Part shown: piece by piece, positions 1 to 64,000 of the stretch | How positions within the stretch are numbered: the stretch's first letter is position 1 | How the letters are laid out: the number at the start of each line of letters is the position of its first letter | The notes under the pieces: generated by a model | Database searches by the model: none | What the model was told of the DNA's origin: nothing | Seen by the model: the letters and a program-made list of their open reading frames with translations, nothing else | Position numbers and translations under genes: made by a program | DNA from: Serratia plymuthica | Lineage (GTDB): Bacteria > Pseudomonadota > Gammaproteobacteria > Enterobacterales > Enterobacteriaceae | Direction of reading: 5' to 3' | DNA length: 64,000 nt | NCBI RefSeq assembly: GCF_018336935.1 | Contig: NZ_CP068771.1 | Coordinates: 2,542,001-2,606,000, forward strand

Positions 1-1
1 T

Positions 2-196
2 GTTCGGCAGGCCGGCGCGACCGATTACCGCATCGAGCCGCGCGAAAACTATATTCTGCTCGGCACTGCGCAGCAGGTGCGCCGGCAGTTGGACCAACTG
101 CACCAGCAATATGGCGTGGAAGAGTTCGTTATTGATACGCCGGTCAGCCAACCCACCGCGCGCCTGGCCTCTTTGCAACTGCTGGCGCAGGGGTGA
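2..196 (+). CDS. C-terminal end of a luciferase-like (LLM) flavin-dependent monooxygenase, 5' truncated by the window
   Basis: An open frame enters from the left edge and stops at TGA 194-196, giving about 64 residues. The visible tail contains ENYILLGTAQQV, then QQYGVEEFVIDTP, then a short hydrophobic helix. This is the usual ending of bacterial luciferase-like FMNH2 or F420 monooxygenases, where a 'G.p..v...l......G..efvl' element closes the TIM barrel. Family members oxidise alkanesulfonates, nitriloacetate-type chelators or long-chain alkanes; the substrate cannot be told from this fragment. A hairpin follows the stop. The family call is inferred from a short tail, so confidence is moderate. 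Confidence 0.55.
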   Translation, partial: VRQAGATDYRIEPRENYILLGTAQQVRRQLDQLHQQYGVEEFVIDTPVSQPTARLASLQLLAQG

Positions 197-216
197 TCGG
201 GTCAGTCATTCCCCAG

Positions 217-240
217 GCACGGGGCAAAGATACCCCGTGC
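217..240. terminator. hairpin between convergent genes
   Basis: GCACGGGG at 217-224 pairs with CCCCGTGC at 233-240 around an 8-nt loop, between the monooxygenase stop and the convergent hydrolase stop. There is no clear T-run on either strand, so termination activity is inferred from position only. Confidence 0.4.
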
Positions 241-277
241 TACTGCGGCGGCTCATGCAGGGTAAGTGCTGATAATT

Positions 278-1519
278 TTATTTCAAACGCAGAAATTCGA
301 CGATCGCGTCGGTCACATCCAGAGGAGATTCAATCGTCGGATGATGGCCCACATTGGCCAAGGTAAGCAGCGATGCTTCCGGGATAGCCGCAACCATTTC
401 ACGACTGAGTTCAACGGGGGTGGCCGTATCATTGTCACCACAGATGACCAATGTCGGAACTCTGATATGGGGCAGCAAATCCAGGACATCGCCCCGGGTA
501 AACACGGCGGCGTCGAGGGCAAGCGCCAGCCCTGCTCGATCGTGAGCCAGCATGACCTCCCTTTCCCGTATGACTTCAGCCGGATTTTTTAACCACCACG
601 CCTCGCCATTGATATGGCGTTGGATAGCGGCGAATTCGGCCTCACGTTCTTGCTCCGTGCCATTTAAGAGAGTTTCACGCCGTTTTTGCCAGCTATTTAA
701 CCGTTCAGGAAACTCTGCCCTGGCACTGGTTCCGATAAGCACCAATCCTGACAAGAGTTCCGAATAACGCGCAGCCAGCCTTATACCTATCATTCCGCCC
801 TGGCTTTGGCCTACAAAGGTTATCTTTCCGAGAGACAGTTCTTGAAGCATCAAGGCCAAATCCCGGCAAAGATCGTCTAGCGTCCATCCGTCTGGGTTAT
901 ATCCGCTCTGACCGTGTCCCGGCATGTCCAAAACAATACAGCGATATGATTCACTCAGGACCTCAACTTGCGCAGCGAAAGCGTCATGATTGACAAACAG
1001 GCCGTGGGCAAAAACCAGCGTCGGACCTTCGCCGCGATCCCAATAGCGATAAAGAGTGCCATTGACCTTAATTTGTTGGCGCGGCCACTCATCGGCGGGA
1101 TCAAAAGCGCGGCTAAGCAGCGCCGAATCTTCAAATATCTGATAACGAGTGATTTTTGATTGCGATACTTTAAAATGGATCACCATATCACTGCCCAGGG
1201 TATTCCCCGTACTCAAAACGGTATGCCGAAAACGCCCCAAAGCCAAAACGCTATCGTTATGTTCAATAAGTTCAGCAACCCTAAACTCCCTCGGTTGAAA
1301 ATTGCGTGGGAAGCTTTCCAACCATTGCTTCACCTGCATCGGGCCTTGCAATATTCCCACGGTAGAAACATTCAAATTACCATCTATGTGCCAGACAACG
1401 TTGTCATCCAGCAAAGTGATAACATCATGAATATTTCCTTGCGCAAAAGCCGAAAAATAGGCCTCTACGACTTTTGTAGGGCTCAGATTCGATGCTGTAC
1501 GGCTATCAAACAGTTCCAT
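278..1519 (-). CDS. alpha/beta hydrolase with N-terminal NTF2/SnoaL-like domain
   Basis: A 413-residue two-domain protein. Residues about 10-125 look like an NTF2/SnoaL-type cone ('VEAYFSAFAQGN...VWHIDG'). Residues about 150-413 are an alpha/beta hydrolase with HG oxyanion motif (FAHG), nucleophile elbow GQSQGG (Ser239), acid in CGDNDTATP (Asp364) and His in NVGHHPT (about 392), so the triad is complete. The ATG at 1519 is preferred over the GTG at 1555 because CAGGT sits about 8 nt upstream of it. The gene diverges from a LysR regulator, a usual arrangement for a regulator and its target. Substrate unknown; an esterase, lactonase or C-C hydrolase would all fit. Confidence 0.8.
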   Translation of the reverse strand: MELFDSRTASNLSPTKVVEAYFSAFAQGNIHDVITLLDDNVVWHIDGNLNVSTVGILQGPMQVKQWLESFPRNFQPREFRVAELIEHNDSVLALGRFRHTVLSTGNTLGSDMVIHFKVSQSKITRYQIFEDSALLSRAFDPADEWPRQQIKVNGTLYRYWDRGEGPTLVFAHGLFVNHDAFAAQVEVLSESYRCIVLDMPGHGQSGYNPDGWTLDDLCRDLALMLQELSLGKITFVGQSQGGMIGIRLAARYSELLSGLVLIGTSARAEFPERLNSWQKRRETLLNGTEQEREAEFAAIQRHINGEAWWLKNPAEVIREREVMLAHDRAGLALALDAAVFTRGDVLDLLPHIRVPTLVICGDNDTATPVELSREMVAAIPEASLLTLANVGHHPTIESPLDVTDAIVEFLRLK

Positions 1520-1650
1520 TGGCAATACCTGTAAATAAAGGGTCGGTGAAATCACCCGTTGATATTAAAGTGGCTCAAAGTATATTTATTTCAAATTCAG
1601 AAAAAAACGAATAGAATTGAATAATTGTTTTCCATAAATAGAAAATAAGC

Positions 1651-2541
1651 ATGGCTGTAAACAACATGGACTGGAACGATTTACGTTTTTTTTTGAGTGT
1701 GGCCAGAACGCATAGCCTGACCAAAACAGCCTCTGAGCTCAACGTCAGCCAGTCGACGGTATCAAGAAGAATTGAAGCGATAGAAGCCAGCCTCCGAACT
1801 CACCTGTTCGTTCGCCATCAGACCGGGTATTTTTTGACAGATGCAGGGCAAGACGTTGTTAAATACGCTGAAGAGGTGGAAGAGAAAGTACTCTTGCTTG
1901 AAAGCAATATATCTGGCTCGGACCTCCGACCGGCGGGAACCGTACGCCTGGCAACGCCGGTAACGCTGGCAAGCCACTTGATTATTCCGGCACTGCCCCG
2001 TTTCTATAGCCGTTATCCTGATATCACACTCCAAATCATTACTGGTGTGAATACCATTTCAATATCGCGTCACGATGCCGATCTTGCGCTCCGGCTGGTT
2101 CGGCCTAAACAACATACGTTGAAAATACGGAAAGTGGGCCGGATGCCATCAGCCGTCTATGGTTCTAAAACCTATCTCCGTCAACATATTGCGCCCGAGA
2201 CTGCCCCTCTCGCCGGAAGGCGTTTTATCACGTGGGACAGTTCTTATAGCCACCTGCCATCGTCAACATGGCTTAATGAAACCTATCCGAATATTCCTTC
2301 CGCGCTGGTAACAACCAGCGTCGTCTCGCAGATAGCGGCGGTGAAAGCCAATCTTGGTCTGGCGGTATTGCCTTGTTATATCGCATCGCAACATCCTGAA
2401 ATGGCCGAAGTCATCCCGACAGAAAACGTGTTTGCCGAAGACCTTTGGCTGGTCAGCCATGCCGATATGATCGCATCGACACGCGTCAGGGCCGTTACCG
2501 ATTTTTTGGCGGAAATTATCACTGAAGCTCGGCTGGCATGA
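1651..2541 (+). CDS. LysR-family transcriptional regulator
   Basis: A 296-residue protein with the LysR layout. A winged HTH lies at about residues 8-65 (MDWNDLRFFLSVAR, then TASELNVSQSTVSRRIEAIE), followed by an effector-binding domain that includes 'AVLPCYIA', a segment common to type-2 periplasmic-binding folds. Starts at ATG 1651 or ATG 1666 are both possible; neither has a strong ribosome binding site. It is transcribed away from the fused hydrolase across a 131-bp AT-rich gap, so it probably controls that gene and itself. The inducer is unknown. Confidence 0.85.
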   Translation: MAVNNMDWNDLRFFLSVARTHSLTKTASELNVSQSTVSRRIEAIEASLRTHLFVRHQTGYFLTDAGQDVVKYAEEVEEKVLLLESNISGSDLRPAGTVRLATPVTLASHLIIPALPRFYSRYPDITLQIITGVNTISISRHDADLALRLVRPKQHTLKIRKVGRMPSAVYGSKTYLRQHIAPETAPLAGRRFITWDSSYSHLPSSTWLNETYPNIPSALVTTSVVSQIAAVKANLGLAVLPCYIASQHPEMAEVIPTENVFAEDLWLVSHADMIASTRVRAVTDFLAEIITEARLA

Positions 2542-2665
2542 GTTTGTCTTGGAAAGCGGCGTGGTGGCGTATTTAACAGGGTCGAGGAAGGCGCTCGGGC
2601 AGCAGAGGCAGAGTTTCATACCCGCCCCATGATTAACTGCCCACTTTGGCTGTGATGCCTCACAG

Positions 2666-3970
2666 TCAGTTAACCGAGGTGCCGGCGACCATCGCCACCG
2701 CCAAATCCTGCGCCAGCCGCTCCCGCGCTTCCTCTGGCAGGTTGGCCAGGCTGATACGGACAGCCGGGCCACTTTTCAGCCGGAACGGCTCACCGCTTTG
2801 CACCAGCCAGCCGCGCTGCGCCATAATTTGGCTGGCGGCGGCTTCCGAACGCACCGGCAACCAGATATGCACGCCTTCCCCCGCTGGCAACGGCGTGCCG
2901 GCCAGAGCGCCCACTCGCGCCGCCAGCGCATCGCGCCGTGCCTGATAGCTTTCCTGCGCCCGTAACAGCAAGCCATCGCCCTGCACCTGCGTCCATAATT
3001 TGACGGCAATCTGCTGCAAGATATGGCTGACCCAGCGCTCACGGATGTATTGATCGGCACGCATCGCTTGCAATAACGGCGGTGCGCCACAGGCCAACGC
3101 AATGCGCAAGTCCGGGCTGAGGAACTTACTCAGTGACAACACATAAAGACCGTTGTCGGCACCGCAGGGTAAATGCAGCGGCTGTTGCGACAGCGGCCCC
3201 CAGAAATCATCGACGATCGCCAGGCAGCCGGGCTGTTGCGCCAGGAACTCACGCCAACACTTGGCGCGGGCAGCACTGAGCGACATCCCGGTCGGGTTCT
3301 GTGCGCGTGGCGTGAGGATCACCGCGCAACCCAGCGTTGCGGCCTCCTTATCCGGCAGCCGGCACCCTTGTTCGTCTATCGCCAGCGGCAGCGGTTTTAA
3401 ACGAAGATGCCGCAGCAACGTCAACAGCGGTGGCCAACAAGGATCTTCCACCCATACCGCCGCCCCTGGTGCCGCGTGGCAGCGCAGCGCCTTTTCAATG
3501 GCATCCAGCGCGCCGGAAAACACCGCTGTCTCACCCAACTCTGCACCTTGTTCGCTGAGCCATTCGCTGCCCAGCGCGCACAATGCCGGTAAATCACCGC
3601 TGACGTCATAGCCATTCTGCTGCGGGAATACGTCATCCTTGCCCAGCGACAGCGTCGGTAACAGCGCCGCATCCAGATTGCCACTGGCCAAATCGCACAG
3701 GCCTTCAGGCACCCGTCGTACGCTGCGCACCGCCCTTAACGGCTGGTCAAGCACCTGAGTACCGGCGCGGCCGCGGGTGGCCACCAAACCGGCATCCCGC
3801 AGCTTGGCGTACGCGCTGGCCACGGTATTAGGGTTCACCCCCAGCTCCCCGGCCAACTGACGCACCGGCGGCAACAGCTCACCCGGTTGCAAATCGCCCC
3901 GTTTTATCTGCGCGCCGATCTGTTCAGCAATCTGGACAGCGCTGCCGCCTTTTGCATACAATGATCTCAT
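2666..3970 (-). CDS. ptsJ: MocR/PtsJ-like transcriptional regulator (GntR wHTH + aminotransferase-like domain)
   Basis: 434 residues: a GntR-type winged helix at about 5-70 (LLPPVRQLAGELGVNPNTV) joined to a fold-type-I aminotransferase domain with a PLP-binding lysine in LSLSKFLSPDLR (Lys282) and the NPTG motif. The ATG at 3970 is chosen because AAAAGG lies about 8 nt upstream; the longer frame opens only with TTG at 4021. It is divergent from the cluster that ends in pdxK. In Salmonella the MocR regulator PtsJ lies next to yfeJ and pdxK and represses pdxK in response to PLP, so the same role is inferred here. The symbol rests on this context and overall similarity. Confidence 0.75.
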   Translation of the reverse strand: MRSLYAKGGSAVQIAEQIGAQIKRGDLQPGELLPPVRQLAGELGVNPNTVASAYAKLRDAGLVATRGRAGTQVLDQPLRAVRSVRRVPEGLCDLASGNLDAALLPTLSLGKDDVFPQQNGYDVSGDLPALCALGSEWLSEQGAELGETAVFSGALDAIEKALRCHAAPGAAVWVEDPCWPPLLTLLRHLRLKPLPLAIDEQGCRLPDKEAATLGCAVILTPRAQNPTGMSLSAARAKCWREFLAQQPGCLAIVDDFWGPLSQQPLHLPCGADNGLYVLSLSKFLSPDLRIALACGAPPLLQAMRADQYIRERWVSHILQQIAVKLWTQVQGDGLLLRAQESYQARRDALAARVGALAGTPLPAGEGVHIWLPVRSEAAASQIMAQRGWLVQSGEPFRLKSGPAVRISLANLPEEARERLAQDLAVAMVAGTSVN

Positions 3971-4037
3971 ACATAAAACCTTTTGTATTAGTTCAAAATA
4001 GATTACCCGTTTATAACGCAAAAGTTAAGGGGTCAAA

Positions 4038-4292
4038 ATGGAAAAACATTACGTACTCGACATTCAGCATGCCGGCAAAGCCTTCGCTCGCTTGCAGATG
4101 TTCACGCCCTGGGCTGCCGACCAACTGCAACAAGCCCGCGCGCTATTCCCCGCCGCGCAGGGCTATCAATTACACATCAGTCAGGTCAAAGAGCGCCGGA
4201 TTGTTTATCAAAGCGGTACCGGCGGCATTACCGTGCTCGGCGATGCGCTGGAATTGGAGCCTTATCACGACGCCAGGGAAGTAGAGCAATGA
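4038..4292 (+). CDS. small conserved protein of unknown function, first gene of the pdxK cluster
   Basis: An 84-residue soluble acidic protein with no signal peptide, membrane segment or motif I recognise. It has AAGGGG 5 nt upstream of the ATG and overlaps the next gene by ATGA (4289-4292), so it is very likely translated and co-transcribed with the amidotransferase and pdxK. A hydrophobic 'GGITVLGDALELEPYHDA' end suggests a compact alpha/beta fold. A role in vitamin B6 or amide-nitrogen metabolism is inferred only from context. Confidence 0.7.
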   Translation: MEKHYVLDIQHAGKAFARLQMFTPWAADQLQQARALFPAAQGYQLHISQVKERRIVYQSGTGGITVLGDALELEPYHDAREVEQ

Positions 4293-5005
4293 AAAAAGTT
4301 GTCGCTATCAGGCATGTAAATTTTGAAAACCTCGGTATTCTGGGATCGCTGCTTTCACTGCGTGGCTATCAGATTGATTATTACGATGCCGGCCGTGACG
4401 ATATTCGCGCCATCAACAATGAAGACACCGATTTGCTGGTGGTGCTCGGTGGGCCGATCAGCGCCGCGCAGCATTTTGCCGGGCAGCAACAGTATCCGTT
4501 TCTTAACGACGAGCTGGCGCTGGTCACCCAACGGTTACAGCAACGTCGCCCCACGATCGGCATTTGCCTGGGAGCGCAGGTGATGGCTCAGGCTCTGGGG
4601 GCCGACGTCGTCTCGCTGGGCGTGAAAGAGATTGGTTACGCGCCGCTGACGCTGGCGGAAAATGAAGACTCCGTGCTGGCGCCGCTGGCGGCAACGCCGG
4701 TGCTGCACTGGCACGGCGATATGTTTACTGTGCCTGAGGGCGCAACCTGGTTGGCCGGCACCGAGGCTTGCCGTTATCAGGCGTTCGAATATCAGGATTT
4801 CGCGCTTGGTCTACAGTTCCACCTGGAGGCCGATCATCGGGATATTGAACGCTGGCTGGTTGGCCACGCCTGTGAGCTGGAGTTGGCCGGCATTGCCCCG
4901 CAACAATTGCGCGGTCAGGCCGCACGCCATGGCGCTGAGTTGGAACAGCGCGCCCGGCGGGTGTTTGCACGGTGGCTGGATAAAAACGAACAAAGGACGT
5001 GTTAG
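4289..5005 (+). CDS. yfeJ: class I glutamine amidotransferase, YfeJ-like
   Basis: A 238-residue stand-alone GATase1 domain related to the glutaminase half of GMP synthase. The nucleophile is Cys93 in GICLGAQ, the dyad His178 and Glu180 are in LQFHLE, and GGP at 54-56 forms the oxyanion region. No synthetase domain is fused or adjacent, so the ammonia acceptor is unknown. Family members include gamma-glutamyl hydrolases and deglutamylases as well as ammonia donors. It is translationally coupled to the gene before it and ends directly before pdxK. Salmonella yfeJ sits beside ptsJ/pdxK, which supports the name. Confidence 0.8.
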   Translation: MKKVVAIRHVNFENLGILGSLLSLRGYQIDYYDAGRDDIRAINNEDTDLLVVLGGPISAAQHFAGQQQYPFLNDELALVTQRLQQRRPTIGICLGAQVMAQALGADVVSLGVKEIGYAPLTLAENEDSVLAPLAATPVLHWHGDMFTVPEGATWLAGTEACRYQAFEYQDFALGLQFHLEADHRDIERWLVGHACELELAGIAPQQLRGQAARHGAELEQRARRVFARWLDKNEQRTC

Positions 5006-5845
5006 ATGCAACAGACTTTTCAATTGCAACCGCCGCAAATCGATGTCATCAGCATTCAATCGCAGGTGGTGTATGGCAGCGTCGGCAACGGTATCGCCTA
5101 TCGCACCCTGCTGAAAAAAGGGCTGGAAGCGCTGCAGGTGCCCAGCGTGCTGTTCGGCTGCCCGCCCTATTACGGCGCCCCCAGCGGCGGCGTGATCTCA
5201 ACCGAATGGTTCAGCGGCTTTCTGGACGATTTGATCGTTCGCGGCGTGATGAAACGCACCCGAGCTGTGATCGTCGGCTATCTGGGTGATGTCGCCCAAT
5301 GTCATGTTCTGGACACCTGGTTGCAGCGCGTTCGCGCTATCAATCCGCAGATAAAAATCTATATCGATCCGGTGATGGGCGATTACGGTGAAGGCGTGTA
5401 CGTGGACCCGCGCATCGTCAATTACTATCGTTCGCCATTCCTGCGCCTCGCCAACGGCCTGACGCCCAATGGGTTTGAACTGGAACAGCTTTGCGGGCAC
5501 AGCCTGGTTACGCGTGAACAGACGCTGCACGCCGCGCAGGCGCTGTTGAATGACACTACCGAGTGGGTGTTGGTGACCAGCGCGCCTGGCATAGCGGAAA
5601 GCGACGATGAGCTAGGGTTATTGCTGGTCAGCCGCAATCAGGTGCAAAGTTACACCCACCCCAAAATCAAATCCAAGGTGAAAGGCACCGGCGACATGTT
5701 TACCGCGCTGCTGGTCAGCCATTTGCTGCACGGCAAAAGCCTCAACGATGCCATAGTGACCGCCGGCGGCGAAGTGTGCGACGTGTTGGCGGAAGCGGAG
5801 CATTTCGGGTGGGAGGAGATTGGCAGCCTGCGTGCCTTGAGATAG
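5006..5845 (+). CDS. pdxK: pyridoxine/pyridoxal/pyridoxamine kinase
   Basis: A 279-residue ribokinase-superfamily enzyme that phosphorylates B6 vitamers at O5' for PLP salvage. The N-terminal substrate motif is QSQVVYGSVGN, followed by WFSG (68-71), IDPVMGD (120-126) and the catalytic anion hole GTGD with Asp230. The QSQVVYGSVGN/WFSG/GTGD combination matches E. coli PdxK; PdxY has QSHVVYGHAGN and GVGD. It is the last gene of the three-gene run and begins one base after the yfeJ stop. Probably controlled by the divergent MocR regulator. Confidence 0.88.
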   Translation: MQQTFQLQPPQIDVISIQSQVVYGSVGNGIAYRTLLKKGLEALQVPSVLFGCPPYYGAPSGGVISTEWFSGFLDDLIVRGVMKRTRAVIVGYLGDVAQCHVLDTWLQRVRAINPQIKIYIDPVMGDYGEGVYVDPRIVNYYRSPFLRLANGLTPNGFELEQLCGHSLVTREQTLHAAQALLNDTTEWVLVTSAPGIAESDDELGLLLVSRNQVQSYTHPKIKSKVKGTGDMFTALLVSHLLHGKSLNDAIVTAGGEVCDVLAEAEHFGWEEIGSLRALR

Positions 5846-5889
5846 AACAGAATCATCGAGGGGCAGCCCGCTGCCCCTGTTCGCCGGCT

Positions 5890-6603
5890 TCAGCGTTTCT
5901 TCTTTTTATTGAAATCCAATTCGAACGCAAACACCGCACTCTGGATTTTTCTTTCCATGGCCAGGCCCAGATTGATAAAGCGGCACGACAAACGCGAGAA
6001 ATGCACCGGTTTGTCCTCGTCGTCAAGCTCCTGATCTCCATTGATCACCATCAGCTCCATATTAACCTTGAAGCTGCCATAACTGCCCAGATCCAACAGC
6101 GCCTTTTTGAACAGGAGGCCCGGTTGAAGCTTGTCAGGCAACGGGCCATCGAAGCGCAAGCCCACACCGCCTGCAGAGAGATCGTGGATCCTTAACTGAT
6201 ACGCGGTGCCGTCGGCATATTCGCCGCTGCAGAGAAACTGACGCCAGTGTGGCGTGGTGACGCGGAACTGGCGGCGGCGCTGAATGTAAAACAGCTCTTT
6301 TGGCAGGCCGCTAGAACAGACTTGAACGCCCAGGTGGTCGGTAAATTTGGGTTGGCCGACGGTGAACTCGATCTTCGCGTCGTGGCTTTCAATCACGACG
6401 GTAAATTCGCCGTCCGCCATGTTATCCGCCTCGTCGCCGCTGAAGACGATATTGTCCGGCCCGACGCTCAATAACAGACTCTGAAACTGCCGCTGCTGGT
6501 TAACGACCCTCAGGGGTGTTCGTTGCTTACAAATTTCACGCAAAATCGCCAGAACTTCAAAACGCTCCCGTTTGATAAACAATCCGTTATCATTGTGCTC
6601 CAC
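5890..6603 (-). CDS. ycgR: flagellar brake protein YcgR (cyclic-di-GMP receptor, PilZ)
   Basis: A 237-residue protein with a YcgR N-terminal beta domain (about 1-105) and a PilZ domain. The c-di-GMP contacts are visible: RxxxR in QRRRQFR (about 110-114) and DLSAGG (141-146). On binding c-di-GMP YcgR slows the flagellar motor. A GTG start at 6603 is chosen because GGAG lies 6 nt upstream and it begins (V)EHNDNGLF, the expected N terminus; the longer frame would run 77 bp into the upstream gene. In E. coli ycgR is elsewhere, so this position is lineage-specific. Confidence 0.87.
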   Translation of the reverse strand: MEHNDNGLFIKRERFEVLAILREICKQRTPLRVVNQQRQFQSLLLSVGPDNIVFSGDEADNMADGEFTVVIESHDAKIEFTVGQPKFTDHLGVQVCSSGLPKELFYIQRRRQFRVTTPHWRQFLCSGEYADGTAYQLRIHDLSAGGVGLRFDGPLPDKLQPGLLFKKALLDLGSYGSFKVNMELMVINGDQELDDEDKPVHFSRLSCRFINLGLAMERKIQSAVFAFELDFNKKKKR

Positions 6604-6676
6604 ACGTCTCTCCTGACTCTTCCCAATGGCGATTACAAATTCCTTATAGTTATCATCACTGGGAATATTCCTAAAG

Positions 6677-7459
6677 TCAAATTTGCCAGCGATGCCAGGC
6701 CTGTGGGAACAGTCTTGCGAAGCGTTTTGCCCAAGCCCGCTGACCAGGTTCATCGGCGATCAGGTCCTGGCGGATCTCGATGCCAACGTAAGGTAACCGA
6801 CGCCGCTCCGCATGCACCGGCAAGGTGTAATCCGTCGCATCGGTCATCGCGTAAGGTTCGTTGACCCCCACCTGCAAATCCCCTTCCTCCCGCAACAACT
6901 CAGCCAGCAGGTGGGCAAACTCCGGTTGGCGATTAAACAACAACCCAACTTGCCAGGGACGGGAGTTACCTTTGAACACCGGCGTAAAACTGTGCATTGC
7001 GATAATGGCGGTCGGCTTTCCGCGCAGCTGTCGTTCGCCCAGCGTATGGTCAATGCTGTGATGATACGGCAGGAAAATCTCACGCTCGCGGGCCAACGCA
7101 TGCTCGGCATCAATGCCGATATTGCCGGGAACAGGCGTCAGTTCCGACAGCGACGGGATCGAACTGGCGATGCCGGGGGCCCGATTGCAGTCAATCACTA
7201 AACGCGAGTAACGCTGATGAATCAACGTGGCGTCCAGATGGCGACTAAGATGACGTGAAACCGCCAAGGCGCCGATATCCCAACCGATATGACGGTCGAT
7301 TTCACCGGGCGGCAGGCCCAGATCACCCAAACGTTGCGGTATCGCCTGGCCGGCATGATCGCACAGTAATAAAAAAGGCGCGGCACCGTTGGGCGTTTCA
7401 ACCGCAACGGCGGGTGGCTCATCGGCGGATAGCAACTGCGGGATAAAGGACTGTGACAT
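6677..7459 (-). CDS. N-formylglutamate amidohydrolase family protein
   Basis: A 260-residue FGase-family (HutG-like) zinc hydrolase. The opening 'LLLCDHAGQAIPQRLGDLGLP' and the later 'AIIAMHSFTPVF' and 'VGIEIRQDLI' are characteristic blocks carrying the metal-binding His and Glu residues. The canonical reaction is N-formyl-L-glutamate to glutamate and formate at the end of one histidine degradation route. No hut genes are nearby, so the real substrate may be another N-acyl amino acid. It is 73 bp upstream of ycgR on the same strand and may be co-transcribed with it. Confidence 0.8.
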   Translation of the reverse strand: MSQSFIPQLLSADEPPAVAVETPNGAAPFLLLCDHAGQAIPQRLGDLGLPPGEIDRHIGWDIGALAVSRHLSRHLDATLIHQRYSRLVIDCNRAPGIASSIPSLSELTPVPGNIGIDAEHALAREREIFLPYHHSIDHTLGERQLRGKPTAIIAMHSFTPVFKGNSRPWQVGLLFNRQPEFAHLLAELLREEGDLQVGVNEPYAMTDATDYTLPVHAERRRLPYVGIEIRQDLIADEPGQRAWAKRFARLFPQAWHRWQI

Positions 7460-7556
7460 GCAAAACTCCTGGGTGGGATAAACCTTTATCCTAGCGCTAT
7501 CCCACCACTGGCCCCAAGCCGGGGCTTAGATCAAAAACGCATGAACGCGGGGCCGA

Positions 7557-9278
7557 TCACTCTATGCAAGCGTCCTGCGGTTGATGAACCGCAATATAGC
7601 GCTGGAAGCGCGACGGTTTAAGCCGGGTGAGATCAACCAACACCAAGCCGTCGATGCAGTTGTTGAACGCCGGATCTGTACCGAAATCAATAAACTGCAC
7701 CCCGCCCGGCTCGCACAGCTCGGTATACTGTTTATACAAGGTAGGGATCGAGCAGCCGATATTGCTCAGCAGGCTTTTCAGCCGCACCAGATCTTCTTGA
7801 TAATTATCGCCGGCAAACTGCGCCAGGACCTGCGGCAACGAAGCCGGGTAAGGTTGACGCGACTGCGCCAGCGCGCTCCCCGGTGAGAAATACAGCCGGT
7901 AGAAGGCAATCAACAGATCACGCGCCGCCACCGGCATGCCGCCGGAGATGGAGACCGGCCCAAACAGATAGCGATACTGCGGATATTTGGCCAGATAGGC
8001 GCCGATGCCCAACCACAGGTAATCCAGCCCACGCTTGCCCCAGTAAGCCGGTTGGATAAAGCTGCGACCCAGTTCTATGCCCTGCGCCAGGATCGGCGCC
8101 ATATCGCGGTCATAATGGAACAGGCTGTTGCTGTAGATACTTTCCAGCCCCTTGCGCTCCAGCTGCTCGGCGGTGGGAATAAAGCGGTAAGCGCCGACGA
8201 TTTCCAGTTCGTCCGCATCCCATAACACCAGGTGATAATAGTCGTCGTCATAGCTGTCCAGATCGCGCCGACGGCCGGAGCCTTCGCCCACCGCGCGGAA
8301 AGCAATCTCGCGCAGGCGACCTAATTCACGCAGGATGGGTGTACGCGCCTCATCCTGGCGGCGATACAGGTAAATGATTTTACCGTCCGGCGTTACGCCG
8401 AGCCGCTCGCAGTTGGCCAGCGCTTTCTTCAGCTCAAGCCGATCCTCAGGCAGGGCGATGGCCGATTCGCTGGCGAACAGCCCTTCCTTGCCCTGGCCCA
8501 AACGATAAACGTGACGACGGAAGCGCTCGGCCAAATCTTTGGCGCTGGTGTGGCCATCGTGCCAGTTGGCGAACGGAATACGGCCGCCAACGCGGATTTT
8601 GATACGGCCGCCCTGCTGCTGGAACATTTCACGCACCAGCAACAGGGTAGATAACGGGCGATAAATCAATGAAGTGAAATAAAACAGATTGCTGTTACGC
8701 GCGCTGATGTGGATCGGCACAATCGGCGCCCGCGCCTTGGCCGCCAGGCGTAGAAAGCCGGTATGCCAGTGGCCGTCGCGGATGCCTTTCGGGCTCATGC
8801 GCGACACTTCACCGGCGGGGAACAGGATCAGCGCGCCCTGTTTATCGAGTTGCGCCTGCATACCTTCGATTTGCTTGCGGCTGGTTTTATAGCCTACGTT
8901 GTCCACCGGCACGAACAGGCTGCGCAGCGGTTCTATATAGGTCAGCAGCTGGCTGGCAACCACCTTTACATCCGGCCGCACCGCCGCGACTGCACGCAGC
9001 AGCACCAGTCCGTCCAACGAGCCGATCGGGTGATTTGCCACCAGCACCACCGGCCCCTGGCTGGGAATGTTTTCCAGGTCACCGTCTACCAGTTCACAAC
9101 TGAGGTTGAAGTAGTCCACCACTTGTTCGATCAAATCCAGCCCTTTCAGGTGCGGATAATCGGCGGCAAACTGTTTGAATTCTTTTTCGAAGAGTAAGGT
9201 TCTCAGCAGGCTACGCTGCCAGGCAGGGGTATTGCGGTGTGGAAATGCATCTTGCAACAGAGAATCCAAGCTGAACAT
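7557..9278 (-). CDS. olsF: bifunctional ornithine lipid synthase OlsF (copy A)
   Basis: 573 residues. The N-terminal half (about 70-270) is a PlsC-like acyltransferase with NHPIGSLDG (His83, Asp89), the FPAGEVSR block and 'PIVPIHI'. The C-terminal half (about 300-570) is a GNAT-like domain ('REIAFRAVGEGSGRRRDLDSYDDDYYHLVLWD'), as in OlsB-type N-acyltransferases. This fused order matches OlsF, described in Serratia proteamaculans, which N-acylates ornithine and then O-acylates lyso-ornithine lipid to give the phosphorus-free membrane ornithine lipid. A Pho-box-like site lies upstream. The gene is a tandem paralogue of the next copy. Its stop is 97 bp from the amidohydrolase start. Confidence 0.88.
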   Translation of the reverse strand: MFSLDSLLQDAFPHRNTPAWQRSLLRTLLFEKEFKQFAADYPHLKGLDLIEQVVDYFNLSCELVDGDLENIPSQGPVVLVANHPIGSLDGLVLLRAVAAVRPDVKVVASQLLTYIEPLRSLFVPVDNVGYKTSRKQIEGMQAQLDKQGALILFPAGEVSRMSPKGIRDGHWHTGFLRLAAKARAPIVPIHISARNSNLFYFTSLIYRPLSTLLLVREMFQQQGGRIKIRVGGRIPFANWHDGHTSAKDLAERFRRHVYRLGQGKEGLFASESAIALPEDRLELKKALANCERLGVTPDGKIIYLYRRQDEARTPILRELGRLREIAFRAVGEGSGRRRDLDSYDDDYYHLVLWDADELEIVGAYRFIPTAEQLERKGLESIYSNSLFHYDRDMAPILAQGIELGRSFIQPAYWGKRGLDYLWLGIGAYLAKYPQYRYLFGPVSISGGMPVAARDLLIAFYRLYFSPGSALAQSRQPYPASLPQVLAQFAGDNYQEDLVRLKSLLSNIGCSIPTLYKQYTELCEPGGVQFIDFGTDPAFNNCIDGLVLVDLTRLKPSRFQRYIAVHQPQDACIE

Positions 9279-9333
9279 CGCGTTATCTCCTGGCTTAGTC
9301 GCTGCAAACTTAAGCCAGCGCTATGACCCTAAC

Positions 9334-9351
9334 ATGTCAGTTACATGACAA
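9334..9351 (-). promoter_or_regulatory. Pho-box-like PhoB site upstream of olsF copy A
   Basis: On the minus strand TTGTCATGTAACTGACAT is two 7-bp PhoB half-sites (TTGTCAT and CTGACAT, each 6/7 to CTGTCAT) separated by 4 bp, the standard Pho-box geometry. It lies 55 bp upstream of the ATG at 9278. Ornithine lipids replace phospholipids during phosphate starvation in several bacteria, which makes PhoB control plausible. No confident -10 hexamer was identified. Confidence 0.7.
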
Positions 9352-9535
9352 AAAAATGAAATCCCTCGACCTATCAGGTATAGCAAATTATTGAAGGTAG
9401 GGTGGCGATGGTTTTTCCATCACTGCCGATATCGCATTTTAAGCTACCGACGCCGCTGCCCAGAGGGATTGACTGTCGGCATGCCGTTACTGCTGCCTAT
9501 CCCCCCAGAACAAAAACGCATGAACGCGGGGCCGA

Positions 9536-11257
9536 TCACTCTACGCAAGCTTCCTTCGGTTGATGAACCGCAATATAGCGTTGGTAGCGCGACGGTTTAA
9601 TCCGGGTGAGATCAACCAACACCAGCCCGTCGATGCAGTTGCTGAACGCCGGATCTGTGCCGAAATCAATAAACTGCACCCCGCCCGGCTCGCACAGCTC
9701 GGTATACTGTTTATATAAGGTGGGGATCGAGCAACCGATGTTGCTCAGCAGGCTTTTCAACCGCACCAGATCTTCTTGATAATTATCGCCGGCAAACTGC
9801 GCCAGGACCTGCGGCGACGAAGCCGGGTAAGGTTGACGCGACTGCGCCCGCGCGCTCCCCCGTGAGAAATACAACCGGTAGAAGGCAATCAACAAATCAT
9901 GCGCCACCCCCGGCATCTTGCCGGAGATGGAGACCGGCCCAAACAGATAGCGGTGCTGCGGATATTTGGCCAGATAGGCGCCAATGCCCAACCACAGGTA
10001 ATCCAGCCCACGCTTGCCCCAGTAGGCCGGTTGGATAAAGCTGCGGTCCAGCTCGAGGGCCTGCGCCAGGATCGGCGCCATCTCGCGACCAAAATGAAAC
10101 AGGCTGCTGCTGTAGATACTTTCCGGCCCCTTGCGCTCCAACTGCTCGGCGGTGGAAATAAAACGGTAAGCGCCGACGATTTCCATCTCGTTCACATCCC
10201 ATAACACCAGGTGATAATAGTCATCGTCATAGCTGTCCAGATCGCGACGACGGCCGGAGCCTTCGCCCACCGCGCGGAAAGCGATTTCGCGCAGGCGACC
10301 TAATTCACGCAGGATGGGCGTACGCACCTCATCCTGGCGGCGATACAGATAAATGATTTTACCGTCCGGCGTTACGCCAAGTTGTTCGCAGTTAGCCAGC
10401 GCCTTCTTCAGCTCAAGCCGATCCTCAGGCAGGGCGATGGCCGATTCGCTGGCGAACAGCCCTTCCTTGCCTTTGCCCAGACGATAGACGTGGCGCCGAA
10501 AACGGTCGGCCAAATCTTTGTCGCTGGTGTGGCCATCGTGCCAGTTGGCGAACGGAATGCGGCCGCCAACGCGGATTTTGATACGGCCGCCCTGCTGCTG
10601 GAACATTTCACGCACCAGCAACAGGGTGGATAACGGGCGATAAATCAATGAAGTGAAATAAAACAGATTGCTGTTACGCGCACTAATGTGGATCGGCACA
10701 ATCGGCGCCCGTGCCTTGGCCGCCAGGCGTAAAAAACCGGTATGCCAGTGGCGGTCGCGAATGCCTTTCGGGCTGATGCGCGACACTTCACCGGCGGGGA
10801 ACAGGATCAGTGCGCCCTGTTGATCGAGTTGCGCCTGCAAGCCTTCGATTTGCTCGCGGTTGGTTTTGTCGCCCAGGTTACCCACCGGCACAAACAGGCT
10901 GCGCAGCGGTTTTATATAGGTCAGCAGCTGGCTGGCAACTACTTTTACATCCGGCCGCACCGCCGCGACTGCACGCAGCAGCATCAGCCCTTCCAGCGAG
11001 CCGATCGGGTGATTTGCCACCAGCACCACCGGCCCCTGGCTGGGAATGTTTTCCAGGTCACCGTCTACCAGTTCACAGCTGAGGTTGAAGTAGTCCACCA
11101 CTTGTTCAATCAAATCCAGCCCTTTCAGGTGCGGATAATCGGCGGCAAACTGTTTGAATTCTTTTTCGAAGAGTAAGGTTCTCAGCAGGCTACGCTGCCA
11201 GGCAGGGGTATTGCGGTGTGGAAATGCATCTTGCAACAGAGAATCCAAGCTGAACAT
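9536..11257 (-). CDS. olsF: bifunctional ornithine lipid synthase OlsF paralogue (copy B)
   Basis: 573 residues, same length and domain order as copy A and roughly 92% identical by eye. The start is the ATG at 11257 (MFSLDSLLQDAF); an in-frame extension upstream to 11362 has no support. Differences cluster at 89-165 and in the GNAT half. The acyltransferase motif reads NHPIGSLEG, so Asp89 of copy A is Glu here; other members of this PlsC-like group are known to me to carry E, so activity may be kept. It may differ from copy A in acyl-chain choice or lyso-lipid use, which is inference. Confidence 0.85.
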   Translation of the reverse strand: MFSLDSLLQDAFPHRNTPAWQRSLLRTLLFEKEFKQFAADYPHLKGLDLIEQVVDYFNLSCELVDGDLENIPSQGPVVLVANHPIGSLEGLMLLRAVAAVRPDVKVVASQLLTYIKPLRSLFVPVGNLGDKTNREQIEGLQAQLDQQGALILFPAGEVSRISPKGIRDRHWHTGFLRLAAKARAPIVPIHISARNSNLFYFTSLIYRPLSTLLLVREMFQQQGGRIKIRVGGRIPFANWHDGHTSDKDLADRFRRHVYRLGKGKEGLFASESAIALPEDRLELKKALANCEQLGVTPDGKIIYLYRRQDEVRTPILRELGRLREIAFRAVGEGSGRRRDLDSYDDDYYHLVLWDVNEMEIVGAYRFISTAEQLERKGPESIYSSSLFHFGREMAPILAQALELDRSFIQPAYWGKRGLDYLWLGIGAYLAKYPQHRYLFGPVSISGKMPGVAHDLLIAFYRLYFSRGSARAQSRQPYPASSPQVLAQFAGDNYQEDLVRLKSLLSNIGCSIPTLYKQYTELCEPGGVQFIDFGTDPAFSNCIDGLVLVDLTRIKPSRYQRYIAVHQPKEACVE

Positions 11258-11312
11258 CGCGTTATCTCCCGGCTTTGCCGCTGCAAACCTCCGACAGCGC
11301 CATAACCCTAAC

Positions 11313-11330
11313 ATGTCAGTTACATGACAA
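11313..11330 (-). promoter_or_regulatory. Pho-box-like PhoB site upstream of olsF copy B
   Basis: The same 18-bp sequence TTGTCATGTAACTGACAT as ahead of copy A, again 55 bp upstream of the start codon (11257). It is perfectly kept while flanking bases differ between the two units, which argues for selection on it. Confidence 0.7.
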
Positions 11331-11400
11331 AACAATAAAATCCCTCGACCTGTCAGGCACATCAGCTTATTGAAGATAGGGCGGCAATGGTTTTTCCATC

Positions 11401-12258
11401 ATCTCCGCCGCCGCATTGTTATGCGCCTGAAACGATCGCTCATAGGTACCAACTGCGGTAAACATGCCGTCGCACACTGCGCACTATACTCGTAACCCTG
11501 ACTGCCCACCACAAAAAACATTAATATAATTTCACTATCACTCATTTTATCGCGTTACTTCATTCATCCTCACCATGATCAAATCCATCAACGAAGAGAA
11601 TTTCGACATTTCTTAAAATAATTTTACACACGAAGTAACTTGCAATTTATTTCTTTATTTTAAATCAATGTACTTTATTTAATTCTTGTTAATTAAATGA
11701 GTTTCAAATCAATTAAAAGAGGGATTGGCGATATCCAACCCCCACACAACACTGGCGTTATCCATCATCTGTCGATAAAAAATAAAACCAATAAAATCAA
11801 ATGGAAGAATAAAGCACACTTCGAAAAAAGAACTATTACACCTACTTGTCAAATACGCATGGATAACGGCGACGTCGTTTCCGCCGGATATCTAAAAATC
11901 ACTTAAATTTATTTCCCCCACATCACCATTTCGATAAATAAAATATCATATGAATTAATTTTAGTCATAACCATTGATGGCAAAAATAATAACAGCAGGA
12001 TACGAAGAGTAATCATCGACTATAGCCAATCCCGTAAAGACGGTGTGCCATCAATGAAAAATCATTAAAAACACCGGAATTAAACATAAAATTAACTTAT
12101 GATTATATGTGTTCATTAATGGTTTATCTCCATCGAACACCGTCGATATCTGGCGAACAGCAAAGCTTCATCCCCCTCCATCTTCATGTCCGAAATCCGC
12201 CATCGCCCCGCCGCATTTCGTGCAATAATCTCCCCATCAACCGAGAGGAGTAATCAAA
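11401..12258. other. AT-rich, mostly non-coding stretch between olsF and ogt
   Basis: About 860 bp, markedly AT-rich from about 11510 to 12130 (long T/A runs, TTAATTAAAT at 11687-11696) in a GC-rich chromosome. Only a weak 69-codon frame is present (separate entry). No promoter, terminator or RNA gene could be recognised apart from the ogt ribosome binding site GAGGAG at 12244-12249. The composition suggests a foreign remnant or an H-NS-bound region. Confidence 0.6.
11697..11906 (+). CDS. hypothetical small basic protein, doubtful
   Basis: A 69-codon frame inside the AT-rich gap. The product is rich in Lys, Ile, Asn and Thr with no signal or membrane segment, and I recognise no family. No Shine-Dalgarno sequence precedes the ATG, which sits in TTAATTAAATG. 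It could be a remnant of a transferred gene or a chance frame. Confidence 0.25.
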   Translation: MSFKSIKRGIGDIQPPHNTGVIHHLSIKNKTNKIKWKNKAHFEKRTITPTCQIRMDNGDVVSAGYLKIT

Positions 12259-12783
12259 ATGCAGACCTTTTTTATTGATCGTATGGCAACGCCGGTTGGT
12301 GAACTGGTGCTGATTGCCGACGAACAGGACCGTTTACGCGCCATCGACTGGACCGAGCACGAAGTGCGACTGATGAAGCTGCTGAATACCCATTACCGTG
12401 CCGACCGTTTCCAATTGCAGGAAAAAGCCAACCCCGGCGGCCTGACCGACATCATGCAGCGCTATTTTGCCGGTGAGCTGACGGTGATAGACAACCTGCC
12501 GGTGATGACCGCAGGCACTGAGTTCCAGCGCACCGTCTGGCAGCAACTGCGCCGGATACCCTGCGGCGAGATCATCACCTATGGCGAATTGGCGAAACGC
12601 ATCGGGCGCCCGACCGCTTCCCGCGCGGTCGGTATGGCCAATGGTTCCAACCCGATCAGCATCGTGGTGCCATGCCACCGGGTGATTGGCTCGCAGGGGG
12701 CGTTGACCGGTTATGCCGGGGGCGTGCAACGCAAACAGTGGCTGTTGAAACACGAAGGCTATTTGCAGAACGATCTGCTTTAA
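12259..12783 (+). CDS. ogt: methylated-DNA--protein-cysteine methyltransferase Ogt
   Basis: A 174-residue suicide repair protein that moves methyl or larger alkyl groups from O6-alkylguanine and O4-alkylthymine to its own cysteine. The acceptor Cys139 is in PCHRV, preceded by the HTH-arginine-finger region '[16 protein letters not shown]'. An N-terminal ribonuclease-like domain occupies about 1-85, and no Ada-type activator domain is present. GAGGAG lies 9 nt upstream of the ATG. It is followed by fnr on the same strand, the same pairing as in E. coli. Confidence 0.93.
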
Positions 12784-13137
12784 TGCATCTCGACGCGCTT
12801 TTGCGCCGCTGGGGAAAAGCGTTCGGCCGGAACGCATCAGGCAATATCACCCGATTCCGGCCATAAATGCGCACCTCAGGATGGCAAACACCGAGAGTGG
12901 AATAATGCTTAGCCTAAAAACCCTGCCGGACCCGAAGTTACCGACGGCTGTCTGGCGGGTAAAGCATTTGCATAAGTTATGAGAAAATCAAAAGTATTCA
13001 GTCAGCTACAGGACAATCAGCGGCACAACAGAACAAAAATCGCACACAATGCCCCTGTTCATATTAATGCTACTCTTATCACCTGCGGCAAAAGATGTTA
13101 AAATTGACGCATATCAATTATTGAATGAGCGTAATCT
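12784..13137. other. ogt-fnr intergenic region
   Basis: 354 bp without a convincing gene. The left part holds GC-rich imperfect inverted repeats near 12790-12870 that may end ogt transcription. The right part, AT-rich from about 12970, carries the fnr promoter region: GTTAAAAT at 13097-13104 resembles a -10, and an FNR box overlaps its downstream edge. Confidence 0.5.
13104..13117 (+). promoter_or_regulatory. FNR box, fnr autoregulation
   Basis: TTGACGCATATCAA matches the FNR consensus TTGAT-N4-ATCAA at 9 of 10 fixed positions. It lies 20 bp upstream of the fnr start, directly after the likely -10, a position where FNR represses its own promoter, as known in E. coli. Confidence 0.75.
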
Positions 13138-13902
13138 ATGATCCCGGAAAAACGCGTGATTCGTCGTATCCAGTCTGGTGGTTGTGCGATCCATTGTCAG
13201 GACTGCAGCATCAGCCAGCTGTGCATTCCTTTTACTCTTAATGCTCATGAGCTGGACCAGCTCGACAACATTATCGAAAGGAAAAAGCCTATCCAAAAGG
13301 GGCAAACCCTGTTTAAGGCCGGCGATGAACTGAAATCGTTGTACGCTATCCGCTCCGGGACCATCAAGAGCTACACCATTACCGAACAGGGTGATGAACA
13401 AATCACCGGCTTCCATCTGGCAGGCGATTTGGTCGGTTTTGACGCCATCGGCGGCCTGAAGCACCCAAGTTTCGCTCAGGCGCTGGAAACCGCAATGGTC
13501 TGCGAGATCCCGTTTGAAACGCTGGACGACCTTTCCGGTAAAATGCCTAACCTGCGCCAGCAAATCATGCGTTTGATGAGCGGCGAGATTAAGGGCGACC
13601 AGGATATGATCCTGCTGCTGTCGAAGAAAAATGCCGAAGAGCGCCTGGCGGCGTTCGTTTACAATCTGTCGCGCCGCTTTGCGGAACGGGGCTTCTCGCC
13701 GCGTGAGTTCCGCCTGACCATGACCCGTGGCGACATCGGCAACTATCTCGGCCTGACGGTTGAGACCATCAGCCGCCTGCTGGGCCGCTTCCAGAAAAGC
13801 GAAATCCTCAGCGTGAAGGGCAAATACATCACCATCGAAAACGTCGACGCCCTGTCGGTGTTGGCCGGCACACCCCGCATCAACGTAGCCGTAAGCGCCT
13901 GA
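13138..13902 (+). CDS. fnr: fumarate/nitrate reduction transcriptional regulator Fnr
   Basis: A 254-residue CRP/FNR-family oxygen sensor. The N-terminal cluster has Cys16, Cys20, Cys23 and Cys29 ([16 protein letters not shown]); with the cysteine in AMVCEIPF (about 122) it provides the four ligands (20, 23, 29, 122) of the O2-labile [4Fe-4S]. A cyclic-nucleotide-binding-like barrel spans about 30-150, a dimer helix follows, then a winged HTH with recognition helix [12 protein letters not shown]. Loss of oxygen allows dimerisation and control of anaerobic genes. Likely targets here are fnr itself and fnrS. Confidence 0.96.
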
Positions 13903-13907
13903 TCCCA

Positions 13908-13945
13908 TGCCAGGTCAATAATTCCTCAGAATTATTGACCTGGCA
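13908..13945. terminator. 17-bp perfect inverted repeat between fnr and uspE
   Basis: TGCCAGGTCAATAATTC at 13908-13924 is exactly complementary to 13929-13945 with a 4-nt CTCA loop. The hairpin begins 6 nt after the fnr stop. It has no adjacent T-run (only CTGTTTTTC about 20 nt later), so it may be an RNA-stabilising 3' structure rather than a classic terminator. Confidence 0.6.
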
Positions 13946-14028
13946 CATCTCCACCGCTGTTCTGTTTTTCAATGTTGGGTTACTCTGTAAATTAACAGAC
14001 TGTTGATTTTCAGCTGTAAGGAGGCCCT

Positions 14029-14991
14029 ATGGCGAAGTATCAGAATCTTCTGGTGGCTATTGACCCCAATCAGGACGATCAGCCGGCGCTGCGCCGGGCG
14101 GTTTACCTGGTCAAACGGAATGGCGGGCGTATCAAAGCCTTCCTTCCTATCTATGACTTCTCTTACGAGATGACGACCCTGCTCTCCCCCGACGAACGGA
14201 CGGCGATGCGGCAAGGCGTTATCAGCCAACGCGCCGCGTGGATTAACGAGCAATGCCGTTTTTACCTCGACGAAGGCGTTCCTATTGAAATCAAAGTGGT
14301 CTGGCATAACCGCCCTTTCGAGGCAATTATTCAGGAAGTGATCGCCGCCAAGCATGATTTACTGCTGAAAATGGCGCATCAGCACGACCGGCTGGAATCA
14401 GTCATTTTCACGCCGACCGACTGGCACCTGTTACGCAAATGTCCGTGCCCGGTGTGGATGGTCAAAGATCAACCTTGGCCGGAAGGCGGCAAAGCGGTGG
14501 TCGCCGTCAATCTGGCCAGCGAAGAACCCTATCACGATCCGCTGAACATCAAGCTGGTGCAGGAAACCGTCGAACTGGCGCAAAACGTAAACCAGACGGA
14601 AGTGCATCTGGTCGGAGCCTACCCCGTTACTCCTATCAATATCGCCATTGAACTGCCTGATTTTGATCCCAGCGTCTATAACGACGCCATTCGCGGACAG
14701 CATCTGATCGCCATGAAGGCATTAAGGCAGAAGTTCTGTATTGCCGAAGAGTTCACCCACGTTGAAAAAGGCCTGCCGGAAGAGGTGATCCCGGACCTGG
14801 CCGAACACTTGCAAGCGGGCGTGGTGGTGTTGGGGACATTAGGCCGCACCGGTATCTCCGCGGCGTTTATCGGCAACACGGCAGAACATGTGATCGACCA
14901 TCTGAAATGTGACCTGCTGGTGATTAAGCCGGAAAACTTCAACTGCCCCATCGAAGTCGATGAAGACGATGAGCACGACGACGAGGACTGA
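14029..14991 (+). CDS. uspE: universal stress protein E
   Basis: A 320-residue cytoplasmic protein made of two tandem Usp domains (about 1-150 and 155-310). The second ends with the nucleotide-loop-like '[25 protein letters not shown]'. The acidic tail [12 protein letters not shown] is typical. UspE supports survival under stress and affects adhesion and motility in E. coli. AAGGAGG stands 7 nt before the ATG. It follows fnr, as in E. coli, and ends in a strong bidirectional terminator. Confidence 0.93.
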
Positions 14992-15002
14992 ACTTCGGGT
15001 AT

Positions 15003-15037
15003 AAAAAAACACGGGCCAATTCAGGCCCGTGTTTTTA
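15003..15037. terminator. bidirectional intrinsic terminator (uspE / pntB)
   Basis: AAAAACACGGGCC (15005-15017) pairs with GGCCCGTGTTTTT (15024-15036) around a 6-nt loop. A-runs and T-runs flank both sides, so it can end both uspE from the left and pntAB from the right. Confidence 0.9.
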
Positions 15038-15047
15038 TTGGTTGCGA

Positions 15048-16442
15048 TTAATCCTGCAACGCTCTCAGTATCGCTTCCACGCTCTCTTTGGCATCCCCGA
15101 ACAGCATCTGAGTGTTCTCTTTGAAGAACAGCGGGTTCTGCACGCCGGCGTAACCGGTGTTCATCGAACGTTTAAAAGCAATCACGTTTTGCGCTTTCCA
15201 CACTTCCAGCACCGGCATACCGGCGATCGGGCTACGCGGATCCTCCAGCGCGGCCGGGTTCACCGTGTCGTTGGCGCCGATCACCAGCACGGTATCGGTA
15301 TCCGGGAAATCTTCGTTGATTTCGTCCATCTCCAACACCACGTCGTACGGCACCCTGGCTTCCGCCAACAGCACGTTCATGTGGCCCGGTAAACGCCCGG
15401 CAACCGGATGAATGCCGAAACGCACTTTGATACCGCGCGCGCGCAATTTTTCGGTGATTTCCGCCACCGGATACTGCGCCTGCGCGACCGCCATGCCATA
15501 ACCTGGAGTGATGATCACCGAAGTGGAATTCTTCAGCTGCTCGGCAACCTCTTCCGCCGTGGTTTCACGATACTCGCCCATTTCTTCCGCATTGCCGGTC
15601 GAGGAACCATCGGTACCGAAACCGCCGGCGATCACGCTGATAAACGAACGGTTCATCGCCTTACACATAATGTAAGACAGGATAGCACCCGAGGACCCCA
15701 CCAACGCGCCGGTGACGATCAACAAATCGTTGCTCAGCATAAAGCCCGCCGCTGCGGCCGCCCAGCCCGAATAGGAGTTGAGCATCGACACGACTACCGG
15801 CATATCCGCGCCACCGATAGAAGCAACCAAATGCCAACCAAACGCCAGCGCGATCGCAGTCATCAGCACCAACGCCACCGCCTGCCAGCCCACGCTGTCG
15901 GCGCGAACGAACACCACCAGCAGCAGGAAGGAGATCACCAACGCCGCCAGGTTCATCTTGTGGCGATTCGGCAAGGCCAGCGGTTTGGATGAGATGATGC
16001 CGCGCAGTTTACCGAAAGCGACAATCGAACCGGTGAAGGTGACCGCACCGATAAAGATGCCAAGGAACACCTCGGTCAGATGGATATTCTCCATCACCGG
16101 CTCCATCGGCGCGCCGTGATCCAGATAGCTGTTCAAGCCCACCAATACCGCCGTCAGGCCAACGAAACTGTGCAGCACCGCCACCAACTCCGGCATTTCG
16201 GTCATTTCGACTTTTTTCGCCAGATAGACGCCGATGGAGCCACCGATAATCATCGCAATGATGATCCAACCCACGTTGCCGGAATCCGGCCCGAGGATAG
16301 TGGCAATCAACGCAATCGCCATCCCGGCGACGCCAAACAGGTTGCCCTGCTTCGAGGTTTCATGGCGCGACAAACCGGCCAGGCTGCAAATAAACAAAAT
16401 AGCGGCAACAATGTATGCAGCTGTAACTAATCCTCCAGACAT
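15048..16442 (-). CDS. pntB: NAD(P) transhydrogenase subunit beta
   Basis: A 464-residue inner-membrane subunit. The N-terminal part is a bundle of about nine hydrophobic segments (domain II) and the C-terminal 180 residues form the NADP(H)-binding domain III ([14 protein letters not shown], and near the end [10 protein letters not shown]). With PntA it couples hydride transfer from NADH to NADP+ to proton entry. It begins 10 bp after pntA, so the two form an operon. Confidence 0.95.
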
Positions 16443-16452
16443 GTGTTACCCC

Positions 16453-18569
<2,117 letters not shown>

Positions 18570-19520
18570 ATGAAGCTGAAGAACACGATCATCGCATCAG
18601 CCTTGTTATCACTCACTGCGCTGTCTGCTCATGCTGCGCTTGAGTTAACTCCTGAAAAAGCAGCGGCGTTGAAGCCGTTTGATCGCATCACTATTACCGG
18701 CCGCTTTAATGCCATCAATGAAGCCGTTGATGCCGTATCCCGCCGTGCAGACAAACTGGGCGCAGACTCCTTCTACATCCAGGACAGCAACAACAGCAAC
18801 AACGGCGGCAACTGGCGCGTCACCGCGGATCTTTATCATAAAGATGCGCCTGAAGTGAGCAAAGAGCCGAAATACCGCGTGATTAACGGGGTTACCGAGC
18901 TGCCGAAGGAACAAGCCTTCCTGCTTGAGCCTTACGATACGGTCAGCGTCAGCGGTTTCTACCGCAGCCAGCCGGATATCAACGAAGCCATCGCCAAAGA
19001 AGCGAAAAAGAAAGGCGCAGCCTCGTTCTTTATTGTGCGTCAGATTGATGCCAACCAGGGCGGCAACCAGTTCGTCACTGCCTACATTTACAAAGCCGAT
19101 GCGCCCAAACGCGTAGTTCAGAGCCCGGATGCCATTCCTGCCGATTCTGAAGCCGGCAAAGCCGCACTGGCTGCCGGTGGCGCAGCCGCCGCCAATGTCG
19201 AAATCCCGGGCGTCGCTTCCTCAGGCTCACCAAGCCGTGACGTAGGCCGTTTCTTCGAAACCCAGTCTTCTACCGGCCAACGCTACACCGTCACGCTGCC
19301 GGACGGCACCAAAATCCAGGAAGTGAGCAACGTTACCGCCGCGCAGATGGTGCCGTTTGATTCCGTGACCTTCACCGGCCATTTCAACAGCATGACGGAC
19401 GTTTCCACCGAAGTGGCGAAGCGCGCCGCTGCGAAAGGTGCCAAGTTCTACCACGTGACTCGTCAGTGGCAGAACAAGAGTGGCGGCAACCTGACCGTCA
19501 GCGCCGATCTGTTCAAATAA
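18570..19520 (+). CDS. ydgH: DUF1471 (YhcN/BhsA-type) triple-domain periplasmic protein YdgH
   Basis: A 316-residue protein starting at the ATG at 18570 (AAAGGA 7 nt upstream), with a Sec signal peptide ending AHA. Three DUF1471-like repeats follow, each about 60 residues: ELTPEKAAALKPFDRITITG..., 'TELPKEQAFLLEPYDTVSVSG...' and 'VSNVTAAQMVPFDSVTFTG...', all ending with 'GG(N)..VTA(D)(L/I)(Y/F)K'. The family is linked to stress and biofilm phenotypes; YdgH is the multi-domain member. No biochemical activity is known to me. It precedes arcD, as in E. coli. Confidence 0.9.
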   Translation: MKLKNTIIASALLSLTALSAHAALELTPEKAAALKPFDRITITGRFNAINEAVDAVSRRADKLGADSFYIQDSNNSNNGGNWRVTADLYHKDAPEVSKEPKYRVINGVTELPKEQAFLLEPYDTVSVSGFYRSQPDINEAIAKEAKKKGAASFFIVRQIDANQGGNQFVTAYIYKADAPKRVVQSPDAIPADSEAGKAALAAGGAAAANVEIPGVASSGSPSRDVGRFFETQSSTGQRYTVTLPDGTKIQEVSNVTAAQMVPFDSVTFTGHFNSMTDVSTEVAKRAAAKGAKFYHVTRQWQNKSGGNLTVSADLFK

Positions 19521-19542
19521 GTTTCACTTCGCGGTTTACTCT

Positions 19543-19571
19543 CGGGCAGCCATTGAGCTGCCCGTTTTTTT
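19543..19571 (+). terminator. intrinsic terminator after ydgH
   Basis: CGGGCAGC / GCTGCCCG with a CATTGA loop is followed by seven T residues. Confidence 0.92.
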
Positions 19572-19764
19572 GCCGCTTACAGCCCCCACCGGTTGAATAA
19601 TTTTTTGTAAATTCCGCATATTCAATCATTGCATCCGTAACGATCCATCCGTAGAATTTGCGCCTGTTTTTAGGGCAATTGCCTATTTGTTCAGTAATTG
19701 TCATTACGTTGTTACTGCCAAGCAGTTCCCACACAGTTGTTTATTCTGCGCTCAGGATCCGTCA

Positions 19765-21156
19765 TTGGAAAAAAAACTAGGTCTTACCGCGTTAACCGCA
19801 TTGGTGCTCAGCTCCATGCTGGGCGCCGGGGTTTTCAGCCTGCCGCAAAACATGGCGCAGGTGGCCAGCCCGGCCGCACTGCTGCTGGGTTGGGCTATCA
19901 CCGGTGTCGGCATCTTGTTTCTCGCTTTCGCCATGCTGTTGCTCACCCGCCTGCGGCCCGATCTGGACGGCGGGATCTTCACCTATGCAAAAGAAGGTTT
20001 TGGCGAGCTGGTGGGCTTCTGTTCCGCCTGGGGATATTGGCTATGTGCGGTGATCGCCAACGTCTCTTATCTGGTGATCGTGTTTGCCGCGCTGAGCTTG
20101 TTTACCGATCGCGGCGGCGATGTCATTTTGGGTGACGGCAATACCTGGCAGGCGCTGTTGGCGGAATCGTTGCTGCTGTGGGTCGTGCATGCGCTGGTGC
20201 TGCGCGGGGTGCAAACCGCCGCCAGCATCAACCTGGCGGCAACCTTGGCCAAGCTTTTGCCGCTTGGGCTGTTTGCCGTACTGGCGGCTATCGCATTCAA
20301 AATGGACGTATTCACCCTGGACTTTCACGGCGTCGCGCTCGGCAAACCGGTGTGGGAACAGGTAAAAAACACCATGCTGATTACCCTGTGGGTGTTTATC
20401 GGCGTGGAAGGCGCAGTGGTGGTCTCCGCGCGGGCACGCCATAAAAAAGATGTGGGCCGTGCAACCATGCTGGCGGTGCTCTCCGCGCTGGCGGTTTATC
20501 TGCTGGTGACGCTGTTGTCGTTGGGGGTAGTGCCGCGCAGTGAACTGGCCGGAATGCGTAACCCTTCGATGGCAGTGCTGATGGTCGATCTGATTGGCCC
20601 CTGGGGGGATGTGATTATCGCCGCCGGCCTGATCGTTTCGGTATGCGGCGCTTATCTGAGCTGGACGATAATGGCCGCTGAAGTGCCGCTGCTGGCTGCC
20701 CAGCACGGTGCTTTTCCCAAAATATTCCGCAAGCAGAACAAGAATCACGCGCCTTCGGCTTCGCTATGGCTGACCAATATTGCAGTGCAGTTCGCGCTGG
20801 TGGTGATCTGGCTGACCGGCAGCAACTATAATTCGCTGCTGACCATCGCCTCGGAAATGATTTTGGTGCCTTACTTCCTGGTTGGCGCCTTCTTGTTCAA
20901 GGTTGCGCTGCGCCGCCAGGACAAACGGTTGATGTTCGCCGCCACCGGCGCTTGTCTGTATGGCATTTGGCTGCTGTACGCTTCAGGGTTGATGCATCTG
21001 TTGATGTCGGTGCTGCTGTATGCACCGGGGTTGCTGGTGTTTATCTATGCCAGACGCGGACATGAAGATGTCAAACTGCTGAATCAGCTGGAGAAAAGTA
21101 GCATTTTGCTGTTACTGGTGGCTACGGTACCGGCCGGCTGGTTTATGTTGCAGTAG
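19765..21156 (+). CDS. arcD: arginine:ornithine antiporter-family transporter (ArcD/YdgI)
   Basis: A 463-residue APC-superfamily permease with about 12-13 membrane helices. It opens LEKKLGLTALTALVLSSMLG and carries 'GAGVFSLPQNMAQVASPAA', the substrate-loop region of the basic-amino-acid antiporter group. It is very close to E. coli YdgI. A TTG start at 19765 is chosen: E. coli has M at this residue, CAGGA lies about 8 nt upstream, and the longer frame adds a Cys-rich non-membrane leader. Genuine arginine/ornithine exchange is inferred from family; no arcABC genes are in the window. Confidence 0.85.
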   Translation: MEKKLGLTALTALVLSSMLGAGVFSLPQNMAQVASPAALLLGWAITGVGILFLAFAMLLLTRLRPDLDGGIFTYAKEGFGELVGFCSAWGYWLCAVIANVSYLVIVFAALSLFTDRGGDVILGDGNTWQALLAESLLLWVVHALVLRGVQTAASINLAATLAKLLPLGLFAVLAAIAFKMDVFTLDFHGVALGKPVWEQVKNTMLITLWVFIGVEGAVVVSARARHKKDVGRATMLAVLSALAVYLLVTLLSLGVVPRSELAGMRNPSMAVLMVDLIGPWGDVIIAAGLIVSVCGAYLSWTIMAAEVPLLAAQHGAFPKIFRKQNKNHAPSASLWLTNIAVQFALVVIWLTGSNYNSLLTIASEMILVPYFLVGAFLFKVALRRQDKRLMFAATGACLYGIWLLYASGLMHLLMSVLLYAPGLLVFIYARRGHEDVKLLNQLEKSSILLLLVATVPAGWFMLQ

Positions 21157-21166
21157 TGAAGAGCGG

Positions 21167-21184
21167 CCGGGTGGGATCACCCGG
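21167..21184. terminator. hairpin between convergent arcD and the 135-aa gene
   Basis: CCGGGTG / CACCCGG with a 4-nt loop lies between the two stops. There is no T-run, so termination is inferred from placement. Confidence 0.45.
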
Positions 21185-21193
21185 TCAATTCCC

Positions 21194-21601
21194 TTAGGAT
21201 GCGCGCAGGGTAATGGTCATGCGTTCCTCTACCTGAGAGATGATAACCCCCTCGACGCACTCTTGCTGAATGGCCGCCAACTGTTGTTGGTCCAGCGCAT
21301 ACGGCAGTTTAATGTCGAACACTGCCAGCCCCTGCTGCTGCGCCAGATCGATCAGGCGCACGATATTGGTTTCATCGCTGACCTGGGTGGATACCACCTG
21401 CAGCGCCAGTTCCTTCAACTGCTCTTTCCGCGTTTGCGAAGCGCAAGCCTGAGATTTCAATACCATGCCAAAAAATGGCATCACACCATAAATTGCATCA
21501 ACAAAGCGCCAGTGCTTCTTGCACGATGCGGACAGAAAATCCATGTAATCAAAGCAGATTTTCTCACTGCGCGCGACGGATGCAAGGTGACTGCTGTTCA
21601 T
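21194..21601 (-). CDS. conserved hypothetical protein
   Basis: A 135-residue cytoplasmic protein that I do not recognise. It has an excellent ribosome binding site (AGGAAGGAAGG just before the ATG). The N-terminal half is Cys/Lys-containing and helical ('KICFDYMDFLSASCKKHWRF'). The C-terminal half is a regular alpha/beta segment ending 'VEGVIISQVEERMTITLR'. It is absent from the E. coli arcD-folM neighbourhood as I know it, so it is a lineage insertion. No function is proposed. Confidence 0.7.
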   Translation of the reverse strand: MNSSHLASVARSEKICFDYMDFLSASCKKHWRFVDAIYGVMPFFGMVLKSQACASQTRKEQLKELALQVVSTQVSDETNIVRLIDLAQQQGLAVFDIKLPYALDQQQLAAIQQECVEGVIISQVEERMTITLRAS

Positions 21602-21731
21602 CCCTTCCTTCCTCTCATTGCCAGTGTATTACATCCTGAAATGGATAATCGATGCGAAGCTTTAACGAATTTCCGACGTATAATGGCATAATTCCCCTAT
21701 TGTTTGCCAGTCTGTCCAGGAGCTTTAATCA

Positions 21732-22454
21732 ATGGAACATCACAACTCAGCGCCAGTGCTGATCACGGGCGGCGCACGCCGGATTGGGCTGGCGCTGGCC
21801 AGGTCTTTCTTGCAACGCGACATCCCCGTTATCATTGCCTACCGTAGCGACTACCCGGCGCTGAAAGAGCTGAAAAGACTGGGGGCAACTTGCATTCAGG
21901 GCGATTTTTCGACTCATGAAGGCATTTACCGCTTTGCCGAACGTGTTCGCCAGGCCGCGCCGAAACTGCGTGCAGTGATCCACAACGCCAGCGCCTGGCA
22001 GGCTGAGTCTGCGGAGGTGCCGCCGGAGCAGGTTATGGCGGCGATGCTGCAAATCCACGTTTACACCCCCTATCTGTTGAATCAGTTACTGGAACCCTGC
22101 CTGCTTGGCCAGGGACAGGCAGGCGCCGATATTATCCACCTGACCGATTATGTGGTGGAAAAAGGCAGCGACAAGCATATCGCTTACGCTGCCAGCAAGG
22201 CCGCGCTCGACAACATGACCCGCTCTTTCGCCCGTAAACTGGCGCCGGAGGTCAAGGTCAACGCCATCGCGCCGGCGTTGATTATTTTCAATCCGGGCGA
22301 TGATGAGCCTTATCGTCAACAAGCGTTGGCAAAGTCGTTGATGAAAATCGCTCCGGGTGAAAGCGAAGTGGTCAACCTGGTCAATTATTTGCTGGACAGC
22401 CGTTATGTCACCGGCCGCACCCATGGTGTAGACGGTGGGCGGCCCCTGCGCTAG
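21732..22454 (+). CDS. folM: dihydromonapterin/dihydrofolate reductase FolM
   Basis: A 240-residue short-chain dehydrogenase. The cofactor motif TGGARRIG (12-19) and the catalytic pair Tyr152/Lys156 (YAASK) are present, with NAS at 85-87. FolM reduces dihydromonapterin to tetrahydromonapterin using NADPH and has weak dihydrofolate reductase activity. It lies upstream of rstAB, as in E. coli. AGGAG occurs about 10 nt before the ATG. Confidence 0.92.
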   Translation: MEHHNSAPVLITGGARRIGLALARSFLQRDIPVIIAYRSDYPALKELKRLGATCIQGDFSTHEGIYRFAERVRQAAPKLRAVIHNASAWQAESAEVPPEQVMAAMLQIHVYTPYLLNQLLEPCLLGQGQAGADIIHLTDYVVEKGSDKHIAYAASKAALDNMTRSFARKLAPEVKVNAIAPALIIFNPGDDEPYRQQALAKSLMKIAPGESEVVNLVNYLLDSRYVTGRTHGVDGGRPLR

Positions 22455-22527
22455 AAAAAGATGTGCATGGCGTATCGCTGAGCCCCGCGTTATGCTGAAC
22501 TCCGTTATTCTTATAAAACCGCTGAAT

Positions 22528-23253
22528 ATGCATAAAATTGTTTTTGTGGAAGACGATCCGGAAGTCGGCAAGCTGATTGCCGCCTATTTGGGCAAACACG
22601 ATATAGAAGTGCTGATTGAGCCGCGTGGCGACAGCGCGCAAGCTCGCATTGAGCAAGAATTGCCGGACCTGGTGCTGCTCGACATTATGCTGCCCGGAAA
22701 AGACGGCATGACGCTGTGCCGCGATTTGCGCCCAACCTTTCCTGGGCCGATCGTATTGCTCACCTCACTCGACAGCGATATGAACCATATCCTTTCATTG
22801 GAAATGGGTGCCAACGATTACATTCTGAAAACCACGCCGCCGGCGGTTTTACTGGCGCGCCTGCGTTTACACCTGCGCCAGCATGGCAATCACCCCAAGG
22901 AAGAGTCAACGCAACCGATCACCCAGCACAACGCGCTGCACTTCGGGTTGTTATGCATCGATCCGGTCAACCGCCAGGTGACGCTGGGCGAAGAGATGAT
23001 CACCCTTTCCACCTCGGATTTCGATCTGCTGTGGGAGTTGGCTACCCACGCCGGGCAGATTATGGACCGCGAGGCGCTGCTGCAAAACTTGCGCGGCGTG
23101 AGCTACGACGGCCTTGATCGAAGCATCGACGTGGCGATTTCCCGCCTGCGCCGCAAACTGTACGACAATGCGCTGGAGCCCTTCCGCGTCAAAACCGTGC
23201 GCAATAAAGGTTATCTGTTCGCCCCAAATGCCTGGGAGTTCGTGCAGCAATGA
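22528..23253 (+). CDS. rstA: response regulator RstA
   Basis: A 241-residue OmpR/PhoB-type regulator. The receiver domain has acidic pocket Glu9/Asp10 and phospho-acceptor Asp52 (LLDIMLPGKDG). The C-terminal winged helix includes 'GLDRSIDVAISRLRRKL' and 'VRNKGYLF'. The start at ATG 22528 (MHKIVFVEDD) follows the E. coli protein; a longer frame upstream overlaps folM and is not supported. Its stop overlaps the rstB start by ATGA. In E. coli RstA, under PhoPQ control, activates asr and represses rpoS-linked genes; a RstA-box-like site precedes asr in this window. Confidence 0.93.
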   Translation: MHKIVFVEDDPEVGKLIAAYLGKHDIEVLIEPRGDSAQARIEQELPDLVLLDIMLPGKDGMTLCRDLRPTFPGPIVLLTSLDSDMNHILSLEMGANDYILKTTPPAVLLARLRLHLRQHGNHPKEESTQPITQHNALHFGLLCIDPVNRQVTLGEEMITLSTSDFDLLWELATHAGQIMDREALLQNLRGVSYDGLDRSIDVAISRLRRKLYDNALEPFRVKTVRNKGYLFAPNAWEFVQQ

Positions 23254-24554
23254 GAAAGCTTTTTGTGCAGTTCTTCCTGCTGCTGTTCGTCTGTTTTCTG
23301 GTGATGGCGATGTTGGTGGGCCTGGTGTACAAGGTGACGGCCGAACGCGCCGGCCGCCAGTCAATGGACGACCTGATGAAAAGCTCGCTGTACCTGATGC
23401 GCAGCGAGCTGCGGGAAATTCCATTGAAGGACTGGAACAAGACCATCGCAACGCTGGACTTGAACCTGTCGTTTAAGCTGCACATCGAGCCGCTCGGCAA
23501 ACAGGATCTGAGTGAAGATCTGAAAAGACGGCTGCGCCTCGGTGAAATTATCGCTCTCGACGATCAATACACCTTTATGCAGCGCATTCCACGCAGTCAT
23601 TATGTGTTGGTGGTCGGCCCCATTCCTTATCTGTTCTATTTGCATCAGATGCGGCTGCTGGATCTGGCGCTGCTGGTGTTTATCGGCATGTCGCTGGCGT
23701 TGCCGGTATTTTTATGGATGCGCCCGCACTGGCAGGATTTGCTCAAGCTGGAGAATGCCGCTCAGCGCCTTGGTGCCGGGCATCTGGATGAGCGCACCCA
23801 TTTCGATCCGACCTCCAGCCTGAACCGTCTGGGGGTGGCATTCAACCAAATGGCGGACAACGTCAATACCCTGATTGCCAGTAAAAAGCAGCTGATAGAC
23901 GGTATCGCCCATGAATTGCGTACTCCTCTGGTGCGGCTGCGCTACCGGCTGGCAATGAGCGATAACCTTTCCGATAGCGAACAACAGGCGCTAAACCGCG
24001 ATATCGGTCAGTTGGAATCGCTGATAGACGAACTGCTGACTTACGCGCGGCTGGATCGTCCGCAGGTGGCGCTGAACATAGAGCCGCTCGATCTGCCCAA
24101 GTGGCTGGAAGATAAAGTAGAGGATATGCGCCTGATCCACCCCGAACGCGAAATCCAGTTGGACATTCCGCATGTCGGGGATTTTGGCGGCGTCGATTTA
24201 CGGCTGATGGAGCGGGTGCTGGATAATCTGGTGAACAATGCCTTGCGCTACAGCGAACAGCGGCTGCGTGTTGGCCTGTGGTTTGACGGCGACGGAGCCT
24301 GCCTGCAGGTAGAAGACGACGGCCCCGGCATTCCGCCGGAAGAGCGCGAACGCGTGTTCGAACCTTTCGTGCGTCTCGATCCCAGCCGCGATCGCGCCAC
24401 CGGCGGCTGTGGGCTGGGTCTGGCGATTGTTCATTCTATCGCCGTCGCTTATCAGGGCCAGGTTTATGTAGACGCCAGCTCACTCGGCGGAGCCAGCTTC
24501 CGTTTCTGCTGGCCAGTGAAACCCACTTTCAATTTAAAAGCAGACCCGGTGTAA
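23250..24554 (+). CDS. rstB: sensor histidine kinase RstB
   Basis: A 434-residue inner-membrane kinase: first membrane helix about 4-26, periplasmic sensor about 27-133, second membrane helix about 136-156, a HAMP segment, the H-box IDGIAHELRTPLVRLRYRL (phospho-His in HELRTP), N-box NNALRYS, and G-boxes DDGPGIPPEER and GCGLGLAIV. It autophosphorylates and passes the phosphate to RstA. ATGA overlap with rstA shows translational coupling. Confidence 0.94.
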   Translation: MRKLFVQFFLLLFVCFLVMAMLVGLVYKVTAERAGRQSMDDLMKSSLYLMRSELREIPLKDWNKTIATLDLNLSFKLHIEPLGKQDLSEDLKRRLRLGEIIALDDQYTFMQRIPRSHYVLVVGPIPYLFYLHQMRLLDLALLVFIGMSLALPVFLWMRPHWQDLLKLENAAQRLGAGHLDERTHFDPTSSLNRLGVAFNQMADNVNTLIASKKQLIDGIAHELRTPLVRLRYRLAMSDNLSDSEQQALNRDIGQLESLIDELLTYARLDRPQVALNIEPLDLPKWLEDKVEDMRLIHPEREIQLDIPHVGDFGGVDLRLMERVLDNLVNNALRYSEQRLRVGLWFDGDGACLQVEDDGPGIPPEERERVFEPFVRLDPSRDRATGGCGLGLAIVHSIAVAYQGQVYVDASSLGGASFRFCWPVKPTFNLKADPV

Positions 24555-24618
24555 CCTCCATCAGCTCAAGTGACGAAACGATCTGGTTATCCGGCTCACA
24601 ATAACAGGAAGACAAACC

Positions 24619-26118
24619 ATGACATCTGCACATTCGCCTTCATCCGCCTACCACGAACTGCGCGCCATTTTCACCCGGCTGTCGCGCTTCGGCCACCTTT
24701 CCGCCATTGCCGGCTGGGATATGCAGACCATGATGCCGCCGGGCGGAAACAAAGCGCGCTCGGAAGCCTTGGCCGAACTGAGCGTGCTGCAACACCAGAT
24801 TTTAACGGCGGAAAAAACCGGCCATCTGTTTGAACGTGCGCAGCAGGAAACGCTCGATGGCTTTGATCAGGCCAATTTGCTGGAAATGCGCCGCCAATAC
24901 GACAACGCCGTACTGGTGCCGGAATCGCTGGTTGAAGCCAAATCGCTGGCCGGTGCGCGTTGCGAACACGCGTGGCGCTCCCAACGTCCCGCCAACGACT
25001 GGGAAGGATTTTCGGAAAACCTGCGTGAAGTGGTCAAACTGACCCGTCAGGAAGCACAGATCCGTGCTGAAGCGGCAGGTTCCAACCGGTACGACGCCCT
25101 GCTCAACCTGTATGAACCAGGCATGCGCGGCAGCGATATCGACCGTATTTTTGGCGACCTGAAAACCTGGCTGCCCGACCTGCTGCAAAAAGTGGTAGCC
25201 AAACAGGCTCAGGAGCCTTGCCTCGTTCCCGAGGGCCCGTTCAAGGTCGATGCCCAGCGCCAACTGGGTTTGAGCGTGATGAAACTGCTCGGTTTCAACT
25301 TCGATGGCGGCCGTGTCGACGTCAGCGCTCACCCATTCTGCGGCGGCGTGCCGGAAGATGTGCGTATCACCACCCGCTACAACGAGAAAGAATTTCATAC
25401 CGCATTGCTCGGCATTATCCACGAAACCGGCCATGCGCGTTACGAGCAGAACCTGCCGCGCGACTGGCTGGGCCAACCTGTGGCGCAGGCGCGTTCTACC
25501 GCGATCCACGAATCGCAAAGCCTGCTGTTTGAAATGCAGTTGGCGCGTGGCAGCGATTTCCTGAAAATTCTGCGCCCGTTGATTATCAAGCAGTTCGGTG
25601 AACAGCCGGCACTGGAAGAAAGCAACTTCATCCGCCTGAATCAACGCGTCAAACCAGGTCTGATCCGCGTGGATGCGGACGAAGTGAGTTACCCGGCGCA
25701 TGTGATTCTGCGCTATGAAATAGAGAAAGCCCTGGTCGAAGGCAATATCGAAGTGGAAGACATCCCTGCGCTGTGGAACGAAAAAATGCGCGATTATCTC
25801 GGCCTGGACACCGTCGGTAACTACCGCAACGGCTGTATGCAGGATATTCATTGGACCGACGGCGCTTTCGGCTATTTCCCGACTTACACGCTCGGCGCGA
25901 TGTATGCCGCGCAACTGTTCCACAGCGTACGTGAAGCTCTGCCCTCGCTGAGCAGCGACATCGCCGAAGGTAACCTGAACCCGCTGTTCCACTGGCTGAA
26001 ACAGAATATCTGGCATCACGGCAGCCGCTTCTCTACCGATGCGCTGATCGCCAACGCGACCGGCGAAGCGTTAAACCCGCGTTATTTCCGTCAGCATCTG
26101 GAAAATCGCTACCTGTAA
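24619..26118 (+). CDS. M32-family metallocarboxypeptidase (thermostable carboxypeptidase 1 type)
   Basis: A 499-residue cytosolic peptidase of the M32 (Taq carboxypeptidase) family. The zinc motif HETGH begins at His268 within 'IIHETGHARYEQ', and the family blocks DVRITTRY and 'HESQSLLFE' are present. Members remove C-terminal residues except proline, with broad specificity. It is preceded by AGGAAGACA and closed by a terminator, so it is probably a single-gene unit inserted between rstB and the asr region relative to E. coli. Confidence 0.9.
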   Translation: MTSAHSPSSAYHELRAIFTRLSRFGHLSAIAGWDMQTMMPPGGNKARSEALAELSVLQHQILTAEKTGHLFERAQQETLDGFDQANLLEMRRQYDNAVLVPESLVEAKSLAGARCEHAWRSQRPANDWEGFSENLREVVKLTRQEAQIRAEAAGSNRYDALLNLYEPGMRGSDIDRIFGDLKTWLPDLLQKVVAKQAQEPCLVPEGPFKVDAQRQLGLSVMKLLGFNFDGGRVDVSAHPFCGGVPEDVRITTRYNEKEFHTALLGIIHETGHARYEQNLPRDWLGQPVAQARSTAIHESQSLLFEMQLARGSDFLKILRPLIIKQFGEQPALEESNFIRLNQRVKPGLIRVDADEVSYPAHVILRYEIEKALVEGNIEVEDIPALWNEKMRDYLGLDTVGNYRNGCMQDIHWTDGAFGYFPTYTLGAMYAAQLFHSVREALPSLSSDIAEGNLNPLFHWLKQNIWHHGSRFSTDALIANATGEALNPRYFRQHLENRYL

Positions 26119-26127
26119 CGTCCCCCA

Positions 26128-26150
26128 GGCACGGGTATGCCCGTGCCTTT
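26128..26150 (+). terminator. intrinsic terminator after the M32 peptidase
   Basis: GGCACGGG / CCCGTGCC with a TATG loop is followed by a T/C-rich tail (TTTCTCT). Confidence 0.75.
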
Positions 26151-26293
26151 CTCTCCTGCCAGGCCGAGGCTCCTCCATAAAGCACTTCCTTCACTGACGA
26201 CACCTTTGTCGCAGAGTACCGGTTGGTTACTCCCTCTATGTATGTTGTAACTAAAACTAGCCGAGAGACCAGCGTAGCGCTACGGTGACCGGG

Positions 26294-27199
26294 CTACTGC
26301 GCCGCGTGCGCACTGATCATCGCGACCAATTGCGGGCGCAACTGAGGTGGCAAATCGTGGCCCATCTTCGGGATGACCTGCAGTTGCGAATGGGCGATCG
26401 CTCTGGCGACGGCAACGCCACCGGCTTTACGCACCAAGCGATCGGCATTGCCGTGGATCACCAACGTCGGTGCCGTGATCCGGCGGCTGTAACGCCGCAA
26501 ATCGCCACTGCCGAGTAACGCGGATAATTGACGTTGCAGTCCTTCGGCATCCATCCCCCGCTTTAATAACCGCCTTACCAGCGTATCAAGCTCCGCTTCC
26601 TCTACCGGATAAGCCGGGCTGCCCAGTGCGCGCAACCCCTCTTTCAAAGACTGGCATTGCTGTTGCGGCGTCGCATTTGCCGGCGGGCGGCGCAGCAGCA
26701 GTTTCAGCAATGAAGGTGCCGGCGGCGGCAATAACGGTTGGTTGGTGCTGGAAAACAAAATGGTCAGCGACTTTACCCGCTGCGGGTATTCCGCCGCCAG
26801 CACCTGGGCAATCATGCCACCCATTGAGGCCCCCAGCACGTGAGCCTGAGCTATTTGCAGGTGATCCAGCAAATGCACCGCGTCGTTCGCCATGTCTTCG
26901 AACGAATACGGCACCCGGGTTTGCCAGCCCAGCTGAGCGCGCAATATCAATAGCCACAAGGGCTGCGACCTTGTGCCCTGCGTCTTGCCGGACAGGCCGA
27001 CATCGCGATTATCGAAGCGAATCACCCGAAAGCCTTTGTCCACCAACGCGCTGCAAAAATCGTCCGGCCACAGCAGCATCTGCGCGCCAATGCCCATAAT
27101 CAACAGCAGCGGTGGATGAGCGATATTGCCCCAGTCTTCATAAGCTATCGGAACCTCACCCTGTTCGGTGAGCCCGCGACGGATCGCGATATCATTCAT
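26294..27199 (-). CDS. alpha/beta fold hydrolase
   Basis: A 301-residue cytosolic alpha/beta hydrolase with cap region: nucleophile elbow GASMGG, acid in HGNADRLV, histidine in MGHDLPP, and the family signature FDNRDVGLS. The closest functional group by sequence feel is the RdmC/DhmA-like esterases (methylesterases and epoxide-type hydrolases), but the substrate is unknown. It is transcribed opposite to its neighbours and is absent from the E. coli asr region. Confidence 0.8.
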   Translation of the reverse strand: MNDIAIRRGLTEQGEVPIAYEDWGNIAHPPLLLIMGIGAQMLLWPDDFCSALVDKGFRVIRFDNRDVGLSGKTQGTRSQPLWLLILRAQLGWQTRVPYSFEDMANDAVHLLDHLQIAQAHVLGASMGGMIAQVLAAEYPQRVKSLTILFSSTNQPLLPPPAPSLLKLLLRRPPANATPQQQCQSLKEGLRALGSPAYPVEEAELDTLVRRLLKRGMDAEGLQRQLSALLGSGDLRRYSRRITAPTLVIHGNADRLVRKAGGVAVARAIAHSQLQVIPKMGHDLPPQLRPQLVAMISAHAAQ

Positions 27200-27254
27200 T
27201 TACCGTTCCTTTTTGCGTTATGGCGCGCCGCGGCAGGCTACCCCCCGCAGCTTG

Positions 27255-27268
27255 TACATTAGGTTACA
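27255..27268 (+). promoter_or_regulatory. RstA-box-like site upstream of asr
   Basis: TACATTAGGTTACA matches the RstA box TACATNTNGTTACA at 11 of 12 fixed positions. It lies about 105 bp ahead of the asr start. In E. coli RstA binds such a box in the asr promoter. A possible -10 (TACTAT) is at 27310-27315. Confidence 0.7.
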
Positions 27269-27373
27269 CGCCGAAACCAATCACTCACGGAAAGCGTTCC
27301 GCCATTTGCCTACTATCTTAACACCGGCCCCGCAGTGGGCTTGATACATGACGAGTAATTTGAGGATTCTTTG

Positions 27374-27664
27374 ATGAAAAAAGTATTAGCTCTGGTTGTT
27401 GCCGCTGCAATGGGTCTGTCTTCTGTTGCCTTCGCTGCTGACGCTGCCACCACTACCGCACCTGCGGCGACGGCTACCACCACTACTGCTGCTGCCCCGG
27501 CTAAAACCACTCACGTGAAAAAACATCACGCGAAGAAAGCGGCAGTTCAGAAAGCGCAGGCGGCTAAAAAGCATCACAAAGCCACCGCTAAAAAAGCCCC
27601 GGCTCAGAAAGCCCAGGCAGCAAAAAAACACCACAAAAAAACCAGCCATAAAAAAGCTGCGTAA
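27374..27664 (+). CDS. asr: acid shock protein Asr
   Basis: A 96-residue periplasmic protein with a signal peptide ([20 protein letters not shown] then A), an Ala/Thr-rich propeptide-like part (about 24-46) and a highly basic Lys/His/Ala repeat tail ([32 protein letters not shown]). Asr is strongly induced at low pH and is thought to buffer or chaperone in the periplasm. The ATG at 27374 with GAGGA upstream is the start. Likely activated by RstA. Confidence 0.94.
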
Positions 27665-27713
27665 CAGCAATCTGATGTGAGGTTCCCCTCACCAGACCAG
27701 AATTGATCTGTCC

Positions 27714-27739
27714 AACACCCGGTTCGCCGGGTGTTTTTT
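27714..27739 (+). terminator. intrinsic terminator after asr
   Basis: AACACCCGG / CCGGGTGTT with a TTCG tetraloop and a T-run. ydgU begins 19 bp later, so any ydgU message must read through or start here. Confidence 0.92.
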
Positions 27740-27757
27740 CATCGGGGGTTCTCATCA

Positions 27758-27838
27758 ATGCTGCGCCGCTACTTATTTGAAATCATTCTGATCGCCCTGA
27801 TCCTGTGCGGGTTGATCGCCACCTTCTTTTATTTGTAG
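27758..27838 (+). CDS. ydgU: small membrane protein YdgU
   Basis: A 26-codon frame, MLRRYLFEIILIALILCGL then IATFFYL, with two basic residues at the N terminus and one predicted membrane helix. It matches the E. coli small protein YdgU (27 aa, encoded just downstream of asr) in position, length and pattern (RY.FE.IL..LILC.LI...FYL). The upstream GGGGG is a poor ribosome binding site. Function unknown. Too short for most gene callers. Confidence 0.75.
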   Translation: MLRRYLFEIILIALILCGLIATFFYL

Positions 27839-27967
27839 CCGCTGATCCCCCTCGGGTTATAAATTATCGAAAAATCAATCACTGCCCATCCACACAATAG
27901 CTAAATCAGTCTATAGTTAGCATTCCGTGTGTTTATGGATGATTCGTATTTGCCAGGCAAGAGATCT

Positions 27968-28789
27968 ATGCGCATAACCGTTTTGCTGTTGCTGTGCTCA
28001 TTCCCGCTCGCACTCTCCCTCTCAGCGCGGGCCGACAGCCCATCCGACGCGTCGACGGCTGAGCAAACCCGCTTATTTTTTGGTAAGGATGAACGGATAA
28101 AGGTCACACAAACCGAGGAGTGGCCCTGGCAGGCGATTGGCCAGGTGGAAACCGCCAGCGGCAACTTGTGCACCGCCACACTGATTTCCCCTCATCTGGC
28201 GCTTACCGCCGGCCATTGTGTACTGGCGCCGCCAGGCCAATTGGATAAGGCCATCGCCCTGCGCTTTGTTGCCGGCAATAAGAGCTGGAAATACCAGATC
28301 GACAATATCGAAACGCTGGTCGACCGCAAGTTGGGGAAAAAACTCAAGCCTGACGGCGAAGGCTGGATTGTACCACCGGCTGCCGCAGCCTATGACTTTG
28401 CGCTGATCCGCCTGAAGGATAAAAAACCGCTGCCGATTAAACCTCTGCCGCTGTGGCAAGGCGACGGCAAAGCGCTAACGCTGGCGATGAAACAGGCCAA
28501 ACGGCTGATTACCCAAGCCGGTTACCCGGAAGACCACCTGGACGATCTCTACAGCCACCAGAACTGTAAAGTGACGGGTTGGGCGCAGCAGGGCGTGTTG
28601 TCGCACCAGTGCGATACCCTGCCCGGAGACAGCGGTTCGCCGTTACTGCTGAAAACCACCGACGGCTGGTCGTTGATCGCCATTCAAAGCTCCGCGCCGA
28701 CGGCCCAAGACCGCTACCGTGCCGATAACCGCGCGTTGGCAGTGACCGGCATTCGCGATGCGCTGGACGCGCTGGCTGCGGGTAAATAA
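27968..28789 (+). CDS. ydgD: trypsin-like serine protease YdgD
   Basis: A 273-residue exported S1B-type protease. A signal peptide of about 22 residues ends SARA. The catalytic triad is His83 (TAGHC), Asp143 (YDFALI) and Ser222 (GDSGSP). Cys68/Cys84 and Cys200/Cys215 could form disulfides. The ATG at 27968 gives exactly the E. coli length; the upstream GTG/ATG frame would place polar residues before the signal. In E. coli it is next to asr. Substrate not established. Confidence 0.9.
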
Positions 28790-28792
28790 CGA

Positions 28793-28816
28793 CAGGGGTC
28801 AGCATGCTGACCCCTG
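28793..28816. terminator. 24-bp perfect palindrome between convergent ydgD and hrpA
   Basis: CAGGGGTCAGCATGCTGACC and four further bases form an uninterrupted inverted repeat directly between the two stop codons. No long T-run follows; a shared RNA 3' hairpin is the likely role. Confidence 0.6.
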
Positions 28817-28821
28817 TTCGT

Positions 28822-31800
28822 TTACGCTGAAAGCTGCTCGATAGTTTGCATGATGCGTTTGTCCGAAATCGGATAAGGCGTACCGAGTTGCTGAGCGAAC
28901 AGGCTGACGCGCAGTTCTTCTATCATCCAGCGTACTTCTTTCACTTCGTCATCCTGCCGGCGTTTCGGCGGCAGCTTGTTCAGCCACTGTTGCCACGCCT
29001 GCTGCACCTGATCCACCCGCAGCATCTGCGCGCGGTCGCGGTGCGGATCGATCGCCAGCTTCTCCAGCCGGCGTTCAATCGCCTGCAAATAACGCAGCGT
29101 ATCCGGCAGGCGCTTCCAGCCGTTGTTGGTGACGAACCCGCGATAAATCAGGCCACCGAGCTGGGTTTTGATATCCGACAACGCCAGCGCCAGCGACATG
29201 TCCACCCGGCCCTTCAGCCGCTTGTTGATATTGAATACCGTGGTCAGGATCTGCTCGACCTGCCTGGCCACCCCCACCACCGTTTCATTCAACTCGCCGC
29301 GCACCAACTCCTGCAGGCGCGCGAAGTTATCTTCCTGCCATACCGGCCCGCCATGTTCGGCAATCAGCTTGTCGATACCGCACGAGATGCAGTCGTCGAT
29401 CAAATCCAACACCTTGCCATAAGGGTTAAAATACAGCCCCAGCTTGGCTTTGTTGGGCAGTTTTTCATGCAGATACTTGATCGGTGAAGGAATGTTCAGC
29501 AACAGCAGGCGGCGCGTGCCCTGCCACATCGCCTGTTGCTGCTCTTGCTCGCTGTCGAACAGACGGATCGCCACGCTGTCTTTTTCATCCACCAGCGCCG
29601 GGTAGGCTTTCATCGAGTAGCCGCCGCGTTTCTGCTCATAAAACTCCGGCAGTTTGCCGAAGCTCCAGATATGCAGATTGCTTTGTTCCAACCCATCATC
29701 CGCCACCGCCGACAGCGTCTCCTGCACTTTATCCTTCAGTTGCAGCTTGAGCGCCGTCAGATCTTTGCCTTCGAGCAAGGTTTTATGATTTTCACCCACC
29801 ACCCGGAACGTCATTTTAAGATGATCGGGCACCTGATCCCAGTGCCAGTCATCTCGTGACACCGTCACGCCAGTCATGCGCCGCAACTCCCGCTCCAGCG
29901 AATCCAACAGCGGCAGCTCCAGCGCGGTGACCCGCCCGAGGAAAGCCTCGGCGTAGTTCGGCGCCGGGACAAAGTTACGGCGAACCGGCTTCGGCAGCGA
30001 CTTGATCAGCGCAATCACCAGCTCACGGCGAATGCCCGGGATTTGCCATTCAAAGCCCTGATCTTCAATCTGGTTGAGAATAGGCAGAGGAATGTGCACC
30101 GTCACGCCATCGGCGTCGGTGCCCGGCTCAAACTGGTAAGTCAAGCGCAGCTTGAGATTGCCCTGGTGCCAGGCATTCGGGTAGTCCAGCGCGCTGATTT
30201 TGTTGGCGCCGTCCTTGATCAGCATCTCTTTTTCAAAGCTGAGCAGATCCGGCTTTTGTTTACCGGCGGTTTTCCACCAGTTATCAAAATGACGCCCGGA
30301 CACCACATCGCTCGGTATCCGCTGGTCGTAGAAACTGAACAGGGTTTCGTCATCCACCAAAATGTCGCGGCGACGCGATTTATGTTCCAGCTCTTCCACT
30401 TCGGCGCATAGCTTCAGGTTGGCGCTGAAGAAGGCATGCCGCGTCTGCCAGTCGCCTTCCACCAACGCATGGCGGATAAACAGCTCACGGCACAGCAGCG
30501 GATCAATAGTGCTGTAATTGACTGGCCGTGCAGCGACAATCGGCAACCCAAACAGCGTCACTTTTTCATTGGCCATCACCGCGCCCTGGGATTTCGACCA
30601 GTGCGGCTCGCTGTAACTGCGTTTCACCAGGTGCTGGGCCAGCGGCTCAATCCACTCAGGTTCGATGCGTGCGGCGATGCGGCCCCACAGGCGGCTGGTT
30701 TCCACCAGTTCGGCCACCATCGTCCACTTCGGCGGCTTCTTGAACAGGCCGGAGCCGGGGAAGATCGAGAACCGGGCGTTGCGGGCGCCGGTGAATTCCT
30801 GCTTGTCGGCATCCTTCTGGCCGATATGCGACAACAGCCCGGTGAGCAACGCGGTATGCACGCTGCGGTAATCGGAAGGCTCTCTGTTGACCGGCAGCCC
30901 CAGCTCTTTCACCACCTGGCGCAATTGGGTGTAGATATCCTGCCATTCGCGCACCCGCAGATAGTTAAGGAAATCATTGCGGCACAGCCGACGGAACTGG
31001 CTGGAGGAGTGCTCTTTCTGCTGCTCTTTCAGGTAGTCCCACAGATTGACGTAGGCCAGGAAGTCCGAGTCTTTGTCGGCGAAACGGCGGTGTTTCTCGT
31101 CCGACGCCTGCTGTTTGTCCATCGGCCGCTCTCGCGGATCCTGGATCGACAACGCGGCAGTGATGATCATCACCTCACGTACGCTGCCGCTCTTTTGCGC
31201 TTCCAGCACCATGCGCGCCAGGCGCGGATCGATAGGCAACTGCGCCAGTTGGCGGCCCTGCGGGGTGAGCTGATAATGGCCGTTTTCAGCCGTTTTAATC
31301 GCACCGAGTTCTTCCAACAGGCGCACGCCGTCCAGAATATTGCGCTTGTCCGGCGCTTCGACAAACGGGAATGCGGCGATATCGCCGAGCCCGAGCGACG
31401 TCATCTGCAAGATAACCGACGCCAGGTTGGTGCGCAGGATCTCCGGATCGGTAAACGCCGGCCGCGACAGGAAATCCTGTTCGGAGTACAAACGGATACA
31501 GATACCGTCCGACACGCGGCCACAACGGCCTTTACGCTGGTTGGCGGAAGCCTGGGACACCGGCTCGATCGGCAGGCGCTGGACCTTGGTGCGGAAACTG
31601 TAGCGGCTGATGCGCGCGGTACCCGGATCGATGACGTACTTGATGCCCGGCACCGTCAGCGAGGTTTCCGCCACGTTGGTCGCCAGCACAATGCGGCGGC
31701 CGTGATGCGACTGGAACACCCGGTTTTGTTCGCTGTTCGATAGCCGCGCATAAAGCGGCAATACTTCGGTATGCGGCAAATCAAGACGGTTCAACGCGTC

Positions 31801-32709
31801 GGCGGTATCGCGAATCTCACGCTCGCCGCTCATAAAGATCAGGATATCCCCAGGCCCTTCGCGGCCGAGTTCATCCACCGCGTCGAAAATCGCCTGCAGT
31901 TGATCGCGATCGGTATCGTCGGCGTCGTCCACCACCGGGCGATAGCGTACCTCGACCGGATAAGTACGACCGGAAACTTCGATAATCGGCGCGTTATTGA
32001 AATGGCGCGAAAACCGCTGAGGATCGATGGTCGCCGATGTGATGATGACTTTCAGATCGGGGCGCTTCGGCAACAGTTCACGCAGATAACCGAGGATAAA
32101 GTCGATGTTCAGGCTGCGTTCGTGCGCCTCATCGATAATCAGCGTGTCGTATTGCATCAACAGCCGATCCTGCTGGATTTCCGCCAGCAGAATACCGTCG
32201 GTCATCAGCTTGACCAGCGTATTTTCACCGACCTGATCGTTAAAGCGCACCTTATAACCGACGCTGCCGCCGAGCGGCGTTTCCAGTTCATCGGCAATGC
32301 GGTTTGCTACGGTGCGTGCCGCCAGGCGCCGTGGCTGGGTATGGCCGATCAGCCCCTTCACCCCACGCCCGAGTTCCAGGCAGATCTTCGGCAACTGGGT
32401 GGTTTTCCCCGAACCGGTTTCACCGGCGACGATCACCACCTGATGGTCACGGATCGCATTCAGGATATCCTGCTTTTTCTGGCTGACCGGCAGGTTTTCC
32501 GGATAGGTGATTTTCGGGCAAGAGGCAGCGCGCGCCTGCACTTTCTGCAACGCCGCCGCAATGTCACTTTCTACTTCAGCGGCGACCGCCAACTGAGCAT
32601 CGGGATTTTTGATTTTTCGTGCGCCCTGCAACCGACGTTGCAGGCGTTGTTGATCACGGAGCATCAGTTCGCCCAGTTGGGCAGAGGATGCCGCGAGCGG
32701 AGATTTCAC
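28822..32709 (-). CDS. hrpA: ATP-dependent RNA helicase HrpA
   Basis: A DEAH/RHA-type helicase of about 1295 residues. Walker A GETGSGKTT, DEAH (IIDEAHERSLN), SAT (ITSATIDPQRF) and the arginine-finger motif QRKGRCGR are all present, followed by the winged-helix/ratchet and OB parts and a long HrpA-specific C-terminal region (DUF3418-type). It unwinds RNA; in E. coli it resolves stalled or collided ribosomes and processes daa mRNA. A GTG start at 32709 (AAGGA 9 nt upstream) gives a length close to E. coli's 1300; longer frames starting at 32730 or 32784 are less well supported. Confidence 0.93.
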   Translation of the reverse strand: MKSPLAASSAQLGELMLRDQQRLQRRLQGARKIKNPDAQLAVAAEVESDIAAALQKVQARAASCPKITYPENLPVSQKKQDILNAIRDHQVVIVAGETGSGKTTQLPKICLELGRGVKGLIGHTQPRRLAARTVANRIADELETPLGGSVGYKVRFNDQVGENTLVKLMTDGILLAEIQQDRLLMQYDTLIIDEAHERSLNIDFILGYLRELLPKRPDLKVIITSATIDPQRFSRHFNNAPIIEVSGRTYPVEVRYRPVVDDADDTDRDQLQAIFDAVDELGREGPGDILIFMSGEREIRDTADALNRLDLPHTEVLPLYARLSNSEQNRVFQSHHGRRIVLATNVAETSLTVPGIKYVIDPGTARISRYSFRTKVQRLPIEPVSQASANQRKGRCGRVSDGICIRLYSEQDFLSRPAFTDPEILRTNLASVILQMTSLGLGDIAAFPFVEAPDKRNILDGVRLLEELGAIKTAENGHYQLTPQGRQLAQLPIDPRLARMVLEAQKSGSVREVMIITAALSIQDPRERPMDKQQASDEKHRRFADKDSDFLAYVNLWDYLKEQQKEHSSSQFRRLCRNDFLNYLRVREWQDIYTQLRQVVKELGLPVNREPSDYRSVHTALLTGLLSHIGQKDADKQEFTGARNARFSIFPGSGLFKKPPKWTMVAELVETSRLWGRIAARIEPEWIEPLAQHLVKRSYSEPHWSKSQGAVMANEKVTLFGLPIVAARPVNYSTIDPLLCRELFIRHALVEGDWQTRHAFFSANLKLCAEVEELEHKSRRRDILVDDETLFSFYDQRIPSDVVSGRHFDNWWKTAGKQKPDLLSFEKEMLIKDGANKISALDYPNAWHQGNLKLRLTYQFEPGTDADGVTVHIPLPILNQIEDQGFEWQIPGIRRELVIALIKSLPKPVRRNFVPAPNYAEAFLGRVTALELPLLDSLERELRRMTGVTVSRDDWHWDQVPDHLKMTFRVVGENHKTLLEGKDLTALKLQLKDKVQETLSAVADDGLEQSNLHIWSFGKLPEFYEQKRGGYSMKAYPALVDEKDSVAIRLFDSEQEQQQAMWQGTRRLLLLNIPSPIKYLHEKLPNKAKLGLYFNPYGKVLDLIDDCISCGIDKLIAEHGGPVWQEDNFARLQELVRGELNETVVGVARQVEQILTTVFNINKRLKGRVDMSLALALSDIKTQLGGLIYRGFVTNNGWKRLPDTLRYLQAIERRLEKLAIDPHRDRAQMLRVDQVQQAWQQWLNKLPPKRRQDDEVKEVRWMIEELRVSLFAQQLGTPYPISDKRIMQTIEQLSA

Positions 32710-32963
32710 GTTCGGTATTCCTTGTCTCATCGCTGCCGTATCAAGCTTTAGCAACGGTTTAATGATGTATTGGCACTTTTTCATCTTTAGCCGCTCAGAG
32801 TAGCACAAGCCGCTTTTTCCCCATAATGCCGCTGTTCAAGAGGCATCGGGTCATTCAATAAAATCGAACAAAGAACTCGAAATATTGCGCTATCACTGCT
32901 GGAAGAATGTGAATAAAGTGTACCCCATGCAAGGGACGCTTTGTCCTGATGTCACTGTCATAA

Positions 32964-33584
<621 letters not shown>

Positions 33585-33590
33585 TGCGTC

Positions 33591-33611
33591 GCAGGGGCAA
33601 TATGCCCCTGC
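33591..33611 (+). terminator. hairpin after azoR
   Basis: GCAGGGGCA / TGCCCCTGC, 9 bp perfect, ATA loop, 7 nt after the azoR stop. No T-run. Confidence 0.5.
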
Positions 33612-33681
33612 CGAATCATACCGATCTTCGTTAATGCCTATTGCACTGCCCTCAAAATAATTCCAAAGCTTTATCGCGATT

Positions 33682-33705
33682 GCGCGCCAAACGGCGCGCT
33701 TTTTT
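33682..33705 (+). terminator. intrinsic terminator between azoR and ydbL
   Basis: GCGCGCC / GGCGCGC with an AAAC loop, then TTTTTT. The T-run touches the ydbL stop on the other strand. Confidence 0.85.
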
Positions 33706-34027
33706 ATTTCTTCAACCACTGACCGTTAATGCCGCGCACATACTCCCCCGCGGGCGCACGCGTCACCAGCTTCTGCCCGGCCATGCGCGCCACTTCATCG
33801 ATGGCGATATGGTTGCCGTCCGCCACTTCCTGATATTTTACGGTACGCCCGGCGTTAATGTTTTTCACCAGCGTCAGGGTTTCGGTGTCCTGTTTGACCG
33901 GCGCAATATAGCCGCTAAGCGTCTCGCCCACGCGGCCCTGCTGTTTGGCTTCATCAAGCGTCAGTGCCATCGCCATATCGCTGAATAACCAGGCTGCCCC
34001 CAGCAAGGCTAAATAACGTTTTTTCAT
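33704..34027 (-). CDS. ydbL: YdbL (DUF1318) periplasmic protein
   Basis: A 107-residue exported protein with signal MKKRYLALLGAAWLFSDMAM then A. The DUF1318 core 'LDEAKQQGRVGETLSGYIAP' and the end ING(Q)WLKK are typical. It works with YdbH and YnbE; the E. coli trio is implicated in outer-membrane lipid homeostasis, YdbL apparently modulating the YdbH-YnbE interaction. Last gene of ydbH-ynbE-ydbL, 13 bp after ynbE. Confidence 0.9.
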   Translation of the reverse strand: MKKRYLALLGAAWLFSDMAMALTLDEAKQQGRVGETLSGYIAPVKQDTETLTLVKNINAGRTVKYQEVADGNHIAIDEVARMAGQKLVTRAPAGEYVRGINGQWLKK

Positions 34028-34040
34028 TTTTGTTTGGCTC

Positions 34041-34238
34041 CTAGAACAGACCGCTTTGGGTTTTCAGCAGATTATCGACGTCCTTATCCACCTTGATATG
34101 AATTTCATGTTCGATCTTCACGTTCATATTGATGGTAATCGGGTCTTTGGGCGTCGCGACCTCAATGCGCGGCACGCAGCCGCTCAGTAAAGAAGTGCCC
34201 AACACGGCTACCAGCAAGGGTCCGCTGATGATTTTCAT
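34041..34238 (-). CDS. ynbE: outer-membrane lipoprotein YnbE
   Basis: A 65-residue lipoprotein with lipobox LLSGC (Cys21). The mature part 'ITINMNVKIEHEIHIKVDKDVDNLL' is an alternating beta strand. In E. coli YnbE anchors the C-terminal end of the AsmA-like bridge YdbH at the outer membrane, probably by beta-stacking. Its start overlaps the ydbH stop by 4 bp, so synthesis is coupled. Confidence 0.92.
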   Translation of the reverse strand: MKIISGPLLVAVLGTSLLSGCVPRIEVATPKDPITINMNVKIEHEIHIKVDKDVDNLLKTQSGLF

Positions 34239-36847
34239 GGTTGTTCCCCAGGTTTTGAGAGGGCCTGCTCAAGCCACTCCTGTAAATTGTCGCCAAAGCG
34301 CAAACTGCGCCATAGCTGAAACACGTTCTCCTGATGGGTGTAATTCAGGATAACCTCACGTTTGGCGCTTTTCTGCGGATTTACCCCGTCAATGCGCGCT
34401 TTTAGCGTCAGCTCGCCCAGATTATCGAGATCGACACTGGCCTGCGAACGGTTGATCTCCATGTAGCGCAGCCAGTCTATCGCCGCGCCGGTCGCCAGAT
34501 TATTGCTGCCGATAGCGTCCGCCATGTCTTTGTCCAGCCGCAGCGTCAGCGTGCCGGCATTGGCGATCCATCCATTGCGCACCAGCCATTTGGGGTGATT
34601 GAGATACAAAGGCAGCTCGCCATCGACCTTGCCGGACATGGCAAATTGTTTTGGCTTCAACGCGGTAAACAGCGCGCTGAGATCCACCTTGTCCAGCTTC
34701 AGCACCGCAGCATCATGTTGCGGCATTCGCAACGCCGACAGGCTGACATGCCCATTCAGCGCATCCATGCCGACATTGCTCAGCGTTAACGGCGCCGGTT
34801 CGCTGTAGGGATAAAAGCCCTGAAGATCGGCGGTGATATTCTGCATTTCGAACAGGTTGCTGAATGATTTGATCCGTAACGTTACCGGCCGTTTGGCACC
34901 CAATTGCCACGAGTGATTTTTGAATCGGTAGGACATGACAAAATCCAGACCGCTCATCTCCCCGTCCTTCAGCCACATGCCGCCATTGTTCACGACCCAG
35001 TGACCACCGGCTTCAAAGCCCTGCACGCGGGCGGCCGAAAAGGCCGATTGAGCGTAGAACGTACCATCGCGCAGCGTGATATTGAGATCCGGCGAGATCA
35101 GCGGTTGGAATACTTTCAGCGATTGTTTCGGCCACCAGCCTTCACCCCGCAGCCGTTCGCCGTCCCAGCGGCCATGCAACGCGATTGGCCCAATCTGTTC
35201 CGCCTGCAATTTGCCCTGCCACTGGAAGCTGTCCGGCGTAGTGCCTTTAAGCTGTAGCGCCAACACCGGCGCGGGTAAATGGCCACCGTCCGTGAAACTG
35301 ACCTTGCCGGCAACCAGTTGAACATCGGCATTGAACGCCGGGTTCTGCTCACCACGCTGCCAGTGCAGTGGCTGGCCAAGGCTGAGACGCGGCGCATCCA
35401 CCGTCACCAGGCCGTATTTCAGCTTGTCGAAGCCGGTGGAAAGACGGTCGAGAACAATCGTCGTATCCTGCCAACTGCCGCTGCCGGCAACGTCCCAGGC
35501 CGCCTGCAACGGCGGTAACCGACCATTACCCCAATAGCGCCATTGCCAGTTGCCGTGATCCGGCCAAAAATCCTGTGCTTTACCGTCCAGATGCAGCTTA
35601 AAACGGCCCCAGTAGCTGTCGCTGGCGTTGATGATGGCTTGCAGGCGGCCGGTAATGCCGGCGGCGGTAACCCTGACGCCGGCCAGCGGCAGGCGCGCCT
35701 CTTCCAGCTTCATTTCCGGCGTGGCGTTGCCCCACAAACGCAGCAAGGATCCAGGCTGCAAGACCAGCGTCGGATTAAGGATAGTGCCACTGAGAATGCC
35801 GGGAATAGAGGCGGTCATGGAAAAATCGGCCAGATTCGCCTGGCCGGTCAGTTGGAAGCGCAGATCGCTGTCGATCAATCCGACCTTGCCCGGCCCCAGC
35901 GTCAACACCGCATTGCCTTTACCATTGTGGCCGGCGGTAATCACATTCAAACGCGCGCTGATTTGGGTTTCATCCAACCCCTTGCTCCAGTCGTGCAGCG
36001 CTACGCTCAGCCCGCCGTTAAGCGGCTGCCGGCTGTAGGGCCAACGCCACTCGCCTTGATTGATGCTGACCTGCTGCGGGGTGATTTCCCAGGGTAACGT
36101 CACCAGCGGTTTTTCGTCGCCCTTTTCCGTCAGCGTCAACACGCCTTGCTGCTGTTGCCAGCGCATATCGAGCAGCAGCGGTTTTTCCAGATAGCCGGTT
36201 TGCATCTCGCCCTGCAACGCCCCCTGCGCAGGCATGCTGTCCAAATCCAGCGGAATGGCAATCTTGCCGGTCAAATGCAGCGGTTGCGGGCTGTTGGGCG
36301 GAGTAAGCGTCAGGCTGTTCAGCGTCAGTTGCTGGTGCTCGTCCAACACGGCTTCGGCGCTGAGGTTTTTCCCCTGATACTGCAGGCGTTGGCCCTCAGC
36401 AGAGGCGTGCAATTGCAGTTTGCCGGCGTAGTGTTGCCACGGGATCACCGTGAAATCATTGATGGTGACATCCAGCAGCGGCAATTGTTTTTGCACTTTA
36501 TCGAGCGCCAGAGGAGCGCTGTTGGCATCGCCGGCGGGCAATTTTGATAAACAGGCGCTATCAATGCTGAGTTTGTCGCTGCTCAGTTGCCAGCGCCCCT
36601 GCCGATAAGCCAACCGGGTCGGCCCCACGGCGGCCAGCAAACAATCCTGCGCGGTAAATCGGGCGCCATCCAGTTGCAAGGCACCCTGCTGCCACCGCAG
36701 TTTGCCCTGTAAAACCAACTGACTGCCCTGCGGCAGCCAATGGGCGAGCACGCGCGGCAGCCAGCGCGGCAGAGTTTGCCACAGCGCCAACAGCAGGATC
36801 ACAATACCTACCACAATCCCTATGAATACTTTCAATCGCTTAGTCAT
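34235..36847 (-). CDS. ydbH: AsmA-like intermembrane protein YdbH
   Basis: An 870-residue protein with one N-terminal inner-membrane helix (about 7-26) followed by a long repetitive beta-strand body (repeated 'G.l.....w', 'L.G.' patterns), as in the AsmA/TamB/YhdP bridge family. It spans the periplasm and supports phospholipid traffic to the outer membrane, redundantly with TamB and YhdP in E. coli. First gene of the trio; divergent from ldhA. Confidence 0.92.
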   Translation of the reverse strand: MTKRLKVFIGIVVGIVILLLALWQTLPRWLPRVLAHWLPQGSQLVLQGKLRWQQGALQLDGARFTAQDCLLAAVGPTRLAYRQGRWQLSSDKLSIDSACLSKLPAGDANSAPLALDKVQKQLPLLDVTINDFTVIPWQHYAGKLQLHASAEGQRLQYQGKNLSAEAVLDEHQQLTLNSLTLTPPNSPQPLHLTGKIAIPLDLDSMPAQGALQGEMQTGYLEKPLLLDMRWQQQQGVLTLTEKGDEKPLVTLPWEITPQQVSINQGEWRWPYSRQPLNGGLSVALHDWSKGLDETQISARLNVITAGHNGKGNAVLTLGPGKVGLIDSDLRFQLTGQANLADFSMTASIPGILSGTILNPTLVLQPGSLLRLWGNATPEMKLEEARLPLAGVRVTAAGITGRLQAIINASDSYWGRFKLHLDGKAQDFWPDHGNWQWRYWGNGRLPPLQAAWDVAGSGSWQDTTIVLDRLSTGFDKLKYGLVTVDAPRLSLGQPLHWQRGEQNPAFNADVQLVAGKVSFTDGGHLPAPVLALQLKGTTPDSFQWQGKLQAEQIGPIALHGRWDGERLRGEGWWPKQSLKVFQPLISPDLNITLRDGTFYAQSAFSAARVQGFEAGGHWVVNNGGMWLKDGEMSGLDFVMSYRFKNHSWQLGAKRPVTLRIKSFSNLFEMQNITADLQGFYPYSEPAPLTLSNVGMDALNGHVSLSALRMPQHDAAVLKLDKVDLSALFTALKPKQFAMSGKVDGELPLYLNHPKWLVRNGWIANAGTLTLRLDKDMADAIGSNNLATGAAIDWLRYMEINRSQASVDLDNLGELTLKARIDGVNPQKSAKREVILNYTHQENVFQLWRSLRFGDNLQEWLEQALSKPGEQP

Positions 36848-37035
36848 TAAATGATTGCTTCATTCCTGAGTTAGGCATTAATTGCACGAACCGAACGCCG
36901 TGTAGCGTAAGTCTATGCCTGAATTGGCAATAATGATGGCACGAATTTGACATAGGGTGAAGTCGATAGCGCAAGCAACGCCTGTTCAGACGGCTTTCCA
37001 GTCATCGATGCTGGCCCTGTAGGTTTTAGTTACAT

Positions 37036-37052
37036 ATTCACAATGTGAATAA
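37036..37052. promoter_or_regulatory. 17-bp palindrome TATTCACAATGTGAATA
   Basis: Perfect 8-1-8 inverted repeat in an AT-rich context, typical of an operator for a dimeric repressor. The half-site order TTCACA..TGTGAA is the reverse of the CRP and Rex patterns, so the binding protein is unknown to me. Confidence 0.5.
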
Positions 37053-37156
37053 TATGTGTTTCAGACTTTTGTTATTGTGATTGCGTTTGTTCATTAATAG
37101 TCTTGCAAGCATTCTAACAAAAGTCAGCCACGAGCTTACTGTACTAGAGAAGCCAT

Positions 37157-37182
37157 TCCCCACCCCCCGTGGGGATTTTTTT
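37157..37182 (+). terminator. orphan intrinsic terminator upstream of ldhA
   Basis: TCCCCAC / GTGGGGA, 7 bp, with a CCCCC loop, then seven T residues. No plus-strand gene lies upstream of it (ydbH points away), so it must end an unannotated RNA or attenuate an ldhA leader 140 bp before the start codon. Confidence 0.75.
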
Positions 37183-37321
37183 CCACACTCCCCGCGCCCT
37201 TAGGCTACTCTTGAACCTGCCCTCTACAAAGCGTTTTACCCATGCCGAAGATAAGCTAACCAATTGTAGAATTTACTAAAATCTGTTAAATTCGTCACAA
37301 AATCACGCGGGAGAAACCACG

Positions 37322-38314
37322 ATGAAATTGGCGATATACAGCACCAAACAGTATGACCGTAAATATCTCGAACTGGTGAATCAACAGTTTGGCTATGAGC
37401 TGGAGTTCTTCGACTTTCTGCTCAGCAAGAAAACCGCCAAAACTGCCGCCGGTTGCAAAGCGGTATGCATTTTCGTCAATGACGACGGCAGCCGTGAAGT
37501 GCTTGAAGAACTGGCGGCGCTGGGGGTTGAAATCCTGGCCCTGCGCTGCGCCGGTTTCAACAATGTGGACCTGGACGCCGCCAAAGAGTTGGGCATCAAA
37601 GTGGTACGCGTGCCGGCTTATTCGCCGGAGGCCGTGGCGGAACACGCCGTAGGGATGATGATGTGCCTTAACCGCCGCATCCACCGCGCCTACCAACGCA
37701 CCCGCGACGCCAACTTCTCGCTCGAGGGGCTGATCGGTTTCAACATGCATAATCGCACCGCCGGGGTGATTGGCACCGGTAAGATTGGCGTGGCAGCCAT
37801 GCGTATCCTGAAAGGGTTCGGCATGAAACTGTTGGCTTACGATCCCTACCCAAGCGAGCAAGCGCTGGAGTTGGGCGCAGAATATGTTGATCTGAAAACG
37901 CTGTACGCGCAATCAGACGTGATCACCCTGCACTGCCCGCTGACGCCGGAAAACCATCACCTGCTGAATACCGATGCTTTTGCGATGATGAAGGACGGTG
38001 TCATGATCATCAACACCAGCCGCGGTGGCCTGATTGACTCCTCGGCGGCGATTGAGGCGCTGAAACAACAAAAAATCGGCGCGCTGGGGATGGACGTGTA
38101 TGAGAATGAGCGCGATCTGTTCTTCGAAGACAAATCCAATGACGTGATTCAGGATGACGTATTCCGCCGTCTGTCAGCCTGCCACAACGTGTTGTTCACC
38201 GGTCACCAGGCTTTCCTGACTGAAGAGGCGCTGACCAGCATCTCGGAAACCACGCTGAAAAACGTCAACCAGTTGGATCGCGGGGAAAATTGCCCTAATC
38301 AGCTTAACGCCTGA
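37322..38314 (+). CDS. ldhA: fermentative D-lactate dehydrogenase LdhA
   Basis: A 330-residue D-2-hydroxyacid dehydrogenase that reduces pyruvate to D-lactate with NADH. The NAD site is GVIGTGKIGVAAMRI, the catalytic Arg is in TSRGG, the Glu in DVYENE and the His in FTGHQAFLT. Nearly collinear with E. coli LdhA (329 aa). It is followed 20 bp later by hslJ and likely forms an operon with it. Confidence 0.96.
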   Translation: MKLAIYSTKQYDRKYLELVNQQFGYELEFFDFLLSKKTAKTAAGCKAVCIFVNDDGSREVLEELAALGVEILALRCAGFNNVDLDAAKELGIKVVRVPAYSPEAVAEHAVGMMMCLNRRIHRAYQRTRDANFSLEGLIGFNMHNRTAGVIGTGKIGVAAMRILKGFGMKLLAYDPYPSEQALELGAEYVDLKTLYAQSDVITLHCPLTPENHHLLNTDAFAMMKDGVMIINTSRGGLIDSSAAIEALKQQKIGALGMDVYENERDLFFEDKSNDVIQDDVFRRLSACHNVLFTGHQAFLTEEALTSISETTLKNVNQLDRGENCPNQLNA

Positions 38315-38334
38315 TTTTTCAGTGAGGGAAACGC

Positions 38335-38763
38335 ATGAAAAAGTGCCTGCCGATGGCGTTAGCAGCGCTGTTATTAACGGGGTGTGGAATGAATCAGAGC
38401 GATAAAGCGATCACGGAAGGCGACCTGTTACATCACAATTTCGTGCTGCAAAGCGTGGACGGCGTTGCGGTGAAGCCGCAGCCCGGTAACGCCCCAGGCA
38501 TTGAGTTCGGTGAGAAAATGCATGTTTCCGGCGCGATGTGCAACCGTTTCTTCGGCAGCGGTCAGTTGCAAAACGGCGTGCTGACGGTGAAAAACCTGGC
38601 CTCAACGCGGATGCTGTGCGCCGATGCGCAACGCAATCAGTGGGATCAGACCCTCAGCGCCGTGCTGGAAAAAGGCGCAAAAGTCAGCCTCAACGCTCAG
38701 CAGTTAACGCTGAGCGGCGGCGACCATGTCCTGGTATATACTCTGCGAGACTGGGTGCAGTGA
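38335..38763 (+). CDS. hslJ: heat-inducible lipoprotein HslJ (META domain)
   Basis: A 142-residue lipoprotein: lipobox LLTGC (Cys17) and a META/HslJ domain with 'GEKMHVSGAMCNRFFGSG' and LASTRMLC. HslJ is linked to novobiocin tolerance and motility in E. coli. GAGGGAA stands before the ATG. It sits directly after ldhA. Confidence 0.9.
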   Translation: MKKCLPMALAALLLTGCGMNQSDKAITEGDLLHHNFVLQSVDGVAVKPQPGNAPGIEFGEKMHVSGAMCNRFFGSGQLQNGVLTVKNLASTRMLCADAQRNQWDQTLSAVLEKGAKVSLNAQQLTLSGGDHVLVYTLRDWVQ

Positions 38764-38772
38764 TCCCTGTTT

Positions 38773-38799
38773 ACCAGGCTGCTCAAGCGGCCTGGTTTT
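38773..38799 (+). terminator. terminator after hslJ
   Basis: ACCAGGC / GCCTGGT, with inner pairing in the 10-nt loop, then TTTCTTT. Confidence 0.75.
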
Positions 38800-38807
38800 C
38801 TTTCGCC

Positions 38808-39068
38808 TTAACCGGCGGTTGAGCAAGCCCCTTTACCCAGGGTCCACTCCTCACACTGTTTACCGTTCGGCATCTGGCACATTCTTACCGCTTCGCCGTT
38901 TAAATTATGAGCCACGGTAGTGACGCCGCCAACGCTGGCGCAGTTGGCGCTGGTCTGTAACGTATTGATTCTTGCGCTGTTGCCCTGCTGAATTGGTTCT
39001 TCATTCTTGCTGCTGCATGCGGCCAAAAGCAGTACGGCGCCGGCAAGCAGCCACGTTGATTTTTGCAT
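38808..39068 (-). CDS. ydbJ: DUF333 lipoprotein YdbJ
   Basis: An 86-residue lipoprotein with lipobox LLAAC (about residue 18). The DUF333 core is visible: 'NCASVGG', 'GEAVRMCQMPNGKQCEEW'. The ATG at 39068 is chosen: AGGAG lies 8 nt upstream and the signal begins MQKSTW; the extension to 39113 is not supported. Function unknown. It converges on hslJ, as in E. coli. Confidence 0.88.
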   Translation of the reverse strand: MQKSTWLLAGAVLLLAACSSKNEEPIQQGNSARINTLQTSANCASVGGVTTVAHNLNGEAVRMCQMPNGKQCEEWTLGKGACSTAG

Positions 39069-39617
39069 TATTCTCACTCCTGAACCCGGAACTGCGCTGT
39101 GTAAAATCGCCATTGCTGATAACTCGCGTCACTTTAATGCGGACACGTTCAGTTATCTTTGATGCAAACCTGTTTAATTTAGCCTGATAAATTAATTATG
39201 GAAATATATTCCTGCGATTATTTGGCGTTTATTTGAACAGAATCGACATTATTATCGTTACAGGATTTCTTTTCCTCTGATACCTGTCGGGCGTCACAGG
39301 TCGGCGACGTAGCCTGGATTGCCGGCAAAGGAGTCTCACTCGCGAAGGGCGGCGACCGGCAGATTCGACATGTTGCCGGCACGTGAAGTCGTGTCGGGGG
39401 TCTTGGGCGGCTGCGCAATTATTGGCTTCCGGCGCGGGAGATATTGCGAACTTTGCTGTTGCGGGTTAATACATTTGTGACATTCAGGTTGCCGCTTCAT
39501 TAGCCTCAACTGAAATGATCGGGGCGGAGCAATCTTTTATTTTCCGTTAATGACTTATTACATATTCAGCCAGCGTCACTGAATGTCACGCCGGCTATTT
39601 TCACATTAAAATAACAA
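39069..39617. other. ydbJ-emrE intergenic region
   Basis: 549 bp. An imperfect hairpin AGCCAGCGT..ACGCCGGCT at about 39569-39597 may end emrE transcription. The GC-rich centre (39290-39440) has frames but none with a ribosome binding site or recognisable product. MicC, which lies near nifJ in E. coli, was sought here and not recognised. Confidence 0.45.
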
Positions 39618-39950
39618 TCAATGCACCGCCGCTTTCGACAATAAATTAATCACCAGTACGCCGACAATAATTAACCCCATGCCGATCACCGCCGGTAGAT
39701 CCAGCTTTTGCTGATAGACAAATACCGCGGCTATCGACACCAGAACAATGCCCATACCCGACCAGATAGCATAGACAATCCCCAGCGGCATGGTTTTCAC
39801 CACCATCGACAGCCCCCAGAAAGCCACGGCATAGCCCACGACAACCACCAGCGACGGCCACAATCGGGTAAAACCTTCCGAGGCTTTCAGCATAGTGGTA
39901 GCCAGCACTTCAGCAACAATCGCCATGGTCAAATAGATAAATCCGTTCAT
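39618..39950 (-). CDS. emrE: small multidrug resistance exporter, EmrE/SsmE-like
   Basis: A 110-residue SMR protein with four membrane helices. The essential proton/drug carboxylate Glu14 is present (AIVAEV), as are WPS, 'GIVYAIWSGMGIVL' and 'GVLVINLLSK'. It works as an antiparallel homodimer exporting quaternary ammonium compounds in exchange for protons. Serratia marcescens SsmE is the closest named relative known to me. Single gene. Confidence 0.9.
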   Translation of the reverse strand: MNGFIYLTMAIVAEVLATTMLKASEGFTRLWPSLVVVVGYAVAFWGLSMVVKTMPLGIVYAIWSGMGIVLVSIAAVFVYQQKLDLPAVIGMGLIIVGVLVINLLSKAAVH

Positions 39951-40198
39951 CGTCTTTTCTTCTGTAAGTGAACATCTTCACCAGTATGGCGCGTCGCGAA
40001 TAAATTGTCGTTAAACAACCCGGTTAATTCTCCGTTTAAAAACAATTTTTATCGAAAATATTACTTGCGCGCGCTTCCTGCTGATTTTTCACCCGCCACA
40101 CAAACGCGATAAAGAGCCAATATATCCCTCTGCTAGACTTTGTTAATTACTGCGAGAAGCCACTTTTGCAGCTTTTTGAGCAATGAAAGGTAAAGCCG

Positions 40199-43100
40199 AT
40201 GATTACTACAGATGGTAATAATGCAGTCGCTTCCGTCGCTTATCGCGCCAGCGAAGTGATTGCCATCTACCCGATCACCCCCAGTTCAACCATGGCGGAA
40301 CAGGCGGATGCCTGGTCCGGCGACGGCCGCCCAAACATCTGGGGAGACGTGCCGCGCGTGATGGAAATGCAGTCGGAAGGCGGAGCCATCGCCACGGTGC
40401 ACGGGGCGCTGCAAACCGGCGCGCTGTCGACCTCGTTCACCTCATCGCAGGGCCTGCTGCTGATGATCCCGACGCTGTACAAACTGGCCGGTGAATTGAC
40501 GCCGTTTGTGTTGCACGTCGCCGCGCGCACCGTAGCGACCCATGCCTTGTCGATCTTCGGCGACCATTCCGACGTTATGGCCGTACGCCAGACCGGTTGC
40601 GCTATGCTGTGCGCCAGTAGCGTCCAGGAAGCGCAGGATTTCGCGCTGATTTCCCAAACGGCGTCCCTCAACAGTCGCCTGCCGTTTATTCATTTTTTCG
40701 ATGGTTTCCGCACCTCGCACGAAATCAACAAAATCGTGCCGTTAAGCGACGATACCCTGCGTCAGATGCTGCCGCAGGAGGCGATTGACGCCCACCGCAG
40801 CCGCGCTTTGTCACCGGACCACCCGGTGGTGCGCGGTACTTCCGCCAATCCGGATACCTATTTCCAGTCGCGTGAAGCCACGAATCCCTGGTACGACAGC
40901 GCCTGCCGGCATGTGATTGATGCGATGGATAAATTTGCGCAGATCACCGGACGGGCATATCAACCCTTTGAATATTACGGCCACCCGCAGGCCGAGCGTG
41001 TAGCGATCCTGATGGGTTCCGCTATCGGCACCTGTGAAGAGGCGATTGACGCCCTGTTAACGCGTGGCGAAAAGGTCGGCGTATTAAAAGTACGGTTGTT
41101 CAGGCCCTTCTCCGCCAGGCACCTGCTTAGCGTGTTGCCGGAAAGCGCCAGGAAAATTGCCGTACTGGACCGCACCAAAGAGCCGGGCGCGCTGGCTGAG
41201 CCGCTGTACCTGGATGTGATGACCGCGCTGGCCGAGGCTTTCAGCCGTGGCGAACGCGCGGACATGCCGGTGGTGATCGGCGGTCGTTACGGTTTGTCTT
41301 CGAAGGAGTTCGGGCCGGACTGCGCGTTGGCGGTATTCAACGAACTGCAACTTGCCAGACCGCGCCCGCGCTTTACCGTCGGCATTTACGACGATGTGAC
41401 CGGCCTTTCCCTGCCGCTCAGCGAAGAAAGCCTGCCGTCGCGCGCATCGCTGGAGGCGTTGTTCTACGGCCTGGGCAGCGACGGCTCCGTCTCCGCCACC
41501 AAGAACAACATCAAAATCATCGGCAACAGCACGCCGATGTACGCGCAAGGGTATTTTGTCTACGACTCGAAAAAGGCCGGCGGCCTGACGGTTTCTCACC
41601 TGCGCGTCAGCGAACGGCCGATCAATTCGGCCTATCTGATCAGCCGCGCCGACTTTGTCGGTTGCCATCAACTGCAGTTTATCGATACCTACCAAATGGC
41701 GGAGCGTCTGAAGCCCGGCGGCATCTTCCTGCTTAATACGCCATACGGCGCCGAAGAGGCGTGGTCACGGCTGCCGCAAGAGGTTCAGGCGGTGCTGCAA
41801 CAGCGCCAGGCGCGTTTCTATATTATCAACGCGGCAAAGCTGGCGCGCGAGTGCCAACTCGGAGCGCGCATCAATACCGTTATGCAGATGGCGTTTTTCC
41901 AACTGACGCAAATTCTGCCGGGCGAGGTGGCTCTACAGCAACTGCGGGATGCTATCGCCCGCAGCTACAGCAGCAAAGGCCAGGAGATCGTCGAACGCAA
42001 CTGGCAGGCGCTGGATGCCACGCTGGATGCGCTGATTGAGATCCCGCTGCAAGCGATCGACGGCAGCAGCCCGCTGCGCCCGCCGGTAGTCTCGGATGCC
42101 GCCCCCGATTTCGTCAAAACCGTTACCGCCGCGATGCTGGCCGGGCTGGGCGATGCGCTGCCGGTCTCGGCCTTCCCGCCGGACGGCACCTGGCCGGTGG
42201 GCACCACCCAATGGGAAAAACGCAATATCGCCGAGACGATCCCGCTCTGGCAGCCGGATCTCTGCACCCAGTGCAATCACTGCGTCGCCGCCTGCCCGCA
42301 CTCGGCCATCCGCGCCAAGGTGGTGCAACCGCAGGCAATGGAGCACGCCCCCGCCAGCTTGCAGTCGCTGGATGTCAAAGCGCGTGATATGCGCGGGCAG
42401 AAGTATGTGCTGCAAGTCGCACCGGAAGATTGCACCGGCTGTAACCTGTGCGTAGAGGTGTGTCCGGCCAAAGATCGCCAGAACCCGGACATCAAGGCGA
42501 TCAACATGGCTTCGCGCCTCGAGAATCTTGAGGTGGAAAAGCAGCATTACGATTTCTTCCTGCAGTTGCCGGAGATTGACCCCGCGCAGCTAGAACGCAT
42601 CGACATCCGCACTTCGCAGTTGATCTCGCCGCTGTTCGAATACTCCGGCGCCTGTTCCGGCTGTGGCGAAACACCCTACATCAAGCTACTGACCCAGCTC
42701 TATGGCGATCGGCTGCTGATTGCCAACGCCACCGGCTGTTCATCCATTTACGGCGGCAATCTGCCGACCACGCCTTACACCACCAACGCCGAAGGCCGCG
42801 GCCCGGCGTGGGCCAACTCGCTGTTCGAAGATAACGCCGAATTTGGTCTGGGCTTCAGGTTGACGGTCGATCAGCACCGTAGCCGCGTGCTGCGGTTGCT
42901 GAATACGCTGGCGCCGCAACTGCCTGAGCCCTTGGTCAAGGCGTTGCAGATGGTCGAGGTCGCACCGGAACCGCGCCGCCGACAGATCGCTGAATTGCGC
43001 GGCTTGCTGACGAAAATCGAGGGTAACGACGCCCGCCAACTGGCGACCGACGCCGATTATCTGGTGGATAAATCCATCTGGCTGATTGGCGGCGACGGCT

Positions 43101-43732
43101 GGGCCTACGATATCGGTTTTGGCGGATTGGACCACGTCCTCAGCCTGACCGAGAACGTCAACGTGCTGGTGCTGGATACCCAGTGTTACTCCAACACCGG
43201 CGGCCAACAGTCGAAAGCCACGCCGCTCGGGGCGGTAACCAAGTTCGGCGAGCACGGCAAACGCAAGGCACGCAAGGATCTGGGCGTCAGCATGATGATG
43301 TACGGCCATGTGTATGTGGCGCAGATTTCCCTGGGCGCGCAGCTTAACCAGACGGTGAAGGCCATTCAGGAAGCGGAGGCCTATCCTGGCCCGTCACTGA
43401 TTATCGCCTACAGCCCCTGCGAGGAGCACGGTTACGATTTGGCGCTCAGCCACGATCAAATGAAACAGCTGACCGCCACCGGTTTCTGGCCGCTGTACCG
43501 TTTCGATCCGCGCCGCGCCGATCAGGGCAAACCCGCTCTGGCGCTGGATTCTCGGCCGCCAAACAGCGAGCTGACCGAAACCCTGCTGAAAGAACAGCGC
43601 TTCCGCCGCCTGAACTCGCAGCAGCCGGAGGTCGCCAGTGCGCTTTACCAGGCCGCCGAGAAAGAGCTGAAAGAGAAGTACGATTTCCTCAGTATGTTGG
43701 CCGGCAAGACGGAACAATCGTCCGCCGAGTAA
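40199..43732 (+). CDS. nifJ: pyruvate:flavodoxin/ferredoxin oxidoreductase
   Basis: A 1177-residue single-chain PFOR (NifJ/YdbK). Domains in order: pyruvate-binding (YPITPSS near 21-27), transketolase-C-like, gamma domain, a two-[4Fe-4S] ferredoxin domain (CTQCNHCVAACP and CTGCNLCVEVCP) and the TPP domain with proximal-cluster CSGCGE, GDGWAYDIG and DTQCYSNTGGQ. It converts pyruvate and CoA to acetyl-CoA, CO2 and reduced flavodoxin, mainly in anaerobic or redox-stress conditions. AAAGG precedes the ATG. Confidence 0.96.
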   Translation: MITTDGNNAVASVAYRASEVIAIYPITPSSTMAEQADAWSGDGRPNIWGDVPRVMEMQSEGGAIATVHGALQTGALSTSFTSSQGLLLMIPTLYKLAGELTPFVLHVAARTVATHALSIFGDHSDVMAVRQTGCAMLCASSVQEAQDFALISQTASLNSRLPFIHFFDGFRTSHEINKIVPLSDDTLRQMLPQEAIDAHRSRALSPDHPVVRGTSANPDTYFQSREATNPWYDSACRHVIDAMDKFAQITGRAYQPFEYYGHPQAERVAILMGSAIGTCEEAIDALLTRGEKVGVLKVRLFRPFSARHLLSVLPESARKIAVLDRTKEPGALAEPLYLDVMTALAEAFSRGERADMPVVIGGRYGLSSKEFGPDCALAVFNELQLARPRPRFTVGIYDDVTGLSLPLSEESLPSRASLEALFYGLGSDGSVSATKNNIKIIGNSTPMYAQGYFVYDSKKAGGLTVSHLRVSERPINSAYLISRADFVGCHQLQFIDTYQMAERLKPGGIFLLNTPYGAEEAWSRLPQEVQAVLQQRQARFYIINAAKLARECQLGARINTVMQMAFFQLTQILPGEVALQQLRDAIARSYSSKGQEIVERNWQALDATLDALIEIPLQAIDGSSPLRPPVVSDAAPDFVKTVTAAMLAGLGDALPVSAFPPDGTWPVGTTQWEKRNIAETIPLWQPDLCTQCNHCVAACPHSAIRAKVVQPQAMEHAPASLQSLDVKARDMRGQKYVLQVAPEDCTGCNLCVEVCPAKDRQNPDIKAINMASRLENLEVEKQHYDFFLQLPEIDPAQLERIDIRTSQLISPLFEYSGACSGCGETPYIKLLTQLYGDRLLIANATGCSSIYGGNLPTTPYTTNAEGRGPAWANSLFEDNAEFGLGFRLTVDQHRSRVLRLLNTLAPQLPEPLVKALQMVEVAPEPRRRQIAELRGLLTKIEGNDARQLATDADYLVDKSIWLIGGDGWAYDIGFGGLDHVLSLTENVNVLVLDTQCYSNTGGQQSKATPLGAVTKFGEHGKRKARKDLGVSMMMYGHVYVAQISLGAQLNQTVKAIQEAEAYPGPSLIIAYSPCEEHGYDLALSHDQMKQLTATGFWPLYRFDPRRADQGKPALALDSRPPNSELTETLLKEQRFRRLNSQQPEVASALYQAAEKELKEKYDFLSMLAGKTEQSSAE

Positions 43733-43740
43733 GTCCCCCT

Positions 43741-44982
43741 TCAGGGCGCGACCGGTTCGCGCCCTGCTTCCAACCAGCTTTGCCGTTGTGCCTCTTTTAC
43801 CGCACCGCGCACATAGTTTTCCTTTCCCTGCCATTGCGCAACGTCAAACTGCGCCCTCTCAATCATTGGCTGGTAACGATCCGTTTTCATTAGGCTATCC
43901 GCCTGAACCAACAGCGGCACGATGCGCACACCAACCCGATCAAGGCTTTGATAGGGCCATTTCCGCCCTGCATCAACGTAAGGTGCCATAAAGTCCAACG
44001 CCGCCAACAACGAACTGCCCTGGGCCGTGCGGTAATGCCACAAGTCGATGTCCTGCCGCTGCGCCACTCCGGCCATCAGCACCAACGCCTGCAGATTAAA
44101 ATAGCTGTAATGGAACGAACGGGTGCGCAACAATTCTTGCGGCTGCGAGCCGTTAACGGCAAGTTGTAAATCAAGCTTATGCTGCGTCAGCGCCGCCATC
44201 TCCCGCACGACTTCATCACGCCCGAGCCAGGCGGCAATCCCCGCCACCTGAGCGGCGTACCAACTGCCGTGGTTATTCTTCGCGGCGGCTTCCTGCTTGC
44301 CGGCGGGGCTGTGCAGCAGCCAATCGAGGTAGCTGCCAAACCATTGCCGCATCCGGCTTTCATCGGCCACCGTCCAGCCTGGCGTCTGGCGCAACAGCAG
44401 CAGGCTGTCGACAATGCGGGTGGCGAAATAACGCCCGTCCAGAATGCCGTTACCACGTCCGCTGTCGCGCCCTGGAATACCCTGTGCGTAATTGAGGTTC
44501 GGGTTCATCCGCGTTTGCGGGTTGATAAACCAGGCGCGGATCAACGCGATCGCCCTGTCGCTATAGCGTTGTTGCCCGGAGAAATAACCCGCCAACGTCA
44601 GAATCTGTACCCGCTGAGTGAACTCCGCCAGCCGCACGCCATCACTCTGTTCATTTTTACTGGCCGGGTTCACCTGTCCATCGCGACGCACCCAGGGCAA
44701 CCCGTTCGCTTTGCCGGCATCCGGCCACCAGTAGGCACCGAGACTCAGGTAATCGTGCTTGTCGCCGCTGGCTGGGAGCAGCCCTTTCTCGGTCACGCTG
44801 AGCAAGGGTTTGTGCATCGCGCTGTCGGCGTCCTGCAGCAGCCACTTATAGTTAGCGTCACCGCTGAGATGGGCTTTTACCTGAGACAACGAAGATTGCT
44901 GCAAGAAAATGCAGCACTCTGCGGCATGGCCCGCAAACGACGTAAAACAAATCAATAACCCGGTCTGCAAAAATTTACGCAT
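43741..44982 (-). CDS. secreted alginate-lyase-family protein
   Basis: 413 residues from the ATG at 44982; an upstream ATG at 45000 is also possible. It has a Sec signal (MRKFLQTGLLICFTSFAGHA) and then an all-helical (alpha/alpha toroid) body of the alginate lyase superfamily. The conserved NNH of the active groove (about 236-238, KNNHGSWYA), 'YLSLGAYWWPD' near residue 85 and 'RTRSFHYSYFNLQAL' are present. Family members cleave uronic-acid polysaccharides in the periplasm. Substrate uncertain: alginate, or an endogenous polymer. No other uronate genes are adjacent. Confidence 0.8.
   Translation of the reverse strand: MRKFLQTGLLICFTSFAGHAAECCIFLQQSSLSQVKAHLSGDANYKWLLQDADSAMHKPLLSVTEKGLLPASGDKHDYLSLGAYWWPDAGKANGLPWVRRDGQVNPASKNEQSDGVRLAEFTQRVQILTLAGYFSGQQRYSDRAIALIRAWFINPQTRMNPNLNYAQGIPGRDSGRGNGILDGRYFATRIVDSLLLLRQTPGWTVADESRMRQWFGSYLDWLLHSPAGKQEAAAKNNHGSWYAAQVAGIAAWLGRDEVVREMAALTQHKLDLQLAVNGSQPQELLRTRSFHYSYFNLQALVLMAGVAQRQDIDLWHYRTAQGSSLLAALDFMAPYVDAGRKWPYQSLDRVGVRIVPLLVQADSLMKTDRYQPMIERAQFDVAQWQGKENYVRGAVKEAQRQSWLEAGREPVAP
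43742..43766. terminator. hairpin between convergent nifJ and the lyase gene
   Basis: CAGGGCGCGA / TCGCGCCCTG, 10 bp, loop CCGGT; overlaps the stop of the minus-strand gene. No T-run. Confidence 0.55.
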
Positions 44983-45224
44983 AGGTCTAACTGCCACCAT
45001 GTGATCAGATATCGCCAATCCTGCCCGCTTTGGTTTTTTTCGACAGAAAAAAAGCGTTTCCAGACGTGAAGCGCTCAAACATTCGACATGTCGCGGGCGA
45101 TGCCCTCAGAGTTGTCACCTGCAGGTGAAATCATGCCGCCAACGCGGTAAAAACGGCTAACCTGTAAGTGAATATACGCACGTCGATATGACGATGACTC
45201 AATACAAATCAAAAAGGCGAATGT

Positions 45225-46430
45225 ATGGTCCCCCCACCGAGAGATGACAGCCGTCCTTGGTCGATCTTTCTTATTTTTCTACGTCTGGGATTGACGTCAT
45301 TCGGCGGCCCCATAGCGCACCTGAGCTATTTCCGGGGCGAGTTCGTTATACGCCGCCGCTGGCTTTCTGAATGCAGCTATGCCGACCTGGTGGCGCTTTG
45401 TCAATTTCTGCCCGGGCCCGCAAGCAGCCAGGTCGGCATCGCGTTAGGCATGTTACGGTCAGGCTACACCGGAGCCGCAGCAGCCTGGGCCGGTTTTACT
45501 CTGCCTTCAGCCCTTGCCTTGATGCTGTTCGCATTGGGCATTTCCCACTATGGCGATGCACAATTTCCAGGCACGCTGCACGGCCTGAACGTGGTGGCGG
45601 TCGCCGTCGTCGCTCAAGCGGTGTGGGGAATGGCACGCAACCTCTGTACTGACGTGCGGCGGATCACGGTGATGCTGATAGCGACCTGCGTCGCTCTGCT
45701 GATACCCTCCGCCTGGGGACAACTTGCCATGCTTGCCGCTGCCGGCCTGGCCGGACTATTGCTGCTCATGCCTCACCACGACAGCACACATGATCCGCTG
45801 CCCGTCACCGTGAGTCATCGCGGCGGCATAATTTGGATTGCGTCATTTTTTGCACTGCTCATCGTCTTGCCGGTGTTGACTCAACTGATGCAAAGTCAAA
45901 CCCTGGCGATGGTGGCCGCTTTCTTTCGTGCCGGATCGTTGGTTTTCGGCGGGGGACACGTTGTGTTGCCGCTGCTGCAAACGGAGGTGGTCTCTCCCGG
46001 CTGGGTCAGCAATGAAACCTTCCTGGCCGGATACGGTGCCGCGCAAGCGGTGCCCGGCCCTTTGTTCACTTTTTCCTCGTTCCTCGGGGCATCCATGAAT
46101 ACAGCGCCCTCCGGATGGTTAGGTGGTGTCATTTGCCTGCTGGCGATCTTTGCGCCGTCTTTCTTGTTGGTCTTCGGCGTTTTGCCCTTTTGGGAGCGGC
46201 TGCGGCAAAATAGGCGTATGCAGGCGGCGTTAGCCGGGGTCAATGCCGCCGTAGTCGGACTCCTGCTGGCTGCGCTTTATCAGCCGGTATGGACGAGCGC
46301 CATTCATAAACCGCAAGACTTTGGGCTGGCACTGCTCGCTTTTGTCGCCCTGATGTTTTGGAAACTCCCGCCGTGGTCGGTGGTCATTGGCTGCGGAACG
46401 GCGGGTTGGCTGTTGAACATAGTGTTGTAA
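45225..46430 (+). CDS. chrA: chromate transporter ChrA (long-chain CHR family)
   Basis: A 401-residue membrane protein made of two homologous CHR halves. The first has GLTSFGGPIAHLSYF and CQFLPGPASSQVGIALG; the second repeats this as 'GSLVFGGGHVVLPLLQ' and 'GYGAAQAVPGPLFTFSSFLG'. CHR proteins export chromate using the proton-motive force. No chrB or other chr gene adjoins. About ten or more hydrophobic segments are visible. Confidence 0.9.
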   Translation: MVPPPRDDSRPWSIFLIFLRLGLTSFGGPIAHLSYFRGEFVIRRRWLSECSYADLVALCQFLPGPASSQVGIALGMLRSGYTGAAAAWAGFTLPSALALMLFALGISHYGDAQFPGTLHGLNVVAVAVVAQAVWGMARNLCTDVRRITVMLIATCVALLIPSAWGQLAMLAAAGLAGLLLLMPHHDSTHDPLPVTVSHRGGIIWIASFFALLIVLPVLTQLMQSQTLAMVAAFFRAGSLVFGGGHVVLPLLQTEVVSPGWVSNETFLAGYGAAQAVPGPLFTFSSFLGASMNTAPSGWLGGVICLLAIFAPSFLLVFGVLPFWERLRQNRRMQAALAGVNAAVVGLLLAALYQPVWTSAIHKPQDFGLALLAFVALMFWKLPPWSVVIGCGTAGWLLNIVL

Positions 46431-46556
46431 GACCTGAAATAACGGGTACAACTGCGCGGTATGTTTAGGATGAGTGTTTCATATCACTCCCTGTAATGGG
46501 CCCTGCCACCCATTGTTCGTCATCATTCACCCTTAGGATAACTTCTCGGCAATAGG

Positions 46557-47159
46557 TCAGGCGTGAAGTTCGGCCACGGTCATGGTGAAGACCAATTTCC
46601 CCTCACCCTGATTTGAATAATGATGCGGCACATCGGTGTTGGCGACGGCAGAAGAACCTTCGGGAATAATCATCTCGGTACTCCCCACCTTCAGGTTGAG
46701 AACGCCCTGCTCAACATGCAGCAGCTCGAAGGTGCCTTGAGGGTGGCCCGTGGAGGCAAACAGCTCATCAGGAAACATCTCCCAGCGCCACAGCTCAATC
46801 ATATTCGGCCCACGCGTCCCCGCCAGCAAACGGGCCGTTCCGCCCGCATCACCCGTCCATAATGTAGGTATTTCTTTTTTATCGATAAGGTAAGCGGAGG
46901 GCGCATCGGTGACATTCACGATATCGGCTACGGAAAGGCCCAGCGCCGCCGCTATTTTGCACAAGATGGCAATGCTCGGGTTAGCCGCGCCCTTCTCGAT
47001 TTCTACCAGCATCCCTTTGCTGACGCCCGCCCTGCGCGATAACTCATCAAGCGTCAATTTCTTGTTTTTGCGGTGCTGCTTGATGGTGCTCGACACCGCT
47101 TCATTGACGGTTTGAATGTCCGCGCCGTGCTCGGTCGATATATTGACTTTATTGGTCAT
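46557..47159 (-). CDS. XRE-family regulator with C-terminal cupin domain
   Basis: A 200-residue regulator. A helix-turn-helix at about 20-75 (KLTLDELSRRAGVSKGMLVEIEKGAANPSI) is followed by a cupin barrel (about 110-195; 'PQGTFELLHVEQGVLNLKVG'). This SutR/PuuR-like architecture usually represses an adjacent metabolic gene and senses a small ligand in the cupin. It is divergent from the B3/B4 gene with only 43 bp between starts, so both promoters overlap there and that gene is the likely target. Confidence 0.88.
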   Translation of the reverse strand: MTNKVNISTEHGADIQTVNEAVSSTIKQHRKNKKLTLDELSRRAGVSKGMLVEIEKGAANPSIAILCKIAAALGLSVADIVNVTDAPSAYLIDKKEIPTLWTGDAGGTARLLAGTRGPNMIELWRWEMFPDELFASTGHPQGTFELLHVEQGVLNLKVGSTEMIIPEGSSAVANTDVPHHYSNQGEGKLVFTMTVAELHA

Positions 47160-47202
47160 TAGTCGTTACTGTGAAATAAATTAGTCATTATAGGATTGTC
47201 AG

Positions 47203-47916
47203 ATGTTTTCAGTTCTTCCGTCAATCGATCCCAAGATTTCCTCCGTGGCGCCCGGTTTCAGAGCCTTAAGCATTGTGGTTGAAGCCGCACCTGTTACCCA
47301 CCCCAAGATTGCCGACCAGGCATTGGAACAGGCTTGTCATTCGATTTCTGCGGGTGACGCGCCCTGGGCCGAGGCTCATCTTGCAGCCTGGGGAGAGGCA
47401 TTTACCCGATTCGGCGCCAAACCCAAACGCACCCCTTGTTCGGCGGAAGCCTTGCGCAAACGGGTCCTGCGAGACGGCTCGCTACCCAGTATCGATCCCG
47501 TTGTTGATCTTTATAATGCCATCAGCATTCGCTATGCCATTCCCGTTGGCGGGGAAAATATTGAAGCCTATGTCGGGCAACCCAGGTTGGTGGTTGCCGA
47601 TGGAAGCGAAGTGTTCGATACGGTGAAAGACGGCGAGGTGGCGCATGAATCGCCGGAGCCGGGTGAAGTCGTCTGGCGCGACGATCTGGGGGTCACTTGC
47701 CGTCGCTGGAACTGGCGCCAGGGGATAAGAACCCGGCTGAACGCAGATGCCGGCAAGATGTGGTTTATTCTGGAGAGCCTGCCGGCCATGCCGTTACAGG
47801 CGCTGTATGATGCCGGTGAAGAGTTGATCAAGGGGCTGCATCAGATGATGCCGGGCGTAAAAACCGAACAGACGCTGATTGGTTTCGATCTGGCTGACGA
47901 GCATCAAATTAAGTAA
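47203..47916 (+). CDS. free-standing B3/B4 domain protein (PheRS-beta editing-like)
   Basis: A 237-residue protein formed by a B3/B4 domain, the fold that hydrolyses mis-charged Tyr-tRNAPhe in phenylalanyl-tRNA synthetase beta. Typical blocks: PSIDPVVDLYNAISIRYAIP, GGENIEAYVGQPRLVVA and 'GEVVWRDDLGVTCRRWNWRQ'. Stand-alone copies are widespread next to XRE-cupin regulators. Trans-editing or amino-acid-related activity is inferred, not shown. AGGA lies about 10 nt before the ATG. Confidence 0.82.
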   Translation: MFSVLPSIDPKISSVAPGFRALSIVVEAAPVTHPKIADQALEQACHSISAGDAPWAEAHLAAWGEAFTRFGAKPKRTPCSAEALRKRVLRDGSLPSIDPVVDLYNAISIRYAIPVGGENIEAYVGQPRLVVADGSEVFDTVKDGEVAHESPEPGEVVWRDDLGVTCRRWNWRQGIRTRLNADAGKMWFILESLPAMPLQALYDAGEELIKGLHQMMPGVKTEQTLIGFDLADEHQIK

Positions 47917-47938
47917 AAAAGACGGCTTTCGCTCCTCA

Positions 47939-48199
47939 TTGGGCCATGTCTGGGGCTCATGCATAAAACGCGCTGGTATTCGGCGGCGTAATCCGTACCA
48001 TACGCGACATACTTTTGTCTGCTGGTTGTTTCAGCCGGCGCGTACCCATTTTTATCGCAAACCAGATGGGGCATGATATGCGCATAGGGTCTTCAAGGCC
48101 TGAGGTGCGAAGCGGGGAGAAATGAATACTGACCCAAATAGCCTGTTGAATGCTAAACTCGCGGTCTACATGTCATGCCCCCATAGTGCCCCCCATTGA
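47939..48199 (+). pseudogene. remnant of a tyrosine-recombinase (phage/ICE integrase) C-terminal domain
   Basis: In frame from about 47939: HVWGSCIKRAGIRRRNPYH then TRHTFVCWLF, which is the box-II HxxR region (HTRH) of lambda-type integrases. The frame then shifts: FIANQMGHDM, the next integrase block, is read one frame over at about 48048-48080. The usual integrase C-terminus returns as EMNTDPNSLLNAKL, ending at TGA 48197-48199. The catalytic tyrosine segment between them and the whole N-terminal half are missing. It ends 17 bp before ttcA. A decayed element is certain; its kind (prophage or ICE) is not. Confidence 0.8.
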
Positions 48200-48216
48200 A
48201 AACGAGCACGATTTAA

Positions 48217-49155
48217 ATGTCAGAAAAACAAACCGTCAGTCAAAAAGAGCAGTACAACCTCAACAAATTGCAAAAGCGCCTGCGTCGCAACGTGGGCCAG
48301 GCGATCGCCGATTTCAACATGATTGAAGAAGGCGACCGCATCATGGTCTGCCTGTCCGGCGGCAAAGACAGCTACACCATGCTGGAAATCCTGCGTAACC
48401 TGCAGCAAAGCGCGCCGGTGAACTTCTCGCTGGTTGCGGTCAACCTCGACCAGAAACAACCGGGCTTCCCCGAGCATATCCTGCCGGCTTATCTGGAAGG
48501 CCTGGGGGTGGAATACAAGATTGTCGAAGAAAACACCTACAGCATCGTCAAAGACAAGATCCCTGAAGGCAAAACCACCTGCTCACTGTGTTCACGCCTG
48601 CGCCGCGGCATTCTTTACCGCACCGCTACCGAACTGGGCGCGACCAAGATAGCCCTTGGCCACCACCGTGACGACATTCTGCAAACGCTGTTCCTCAATA
48701 TGTTCTACGGCGGCAAGCTGAAAGGCATGCCACCCAAGCTGATGAGCGACGATGGCAAGCATGTGGTGATCCGTCCGCTGGCCTATTGCCGCGAAAAAGA
48801 CATCGAGCGTTTCTCGGTGGCCAAAGAATTCCCCATTATTCCGTGTAACCTGTGCGGTTCACAGCCAAACCTGCAACGCCAGGTGATTGGCGACATGCTG
48901 CGCGACTGGGATAAACGCTATCCGGGCCGTCTGGAAACCATGTTCAGCGCAATGCAAAACGTGGTGCCGTCACACCTGAGCGATTACAACCTGTTTGATT
49001 TTAAAGATATTCACCACGGCAGTGAAGTGGTCGACGGTGGCGATCTGGCCTTTGATCGTGAAGATATTCCGATGCAACCGGTCGGCTGGCAGCCGGAAGA
49101 TGCGGATGAAGCCGCACCGGCGCTGGAACGTTTAAACGTTCTCGAAATCAAGTAA
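48217..49155 (+). CDS. ttcA: tRNA 2-thiocytidine(32) synthetase TtcA
   Basis: A 312-residue PP-loop ATPase. The P-loop SGGKDS is at 47-52; cluster/thiolation cysteines are Cys122 and Cys125 (TCSLCSR), with a further cysteine pair in CNLCGSQPN. The [4Fe-4S] enzyme inserts sulfur into C32 of several tRNAs. Codons 9-17 (QKEQYNLNK) contain the counterpart of the Rac prophage attachment core of E. coli. The gene is intact despite the integrase remnant just upstream. Confidence 0.95.
48241..48266. other. Rac-type attachment core counterpart within ttcA
   Basis: From memory, the E. coli Rac prophage recombines within the ttcA codons for KKEQYNLNK. The equivalent 26 bp here lie 42 bp after the end of the integrase remnant, the expected distance of an int gene from its att core. 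Confidence 0.5.
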
Positions 49156-49162
49156 ACAGTGG

Positions 49163-49192
49163 CGCCGCCCGTTATCTGCGGGCGGCGTTTCT
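49163..49192 (+). terminator. terminator after ttcA
   Basis: CGCCGCCC / GGGCGGCG with a 9-nt loop, then TTTCTTCC. Confidence 0.75.
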
Positions 49193-49262
49193 TCCCTCCG
49201 ACAGTTTTCGATCCTGCTCACAATTCCAGCATAATTTATCGGACAGTGCCGTCTTTACCCTA

Positions 49263-49281
49263 TACTGTGTATTTATACAGT
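49263..49281 (+). promoter_or_regulatory. LexA (SOS) box upstream of the VOC gene
   Basis: TACTGTGTATTTATACAGT has the LexA form CTG-N10-CAG with the flanking TACTGT/ACAGT bases and an AT-rich centre. TATACT at 49261-49266 can serve as the -10 that it would mask. The VOC start codon is 17 bp downstream. Confidence 0.7.
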
Positions 49282-49297
49282 CACCAGGAGATTGCCG

Positions 49298-49696
49298 ATG
49301 AACATTACCCCTTGCGTATCCCACGTTTCCCTGGGCACCAATCATTTCGATGCCGCCGCCGAATTTTACGATAGCGCGCTCTCCGCATTAGGTTGCCGGC
49401 GAGTACTGGAGCACCCAGGCGCTATTGGCTATGGGCGTGATTATCCGGAGTTCTGGCTGCAGGTGCCGATCGATAACCAACCCGCATCTGCCGGTAACGG
49501 CGTGCACGTAGGCTTTTTCGCCACCAGCAAACAGCAGGTCGATGATTTTTACCGGCTGGCGTTGCAGGCCGGCGCAAAAGATGAAGGAGCCCCGGGATCA
49601 CGACCGCACTATGGCGAAGCCTACTATGGGTGCTTTGTCCGCGATCTGGACGGGCATAAAATCGAGGCCAGTTTCTGGGACGAAAGCGCGGCCTGA
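49298..49696 (+). CDS. VOC-family (glyoxalase/bleomycin-resistance-like) protein
   Basis: 132 residues forming two beta-alpha-beta-beta-beta units: 'SHVSLGTNHFDAAAEFYDSAL' opens the first and 'HVGFFATSKQQVDDFYRLALQAGA' the second, closing with YGCFVRDLDGHKIEA. Potential metal ligands are the first His (SHVS), the central His (VHVG) and the final Glu (KIEA). Members are lyases, dioxygenases or drug-binding proteins; the substrate is not deducible. ATG at 49298 with AGGAG 8 nt upstream. An SOS box precedes it, so damage induction is likely. Confidence 0.85.
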   Translation: MNITPCVSHVSLGTNHFDAAAEFYDSALSALGCRRVLEHPGAIGYGRDYPEFWLQVPIDNQPASAGNGVHVGFFATSKQQVDDFYRLALQAGAKDEGAPGSRPHYGEAYYGCFVRDLDGHKIEASFWDESAA

Positions 49697-49714
49697 AAAC
49701 GGTAAACTGCAGAC

Positions 49715-49838
49715 AAAAAAATGCCGGTGGTTAGACCGGCATCGTATGAATCAATGTGCTATGCAGTAATTCTAAATAATAAGAAAGTAAGACAATTATG
49801 GAGCGCAACGCCCATCGCTTGACGTTGCATTCACCTGC
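49715..49838 (-). ncRNA. fnrS: FNR-activated small RNA FnrS
   Basis: On the minus strand the 124-nt sequence begins GCAGGTGAATGCAACGTCAA and continues through GCGATGGGCGTTGCGCTCC, TTGTCTTACTT and ACTGCATAGCACA, all blocks of E. coli FnrS as I remember it. It ends in the hairpin ATGCCGGT..ACCGGCAT and seven T residues. It sits upstream of zntB, as in E. coli, but dbpA is missing. An FNR site lies near -42. FnrS is an Hfq-dependent RNA that lowers aerobic-metabolism mRNAs (sodB, maeA, gpmA and others in E. coli) when oxygen is absent. Confidence 0.92.
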
Positions 49839-49873
49839 GAGAGAGATCATGCCCCATTTCCCCGAGGCAAAAG

Positions 49874-49887
49874 TTGATATCGCTCAA
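49874..49887 (-). promoter_or_regulatory. FNR site of the fnrS promoter
   Basis: TTGAGCGATATCAA on the minus strand (9 of 10 consensus positions) is centred about 42 bp upstream of the fnrS 5' end, the class II activator position. CATGAT at 49847-49852 is a plausible -10. Confidence 0.85.
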
Positions 49888-49915
49888 TGTTAACCGGGTT
49901 TTCACGCTTTTTTGG

Positions 49916-50899
49916 CTACAGCCAACGGCTGCGTTTCAGCCACCAGGCCACGCCGAGCACCAGGCCCGTCAGCATCAGGCAAAACGTGGCAAAACCAAAG
50001 GGGTTGCCACCGCCGGGAATGCCGCCCAGGTTAACGCCGAATAATCCGGTCAAAAACGTGGTGGGCAAAAATACCATTGCCAGTAGCGACATGGTGTAAG
50101 TTCGGCGGTTCATGGCGTCGGCCATCACGGTGGTAATTTCATCGGAAAGTATCGCGGTACGCGCAATGCTGCCATCCAGATCGTCCAGACCGCGTCCCAG
50201 CCGGTCGGCAACATCTTGCATGCGCCGTCGGTCGTCATCGTTCATCCAGGGCAACCGCTCGCTCGCCAGCCGGGAAAATACGTCGCGCTGCGGCGCCATG
50301 TAACGGCGCAACACAATCAGTTGTTTGCGGATCAGCGCCAATTGTCCGCGCTCCGGGATTTGCTGCTCCAACAGCGCATCTTCCAAATCGATGATCTTAT
50401 CGTGCAGATCCTCTATAAAATCGCTGGTGTGATCGTTCAAGGCATCGGCAACTTCCACCAACCAGTTGCCGCTGTTGGTTGGCCCAGTACCGCTTTGCAG
50501 ATCGTTCACCACCTGATCGATGGAGTACACCTTGCGGTGCCGGGTGGAGACGATCAGTTTATCGGTCATATAAACGCGAATGGTCACCAGCTGATCCGGC
50601 CGTGAGTTGGCGTTGAAATTAATGCTGCGCAACGTGATCATGGTGCCATCGCCCAGGCGGCTGACCCGCGGGCGTGAGCTTTCCCCTGATAACGCTTCTC
50701 TTACCGCATCCGGCAACAATGGCGTAGTGTTCAGCCATTCGGCGCTGGCCGGGTGCGCATAATCCAGATGCAGCCAGCAAGGCTCATCGCAGGTAATTTT
50801 ATCGTCGTAGTCAATCGATGTTACGCCGCCCTTGCCATCAAGCTGATAGGCATACACCGCATCAGGAACCTGTAACTCGCGCCCCTCAATGACATCCAT
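49916..50899 (-). CDS. zntB: zinc transporter ZntB
   Basis: A 327-residue CorA-superfamily pentameric channel: a large cytoplasmic N-terminal funnel and two C-terminal membrane helices. The signature GVN is in '[12 protein letters not shown]' between them (GMN in CorA). It moves Zn2+; described first as an efflux system, later as proton-coupled uptake. It lies just beyond fnrS, which is transcribed in the same direction downstream of it. Confidence 0.93.
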
Positions 50900-51043
50900 T
50901 CCTTATCCCCTTCGCTTTTCAGTTACACAGAGTCTAGCGTTAATGTTTTGTGACTCAAAGATAAAGCCGCTCGATGGTTACCCCTGGCCCGCACCTTATG
51001 CGCTAACATGGATGAATAACGACCAACGTTCAGCCCGGTACCC

Positions 51044-52105
51044 ATGAAATACACATCGACGCTACTGTTTGCTTCTATTTTGACGCTTGCTCCTGCGCCA
51101 TTTCATCCGCTGCTTGCCGCAGAAAATTCGCTCGAGAGTATCGCTGATGCCTATCGGCTCAAGCTCGACGACGCGGCGGGTAATTTGCCTTACTACGTCG
51201 TAAAATCCCACGCGCGCACGCCACATTCCGCGTTAATCGTGCTGCATGGCCACCCCAGAGACGCAGGAAAAACGCTGGCGGCAGCCCTGAAAGCGGCCCA
51301 ACAGGCAGATAAAACCGACGACAGGTTACTGGTTGCGCCGCTCTATCCGGTTCCCACCGCGCAGGCCAGGCGCTGCCATTCGCCCGGCGTTCCTGCGGCG
51401 CAGCCGGGTGATGCCTTGTGGAGTTGCAGCTCCTGGATCGAGGGTGGATTGGATTTACAGTCAAAGGTCAGTTCGTTTGCCGCGCTTGACCAATTGATCG
51501 CCGAACTGAAAATCAAATGGCCGCAGTTGCAGTGGGTGACTGTCGCCGGGTTTTCCGCCGGCGCGCAGTTCGTGCAGCATTATGTCGGGTTTGCGAAACC
51601 ACCCACCGGCGTGAGCATGCGTTACGTCATTTCCGACCCTGGCAGTTGGCTTTACTTTGATCGCCTCCGGCCACGGCCGGTTGTCGACTGGCGCAGTTGC
51701 AGTCAGGAAAAAGGTTGCGACTTTACCTGGACGGAAATGACCGGCGACTCATGCCCAAACCTAAATCGCTGGAAATACGGTCTGGAAAATATCCCCGCTT
51801 TTCATGATCAAAGCCGCGAGACGGTAAGCCGGCGCTATGACGCGGCGGACATCACTTATATTGAGGGCGAAAAAGATACCGGCAACGTGCCCGGCGCCTT
51901 CTACAAAATACTCGACAAATCCTGCGCTGCGCAGGCACAGGGACCCTACCGCCTGCAACGCGGCATCGCCTATGCGGCTTACGATCGGCGTTTTATCGCC
52001 CCGCACGCCAAGCGCCAGTTGCTGATCGTCCCCGGCTGCGCGCATGATGTGTCTTGCGTATTTCCTTCCGCCATCGCGCGTAAGGCGCTGTTTGCGGTGC
52101 CATAA
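51044..52105 (+). CDS. exported alpha/beta hydrolase-like protein, function unknown
   Basis: A 353-residue protein with a signal peptide ending about LLA-A (residues 1-25). An alpha/beta hydrolase core follows: the HG motif in 'ALIVLHGHPRDAGKTL', nucleophile elbow GFSAGAQ, a likely acid in EGEKDTGN and His in PGCAHDVSC. Eight or so cysteines in the mature part suggest disulfides, fitting the periplasm or secretion. It resembles poly(3-hydroxybutyrate)-depolymerase/feruloyl-esterase-type folds only loosely. Single gene with its own start region. Confidence 0.75.
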   Translation: MKYTSTLLFASILTLAPAPFHPLLAAENSLESIADAYRLKLDDAAGNLPYYVVKSHARTPHSALIVLHGHPRDAGKTLAAALKAAQQADKTDDRLLVAPLYPVPTAQARRCHSPGVPAAQPGDALWSCSSWIEGGLDLQSKVSSFAALDQLIAELKIKWPQLQWVTVAGFSAGAQFVQHYVGFAKPPTGVSMRYVISDPGSWLYFDRLRPRPVVDWRSCSQEKGCDFTWTEMTGDSCPNLNRWKYGLENIPAFHDQSRETVSRRYDAADITYIEGEKDTGNVPGAFYKILDKSCAAQAQGPYRLQRGIAYAAYDRRFIAPHAKRQLLIVPGCAHDVSCVFPSAIARKALFAVP

Positions 52106-52122
52106 CCGCTATCGTTCTGCCA

Positions 52123-52151
52123 CAAAAATAAAACCCCGCCATTAGCGGGGT
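52123..52151 (-). terminator. terminator after mppA
   Basis: On the minus strand ACCCCGC / GCGGGGT with a 5-nt loop is followed by TTTTATTTTT. It also stands after the convergent hydrolase. Confidence 0.85.
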
Positions 52152-52184
52152 CTGATAAAAATACGTAGCAAATAACGCGGCAGA

Positions 52185-53819
52185 TCAATGCTGCAAAATA
52201 TACATTGTCTGGCTGTAGGCCACGTCCTCCGGGTTGGTGATCGGGTAGCCTTTTACCCACGGCTTGATCAGGCGACCGTTGGTGTACTGGTAAATTGGCG
52301 CGATCGGCGCCTGCTCCGCAATGATCTGTTCCGCTTTATTGTAATCCGCCGTCAGAGCCTTTGCGCTGGTTTCCCGGCTGGCCTGCGCCAGCAGATTGTC
52401 ATACCTGGCGCTCTTGAATTTGGCGATGTTGCCGCTGTGGGTAGAGCTCAGCAGCGACAGGAAGGTCGATGCCTCGTTGTAATCGCCCACCCAGGAAGCG
52501 CGCACGACGTCGAAATTACCGGTGTTGCGGCTGTCGATATAGGTTTTCCATTCCTGGTTTTGCAACTTGACGTCAATACCGAGCGTTTTCTTCCACATCG
52601 ACGCCACGGCAATCGCGATTTTCTGGTGGCTTTCAGAGGTGTTGTAGAGCAATGTCAGCTTCAACGGATTATTCGGGCCGTAGCCAGCGGCCTGCATCAA
52701 CGCCTTGGCCTGCGCATTCAGTTCTGCCTGCGATTGCTGCTGCATCAGGCTCACTTGCGGTTTAAACCCGGCGGTAACGTCCGGCGTGAAGTGATAGGCC
52801 GGCTTTTCACCGGTGCCCAGCACTTTTTCGGCGATAATTTTACGGTCGATCGCGTAAGACAGCGCTTTACGCACTCGCACGTCGTTGGTCGGCGCACGTT
52901 GGGTATTGAACGCGTAATAATAAGTGCCGAGCTGATCCGGGGTATAAACCTGATCCGGGATATCTTTCAGCAACTTCTGGTACATATTTTTCGGGAAAGA
53001 CTCGGTGATATCAATGTCGCCGGCCAGATAACGTTTGGTGGCGTTGGACTCCTGGTTGATCGGCACGAAGGTCACTTTGGTCAGCACGGTATGCGCGTGA
53101 TCCCAATAGTGTTCGTTTGGCGTCAGCACCAGTTTCTCATTGACCACCCGCTCCTGCAGTTTAAACGCGCCGTTACCCACCAGGTTGCCGACTTTGGTCC
53201 AGTCATTGCCGAATTTCTCCACCACCGACCGGTTCACCGGGAACAGGCTGAAGTTGGCGGTCAGGCTGACAAAATACGGTACCGGCTTGTTCAACTGCAC
53301 TTTAAAGGTGTAATCGTCCAACGCCGTTACGCCCAGCTTATCGGCAGGCAACTTGCCGGCGATGATTTCGTCGGCGTTCTGAATGCCGGCCAGTTGGGCG
53401 AACCAGGCAAAGGGTGACAGGTTCTTCGGTTCTACCAAGCGTTGCCAGCTATAAACGAAATCCTTCGCCGTTACAGGGTCACCGTTTGACCAGCGCGCAT
53501 CTTTGCGCAGCGTGAAGATATAGGTTTGATTATCAGTCGTCTGCCAACGGGTAGCGACGCCGGGGATCACCTTGCCGTTGGCGTCCTGATTCACCAGCCC
53601 TTCGAACAGGTCGCGTGCCAGTTGCGCCTCCGGCAAGCCCACGGCCTTGATCGGATCCAGTGAGGCCGGCTCATCTTTAATATGGCGAACAATTTCCTGC
53701 TTTTCCGCCAGAGTGGTGCCTGGGGGAACCTGCGCCGCCATCGCGCTGCTTAATCCTGCGCCAATAGCCACTGCACATAACGCAAAACGAAAACCTTGCT
53801 GAATTTTTCTTCTCGTCAT
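52185..53819 (-). CDS. mppA: murein tripeptide-binding protein MppA (OppA family)
   Basis: A 544-residue periplasmic binding protein with a signal peptide ending SAMA (residue 28). SBP family-5 features include 'EIVRHIKDEPASLDPIKAVG' and the end 'GRLIKPWVKGY'. It captures L-Ala-gamma-D-Glu-meso-Dap for import through OppBCDF. The name rests on synteny with mpaA and ycjG (E. coli order mppA-...-mpaA-ycjG-tpx); sequence alone would also allow a second OppA. Confidence 0.85.
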   Translation of the reverse strand: MTRRKIQQGFRFALCAVAIGAGLSSAMAAQVPPGTTLAEKQEIVRHIKDEPASLDPIKAVGLPEAQLARDLFEGLVNQDANGKVIPGVATRWQTTDNQTYIFTLRKDARWSNGDPVTAKDFVYSWQRLVEPKNLSPFAWFAQLAGIQNADEIIAGKLPADKLGVTALDDYTFKVQLNKPVPYFVSLTANFSLFPVNRSVVEKFGNDWTKVGNLVGNGAFKLQERVVNEKLVLTPNEHYWDHAHTVLTKVTFVPINQESNATKRYLAGDIDITESFPKNMYQKLLKDIPDQVYTPDQLGTYYYAFNTQRAPTNDVRVRKALSYAIDRKIIAEKVLGTGEKPAYHFTPDVTAGFKPQVSLMQQQSQAELNAQAKALMQAAGYGPNNPLKLTLLYNTSESHQKIAIAVASMWKKTLGIDVKLQNQEWKTYIDSRNTGNFDVVRASWVGDYNEASTFLSLLSSTHSGNIAKFKSARYDNLLAQASRETSAKALTADYNKAEQIIAEQAPIAPIYQYTNGRLIKPWVKGYPITNPEDVAYSQTMYILQH

Positions 53820-53926
53820 TCTGATTCATCCCCGTTAACCATCTGAATTTTTTATCATATAGCACAAGATCCTTCTCACCTATAGCCCAGAGCGGGCAAG
53901 ATGCAAAAACTGAGGTCCAGGCAATA

Positions 53927-53964
53927 AAAAATGCCCGTGCGACAGCGTCGGCACGGGCATTTTT
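53927..53964. terminator. bidirectional terminator
   Basis: AAAAATGCCCGTGC / GCACGGGCATTTTT, 14 bp, around a 10-nt loop, 14 bp after the stop of the minus-strand 116-aa gene. Confidence 0.88.
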
Positions 53965-53977
53965 GTCTCAGGCGTGA

Positions 53978-54328
53978 TTAGTCGTAAAGGTGGATGCTGT
54001 TGATGCGGTAGCTGAACTCTTCCCCTTCTTCCTCGTCGAAAATGGTGAAGAAGCTTTGTTCGGCGAGCGGCTTAGCGTAAATATCGGTCTTCTGCATCTG
54101 GCGCGACTCGGCATCGTCATAACCATAGTCGAGATAGAAGGTGTTTTTCTGGTAGTCGACGTGCAGGGTAAAGGGATAATTGGACTCATCGCCACGCCCG
54201 TCATCGTTCTTCACCACGCCGAACCATTCACCCTGACGGATCTGGTTTTCCTCATCCACGCCGCACAGCAGCGTGATGGTATCCTTTTCATTTTCGCTAT
54301 AGCTGGCAACTATTCTGGCTACTGGCAT
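53978..54328 (-). CDS. conserved hypothetical acidic protein
   Basis: A 116-residue cytosolic protein, strongly acidic (FDEEEGEEFSYRINSIHLYD at the end), mostly beta strands by pattern ('YPFTLHVDYQKNTFYLDYGYDD'). No family recognised. It has a dedicated terminator and a GGGATTTAAC leader before ATG 54328. It stands between mppA and mpaA, where E. coli has ycjY/ycjZ. No function proposed. Confidence 0.75.
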   Translation of the reverse strand: MPVARIVASYSENEKDTITLLCGVDEENQIRQGEWFGVVKNDDGRGDESNYPFTLHVDYQKNTFYLDYGYDDAESRQMQKTDIYAKPLAEQSFFTIFDEEEGEEFSYRINSIHLYD

Positions 54329-54535
54329 GTTAAATCCCCTGCTTGGTTATTGGGTTAGCTTTGCCGATAGTATAACAACAGCGAAATGGCCGGCGCGGTT
54401 TTATTGTTACCTGCGCTAACGCACAGCTCACATATCAGGCAAAGGTGAAACAATTGCTCTGGGAAAGATGAGCCAAAGCGTAATACACTGAATAAAATGA
54501 TAATGACTCTCGACATTTAACCCAGGGACAACACC

Positions 54536-55243
54536 ATGATCCAGCATCGACCGCGCAGTGAACGTGGCCAATTGGCCGTTGCAGGAGAGAATTACGGCAG
54601 TTCGCTGTTAGGGGCGCCGCTGCTCTATTTCCCCGCGGCCATCAGCGGGCCGGAAACCGGGCTGATCATCGCCGGCACCCACGGTGACGAGGGGGCCGCT
54701 ATCGTCACCCTTTCTTGTGCGCTACGCAGCATTGCGCCAAACCGGCTGCGCCATCACGTAGTGTTGGCGGTCAATCCCGACGGGTGCCAACTGGGGTTGC
54801 GCGCCAATGCCAACGGCGTTGACCTGAACCGTAACTTCCCCGCCGCCAACTGGCGCTCCGGCGATACGGTTTATCGTTGGAACAGCGCGGCAGAAGCGCG
54901 GGATGTCAAGCTGTCAACCGGCGGCCGCCCCGGCTCGGAACCGGAAACCCAGGCGCTGTGTCACCTGATTCATCGGCTGAAACCGCGCTGGGTGGTGTCG
55001 TTTCATGAACCCTTGGCCTGCATTGAAGATCCCGCCAGCTCCAAGCTCGGTGTCTGGCTTTCGCATAAGTTTGCCTTGCCTCTGGTCACCAGCGTGGGTT
55101 ACGAAACGCCGGGTTCGTTCGGCAGCTGGTGCGCCGATTTGTCGCTGCCCTGCATCACCGCCGAGTTCCCGCCCATTTCCGCCGATGCCGCCAGCGAGAG
55201 TTACCTCGAGGCGATGGTAGAGTTGCTGACCTACCAGGATTAA
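54536..55243 (+). CDS. mpaA: murein peptide amidase A
   Basis: A 235-residue cytoplasmic M14-type zinc peptidase. Zinc ligands His and Glu are in GTHGDEG, the arginine/asparagine site in GVDLNRNFPA, the third ligand in SFHEP, and the catalytic Glu in TAEFPP. It splits gamma-D-Glu-meso-Dap in recycled murein tripeptide, giving L-Ala-D-Glu for YcjG next door. AGGGA precedes the ATG. Its stop overlaps that of the convergent ycjG. Confidence 0.92.
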   Translation: MIQHRPRSERGQLAVAGENYGSSLLGAPLLYFPAAISGPETGLIIAGTHGDEGAAIVTLSCALRSIAPNRLRHHVVLAVNPDGCQLGLRANANGVDLNRNFPAANWRSGDTVYRWNSAAEARDVKLSTGGRPGSEPETQALCHLIHRLKPRWVVSFHEPLACIEDPASSKLGVWLSHKFALPLVTSVGYETPGSFGSWCADLSLPCITAEFPPISADAASESYLEAMVELLTYQD

Positions 55244-56220
55244 TGCTGCCGTGGGGCGAGATTGATCGCCCCATAGTCGAAATCCAGCCCCGCGTCGACG
55301 TCCTTTGCCAGCCAGGTCGGGCCATCCAAATCCACGAAGCGCGCCCCTGGGGCCAGCGGTAACGCCGCGTTGATCGCCCGTGAAGTACATAACATGCAGC
55401 CGAGCATAATGGCGAACCCCTGCTCCCGAGCCTGCCTGGCCAAAACCAGCGCTTCCGTCAGGCCGCCGGTTTTATCCAACTTGATATTGACCATCTGATA
55501 GCGGCCGATAAGCGCCGGCAGATCGCGGCTGGTGTGGCAACTCTCATCGGCACAAATCGGCAGCGGATGGATAAAGTTCTCCAGCGCGCCGTCATCGGCT
55601 GCCGGCAGCGGCTGCTCCAACATTGCCACACCCAGATCCGCCAACAGTTGGCAACGCGCAACCAGGCCTTCCGCCTGCCAGGACTCGTTGGCATCGACGA
55701 TCAGCGTCGCTTCCGGCACCGCTGCGCGGATGGCCACCAGCCGTTCGCTGATCAGGTGATTATCCAGCTTGATTTTCAACAGCCGAGCGCCCTGCTGGTC
55801 GAGTTCGCGCGCGGCGAACGCCATTGCCTCCGGCGAGCCGATGCTGACGGTTTGCGCCATCAGGATGCGTTCCGGCGCCGTGACACCGCTGCGCTGCCAG
55901 CGGTTCTGGCCGCTGAGACGGCACTCCAGATCCCATAGCGCCGAATCCACCGCATTACGCGCCGCACCCGCCGGCATCAACTGCTGCAACTGCTCGCGCG
56001 TCACTCCCCGTTCGATAGCCGGTGCCACCTCTGCCAGTTGCGCCAGCACCGAGGCTTCGCTTTCGCCATAGCGCGCATAGGGCGTGCATTCGCCGATGCC
56101 GCGCACGCCCTGCAGTTCAATCTCGACCACCACCACTTTCGCTTCGGTGCGGCTGCCGCGGGCAATGACAAAGGCGGTATGCAATGGCCAGGCTTCTGGG
56201 TAAAAACGCATGCTTCTCAT
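55240..56220 (-). CDS. ycjG: L-Ala-D/L-Glu epimerase
   Basis: A 326-residue enolase-superfamily enzyme. A capping domain (1-115) is followed by a barrel with the catalytic lysine in LLKIKLDN (KxK), metal ligands in VDANESW and EQPLPA, DESC, and the second lysine in VNIKLDKTGG. It epimerises L-Ala-D-Glu to L-Ala-L-Glu so that murein peptides can be reused. It is convergent with mpaA, the enzyme that makes its substrate; the stops overlap by 3 bp. Confidence 0.93.
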   Translation of the reverse strand: MRSMRFYPEAWPLHTAFVIARGSRTEAKVVVVEIELQGVRGIGECTPYARYGESEASVLAQLAEVAPAIERGVTREQLQQLMPAGAARNAVDSALWDLECRLSGQNRWQRSGVTAPERILMAQTVSIGSPEAMAFAARELDQQGARLLKIKLDNHLISERLVAIRAAVPEATLIVDANESWQAEGLVARCQLLADLGVAMLEQPLPAADDGALENFIHPLPICADESCHTSRDLPALIGRYQMVNIKLDKTGGLTEALVLARQAREQGFAIMLGCMLCTSRAINAALPLAPGARFVDLDGPTWLAKDVDAGLDFDYGAINLAPRQH

Positions 56221-56443
56221 AACGGCTCCTGAGCGAAAATGGCGTATAAAAACGGGCTAACGGGCGGACAGTTTTTGGACACAACCTAATATATACAACT
56301 ATTTAGCAAACTTTATATATCCAACCCACAATTGTTGACTTAAACTGACGCCAGGGCGTGAACCTAATGGTAAATCCAGCCATTGCGGCTATTTTATTAG
56401 GTTCATCCCCTTTGTATAAACACCTGTAAAAGGAACCAAGCCA

Positions 56444-56947
56444 ATGACTCAGACAGTACATTTCCAAGGCAACCCGGTCAGCGTTGCAGGCCATCTGCCA
56501 CAATCGGGCGAACAAGCCAAAGCGTTCTCGCTGGTTGCCAAAGACCTGTCAGACGTAGCGCTAAGCAGCTTCGCGGGTAAACGCAAAGTCCTGAACATTT
56601 TCCCAAGTATTGATACCGGCGTTTGCGCTGCCTCGGTACGTAAATTCAACCAACTGGCCAGCGGTCTGGATAATACCGTGGTGCTGTGCATCTCCTCCGA
56701 TCTGCCGTTCGCCCAGTCACGCTTCTGCGGCGCGGAAGGCCTGAGCAACGTAGTGACGCTGTCCACCCTGCGTGGCGCAGAATTCAAACAGGCTTACGGC
56801 GTCGAAATCGCTGAAGGCCCGTTGGCGGGTCTGACTGCGCGTGCGGTCGTGGTGCTGGATGGCCAGGACAATGTGCTGTACAGCGAGCTGGTGAATGAGA
56901 TCACCAACGAGCCGGATTACGATGCTGCGCTGGCTGCACTGAAGTGA
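56444..56947 (+). CDS. tpx: thiol peroxidase Tpx
   Basis: A 167-residue atypical 2-Cys peroxiredoxin. The peroxidatic Cys61 is in [11 protein letters not shown] and the resolving Cys95 in SRFCGAEGL; these positions equal those of E. coli Tpx. It reduces alkyl hydroperoxides with thioredoxin. AAAAGGAA lies about 10 nt before the ATG. Divergent from ycjG and convergent with tyrR, as in E. coli. Confidence 0.96.
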
Positions 56948-56985
56948 TGTAATCAGGGCCGGCTTTCGCGGGCTTCTGATAAACG

Positions 56986-57012
56986 AAACGGGCGCCGCGG
57001 CGCCCGTTTTTT
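56986..57012. terminator. bidirectional terminator tpx / tyrR
   Basis: AAACGGGCGCCG / CGGCGCCCGTTT is followed by T residues; perfect inverted repeat with almost no loop, overlapping the tyrR stop. Confidence 0.88.
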
Positions 57013-58582
57013 ATTCTTCGCTTTCCCCTGTCGCCTTGCGGCTGCTGAGGCCATACTCGCGCAGCTTGTTGGCAATCGCGGTATGCGAAACCCCCAGGCG
57101 TTTCGCCAGTTTTCGCGTGCTCGGGTAAGTGCGGTATAACCGCGTCAGCACCGAACGCTCGAAGCGCTTGCTGATATCGTCCAGCGAGCCGTCCAGCACT
57201 TCGTCGCCCAGCGACATCTCGACCTCAAATTCCGGCAGTACGATATCCTGCGGGCGCAGCTCAAAGCCTTCCGTTTGCGTCAGCGCGCGGTAAATGGCGT
57301 TTTTCAACTGCCGCACGTTGCCCGGCCAGCCGTACTTGCTGAGGAAACTGCCCAGATCGTTCGCCAATTTCGGTCGCGCCACACCCTGTTCGTCGGCAAA
57401 GCGCGCCACAAACAGCTCGGTCAACGGCATGATGTCCTGCGGACGCTCGCGCAGCGGCGGAATAGTGATGGTCAGCACGTTAAGGCGATAATAGAGATCC
57501 TCGCGGAATTCACCGCGCTGCACCAGCTCAGTCAGGTTTTTCTGGGTGGCGCAGATGACCCGCACATCCACGTGTACTTCGTGTTCTTCCCCAACGCGGC
57601 GGAAAGTGCCGTCGTTAATGAAACGCAGCAGTTTGGTTTGCATGCGCGGCGACATTTCACCGATCTCATCCAGCAGCACCGAGCCGCCGTGCGCCTGCTC
57701 GAAGAAGCCCTTCTTGCCTTCCAGCGCATTGGGGTAAGCGCCGGGCGCATGGCCGAACAGCTCGCTTTCCACCACGTCATCCGGCAGTGCGGCGCAATTG
57801 AGCGCCAGGAACGGCTGTTTGCCGCGCGGGCTGCGCAGGTGGCAGGCGCGAGCCAGAATGTCTTTGCCGGTGCCGGTGTCGCCGACCAGCAGCAACGGCG
57901 CATCCAGCATCGCCAGTTTACGCGCCTGCTCCAGCACCTGGCGCATTTTCGGGCTGACGGCCACGATATGATCGAATTCGGTATCGTCGTTCACCGACAG
58001 GTTCTGTAGCTGGCGCCCCATGCGGGCGGTCGACTTGAGCATCACCACCGCGCCAACGGTGGCGTTCTGCTGGTTTTCGTCTTCCAGGTAGATGGGGGTG
58101 ATATCCATCAGGAAATCCTGGCTGCGGATCACGACCCGTTCTGAGTGCGGCGCCGTTTGTTCGCTCTCCAGCCAGCGGCTGAAGTTATAGCCGCCAATCA
58201 GAGCCGCAGCCGTTTGATTGCGGATTTTATCTTCGCTGAAGCTGAACAGCACCTGTGCCGCCGGGTTGGCCAACTCGACCTTGCCCCGCATATCAATCGA
58301 AAATACCGGCTCCGGCATCGACTCCAGCAGCGCCCGCAACGCACGGTGTTCGCGCTCGGACGGCATGAAGTTAACGGTACGCACGTCAGTCACGCCGGCA
58401 ATGCGGCGGATCTCCGCCATCAGCGCGCGGAAGGTGTCAAAATCCAGCTGGGAAAAATTGAGGTAAATGCGGCCGATGGGATCGATTTCGATACCCCGTA
58501 AATCGATGCTGCGCGATACCAAAAGATCGAGTAATTCTCGAGTCAGACCGAGCCGGTCTTCGCAAAATACTTCCAAACGCAT
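57011..58582 (-). CDS. tyrR: aromatic amino acid regulator TyrR
   Basis: A 523-residue regulator: ACT domain (1-70), PAS (about 78-185), a sigma-54-activator-like AAA+ domain (about 205-430) with Walker A GDTGTGKD and Walker B 'GGSVLLDEIGEM', and a Fis-type HTH (STRKLAKRLGVSHTAIANKL). The GAFTGA loop is replaced by GHAPGAYPN, consistent with sigma-70 use, as in E. coli. It controls tyrosine, phenylalanine and tryptophan biosynthesis and transport. The last gene of the minus-strand block after ycjF. Confidence 0.95.
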   Translation of the reverse strand: MRLEVFCEDRLGLTRELLDLLVSRSIDLRGIEIDPIGRIYLNFSQLDFDTFRALMAEIRRIAGVTDVRTVNFMPSEREHRALRALLESMPEPVFSIDMRGKVELANPAAQVLFSFSEDKIRNQTAAALIGGYNFSRWLESEQTAPHSERVVIRSQDFLMDITPIYLEDENQQNATVGAVVMLKSTARMGRQLQNLSVNDDTEFDHIVAVSPKMRQVLEQARKLAMLDAPLLLVGDTGTGKDILARACHLRSPRGKQPFLALNCAALPDDVVESELFGHAPGAYPNALEGKKGFFEQAHGGSVLLDEIGEMSPRMQTKLLRFINDGTFRRVGEEHEVHVDVRVICATQKNLTELVQRGEFREDLYYRLNVLTITIPPLRERPQDIMPLTELFVARFADEQGVARPKLANDLGSFLSKYGWPGNVRQLKNAIYRALTQTEGFELRPQDIVLPEFEVEMSLGDEVLDGSLDDISKRFERSVLTRLYRTYPSTRKLAKRLGVSHTAIANKLREYGLSSRKATGESEE

Positions 58583-58910
58583 CAGTATTGGCCTTATCTC
58601 TGCAGGTGCGGGGATGACTGTCGATGATGATACTCTCTCACCCCGGGCGGTAGAAGCAATCTGTCAGCAAAAGTTGACAGAACTCTGATTTATCGCCGCT
58701 GTTGATGATTTTAAACGCAAGTAAATAACACCATCGGCGTCATTTTAGTTCATTTGCAGAGAGTTATCATAACCGGCAATAAATTTTTAGATAAATATAA
58801 TGTGATTGCAGGGAGATCGTCTTTCGTCAACCAGGGGTTACGTATTGAGCTGCGCGGCGGCTATTGATGCAGAAACAAACAACTGCGCCCGAGTGGGCGC
58901 AGCAGGCGAG
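58583..58910. other. ycjF-tyrR intergenic region
   Basis: 328 bp. It contains the tyrR promoter region with the putative TyrR box, then an AT-rich segment (58700-58810) and nothing else recognised. No terminator hairpin with a T-run was found after ycjF, so read-through into tyrR is possible. Confidence 0.45.
58662..58679. promoter_or_regulatory. putative TyrR box, tyrR autoregulation
   Basis: TGTCAGCAAAAGTTGACA is an inverted repeat about 80-97 bp upstream of the tyrR start. It has the length of a TyrR box (TGTAAA-N6-TTTACA) and resembles the E. coli tyrR operator pattern as I recall it. Moderate match only. Confidence 0.5.
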
Positions 58911-59972
58911 TTATTTAGCTTTGTTATCGTTTTTTTTCATGGCGTCTTTCAGTTGACCGACCAACTGGCTGCGGAAATCCCCGAGTTTGGGCTTCTCACC
59001 TTCCAGCCACGGAAGCGGGCGGCACAGCTCCATAGCCTTGATGCCCAGCCTGGCCGTCAGCAAACCGGCGCCAATGCCTTGGGCTGCGCGGGCGGACAGC
59101 CGTGCGGCCAGATCCTGTGACATCCAGTCCATCCCCACTTCGCGTACCAGTTCGGACGCGCCGGCAAAGGCGATATTCAGCAGCACCAGGCGGAACAGCC
59201 GCAGACGGCTGAAATAGCCCAACTCGATGCCGTACAACGCCGCAATGCGGTTGATCAGCCGAATGTTACGCCAGGCGATAAACGCCATATCCACCAGCGC
59301 CAGCGGGCTGACGGCGATCATTAATGTGGATTCCGCCGCCGAACGGCTGATTTCACGACGCGCCTGATTATCCAGGACGGGCTGCACCAGCTTGGCATAA
59401 AGCGCGACCACTTCACGGTCGTTTTGAGTTTCATGCAGCGAAGCCTGCCAACGTTGCAACGCCGGATGGCCCTGATCGAGACCGGCCTGCCGCGCCAGCT
59501 TCTCGCAGAATTCACGGCCCTTGCCCAACCCGTGGCTGTGCAACAGCTCTCGCGCCACGTCGCGCTCTTCCGCACGCTGGCGCAGACGATACAACCGGCG
59601 CCATTCGGTCACGACCGACCCCACCCCGGCAAACACGATCAAGCCGCCTGCCACGCCGCCGCCCATGGCAATCCAATCCTGCTGCACCCAGGCGGTATGC
59701 ACCCACTGCACGCCCTGCGCCACCACGCTGACGCCGAACAACGCCAACCCGGCGGTAACCATTTTGCGCCACAGGCTGCGTTTGGGTTTCAAGGCGGCAT
59801 TGACAATACCTTCGGCGCGCCCTTCTTCCTCTTCCTGCTCCAACTCAGGCGCGGCCGGGAAAAAACGCTCCGCCTGCTGTTCATCAAAGGCGACGTTGGC
59901 GCGCAATATGGGCTCTTGCGGCGGCTGCAACGGCTCTTCAAAATCGATACGTGGCTTTATCGGTTCGCTCAT
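58911..59972 (-). CDS. ycjF: YcjF, DUF697/UPF0283 inner-membrane protein
   Basis: A 353-residue protein with an acidic cytosolic N-terminus ([11 protein letters not shown] about 45-55), two adjacent membrane helices (about 71-90 and 100-121) and a C-terminal DUF697-like part with '[20 protein letters not shown]'. In Yersinia ycjXF belong to the psp operon; the role is unknown but envelope-stress related. Overlaps ycjX by ATGA. Confidence 0.9.
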
Positions 59973-61366
59973 CGCAATTTATCTCCCAGTAAAAACTCCA
60001 TCACCGCGTCCAGGCGGATGTGCGGCAACGGGCTGTCTACGCTCATGGCGCGTGGACGAAACTCATCAAAGTGGAAACCCTGGTTTTGCCAGAAAGCCGG
60101 CCCCGGCAAACGCGCCGGTACTTCACCGGGGAACACCGTCAGTGGCGCGCCGTCGGCGAGGCGATTGCCCTTCAAGGCCGGGATCCGCTGCCCCTGGTGA
60201 TCGACGATGCCGCTTTCGGTCGCCTGTACGGAGGCCAACCCCACGCAATCCATGCTGATGCCCTCAAAGGCCGCGTTCTGCCATGCTTCCTGCACCAACT
60301 GCTGCAACAACGACACCAGATTGGCATGTTGATCGGCGGTAATGTGATCCGCCTTGGTGGCGGCAAACATCAGCTTGTCGATGGTCGGCGAGAACAAGCG
60401 ACGGAACAGCGTGCGCTTGCCGTAGTGGAAACTTTGCATCAATTGGGTCAGCGCCAGGCGCATATCGTTGAACGCCTGCGGGCCGCTGTTGAGCGGTTGC
60501 AGACAGTCGACCAGTACAATCTGCCGATCGAAACGGACGAAATGTTCTTTATAGAAGTTTTTGACGATGGATTGGCAGTAGTAATTGAAACGCGCCCGCA
60601 GCATGCCGATGTTGGTGTGCTTGTCAGCCTGTGCCAGTTTAGATTCGCCGAGGCTGTCGACATTGGGCCACGGGAAAAACTGCAACGCCGGCGCGCCGGC
60701 CAGATCGCCCGGCAGCACGAAGCGGCCCGGCTGGATAAAGTGCAAGCCTTCGCTTTTGCAACGCAGCAGATAGTCGGTGTAGGCCTGAGCAATGGCCGCC
60801 AACTTGTTCTCGTCGGCCGGCGCGAGCGGATCGCAACCTTTGCACAGTTCTAGCCAGGGTTTGGCCCACTCGGCGCGATCGCCCTGCAACAGACCGCCCA
60901 TCTGGCGCGACCAGGCCAGATAGTCCTGTTCCAGCATGGGCAAGTCCAGCAACCACTCGCCGGGATAATCGACGATCTCCAGATACAGCGTCGAGGTATC
61001 TTTAAAATGCCGCAACAGCGAGTCGTTGGAACGGTAACGCAGCGCCAGGCGAATTTCGCTGACGCCGCGCGTCGGGGTCGGCCAACTTGGCGGAGTGCCA
61101 TAAAGCTGTGCCAGCCCTTCATCATAGGTAAAACGCTGAATGCCCAGATCGCGCTGCGGAATGCGTTTCACGCCCAGAAGTCGCTCTTCGCGCACCGGCG
61201 AAAACAGCGGCATGCGCGCACCGCTGTGAACGTGCAGCAGTTGGTTGACGAAGGCGGTGATAAAGGCGGTTTTGCCGCTGCGGCTAAGGCCGGTCACCGC
61301 CAGACGCAAATGGCGATCCATCCCGCGGTTGACCAGCGAGGTTAACTCATTTTGCAGTCGTTTCAT
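59969..61366 (-). CDS. ycjX: YcjX, stress-induced P-loop NTPase
   Basis: A 465-residue DUF463/YcjX GTPase-like protein. Walker A is GLSRSGKT (26-33). A second block '[17 protein letters not shown]' contains the switch-2-like DYPGEW, and '[11 protein letters not shown]' supplies the base-specific TKAD motif. It is induced with the phage-shock response. First gene of ycjXF here. In Yersinia it follows pspD; here an opposite-strand gene intervenes, so it needs its own promoter. Confidence 0.92.
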
Positions 61367-61682
61367 TTTGCGTAGAGTGACTTCCTTTTATTCTATAAAA
61401 CATAGAGTTATATGAAATTCGTTAATCTCGGCAGCCTATGAGCATTATTATAGTCATAAGACAGACTATTTTATGTCATGGATAAGGTCTTTCGCGCCAG
61501 TACCGCTTGCCATGCATGTTATTCATTGTGTGGTATATAGCCGAACGACCTAATATCGCACCTCGTAAAAAACCAGGATAGCATTATCTTGCTGAGAATA
61601 ACCTCAACATTGCACCTTCAATCCGACAAAACTTGGCGTCGAAGATGCTTTCCCTAACATTTAATACTACCCGGAGAACTCT
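61367..61682. other. divergent promoter region ycjX / tailspike-like gene
   Basis: 316 bp, AT-rich relative to ycjX. Both promoters must lie here. I looked for a sigma-54 (-24/-12, GG..GC) element facing ycjX and did not find one. GGAG at 61673-61676 is the ribosome binding site of the rightward gene. Confidence 0.5.
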
Positions 61683-63527
61683 ATGAGCGCAATTAATTTA
61701 GAGCAAAACATGGTCGCAGCAAACACTATGAATGCATTAAGAAACACTTTGCCAGAATATGATGGGCAACGTATTTTTTTAGCAGAGTACTATGCAGGAA
61801 AAGGCAAAGGTGGTGGCGTATTTACAGGCTATCTTAATATTGCCGATGCAATCGATGACGGCGGATACTCCACTGTGGTAGTTAATCAATCAACGGCAGT
61901 GTGGCGACGAAATGATTTAACGCAACTTTCTTTATATGATGGCGGTTGTGATCCTACCCTAAGTGATAACAGCTCATTTATTCAAAATATTTCACTGATA
62001 CAAGGTGATCGCTCAGTAAAAATCCCCAGCGGTTACTGGAATATCGCAAAACCGGTCGTTTTCCCAGCTAACAAAGGGATCGCGCTCTACGGCGAAAACA
62101 GTTTTAACGGGCGGGCAGTATTAACCTATATCGGGCCAGATCTGACTGATATTTCAGACGTTAGCGGAGTCATTACCGTTTCCGCCAACACAGGGGAAAT
62201 GACTTATAGTGGGATCAACTTTAGAAATTTTCAAATACGCGGCAATTATAAAATCATTAGTGGATTAAGCATAAAATACGCGGGTTACGTGCAAGTACAG
62301 AATGTAAGCATCCTCTATTGCAAAGGTGCAGGTCTCTATCTTGATAAAGTTCAGGACAGTTACTTTAAATTTCTTGAAGTCCAAGGTTGCGGCAGAACCT
62401 CAGGTGATTATAACAGTTACACCGATATTACAGATTACGATAAAATGCTACTGGCCCCCGTTCATTTAACTTCAACCATCCAGAATGATGATTGTAACAT
62501 GTTGCGTTTTGAAGATTGCCAATGGGAAGCCAACCTGATCAGCCCGACCATTTACATTCATGGCGGCATTGGATTGTGGTTCACGAAATTGCATATGGAA
62601 CATCGTAGCGGCCCATTGAAAACATTAATTGGAGAAAACACCAATGCCAGCCGATTATTGCACATGAACTCTGGGGAAGTTTATCTTAATGAAATTCAGG
62701 CATCGGAAGTAAATGATTTGGTTTACAGTACGGGGTATGGTGTTTTGTATGCAACCAATATTAACCGTGCGGGAAATATTACGCATGCTGCATCCGGGAA
62801 ACGGTTCAATGTTTTCATGAGTGGATGCTGGTTACAAGACATGAACTTTTCCTCCAGCGTAAAGGCCATGATCAGCAACTGTTGGTTGGCGAATCTGACG
62901 TGGAGCCACCCTTCTTATCCGGGTACGATTTCTGACACCCATTTCTCCAGCAACGTTGCCCTTACCGGAGATGGCGCAAATACCCGAATCGATCTGGTCG
63001 ACTGTCAGTACGGCAGCGTAAGCTGTGACACCAGTAATCTGCGCTTCTTTGGCGGCCGCTGCCTGGGTGACTTTCGCTATGCCTCACTGTCCGGCGCAGG
63101 TTCGGTCATCGATGTCGATGTCGAAGGCGCGACAACGATCAGTACTAACTATGGCAGTTCATATCAACCCGGCAAAAGCAGCTACAGCGTGGCGCGTGTC
63201 GCCGATGTTCCCAAAGAGCTAGGGAGTGTCATGCGCCCTGTCGGTTCCGAATGGTTCAATACAGCGGTAACCGGGGACCAGGAAGGCGCGATTTACAGTT
63301 GGGTGAAAACCGCTGCCGGCTGGCGGCCCAATAGCCGTATCAGTCGCTTTGGTACCAATTTATCGTCAATGACGTTTTCTCAGCTTCCTGCGGCGACCTC
63401 CTGCAAAGGCACCGTTATTTTCTGTACCAATACGGCAGCCTCTCCCTCGGCTCAGGCCATTATCAGCGACGGCGCAGACTGGGTCTATCTGGCAACGCCG
63501 GGGACGAAAGTGACCGCCATCAAGTAA
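61683..63527 (+). CDS. orphan phage tailspike-like right-handed beta-helix protein
   Basis: 614 residues without a signal peptide. Residues 1-105 look like the connecting region of tailspikes (NTLPEYDGQRIFLAEYYAGK, GGGVFTG, DDGGYSTVVVN, VWRR). Residues about 110-500 are a pectate-lyase-type beta-helix (SFIQNISLIQGDRSVKIPSG, then repeated short strands with NV/GN turns). Residues about 525-614 resemble the carbohydrate-binding or trimerising end of such proteins ('CKGTVIFCTNTA', 'ISDGADWVYLATPGT'). No capsid, tail or lysis genes adjoin. The first two thirds use AT-rich codons, the rest normal ones. Polysaccharide binding or cleavage is inferred. Confidence 0.75.
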   Translation: MSAINLEQNMVAANTMNALRNTLPEYDGQRIFLAEYYAGKGKGGGVFTGYLNIADAIDDGGYSTVVVNQSTAVWRRNDLTQLSLYDGGCDPTLSDNSSFIQNISLIQGDRSVKIPSGYWNIAKPVVFPANKGIALYGENSFNGRAVLTYIGPDLTDISDVSGVITVSANTGEMTYSGINFRNFQIRGNYKIISGLSIKYAGYVQVQNVSILYCKGAGLYLDKVQDSYFKFLEVQGCGRTSGDYNSYTDITDYDKMLLAPVHLTSTIQNDDCNMLRFEDCQWEANLISPTIYIHGGIGLWFTKLHMEHRSGPLKTLIGENTNASRLLHMNSGEVYLNEIQASEVNDLVYSTGYGVLYATNINRAGNITHAASGKRFNVFMSGCWLQDMNFSSSVKAMISNCWLANLTWSHPSYPGTISDTHFSSNVALTGDGANTRIDLVDCQYGSVSCDTSNLRFFGGRCLGDFRYASLSGAGSVIDVDVEGATTISTNYGSSYQPGKSSYSVARVADVPKELGSVMRPVGSEWFNTAVTGDQEGAIYSWVKTAAGWRPNSRISRFGTNLSSMTFSQLPAATSCKGTVIFCTNTAASPSAQAIISDGADWVYLATPGTKVTAIK

Positions 63528-63532
63528 CGTTT

Positions 63533-63559
63533 ATGCCACCCTATCTGGGTGGCATTTTT
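63533..63559 (+). terminator. terminator after the tailspike-like gene
   Basis: ATGCCACCC / GGGTGGCAT with a 5-nt loop, then TTTT. It overlaps the stop of pspD on the other strand. Confidence 0.85.
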
Positions 63560-63804
63560 CCACCCGCCGCGTAACGCCCAAATACCTTGTTCAGGCCTTT
63601 GCGGAACAGGGGTTCCAGCACCAGCGCCAGCACAAAGCGAATCGGTTTGCGGCCAACGGCCCGCAACAACCAGCCGGCCGCGCCGGCGGGGCCATAATTC
63701 AGTAACGCCATGATGATCACTTTAGACAACGTCTTCAACACCGTACCTGCACCTTGTTTGATTCCAGCGGATTTAACGGCGTTGGCGGCATAGGTTTTAT
63801 TCAT
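63541..63804 (-). CDS. pspD: phage shock protein D
   Basis: An 87-residue small membrane-associated protein. The core 'LLNYGPAGAAGWLLRAVGRKP' followed by 'LALVLEPLFRKGLNKVFGRY' matches PspD. ATG 63804 is chosen, with GGAGGG 8 nt upstream; an in-frame TTG 6 nt earlier is less likely. It lies in the psp operon after pspC, with a 95-bp spacer, longer than in E. coli. Its precise role in the Psp envelope-stress response is unclear. Confidence 0.88.
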   Translation of the reverse strand: MNKTYAANAVKSAGIKQGAGTVLKTLSKVIIMALLNYGPAGAAGWLLRAVGRKPIRFVLALVLEPLFRKGLNKVFGRYAAGGKMPPR

Positions 63805-63899
63805 TCTCAATGCCCTCCGGCAGGCTTTGCTTTAAAAAGAATGTTACAGGCACAATGCCTGACCTGCGCCACGCGCAGGCCATTGCACGCGAGGCAGGG

Positions 63900-64000
63900 T
63901 TATAACTTGCGGAAACGGCTCTGTACGCCGAAAGTGTCCGACGTGACATAACGCTCAACCTGACGCAGTTGCTGTTCGCCACTGCCCAACTCGTACTCCA
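63900..64000 (-). CDS. pspC: phage shock protein C, C-terminal end (continues beyond the window)
   Basis: The last 32 residues are visible: GEQQLRQVERYVTSDTFGVQ then SRFRKL and TAA at 63900-63902, matching the end of PspC (E. coli ...MERYVTSDTFTLRSRFRQL). PspC is the membrane sensor that, with PspB, sequesters PspA on envelope stress. Confidence 0.88.
   Translation of the reverse strand, partial: EYELGSGEQQLRQVERYVTSDTFGVQSRFRKL

Follow-up and report, generated by a model that had tools for sequence, protein, structure and literature searches.

Why does this Serratia genome carry two genes for OlsF side by side? OlsF is an enzyme for a phosphorus-free membrane lipid, and in the window (the whole analysed stretch of 64,000 nt) two head-to-tail open reading frames of 573 codons lie on the minus strand, offset by exactly 1979 bp. 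We call the downstream gene copy A and the upstream gene copy B. The ORF list gives B a start further upstream (608 aa); the 573-codon start was used here, as it aligns with that of A and has the conserved leader in front. The copies differ at 105 of 1719 coding nucleotides and at 43 of 573 residues, none of which lies N-terminal of residue 89. Similarity between the repeated units extends past the genes by 29 nt on the 3′ side and by roughly 165 nt into the leader, and an unshared spacer of about 62 bp separates the units. An earlier note on this DNA had described the tandem, its period, the shared flanks and the uneven divergence beyond near-identical N-terminal codons, and both the reading frames and the alignment agree with it; the "operator" that it placed in the flanks is probably the Pho-box-like sequence. 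The genome is a single contig of 5,455,815 bp and the copies are 6% different, which makes an artefact of assembly very unlikely.

Table 1. Features of the olsF tandem, in positions of the window.
Feature	Position	Strand	Remarks
olsF copy A (downstream copy), conserved ancestral type, 573 codons	7557..9278	-	1 non-synonymous substitution after the duplication event
olsF copy B (upstream copy), fast-evolving, 573 codons	9536..11257	-	44 non-synonymous substitutions after the duplication event
Repeat unit A (gene with leader and 3′ flank)	7528..9444	-	right end approximate
Repeat unit B (gene with leader and 3′ flank)	9507..11424	-	right end approximate; similarity to relatives reaches 11433
Junction spacer between units A and B	9445..9506	.	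matches nothing outside its own genome among the loci compared
Pho-box-like site, leader A	9334..9351	-	14/18 match to the consensus
Pho-box-like site, leader B	11313..11330	-	identical to that of A
Shine-Dalgarno AGGAGA, copy A	9286..9291	-	AGGAGA in 14/15 rows of the alignment
Altered Shine-Dalgarno GGGAGA, copy B	11265..11270	-	sole row of 15 with a change

Both products are OlsF by family model, as had been proposed, and the host is a Serratia, as the earlier note had taken it to be. Against NF052615 (OlsF), with its curated cut-off of 620 bits, A scored 839.8 bits and B 819.5 bits over model positions 1–569 of 570. PF19576, PF01553 and PF13444 were above cut-off in A and in B, which places an acyltransferase half and a GNAT half in one chain. 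The OlsF of Serratia proteamaculans (an NF052615 equivalog) has the same two-half layout. A search up to E 1 gave no solved structure similar in sequence to copy A. The motif names that we use for OlsF residues (HX4D-type block, GNAT) are presumed to apply.

A survey of Serratia for one versus two copies, suggested in the earlier note, found two olsF copies in this genome only among 30 of the genus; 25 of the 30 have one copy and four, all small, have none. Two loci of S. proteamaculans are 97% identical to A, and the genomes that fit these loci (G017, G018) have one OlsF match each, vs two here. A second copy was also sought by tblastn in 28 loci of other named records, with 5-kb flanks, and was found in none. 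Eighteen other sampled genomes of the family and order resemble this one in having two matches each to the OlsF model, but these are never in tandem; in all 18 the two lie on separate contigs or 180 kb or more from each other. The weaker match lies below the OlsF cut-off in each of them, and both matches do so in five. Two OlsF enzymes per genome are already known from Vibrio cholerae, where VC0489 and VCA0646 lie on two chromosomes, are 54% identical and are both functional in Escherichia coli (PMC12186959). Unlike that pair, copies A and B sit in tandem, share 92% identity and trace back to one recent duplication. In the open-licence literature we found no paper linking ornithine lipid with tandem duplication, and nothing on ornithine lipid together with GNAT and conserved OlsF residues.

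The pair was analysed with trees of 16 sequences and codon models of 9, both sets being hand-chosen. A and B are sisters with a bootstrap of 100, and S. inhibens comes next (88); they are also sisters in all five sub-region trees, with support of 78–90. Over the whole gene A is nearer to B than any of six others compared. The dS between A and B is 0.162 vs 0.243 between A and S. inhibens, and at 26 sites A and B agree with each other and differ from S. inhibens and S. plymuthica. Judged from these trees and distances, the duplication postdates the split from S. inhibens.

Divergence since then is nearly all on B. Copy A has gained 28 synonymous substitutions and 1 amino-acid-changing one, and copy B 32 and 44, respectively (Fisher A vs B p 1e-7). 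The dN/dS comparison that had been proposed for the pair gave an omega of 0.46 for B vs 0.023 for the background (p 3.7e-26 relative to a single-omega model), and an omega of 0.012 for A, the same as background within error. The omega of B is also below 1 (p 0.004). No stop codon or frameshift was found in copy B, and only 1 of its 42 changed residues falls at a position invariant in the 114 best-listed relatives, vs about 11 in simulations changing some 50 residues (P < 0.001 on fractions). B is thus not simply free of selection. By counts alone, its amino-acid changes are only marginally fewer than under neutrality (P 0.02–0.12; P 0.04–0.14 for codons 89–573).

Two blocks, codons 89–170 and 355–482, were picked after the data had been seen. 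With these post hoc blocks, omega of B is 0.69 in 89–170, 1.22 in 355–482 and 0.17 in the 363 codons outside (p 2.3e-5 against 1), and Fisher tests for the blocks give p 0.0008 and 0.0006. Tests made without chosen blocks gave no significant clustering of the B changes (runs P 0.72, best segment P 0.096), omega above 1 was significant in no block, and in 355–482 the 22 of 28 substitutions that change an amino acid give P 0.18 vs neutral. Region-specific selection on B was rejected as a result on these grounds, and we keep it as a possibility only. In codons 1–88 the copies differ at 3 of 264 nt; local gene conversion, which had been put forward earlier, is plausible for this part, short of proof.

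The 114 relatives are those of 560–600 residues among 119 fetched proteins (the best listed of 6386 and 7167 matches), with P0001 and P0002 excluded. Among these best-listed relatives D126, R453 and Y389 are each kept in 113, G404 in 114 and D89 in 111. Copy A retains all five, and B has D89E, D126G, Y389F, G404D and R453H; fixed residues are thus altered in both halves of B, which departs from the S. proteamaculans OlsF at positions fixed in relatives. We take D89 to be the motif Asp of OlsF. D89E is present in 3 of the 114 relatives, including two that carry the name Rouxiella, and therefore need not inactivate. In PatA, of another acyltransferase family, an exchange of the motif Asp for Ala left 37% activity (PMC4792965), and the altered motif Asp was not accepted as proof that B is dead. 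With copy A almost static and copy B evolving quickly, even at sites that are normally fixed, the pair resembles a recent duplication in which one copy is loosening, more than it does two equal enzymes. A second B-type protein in the protein database retains 35 of the 43 residues that separate B from A.

The leaders diverge in the same direction: over 164 aligned nt (gap columns excluded), B took 23 changes and A 5, and 2 could be placed on neither copy. With the consensus of Table 1, the best Pho-box-like site lies at −73 in 17 of 22 leaders; among 2000 shuffles of leader A, 4 reached a match of 14/18 and 42 reached 13. A promoter/terminator pattern scan of 7400–11700 gave chance-level counts (4 vs 2.6 and 5 vs 4.9), and none of its sites entered the analysis. 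The AT-rich stretch upstream of B matched nothing outside its own genome among the loci compared.

From these comparisons we consider it fairly probable that A is a working OlsF and that B is a recent duplicate on which selection is relaxed but not absent, probably with impaired function. The single Serratia olsF was duplicated in tandem, together with its leader, once this lineage had separated from S. inhibens. Copy A would retain the ancestral role of a bifunctional OlsF, probably under PhoB control, with a GNAT half predicted to N-acylate ornithine and an acyltransferase half predicted to O-acylate the product. In B, coding sequence, Shine-Dalgarno and leader have drifted, which would reflect strongly relaxed selection; its product is probably an OlsF-like protein of reduced activity, and the copy is probably in slow decay.

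Since omega of B is below 1, subfunctionalisation or a new function must also be weighed. B might fold and be retained for an altered acyl or amine specificity, or for making lyso-ornithine lipid only; we find this rather unlikely. The overall constraint on B, the contrast in omega between the blocks and the remaining codons, and the patch residues of the second B-type protein (as in B except 394 and 451) are consistent with such a change of function, but the blocks are post hoc, clustering is not significant when they are left aside, omega is nowhere significantly above 1, and the drift extends to fixed residues of both halves, to the leader and to the Shine-Dalgarno. It also appears unlikely that B has recently diverged into a new lipid synthase, with a selected scaffold and a burst of change in patches of both catalytic halves, that accepts another acyl or amine substrate or stops at the lyso-lipid alongside a normal OlsF. 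The earlier note had suggested two bifunctional enzymes that could raise dose or widen specificity. Both genes are full length and above the OlsF cut-off, both keep the Pho-box-like site, and V. cholerae has two working OlsF enzymes (PMC12186959). Selection for dose would, however, predict about equal constraint on both copies, and the ratio of 44 to 1 rules out dosage as the lead reading; B is moreover altered at residues kept in 113–114 of the 114 best-listed relatives, and its leader and Shine-Dalgarno have drifted. We therefore regard two working enzymes with increased ornithine lipid output, or with divided roles, as improbable, and equal dosage from A and B as unlikely.

That B is already a dead gene, stop-free by chance, is very improbable in our estimate. 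An equal number of random substitutions would be expected to give about 2.1–2.6 stops, and zero stops is too common an outcome (P 0.06–0.11) to exclude a dead gene; omega in 355–482, too, is not below 1. Against this stand the omega of B over the whole gene and the avoidance of invariant positions. An origin of B by import or patching from another species, or as an assembly artefact, is scarcely credible. The junction spacer is unshared, codons 246–262 of B are densely changed, and in two of four short segments another Serratia is nearer B than A is: two genomes by one nt in 244–264, and two by two nt in 384–406. In the other two segments S. inhibens ties with A. Providencia rustigianii, which lies outside the seven nearest overall, has 8 of the 10 differing nt of 244–264 in common with B. 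The four segments gave no clear donor, and import of patches was rejected; A and B are sisters in every tree, A is the nearest to B over the gene among the sequences compared, synonymous change is alike on both copies, and the genome is one contig.

As it stands, the olsF pair is mainly a textbook case of gene duplication: a clean, natural and young tandem duplicate of a stress-lipid gene, in which one copy has stood still while the other drifts. If B is active, its changes at otherwise fixed residues would inform on the mechanism of OlsF, and if it has a new product this would add a branch to aminolipid synthesis. Among the observations that sit less easily with an impaired B are its intact Pho-box-like site and the existence of a second B-type protein.

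The two olsF genes form a tandem in which the downstream copy A and the upstream copy B are offset by exactly 1979 bp. The earlier note had described this period, common flanks on both sides and near-identical N-terminal codons, and the tandem observation stands. Beyond the genes themselves, homology between the repeat units covers 29 nt on the 3′ side and about 165 nt of the leader (the segment 5′ of each gene); between the units lie about 62 bp that resemble neither. The coding sequences differ at 105 of 1719 nt and the proteins at 43 of 573 residues, all at residue 89 or later. The source genome is one contig of 5,455,815 bp.

Coordinates of the olsF copies and of neighboring or compared features (window positions unless a locus is named)
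Feature	Position	Strand	Note
olsF copy A	7557-9278	minus	573 codons
olsF copy B	9536-11257	minus	573 codons
GC-rich inverted repeat	7506-7528		3′ of A
B codons 244–264	10466-10528		
Intergenic, B to ogt	11430-12175		34.8% GC (window 55.6%)
ORF upstream of olsF, S. marcescens 106R	L012:3175-4845		553–556 aa (both ORFs)
ORF upstream of olsF, S. liquefaciens MAG	L004:3170-4831		
olsF, S. rubidaea NCTC12971	L029:5001-6694		piecewise matches
olsF, Providencia stuartii NCTC11800	L030:5001-6699		piecewise matches

Both proteins matched PF19576 and PF01553 (acyltransferase) as well as PF13444 (GNAT), and scored 839.8 (A) and 819.5 bits (B) with the curated OlsF model NF052615 (cut-off 620). The nearest named relatives found are S. 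plymuthica and S. inhibens (each 99% identical to A). PMC12186959 names S. proteamaculans as the species in which the OlsF pathway was first described, and reports two working OlsF enzymes in V. cholerae, one acting under low phosphate and the other at low salinity. No paper joining ornithine lipid and tandem duplication was found among open-licence papers.

The earlier note had called for a count of one versus two copies in Serratia. Among 30 same-genus genomes searched, 26 carry olsF (the window's genome included), and only the window's genome has two copies; 25 have one and four, with genome sizes of 1.5–3.6 Mb, have none. No second copy was present in 28 loci from other named records, searched with 5-kb flanks. 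At E 1e-100 the OlsF model matched in 61 of 198 genomes of a family sample and 199 of 394 of an order sample. Two matches occurred in 18 other genomes of these overlapping samples, where copies per genome are to be read as "at least", up to three candidates having been scored per genome in the order sample. When these 18 were searched anew, in all of them the two matches lay on separate contigs or 180 kb or more from each other, and the weaker one fell below the OlsF cut-off; in five both did.

In the gene tree A and B are sisters (bootstrap 100), with S. inhibens next (88). They are also sisters in all five sub-region trees (support 78–90), in which S. inhibens and S. plymuthica do not always branch in the same order. 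As dS is smaller between A and B (0.162) than between A and S. inhibens (0.243) or S. plymuthica (0.412), and as A and B agree against both species at 26 sites, sequence comparison places the duplication after the split from S. inhibens.

Divergence since then has been one-sided. Polarised on relatives, A has 28 synonymous substitutions and 1 amino-acid-changing substitution; the counts for B are 32 and 44, with one ambiguous site assigned to it (Fisher p 1e-7). The similar synonymous counts argue against B being more mutable or imported from a distant species. A branch codon model put omega at 0.023 in the background, at 0.46 on B, and at 0.012 on A, where it is not different from the background (p 0.49). 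A separate omega for B was strongly preferred (p 3.7e-26), differed from 1 (p 0.004) and was little altered without codons 1–88 (0.45). Random substitutions on the inferred ancestor changed about 11 residues at positions of codons 89–573 invariant in 114 relatives (the best-scoring listed of suitable length, a subset of the family), as against 1 of 42 changed residues in B (P under 0.001 on fractions). B has no stops (about 2.1–2.6 expected at random; alone P 0.06–0.11), and its amino-acid changes are marginally fewer than neutral (P 0.02–0.12; codons 89–573, P 0.04–0.14). Together these results argue that selection on B is weakened and not absent.

The pair is likely a young tandem duplication, with A doing the work and B loosening, and so a further example of a well-known evolutionary process. 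Equal dosage from the two genes is unlikely given 44 amino-acid-changing substitutions on B against 1 on A (the earlier note had suggested that two enzymes could raise the ornithine-lipid dose); a new function for B is possible. The strongest departures of B are D126G, R453H and Y389F (first-named residue present in 113/114 relatives each), G404D (114/114), D89E and L481S (111/114 each), and L358M, P368S and G400A (110/114 each). G at 126, D at 404 and H at 453 occur in none of the 114. D89, which follows the invariant N82-H83-P84, looks like the acid of an HX4D-type block, but E stands there in three of the 114, two of them named Rouxiella proteins.

The dN/dS analysis bore out uneven divergence; the block-wise pattern is a suggestion only. 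Codons 89–170 hold 12 of the 44 amino-acid changes on B and codons 355–482 hold 22. Post hoc omega for B is 0.69 and 1.22 in these blocks, which were picked from the data itself, and the remaining 363 codons gave 0.17 (0.18 in codons 246–311 alone). Block-free tests gave P 0.72 (runs) and P 0.096 (best segment). Codons 1–88, with 3 nt differences beside a more diverged leader, fit the local gene conversion suggested earlier, short of proof.

A second B-type protein in the protein database, P0002, encoded on a 14.6-kb contig, is 98% identical to B (564/573). Of the 43 positions that distinguish A from B, it agrees with B at 35 and with A at seven (246, 251, 262, 292, 311, 568 and 569), and has a residue of its own at 451; it departs from B at 394 as well. 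Most of B's change therefore probably predates the split of B and P0002. B codons 244–264, where P0002 carries A's residues at 246, 251 and 262, show ten nt differences from A within 21 codons, and six of the nine events placed on B are synonymous. This could be local conversion or import; sequence comparison found no donor.

Both leaders carry the same Pho-box-like 18-mer, which scores 14/18 to a Pho-box consensus; when leader A was shuffled 2000 times, four shuffles scored as high. In 17 of 22 leaders the best-scoring position is -73. Repeat-like bases that follow the site are retained in A and close relatives and partly lost in B. Over 164 aligned nt of the leader, 23 changes fall on B and five on A, two more being unassigned, and AGGAGA precedes the start in 14 of 15 aligned rows, B having GGGAGA. 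The inverted repeat 3′ of A is conserved in S. inhibens and S. plymuthica and absent 3′ of B; a pattern scan did not call it a terminator. Transcripts of B may continue into A.

The olsF upstream neighborhood varies within Serratia. The AT-rich interval between B and ogt had no match outside the source genome among the loci compared; S. plymuthica has some 0.8 kb of unrelated sequence in its place, and S. inhibens some 0.1 kb. The piecewise matches of the S. rubidaea and P. stuartii genes lie in different frames and are frameshifts or sequencing errors. In S. marcescens 106R and the S. liquefaciens MAG an ORF takes the place of the window's ogt, and that of S. marcescens matches glycoside hydrolase 123.
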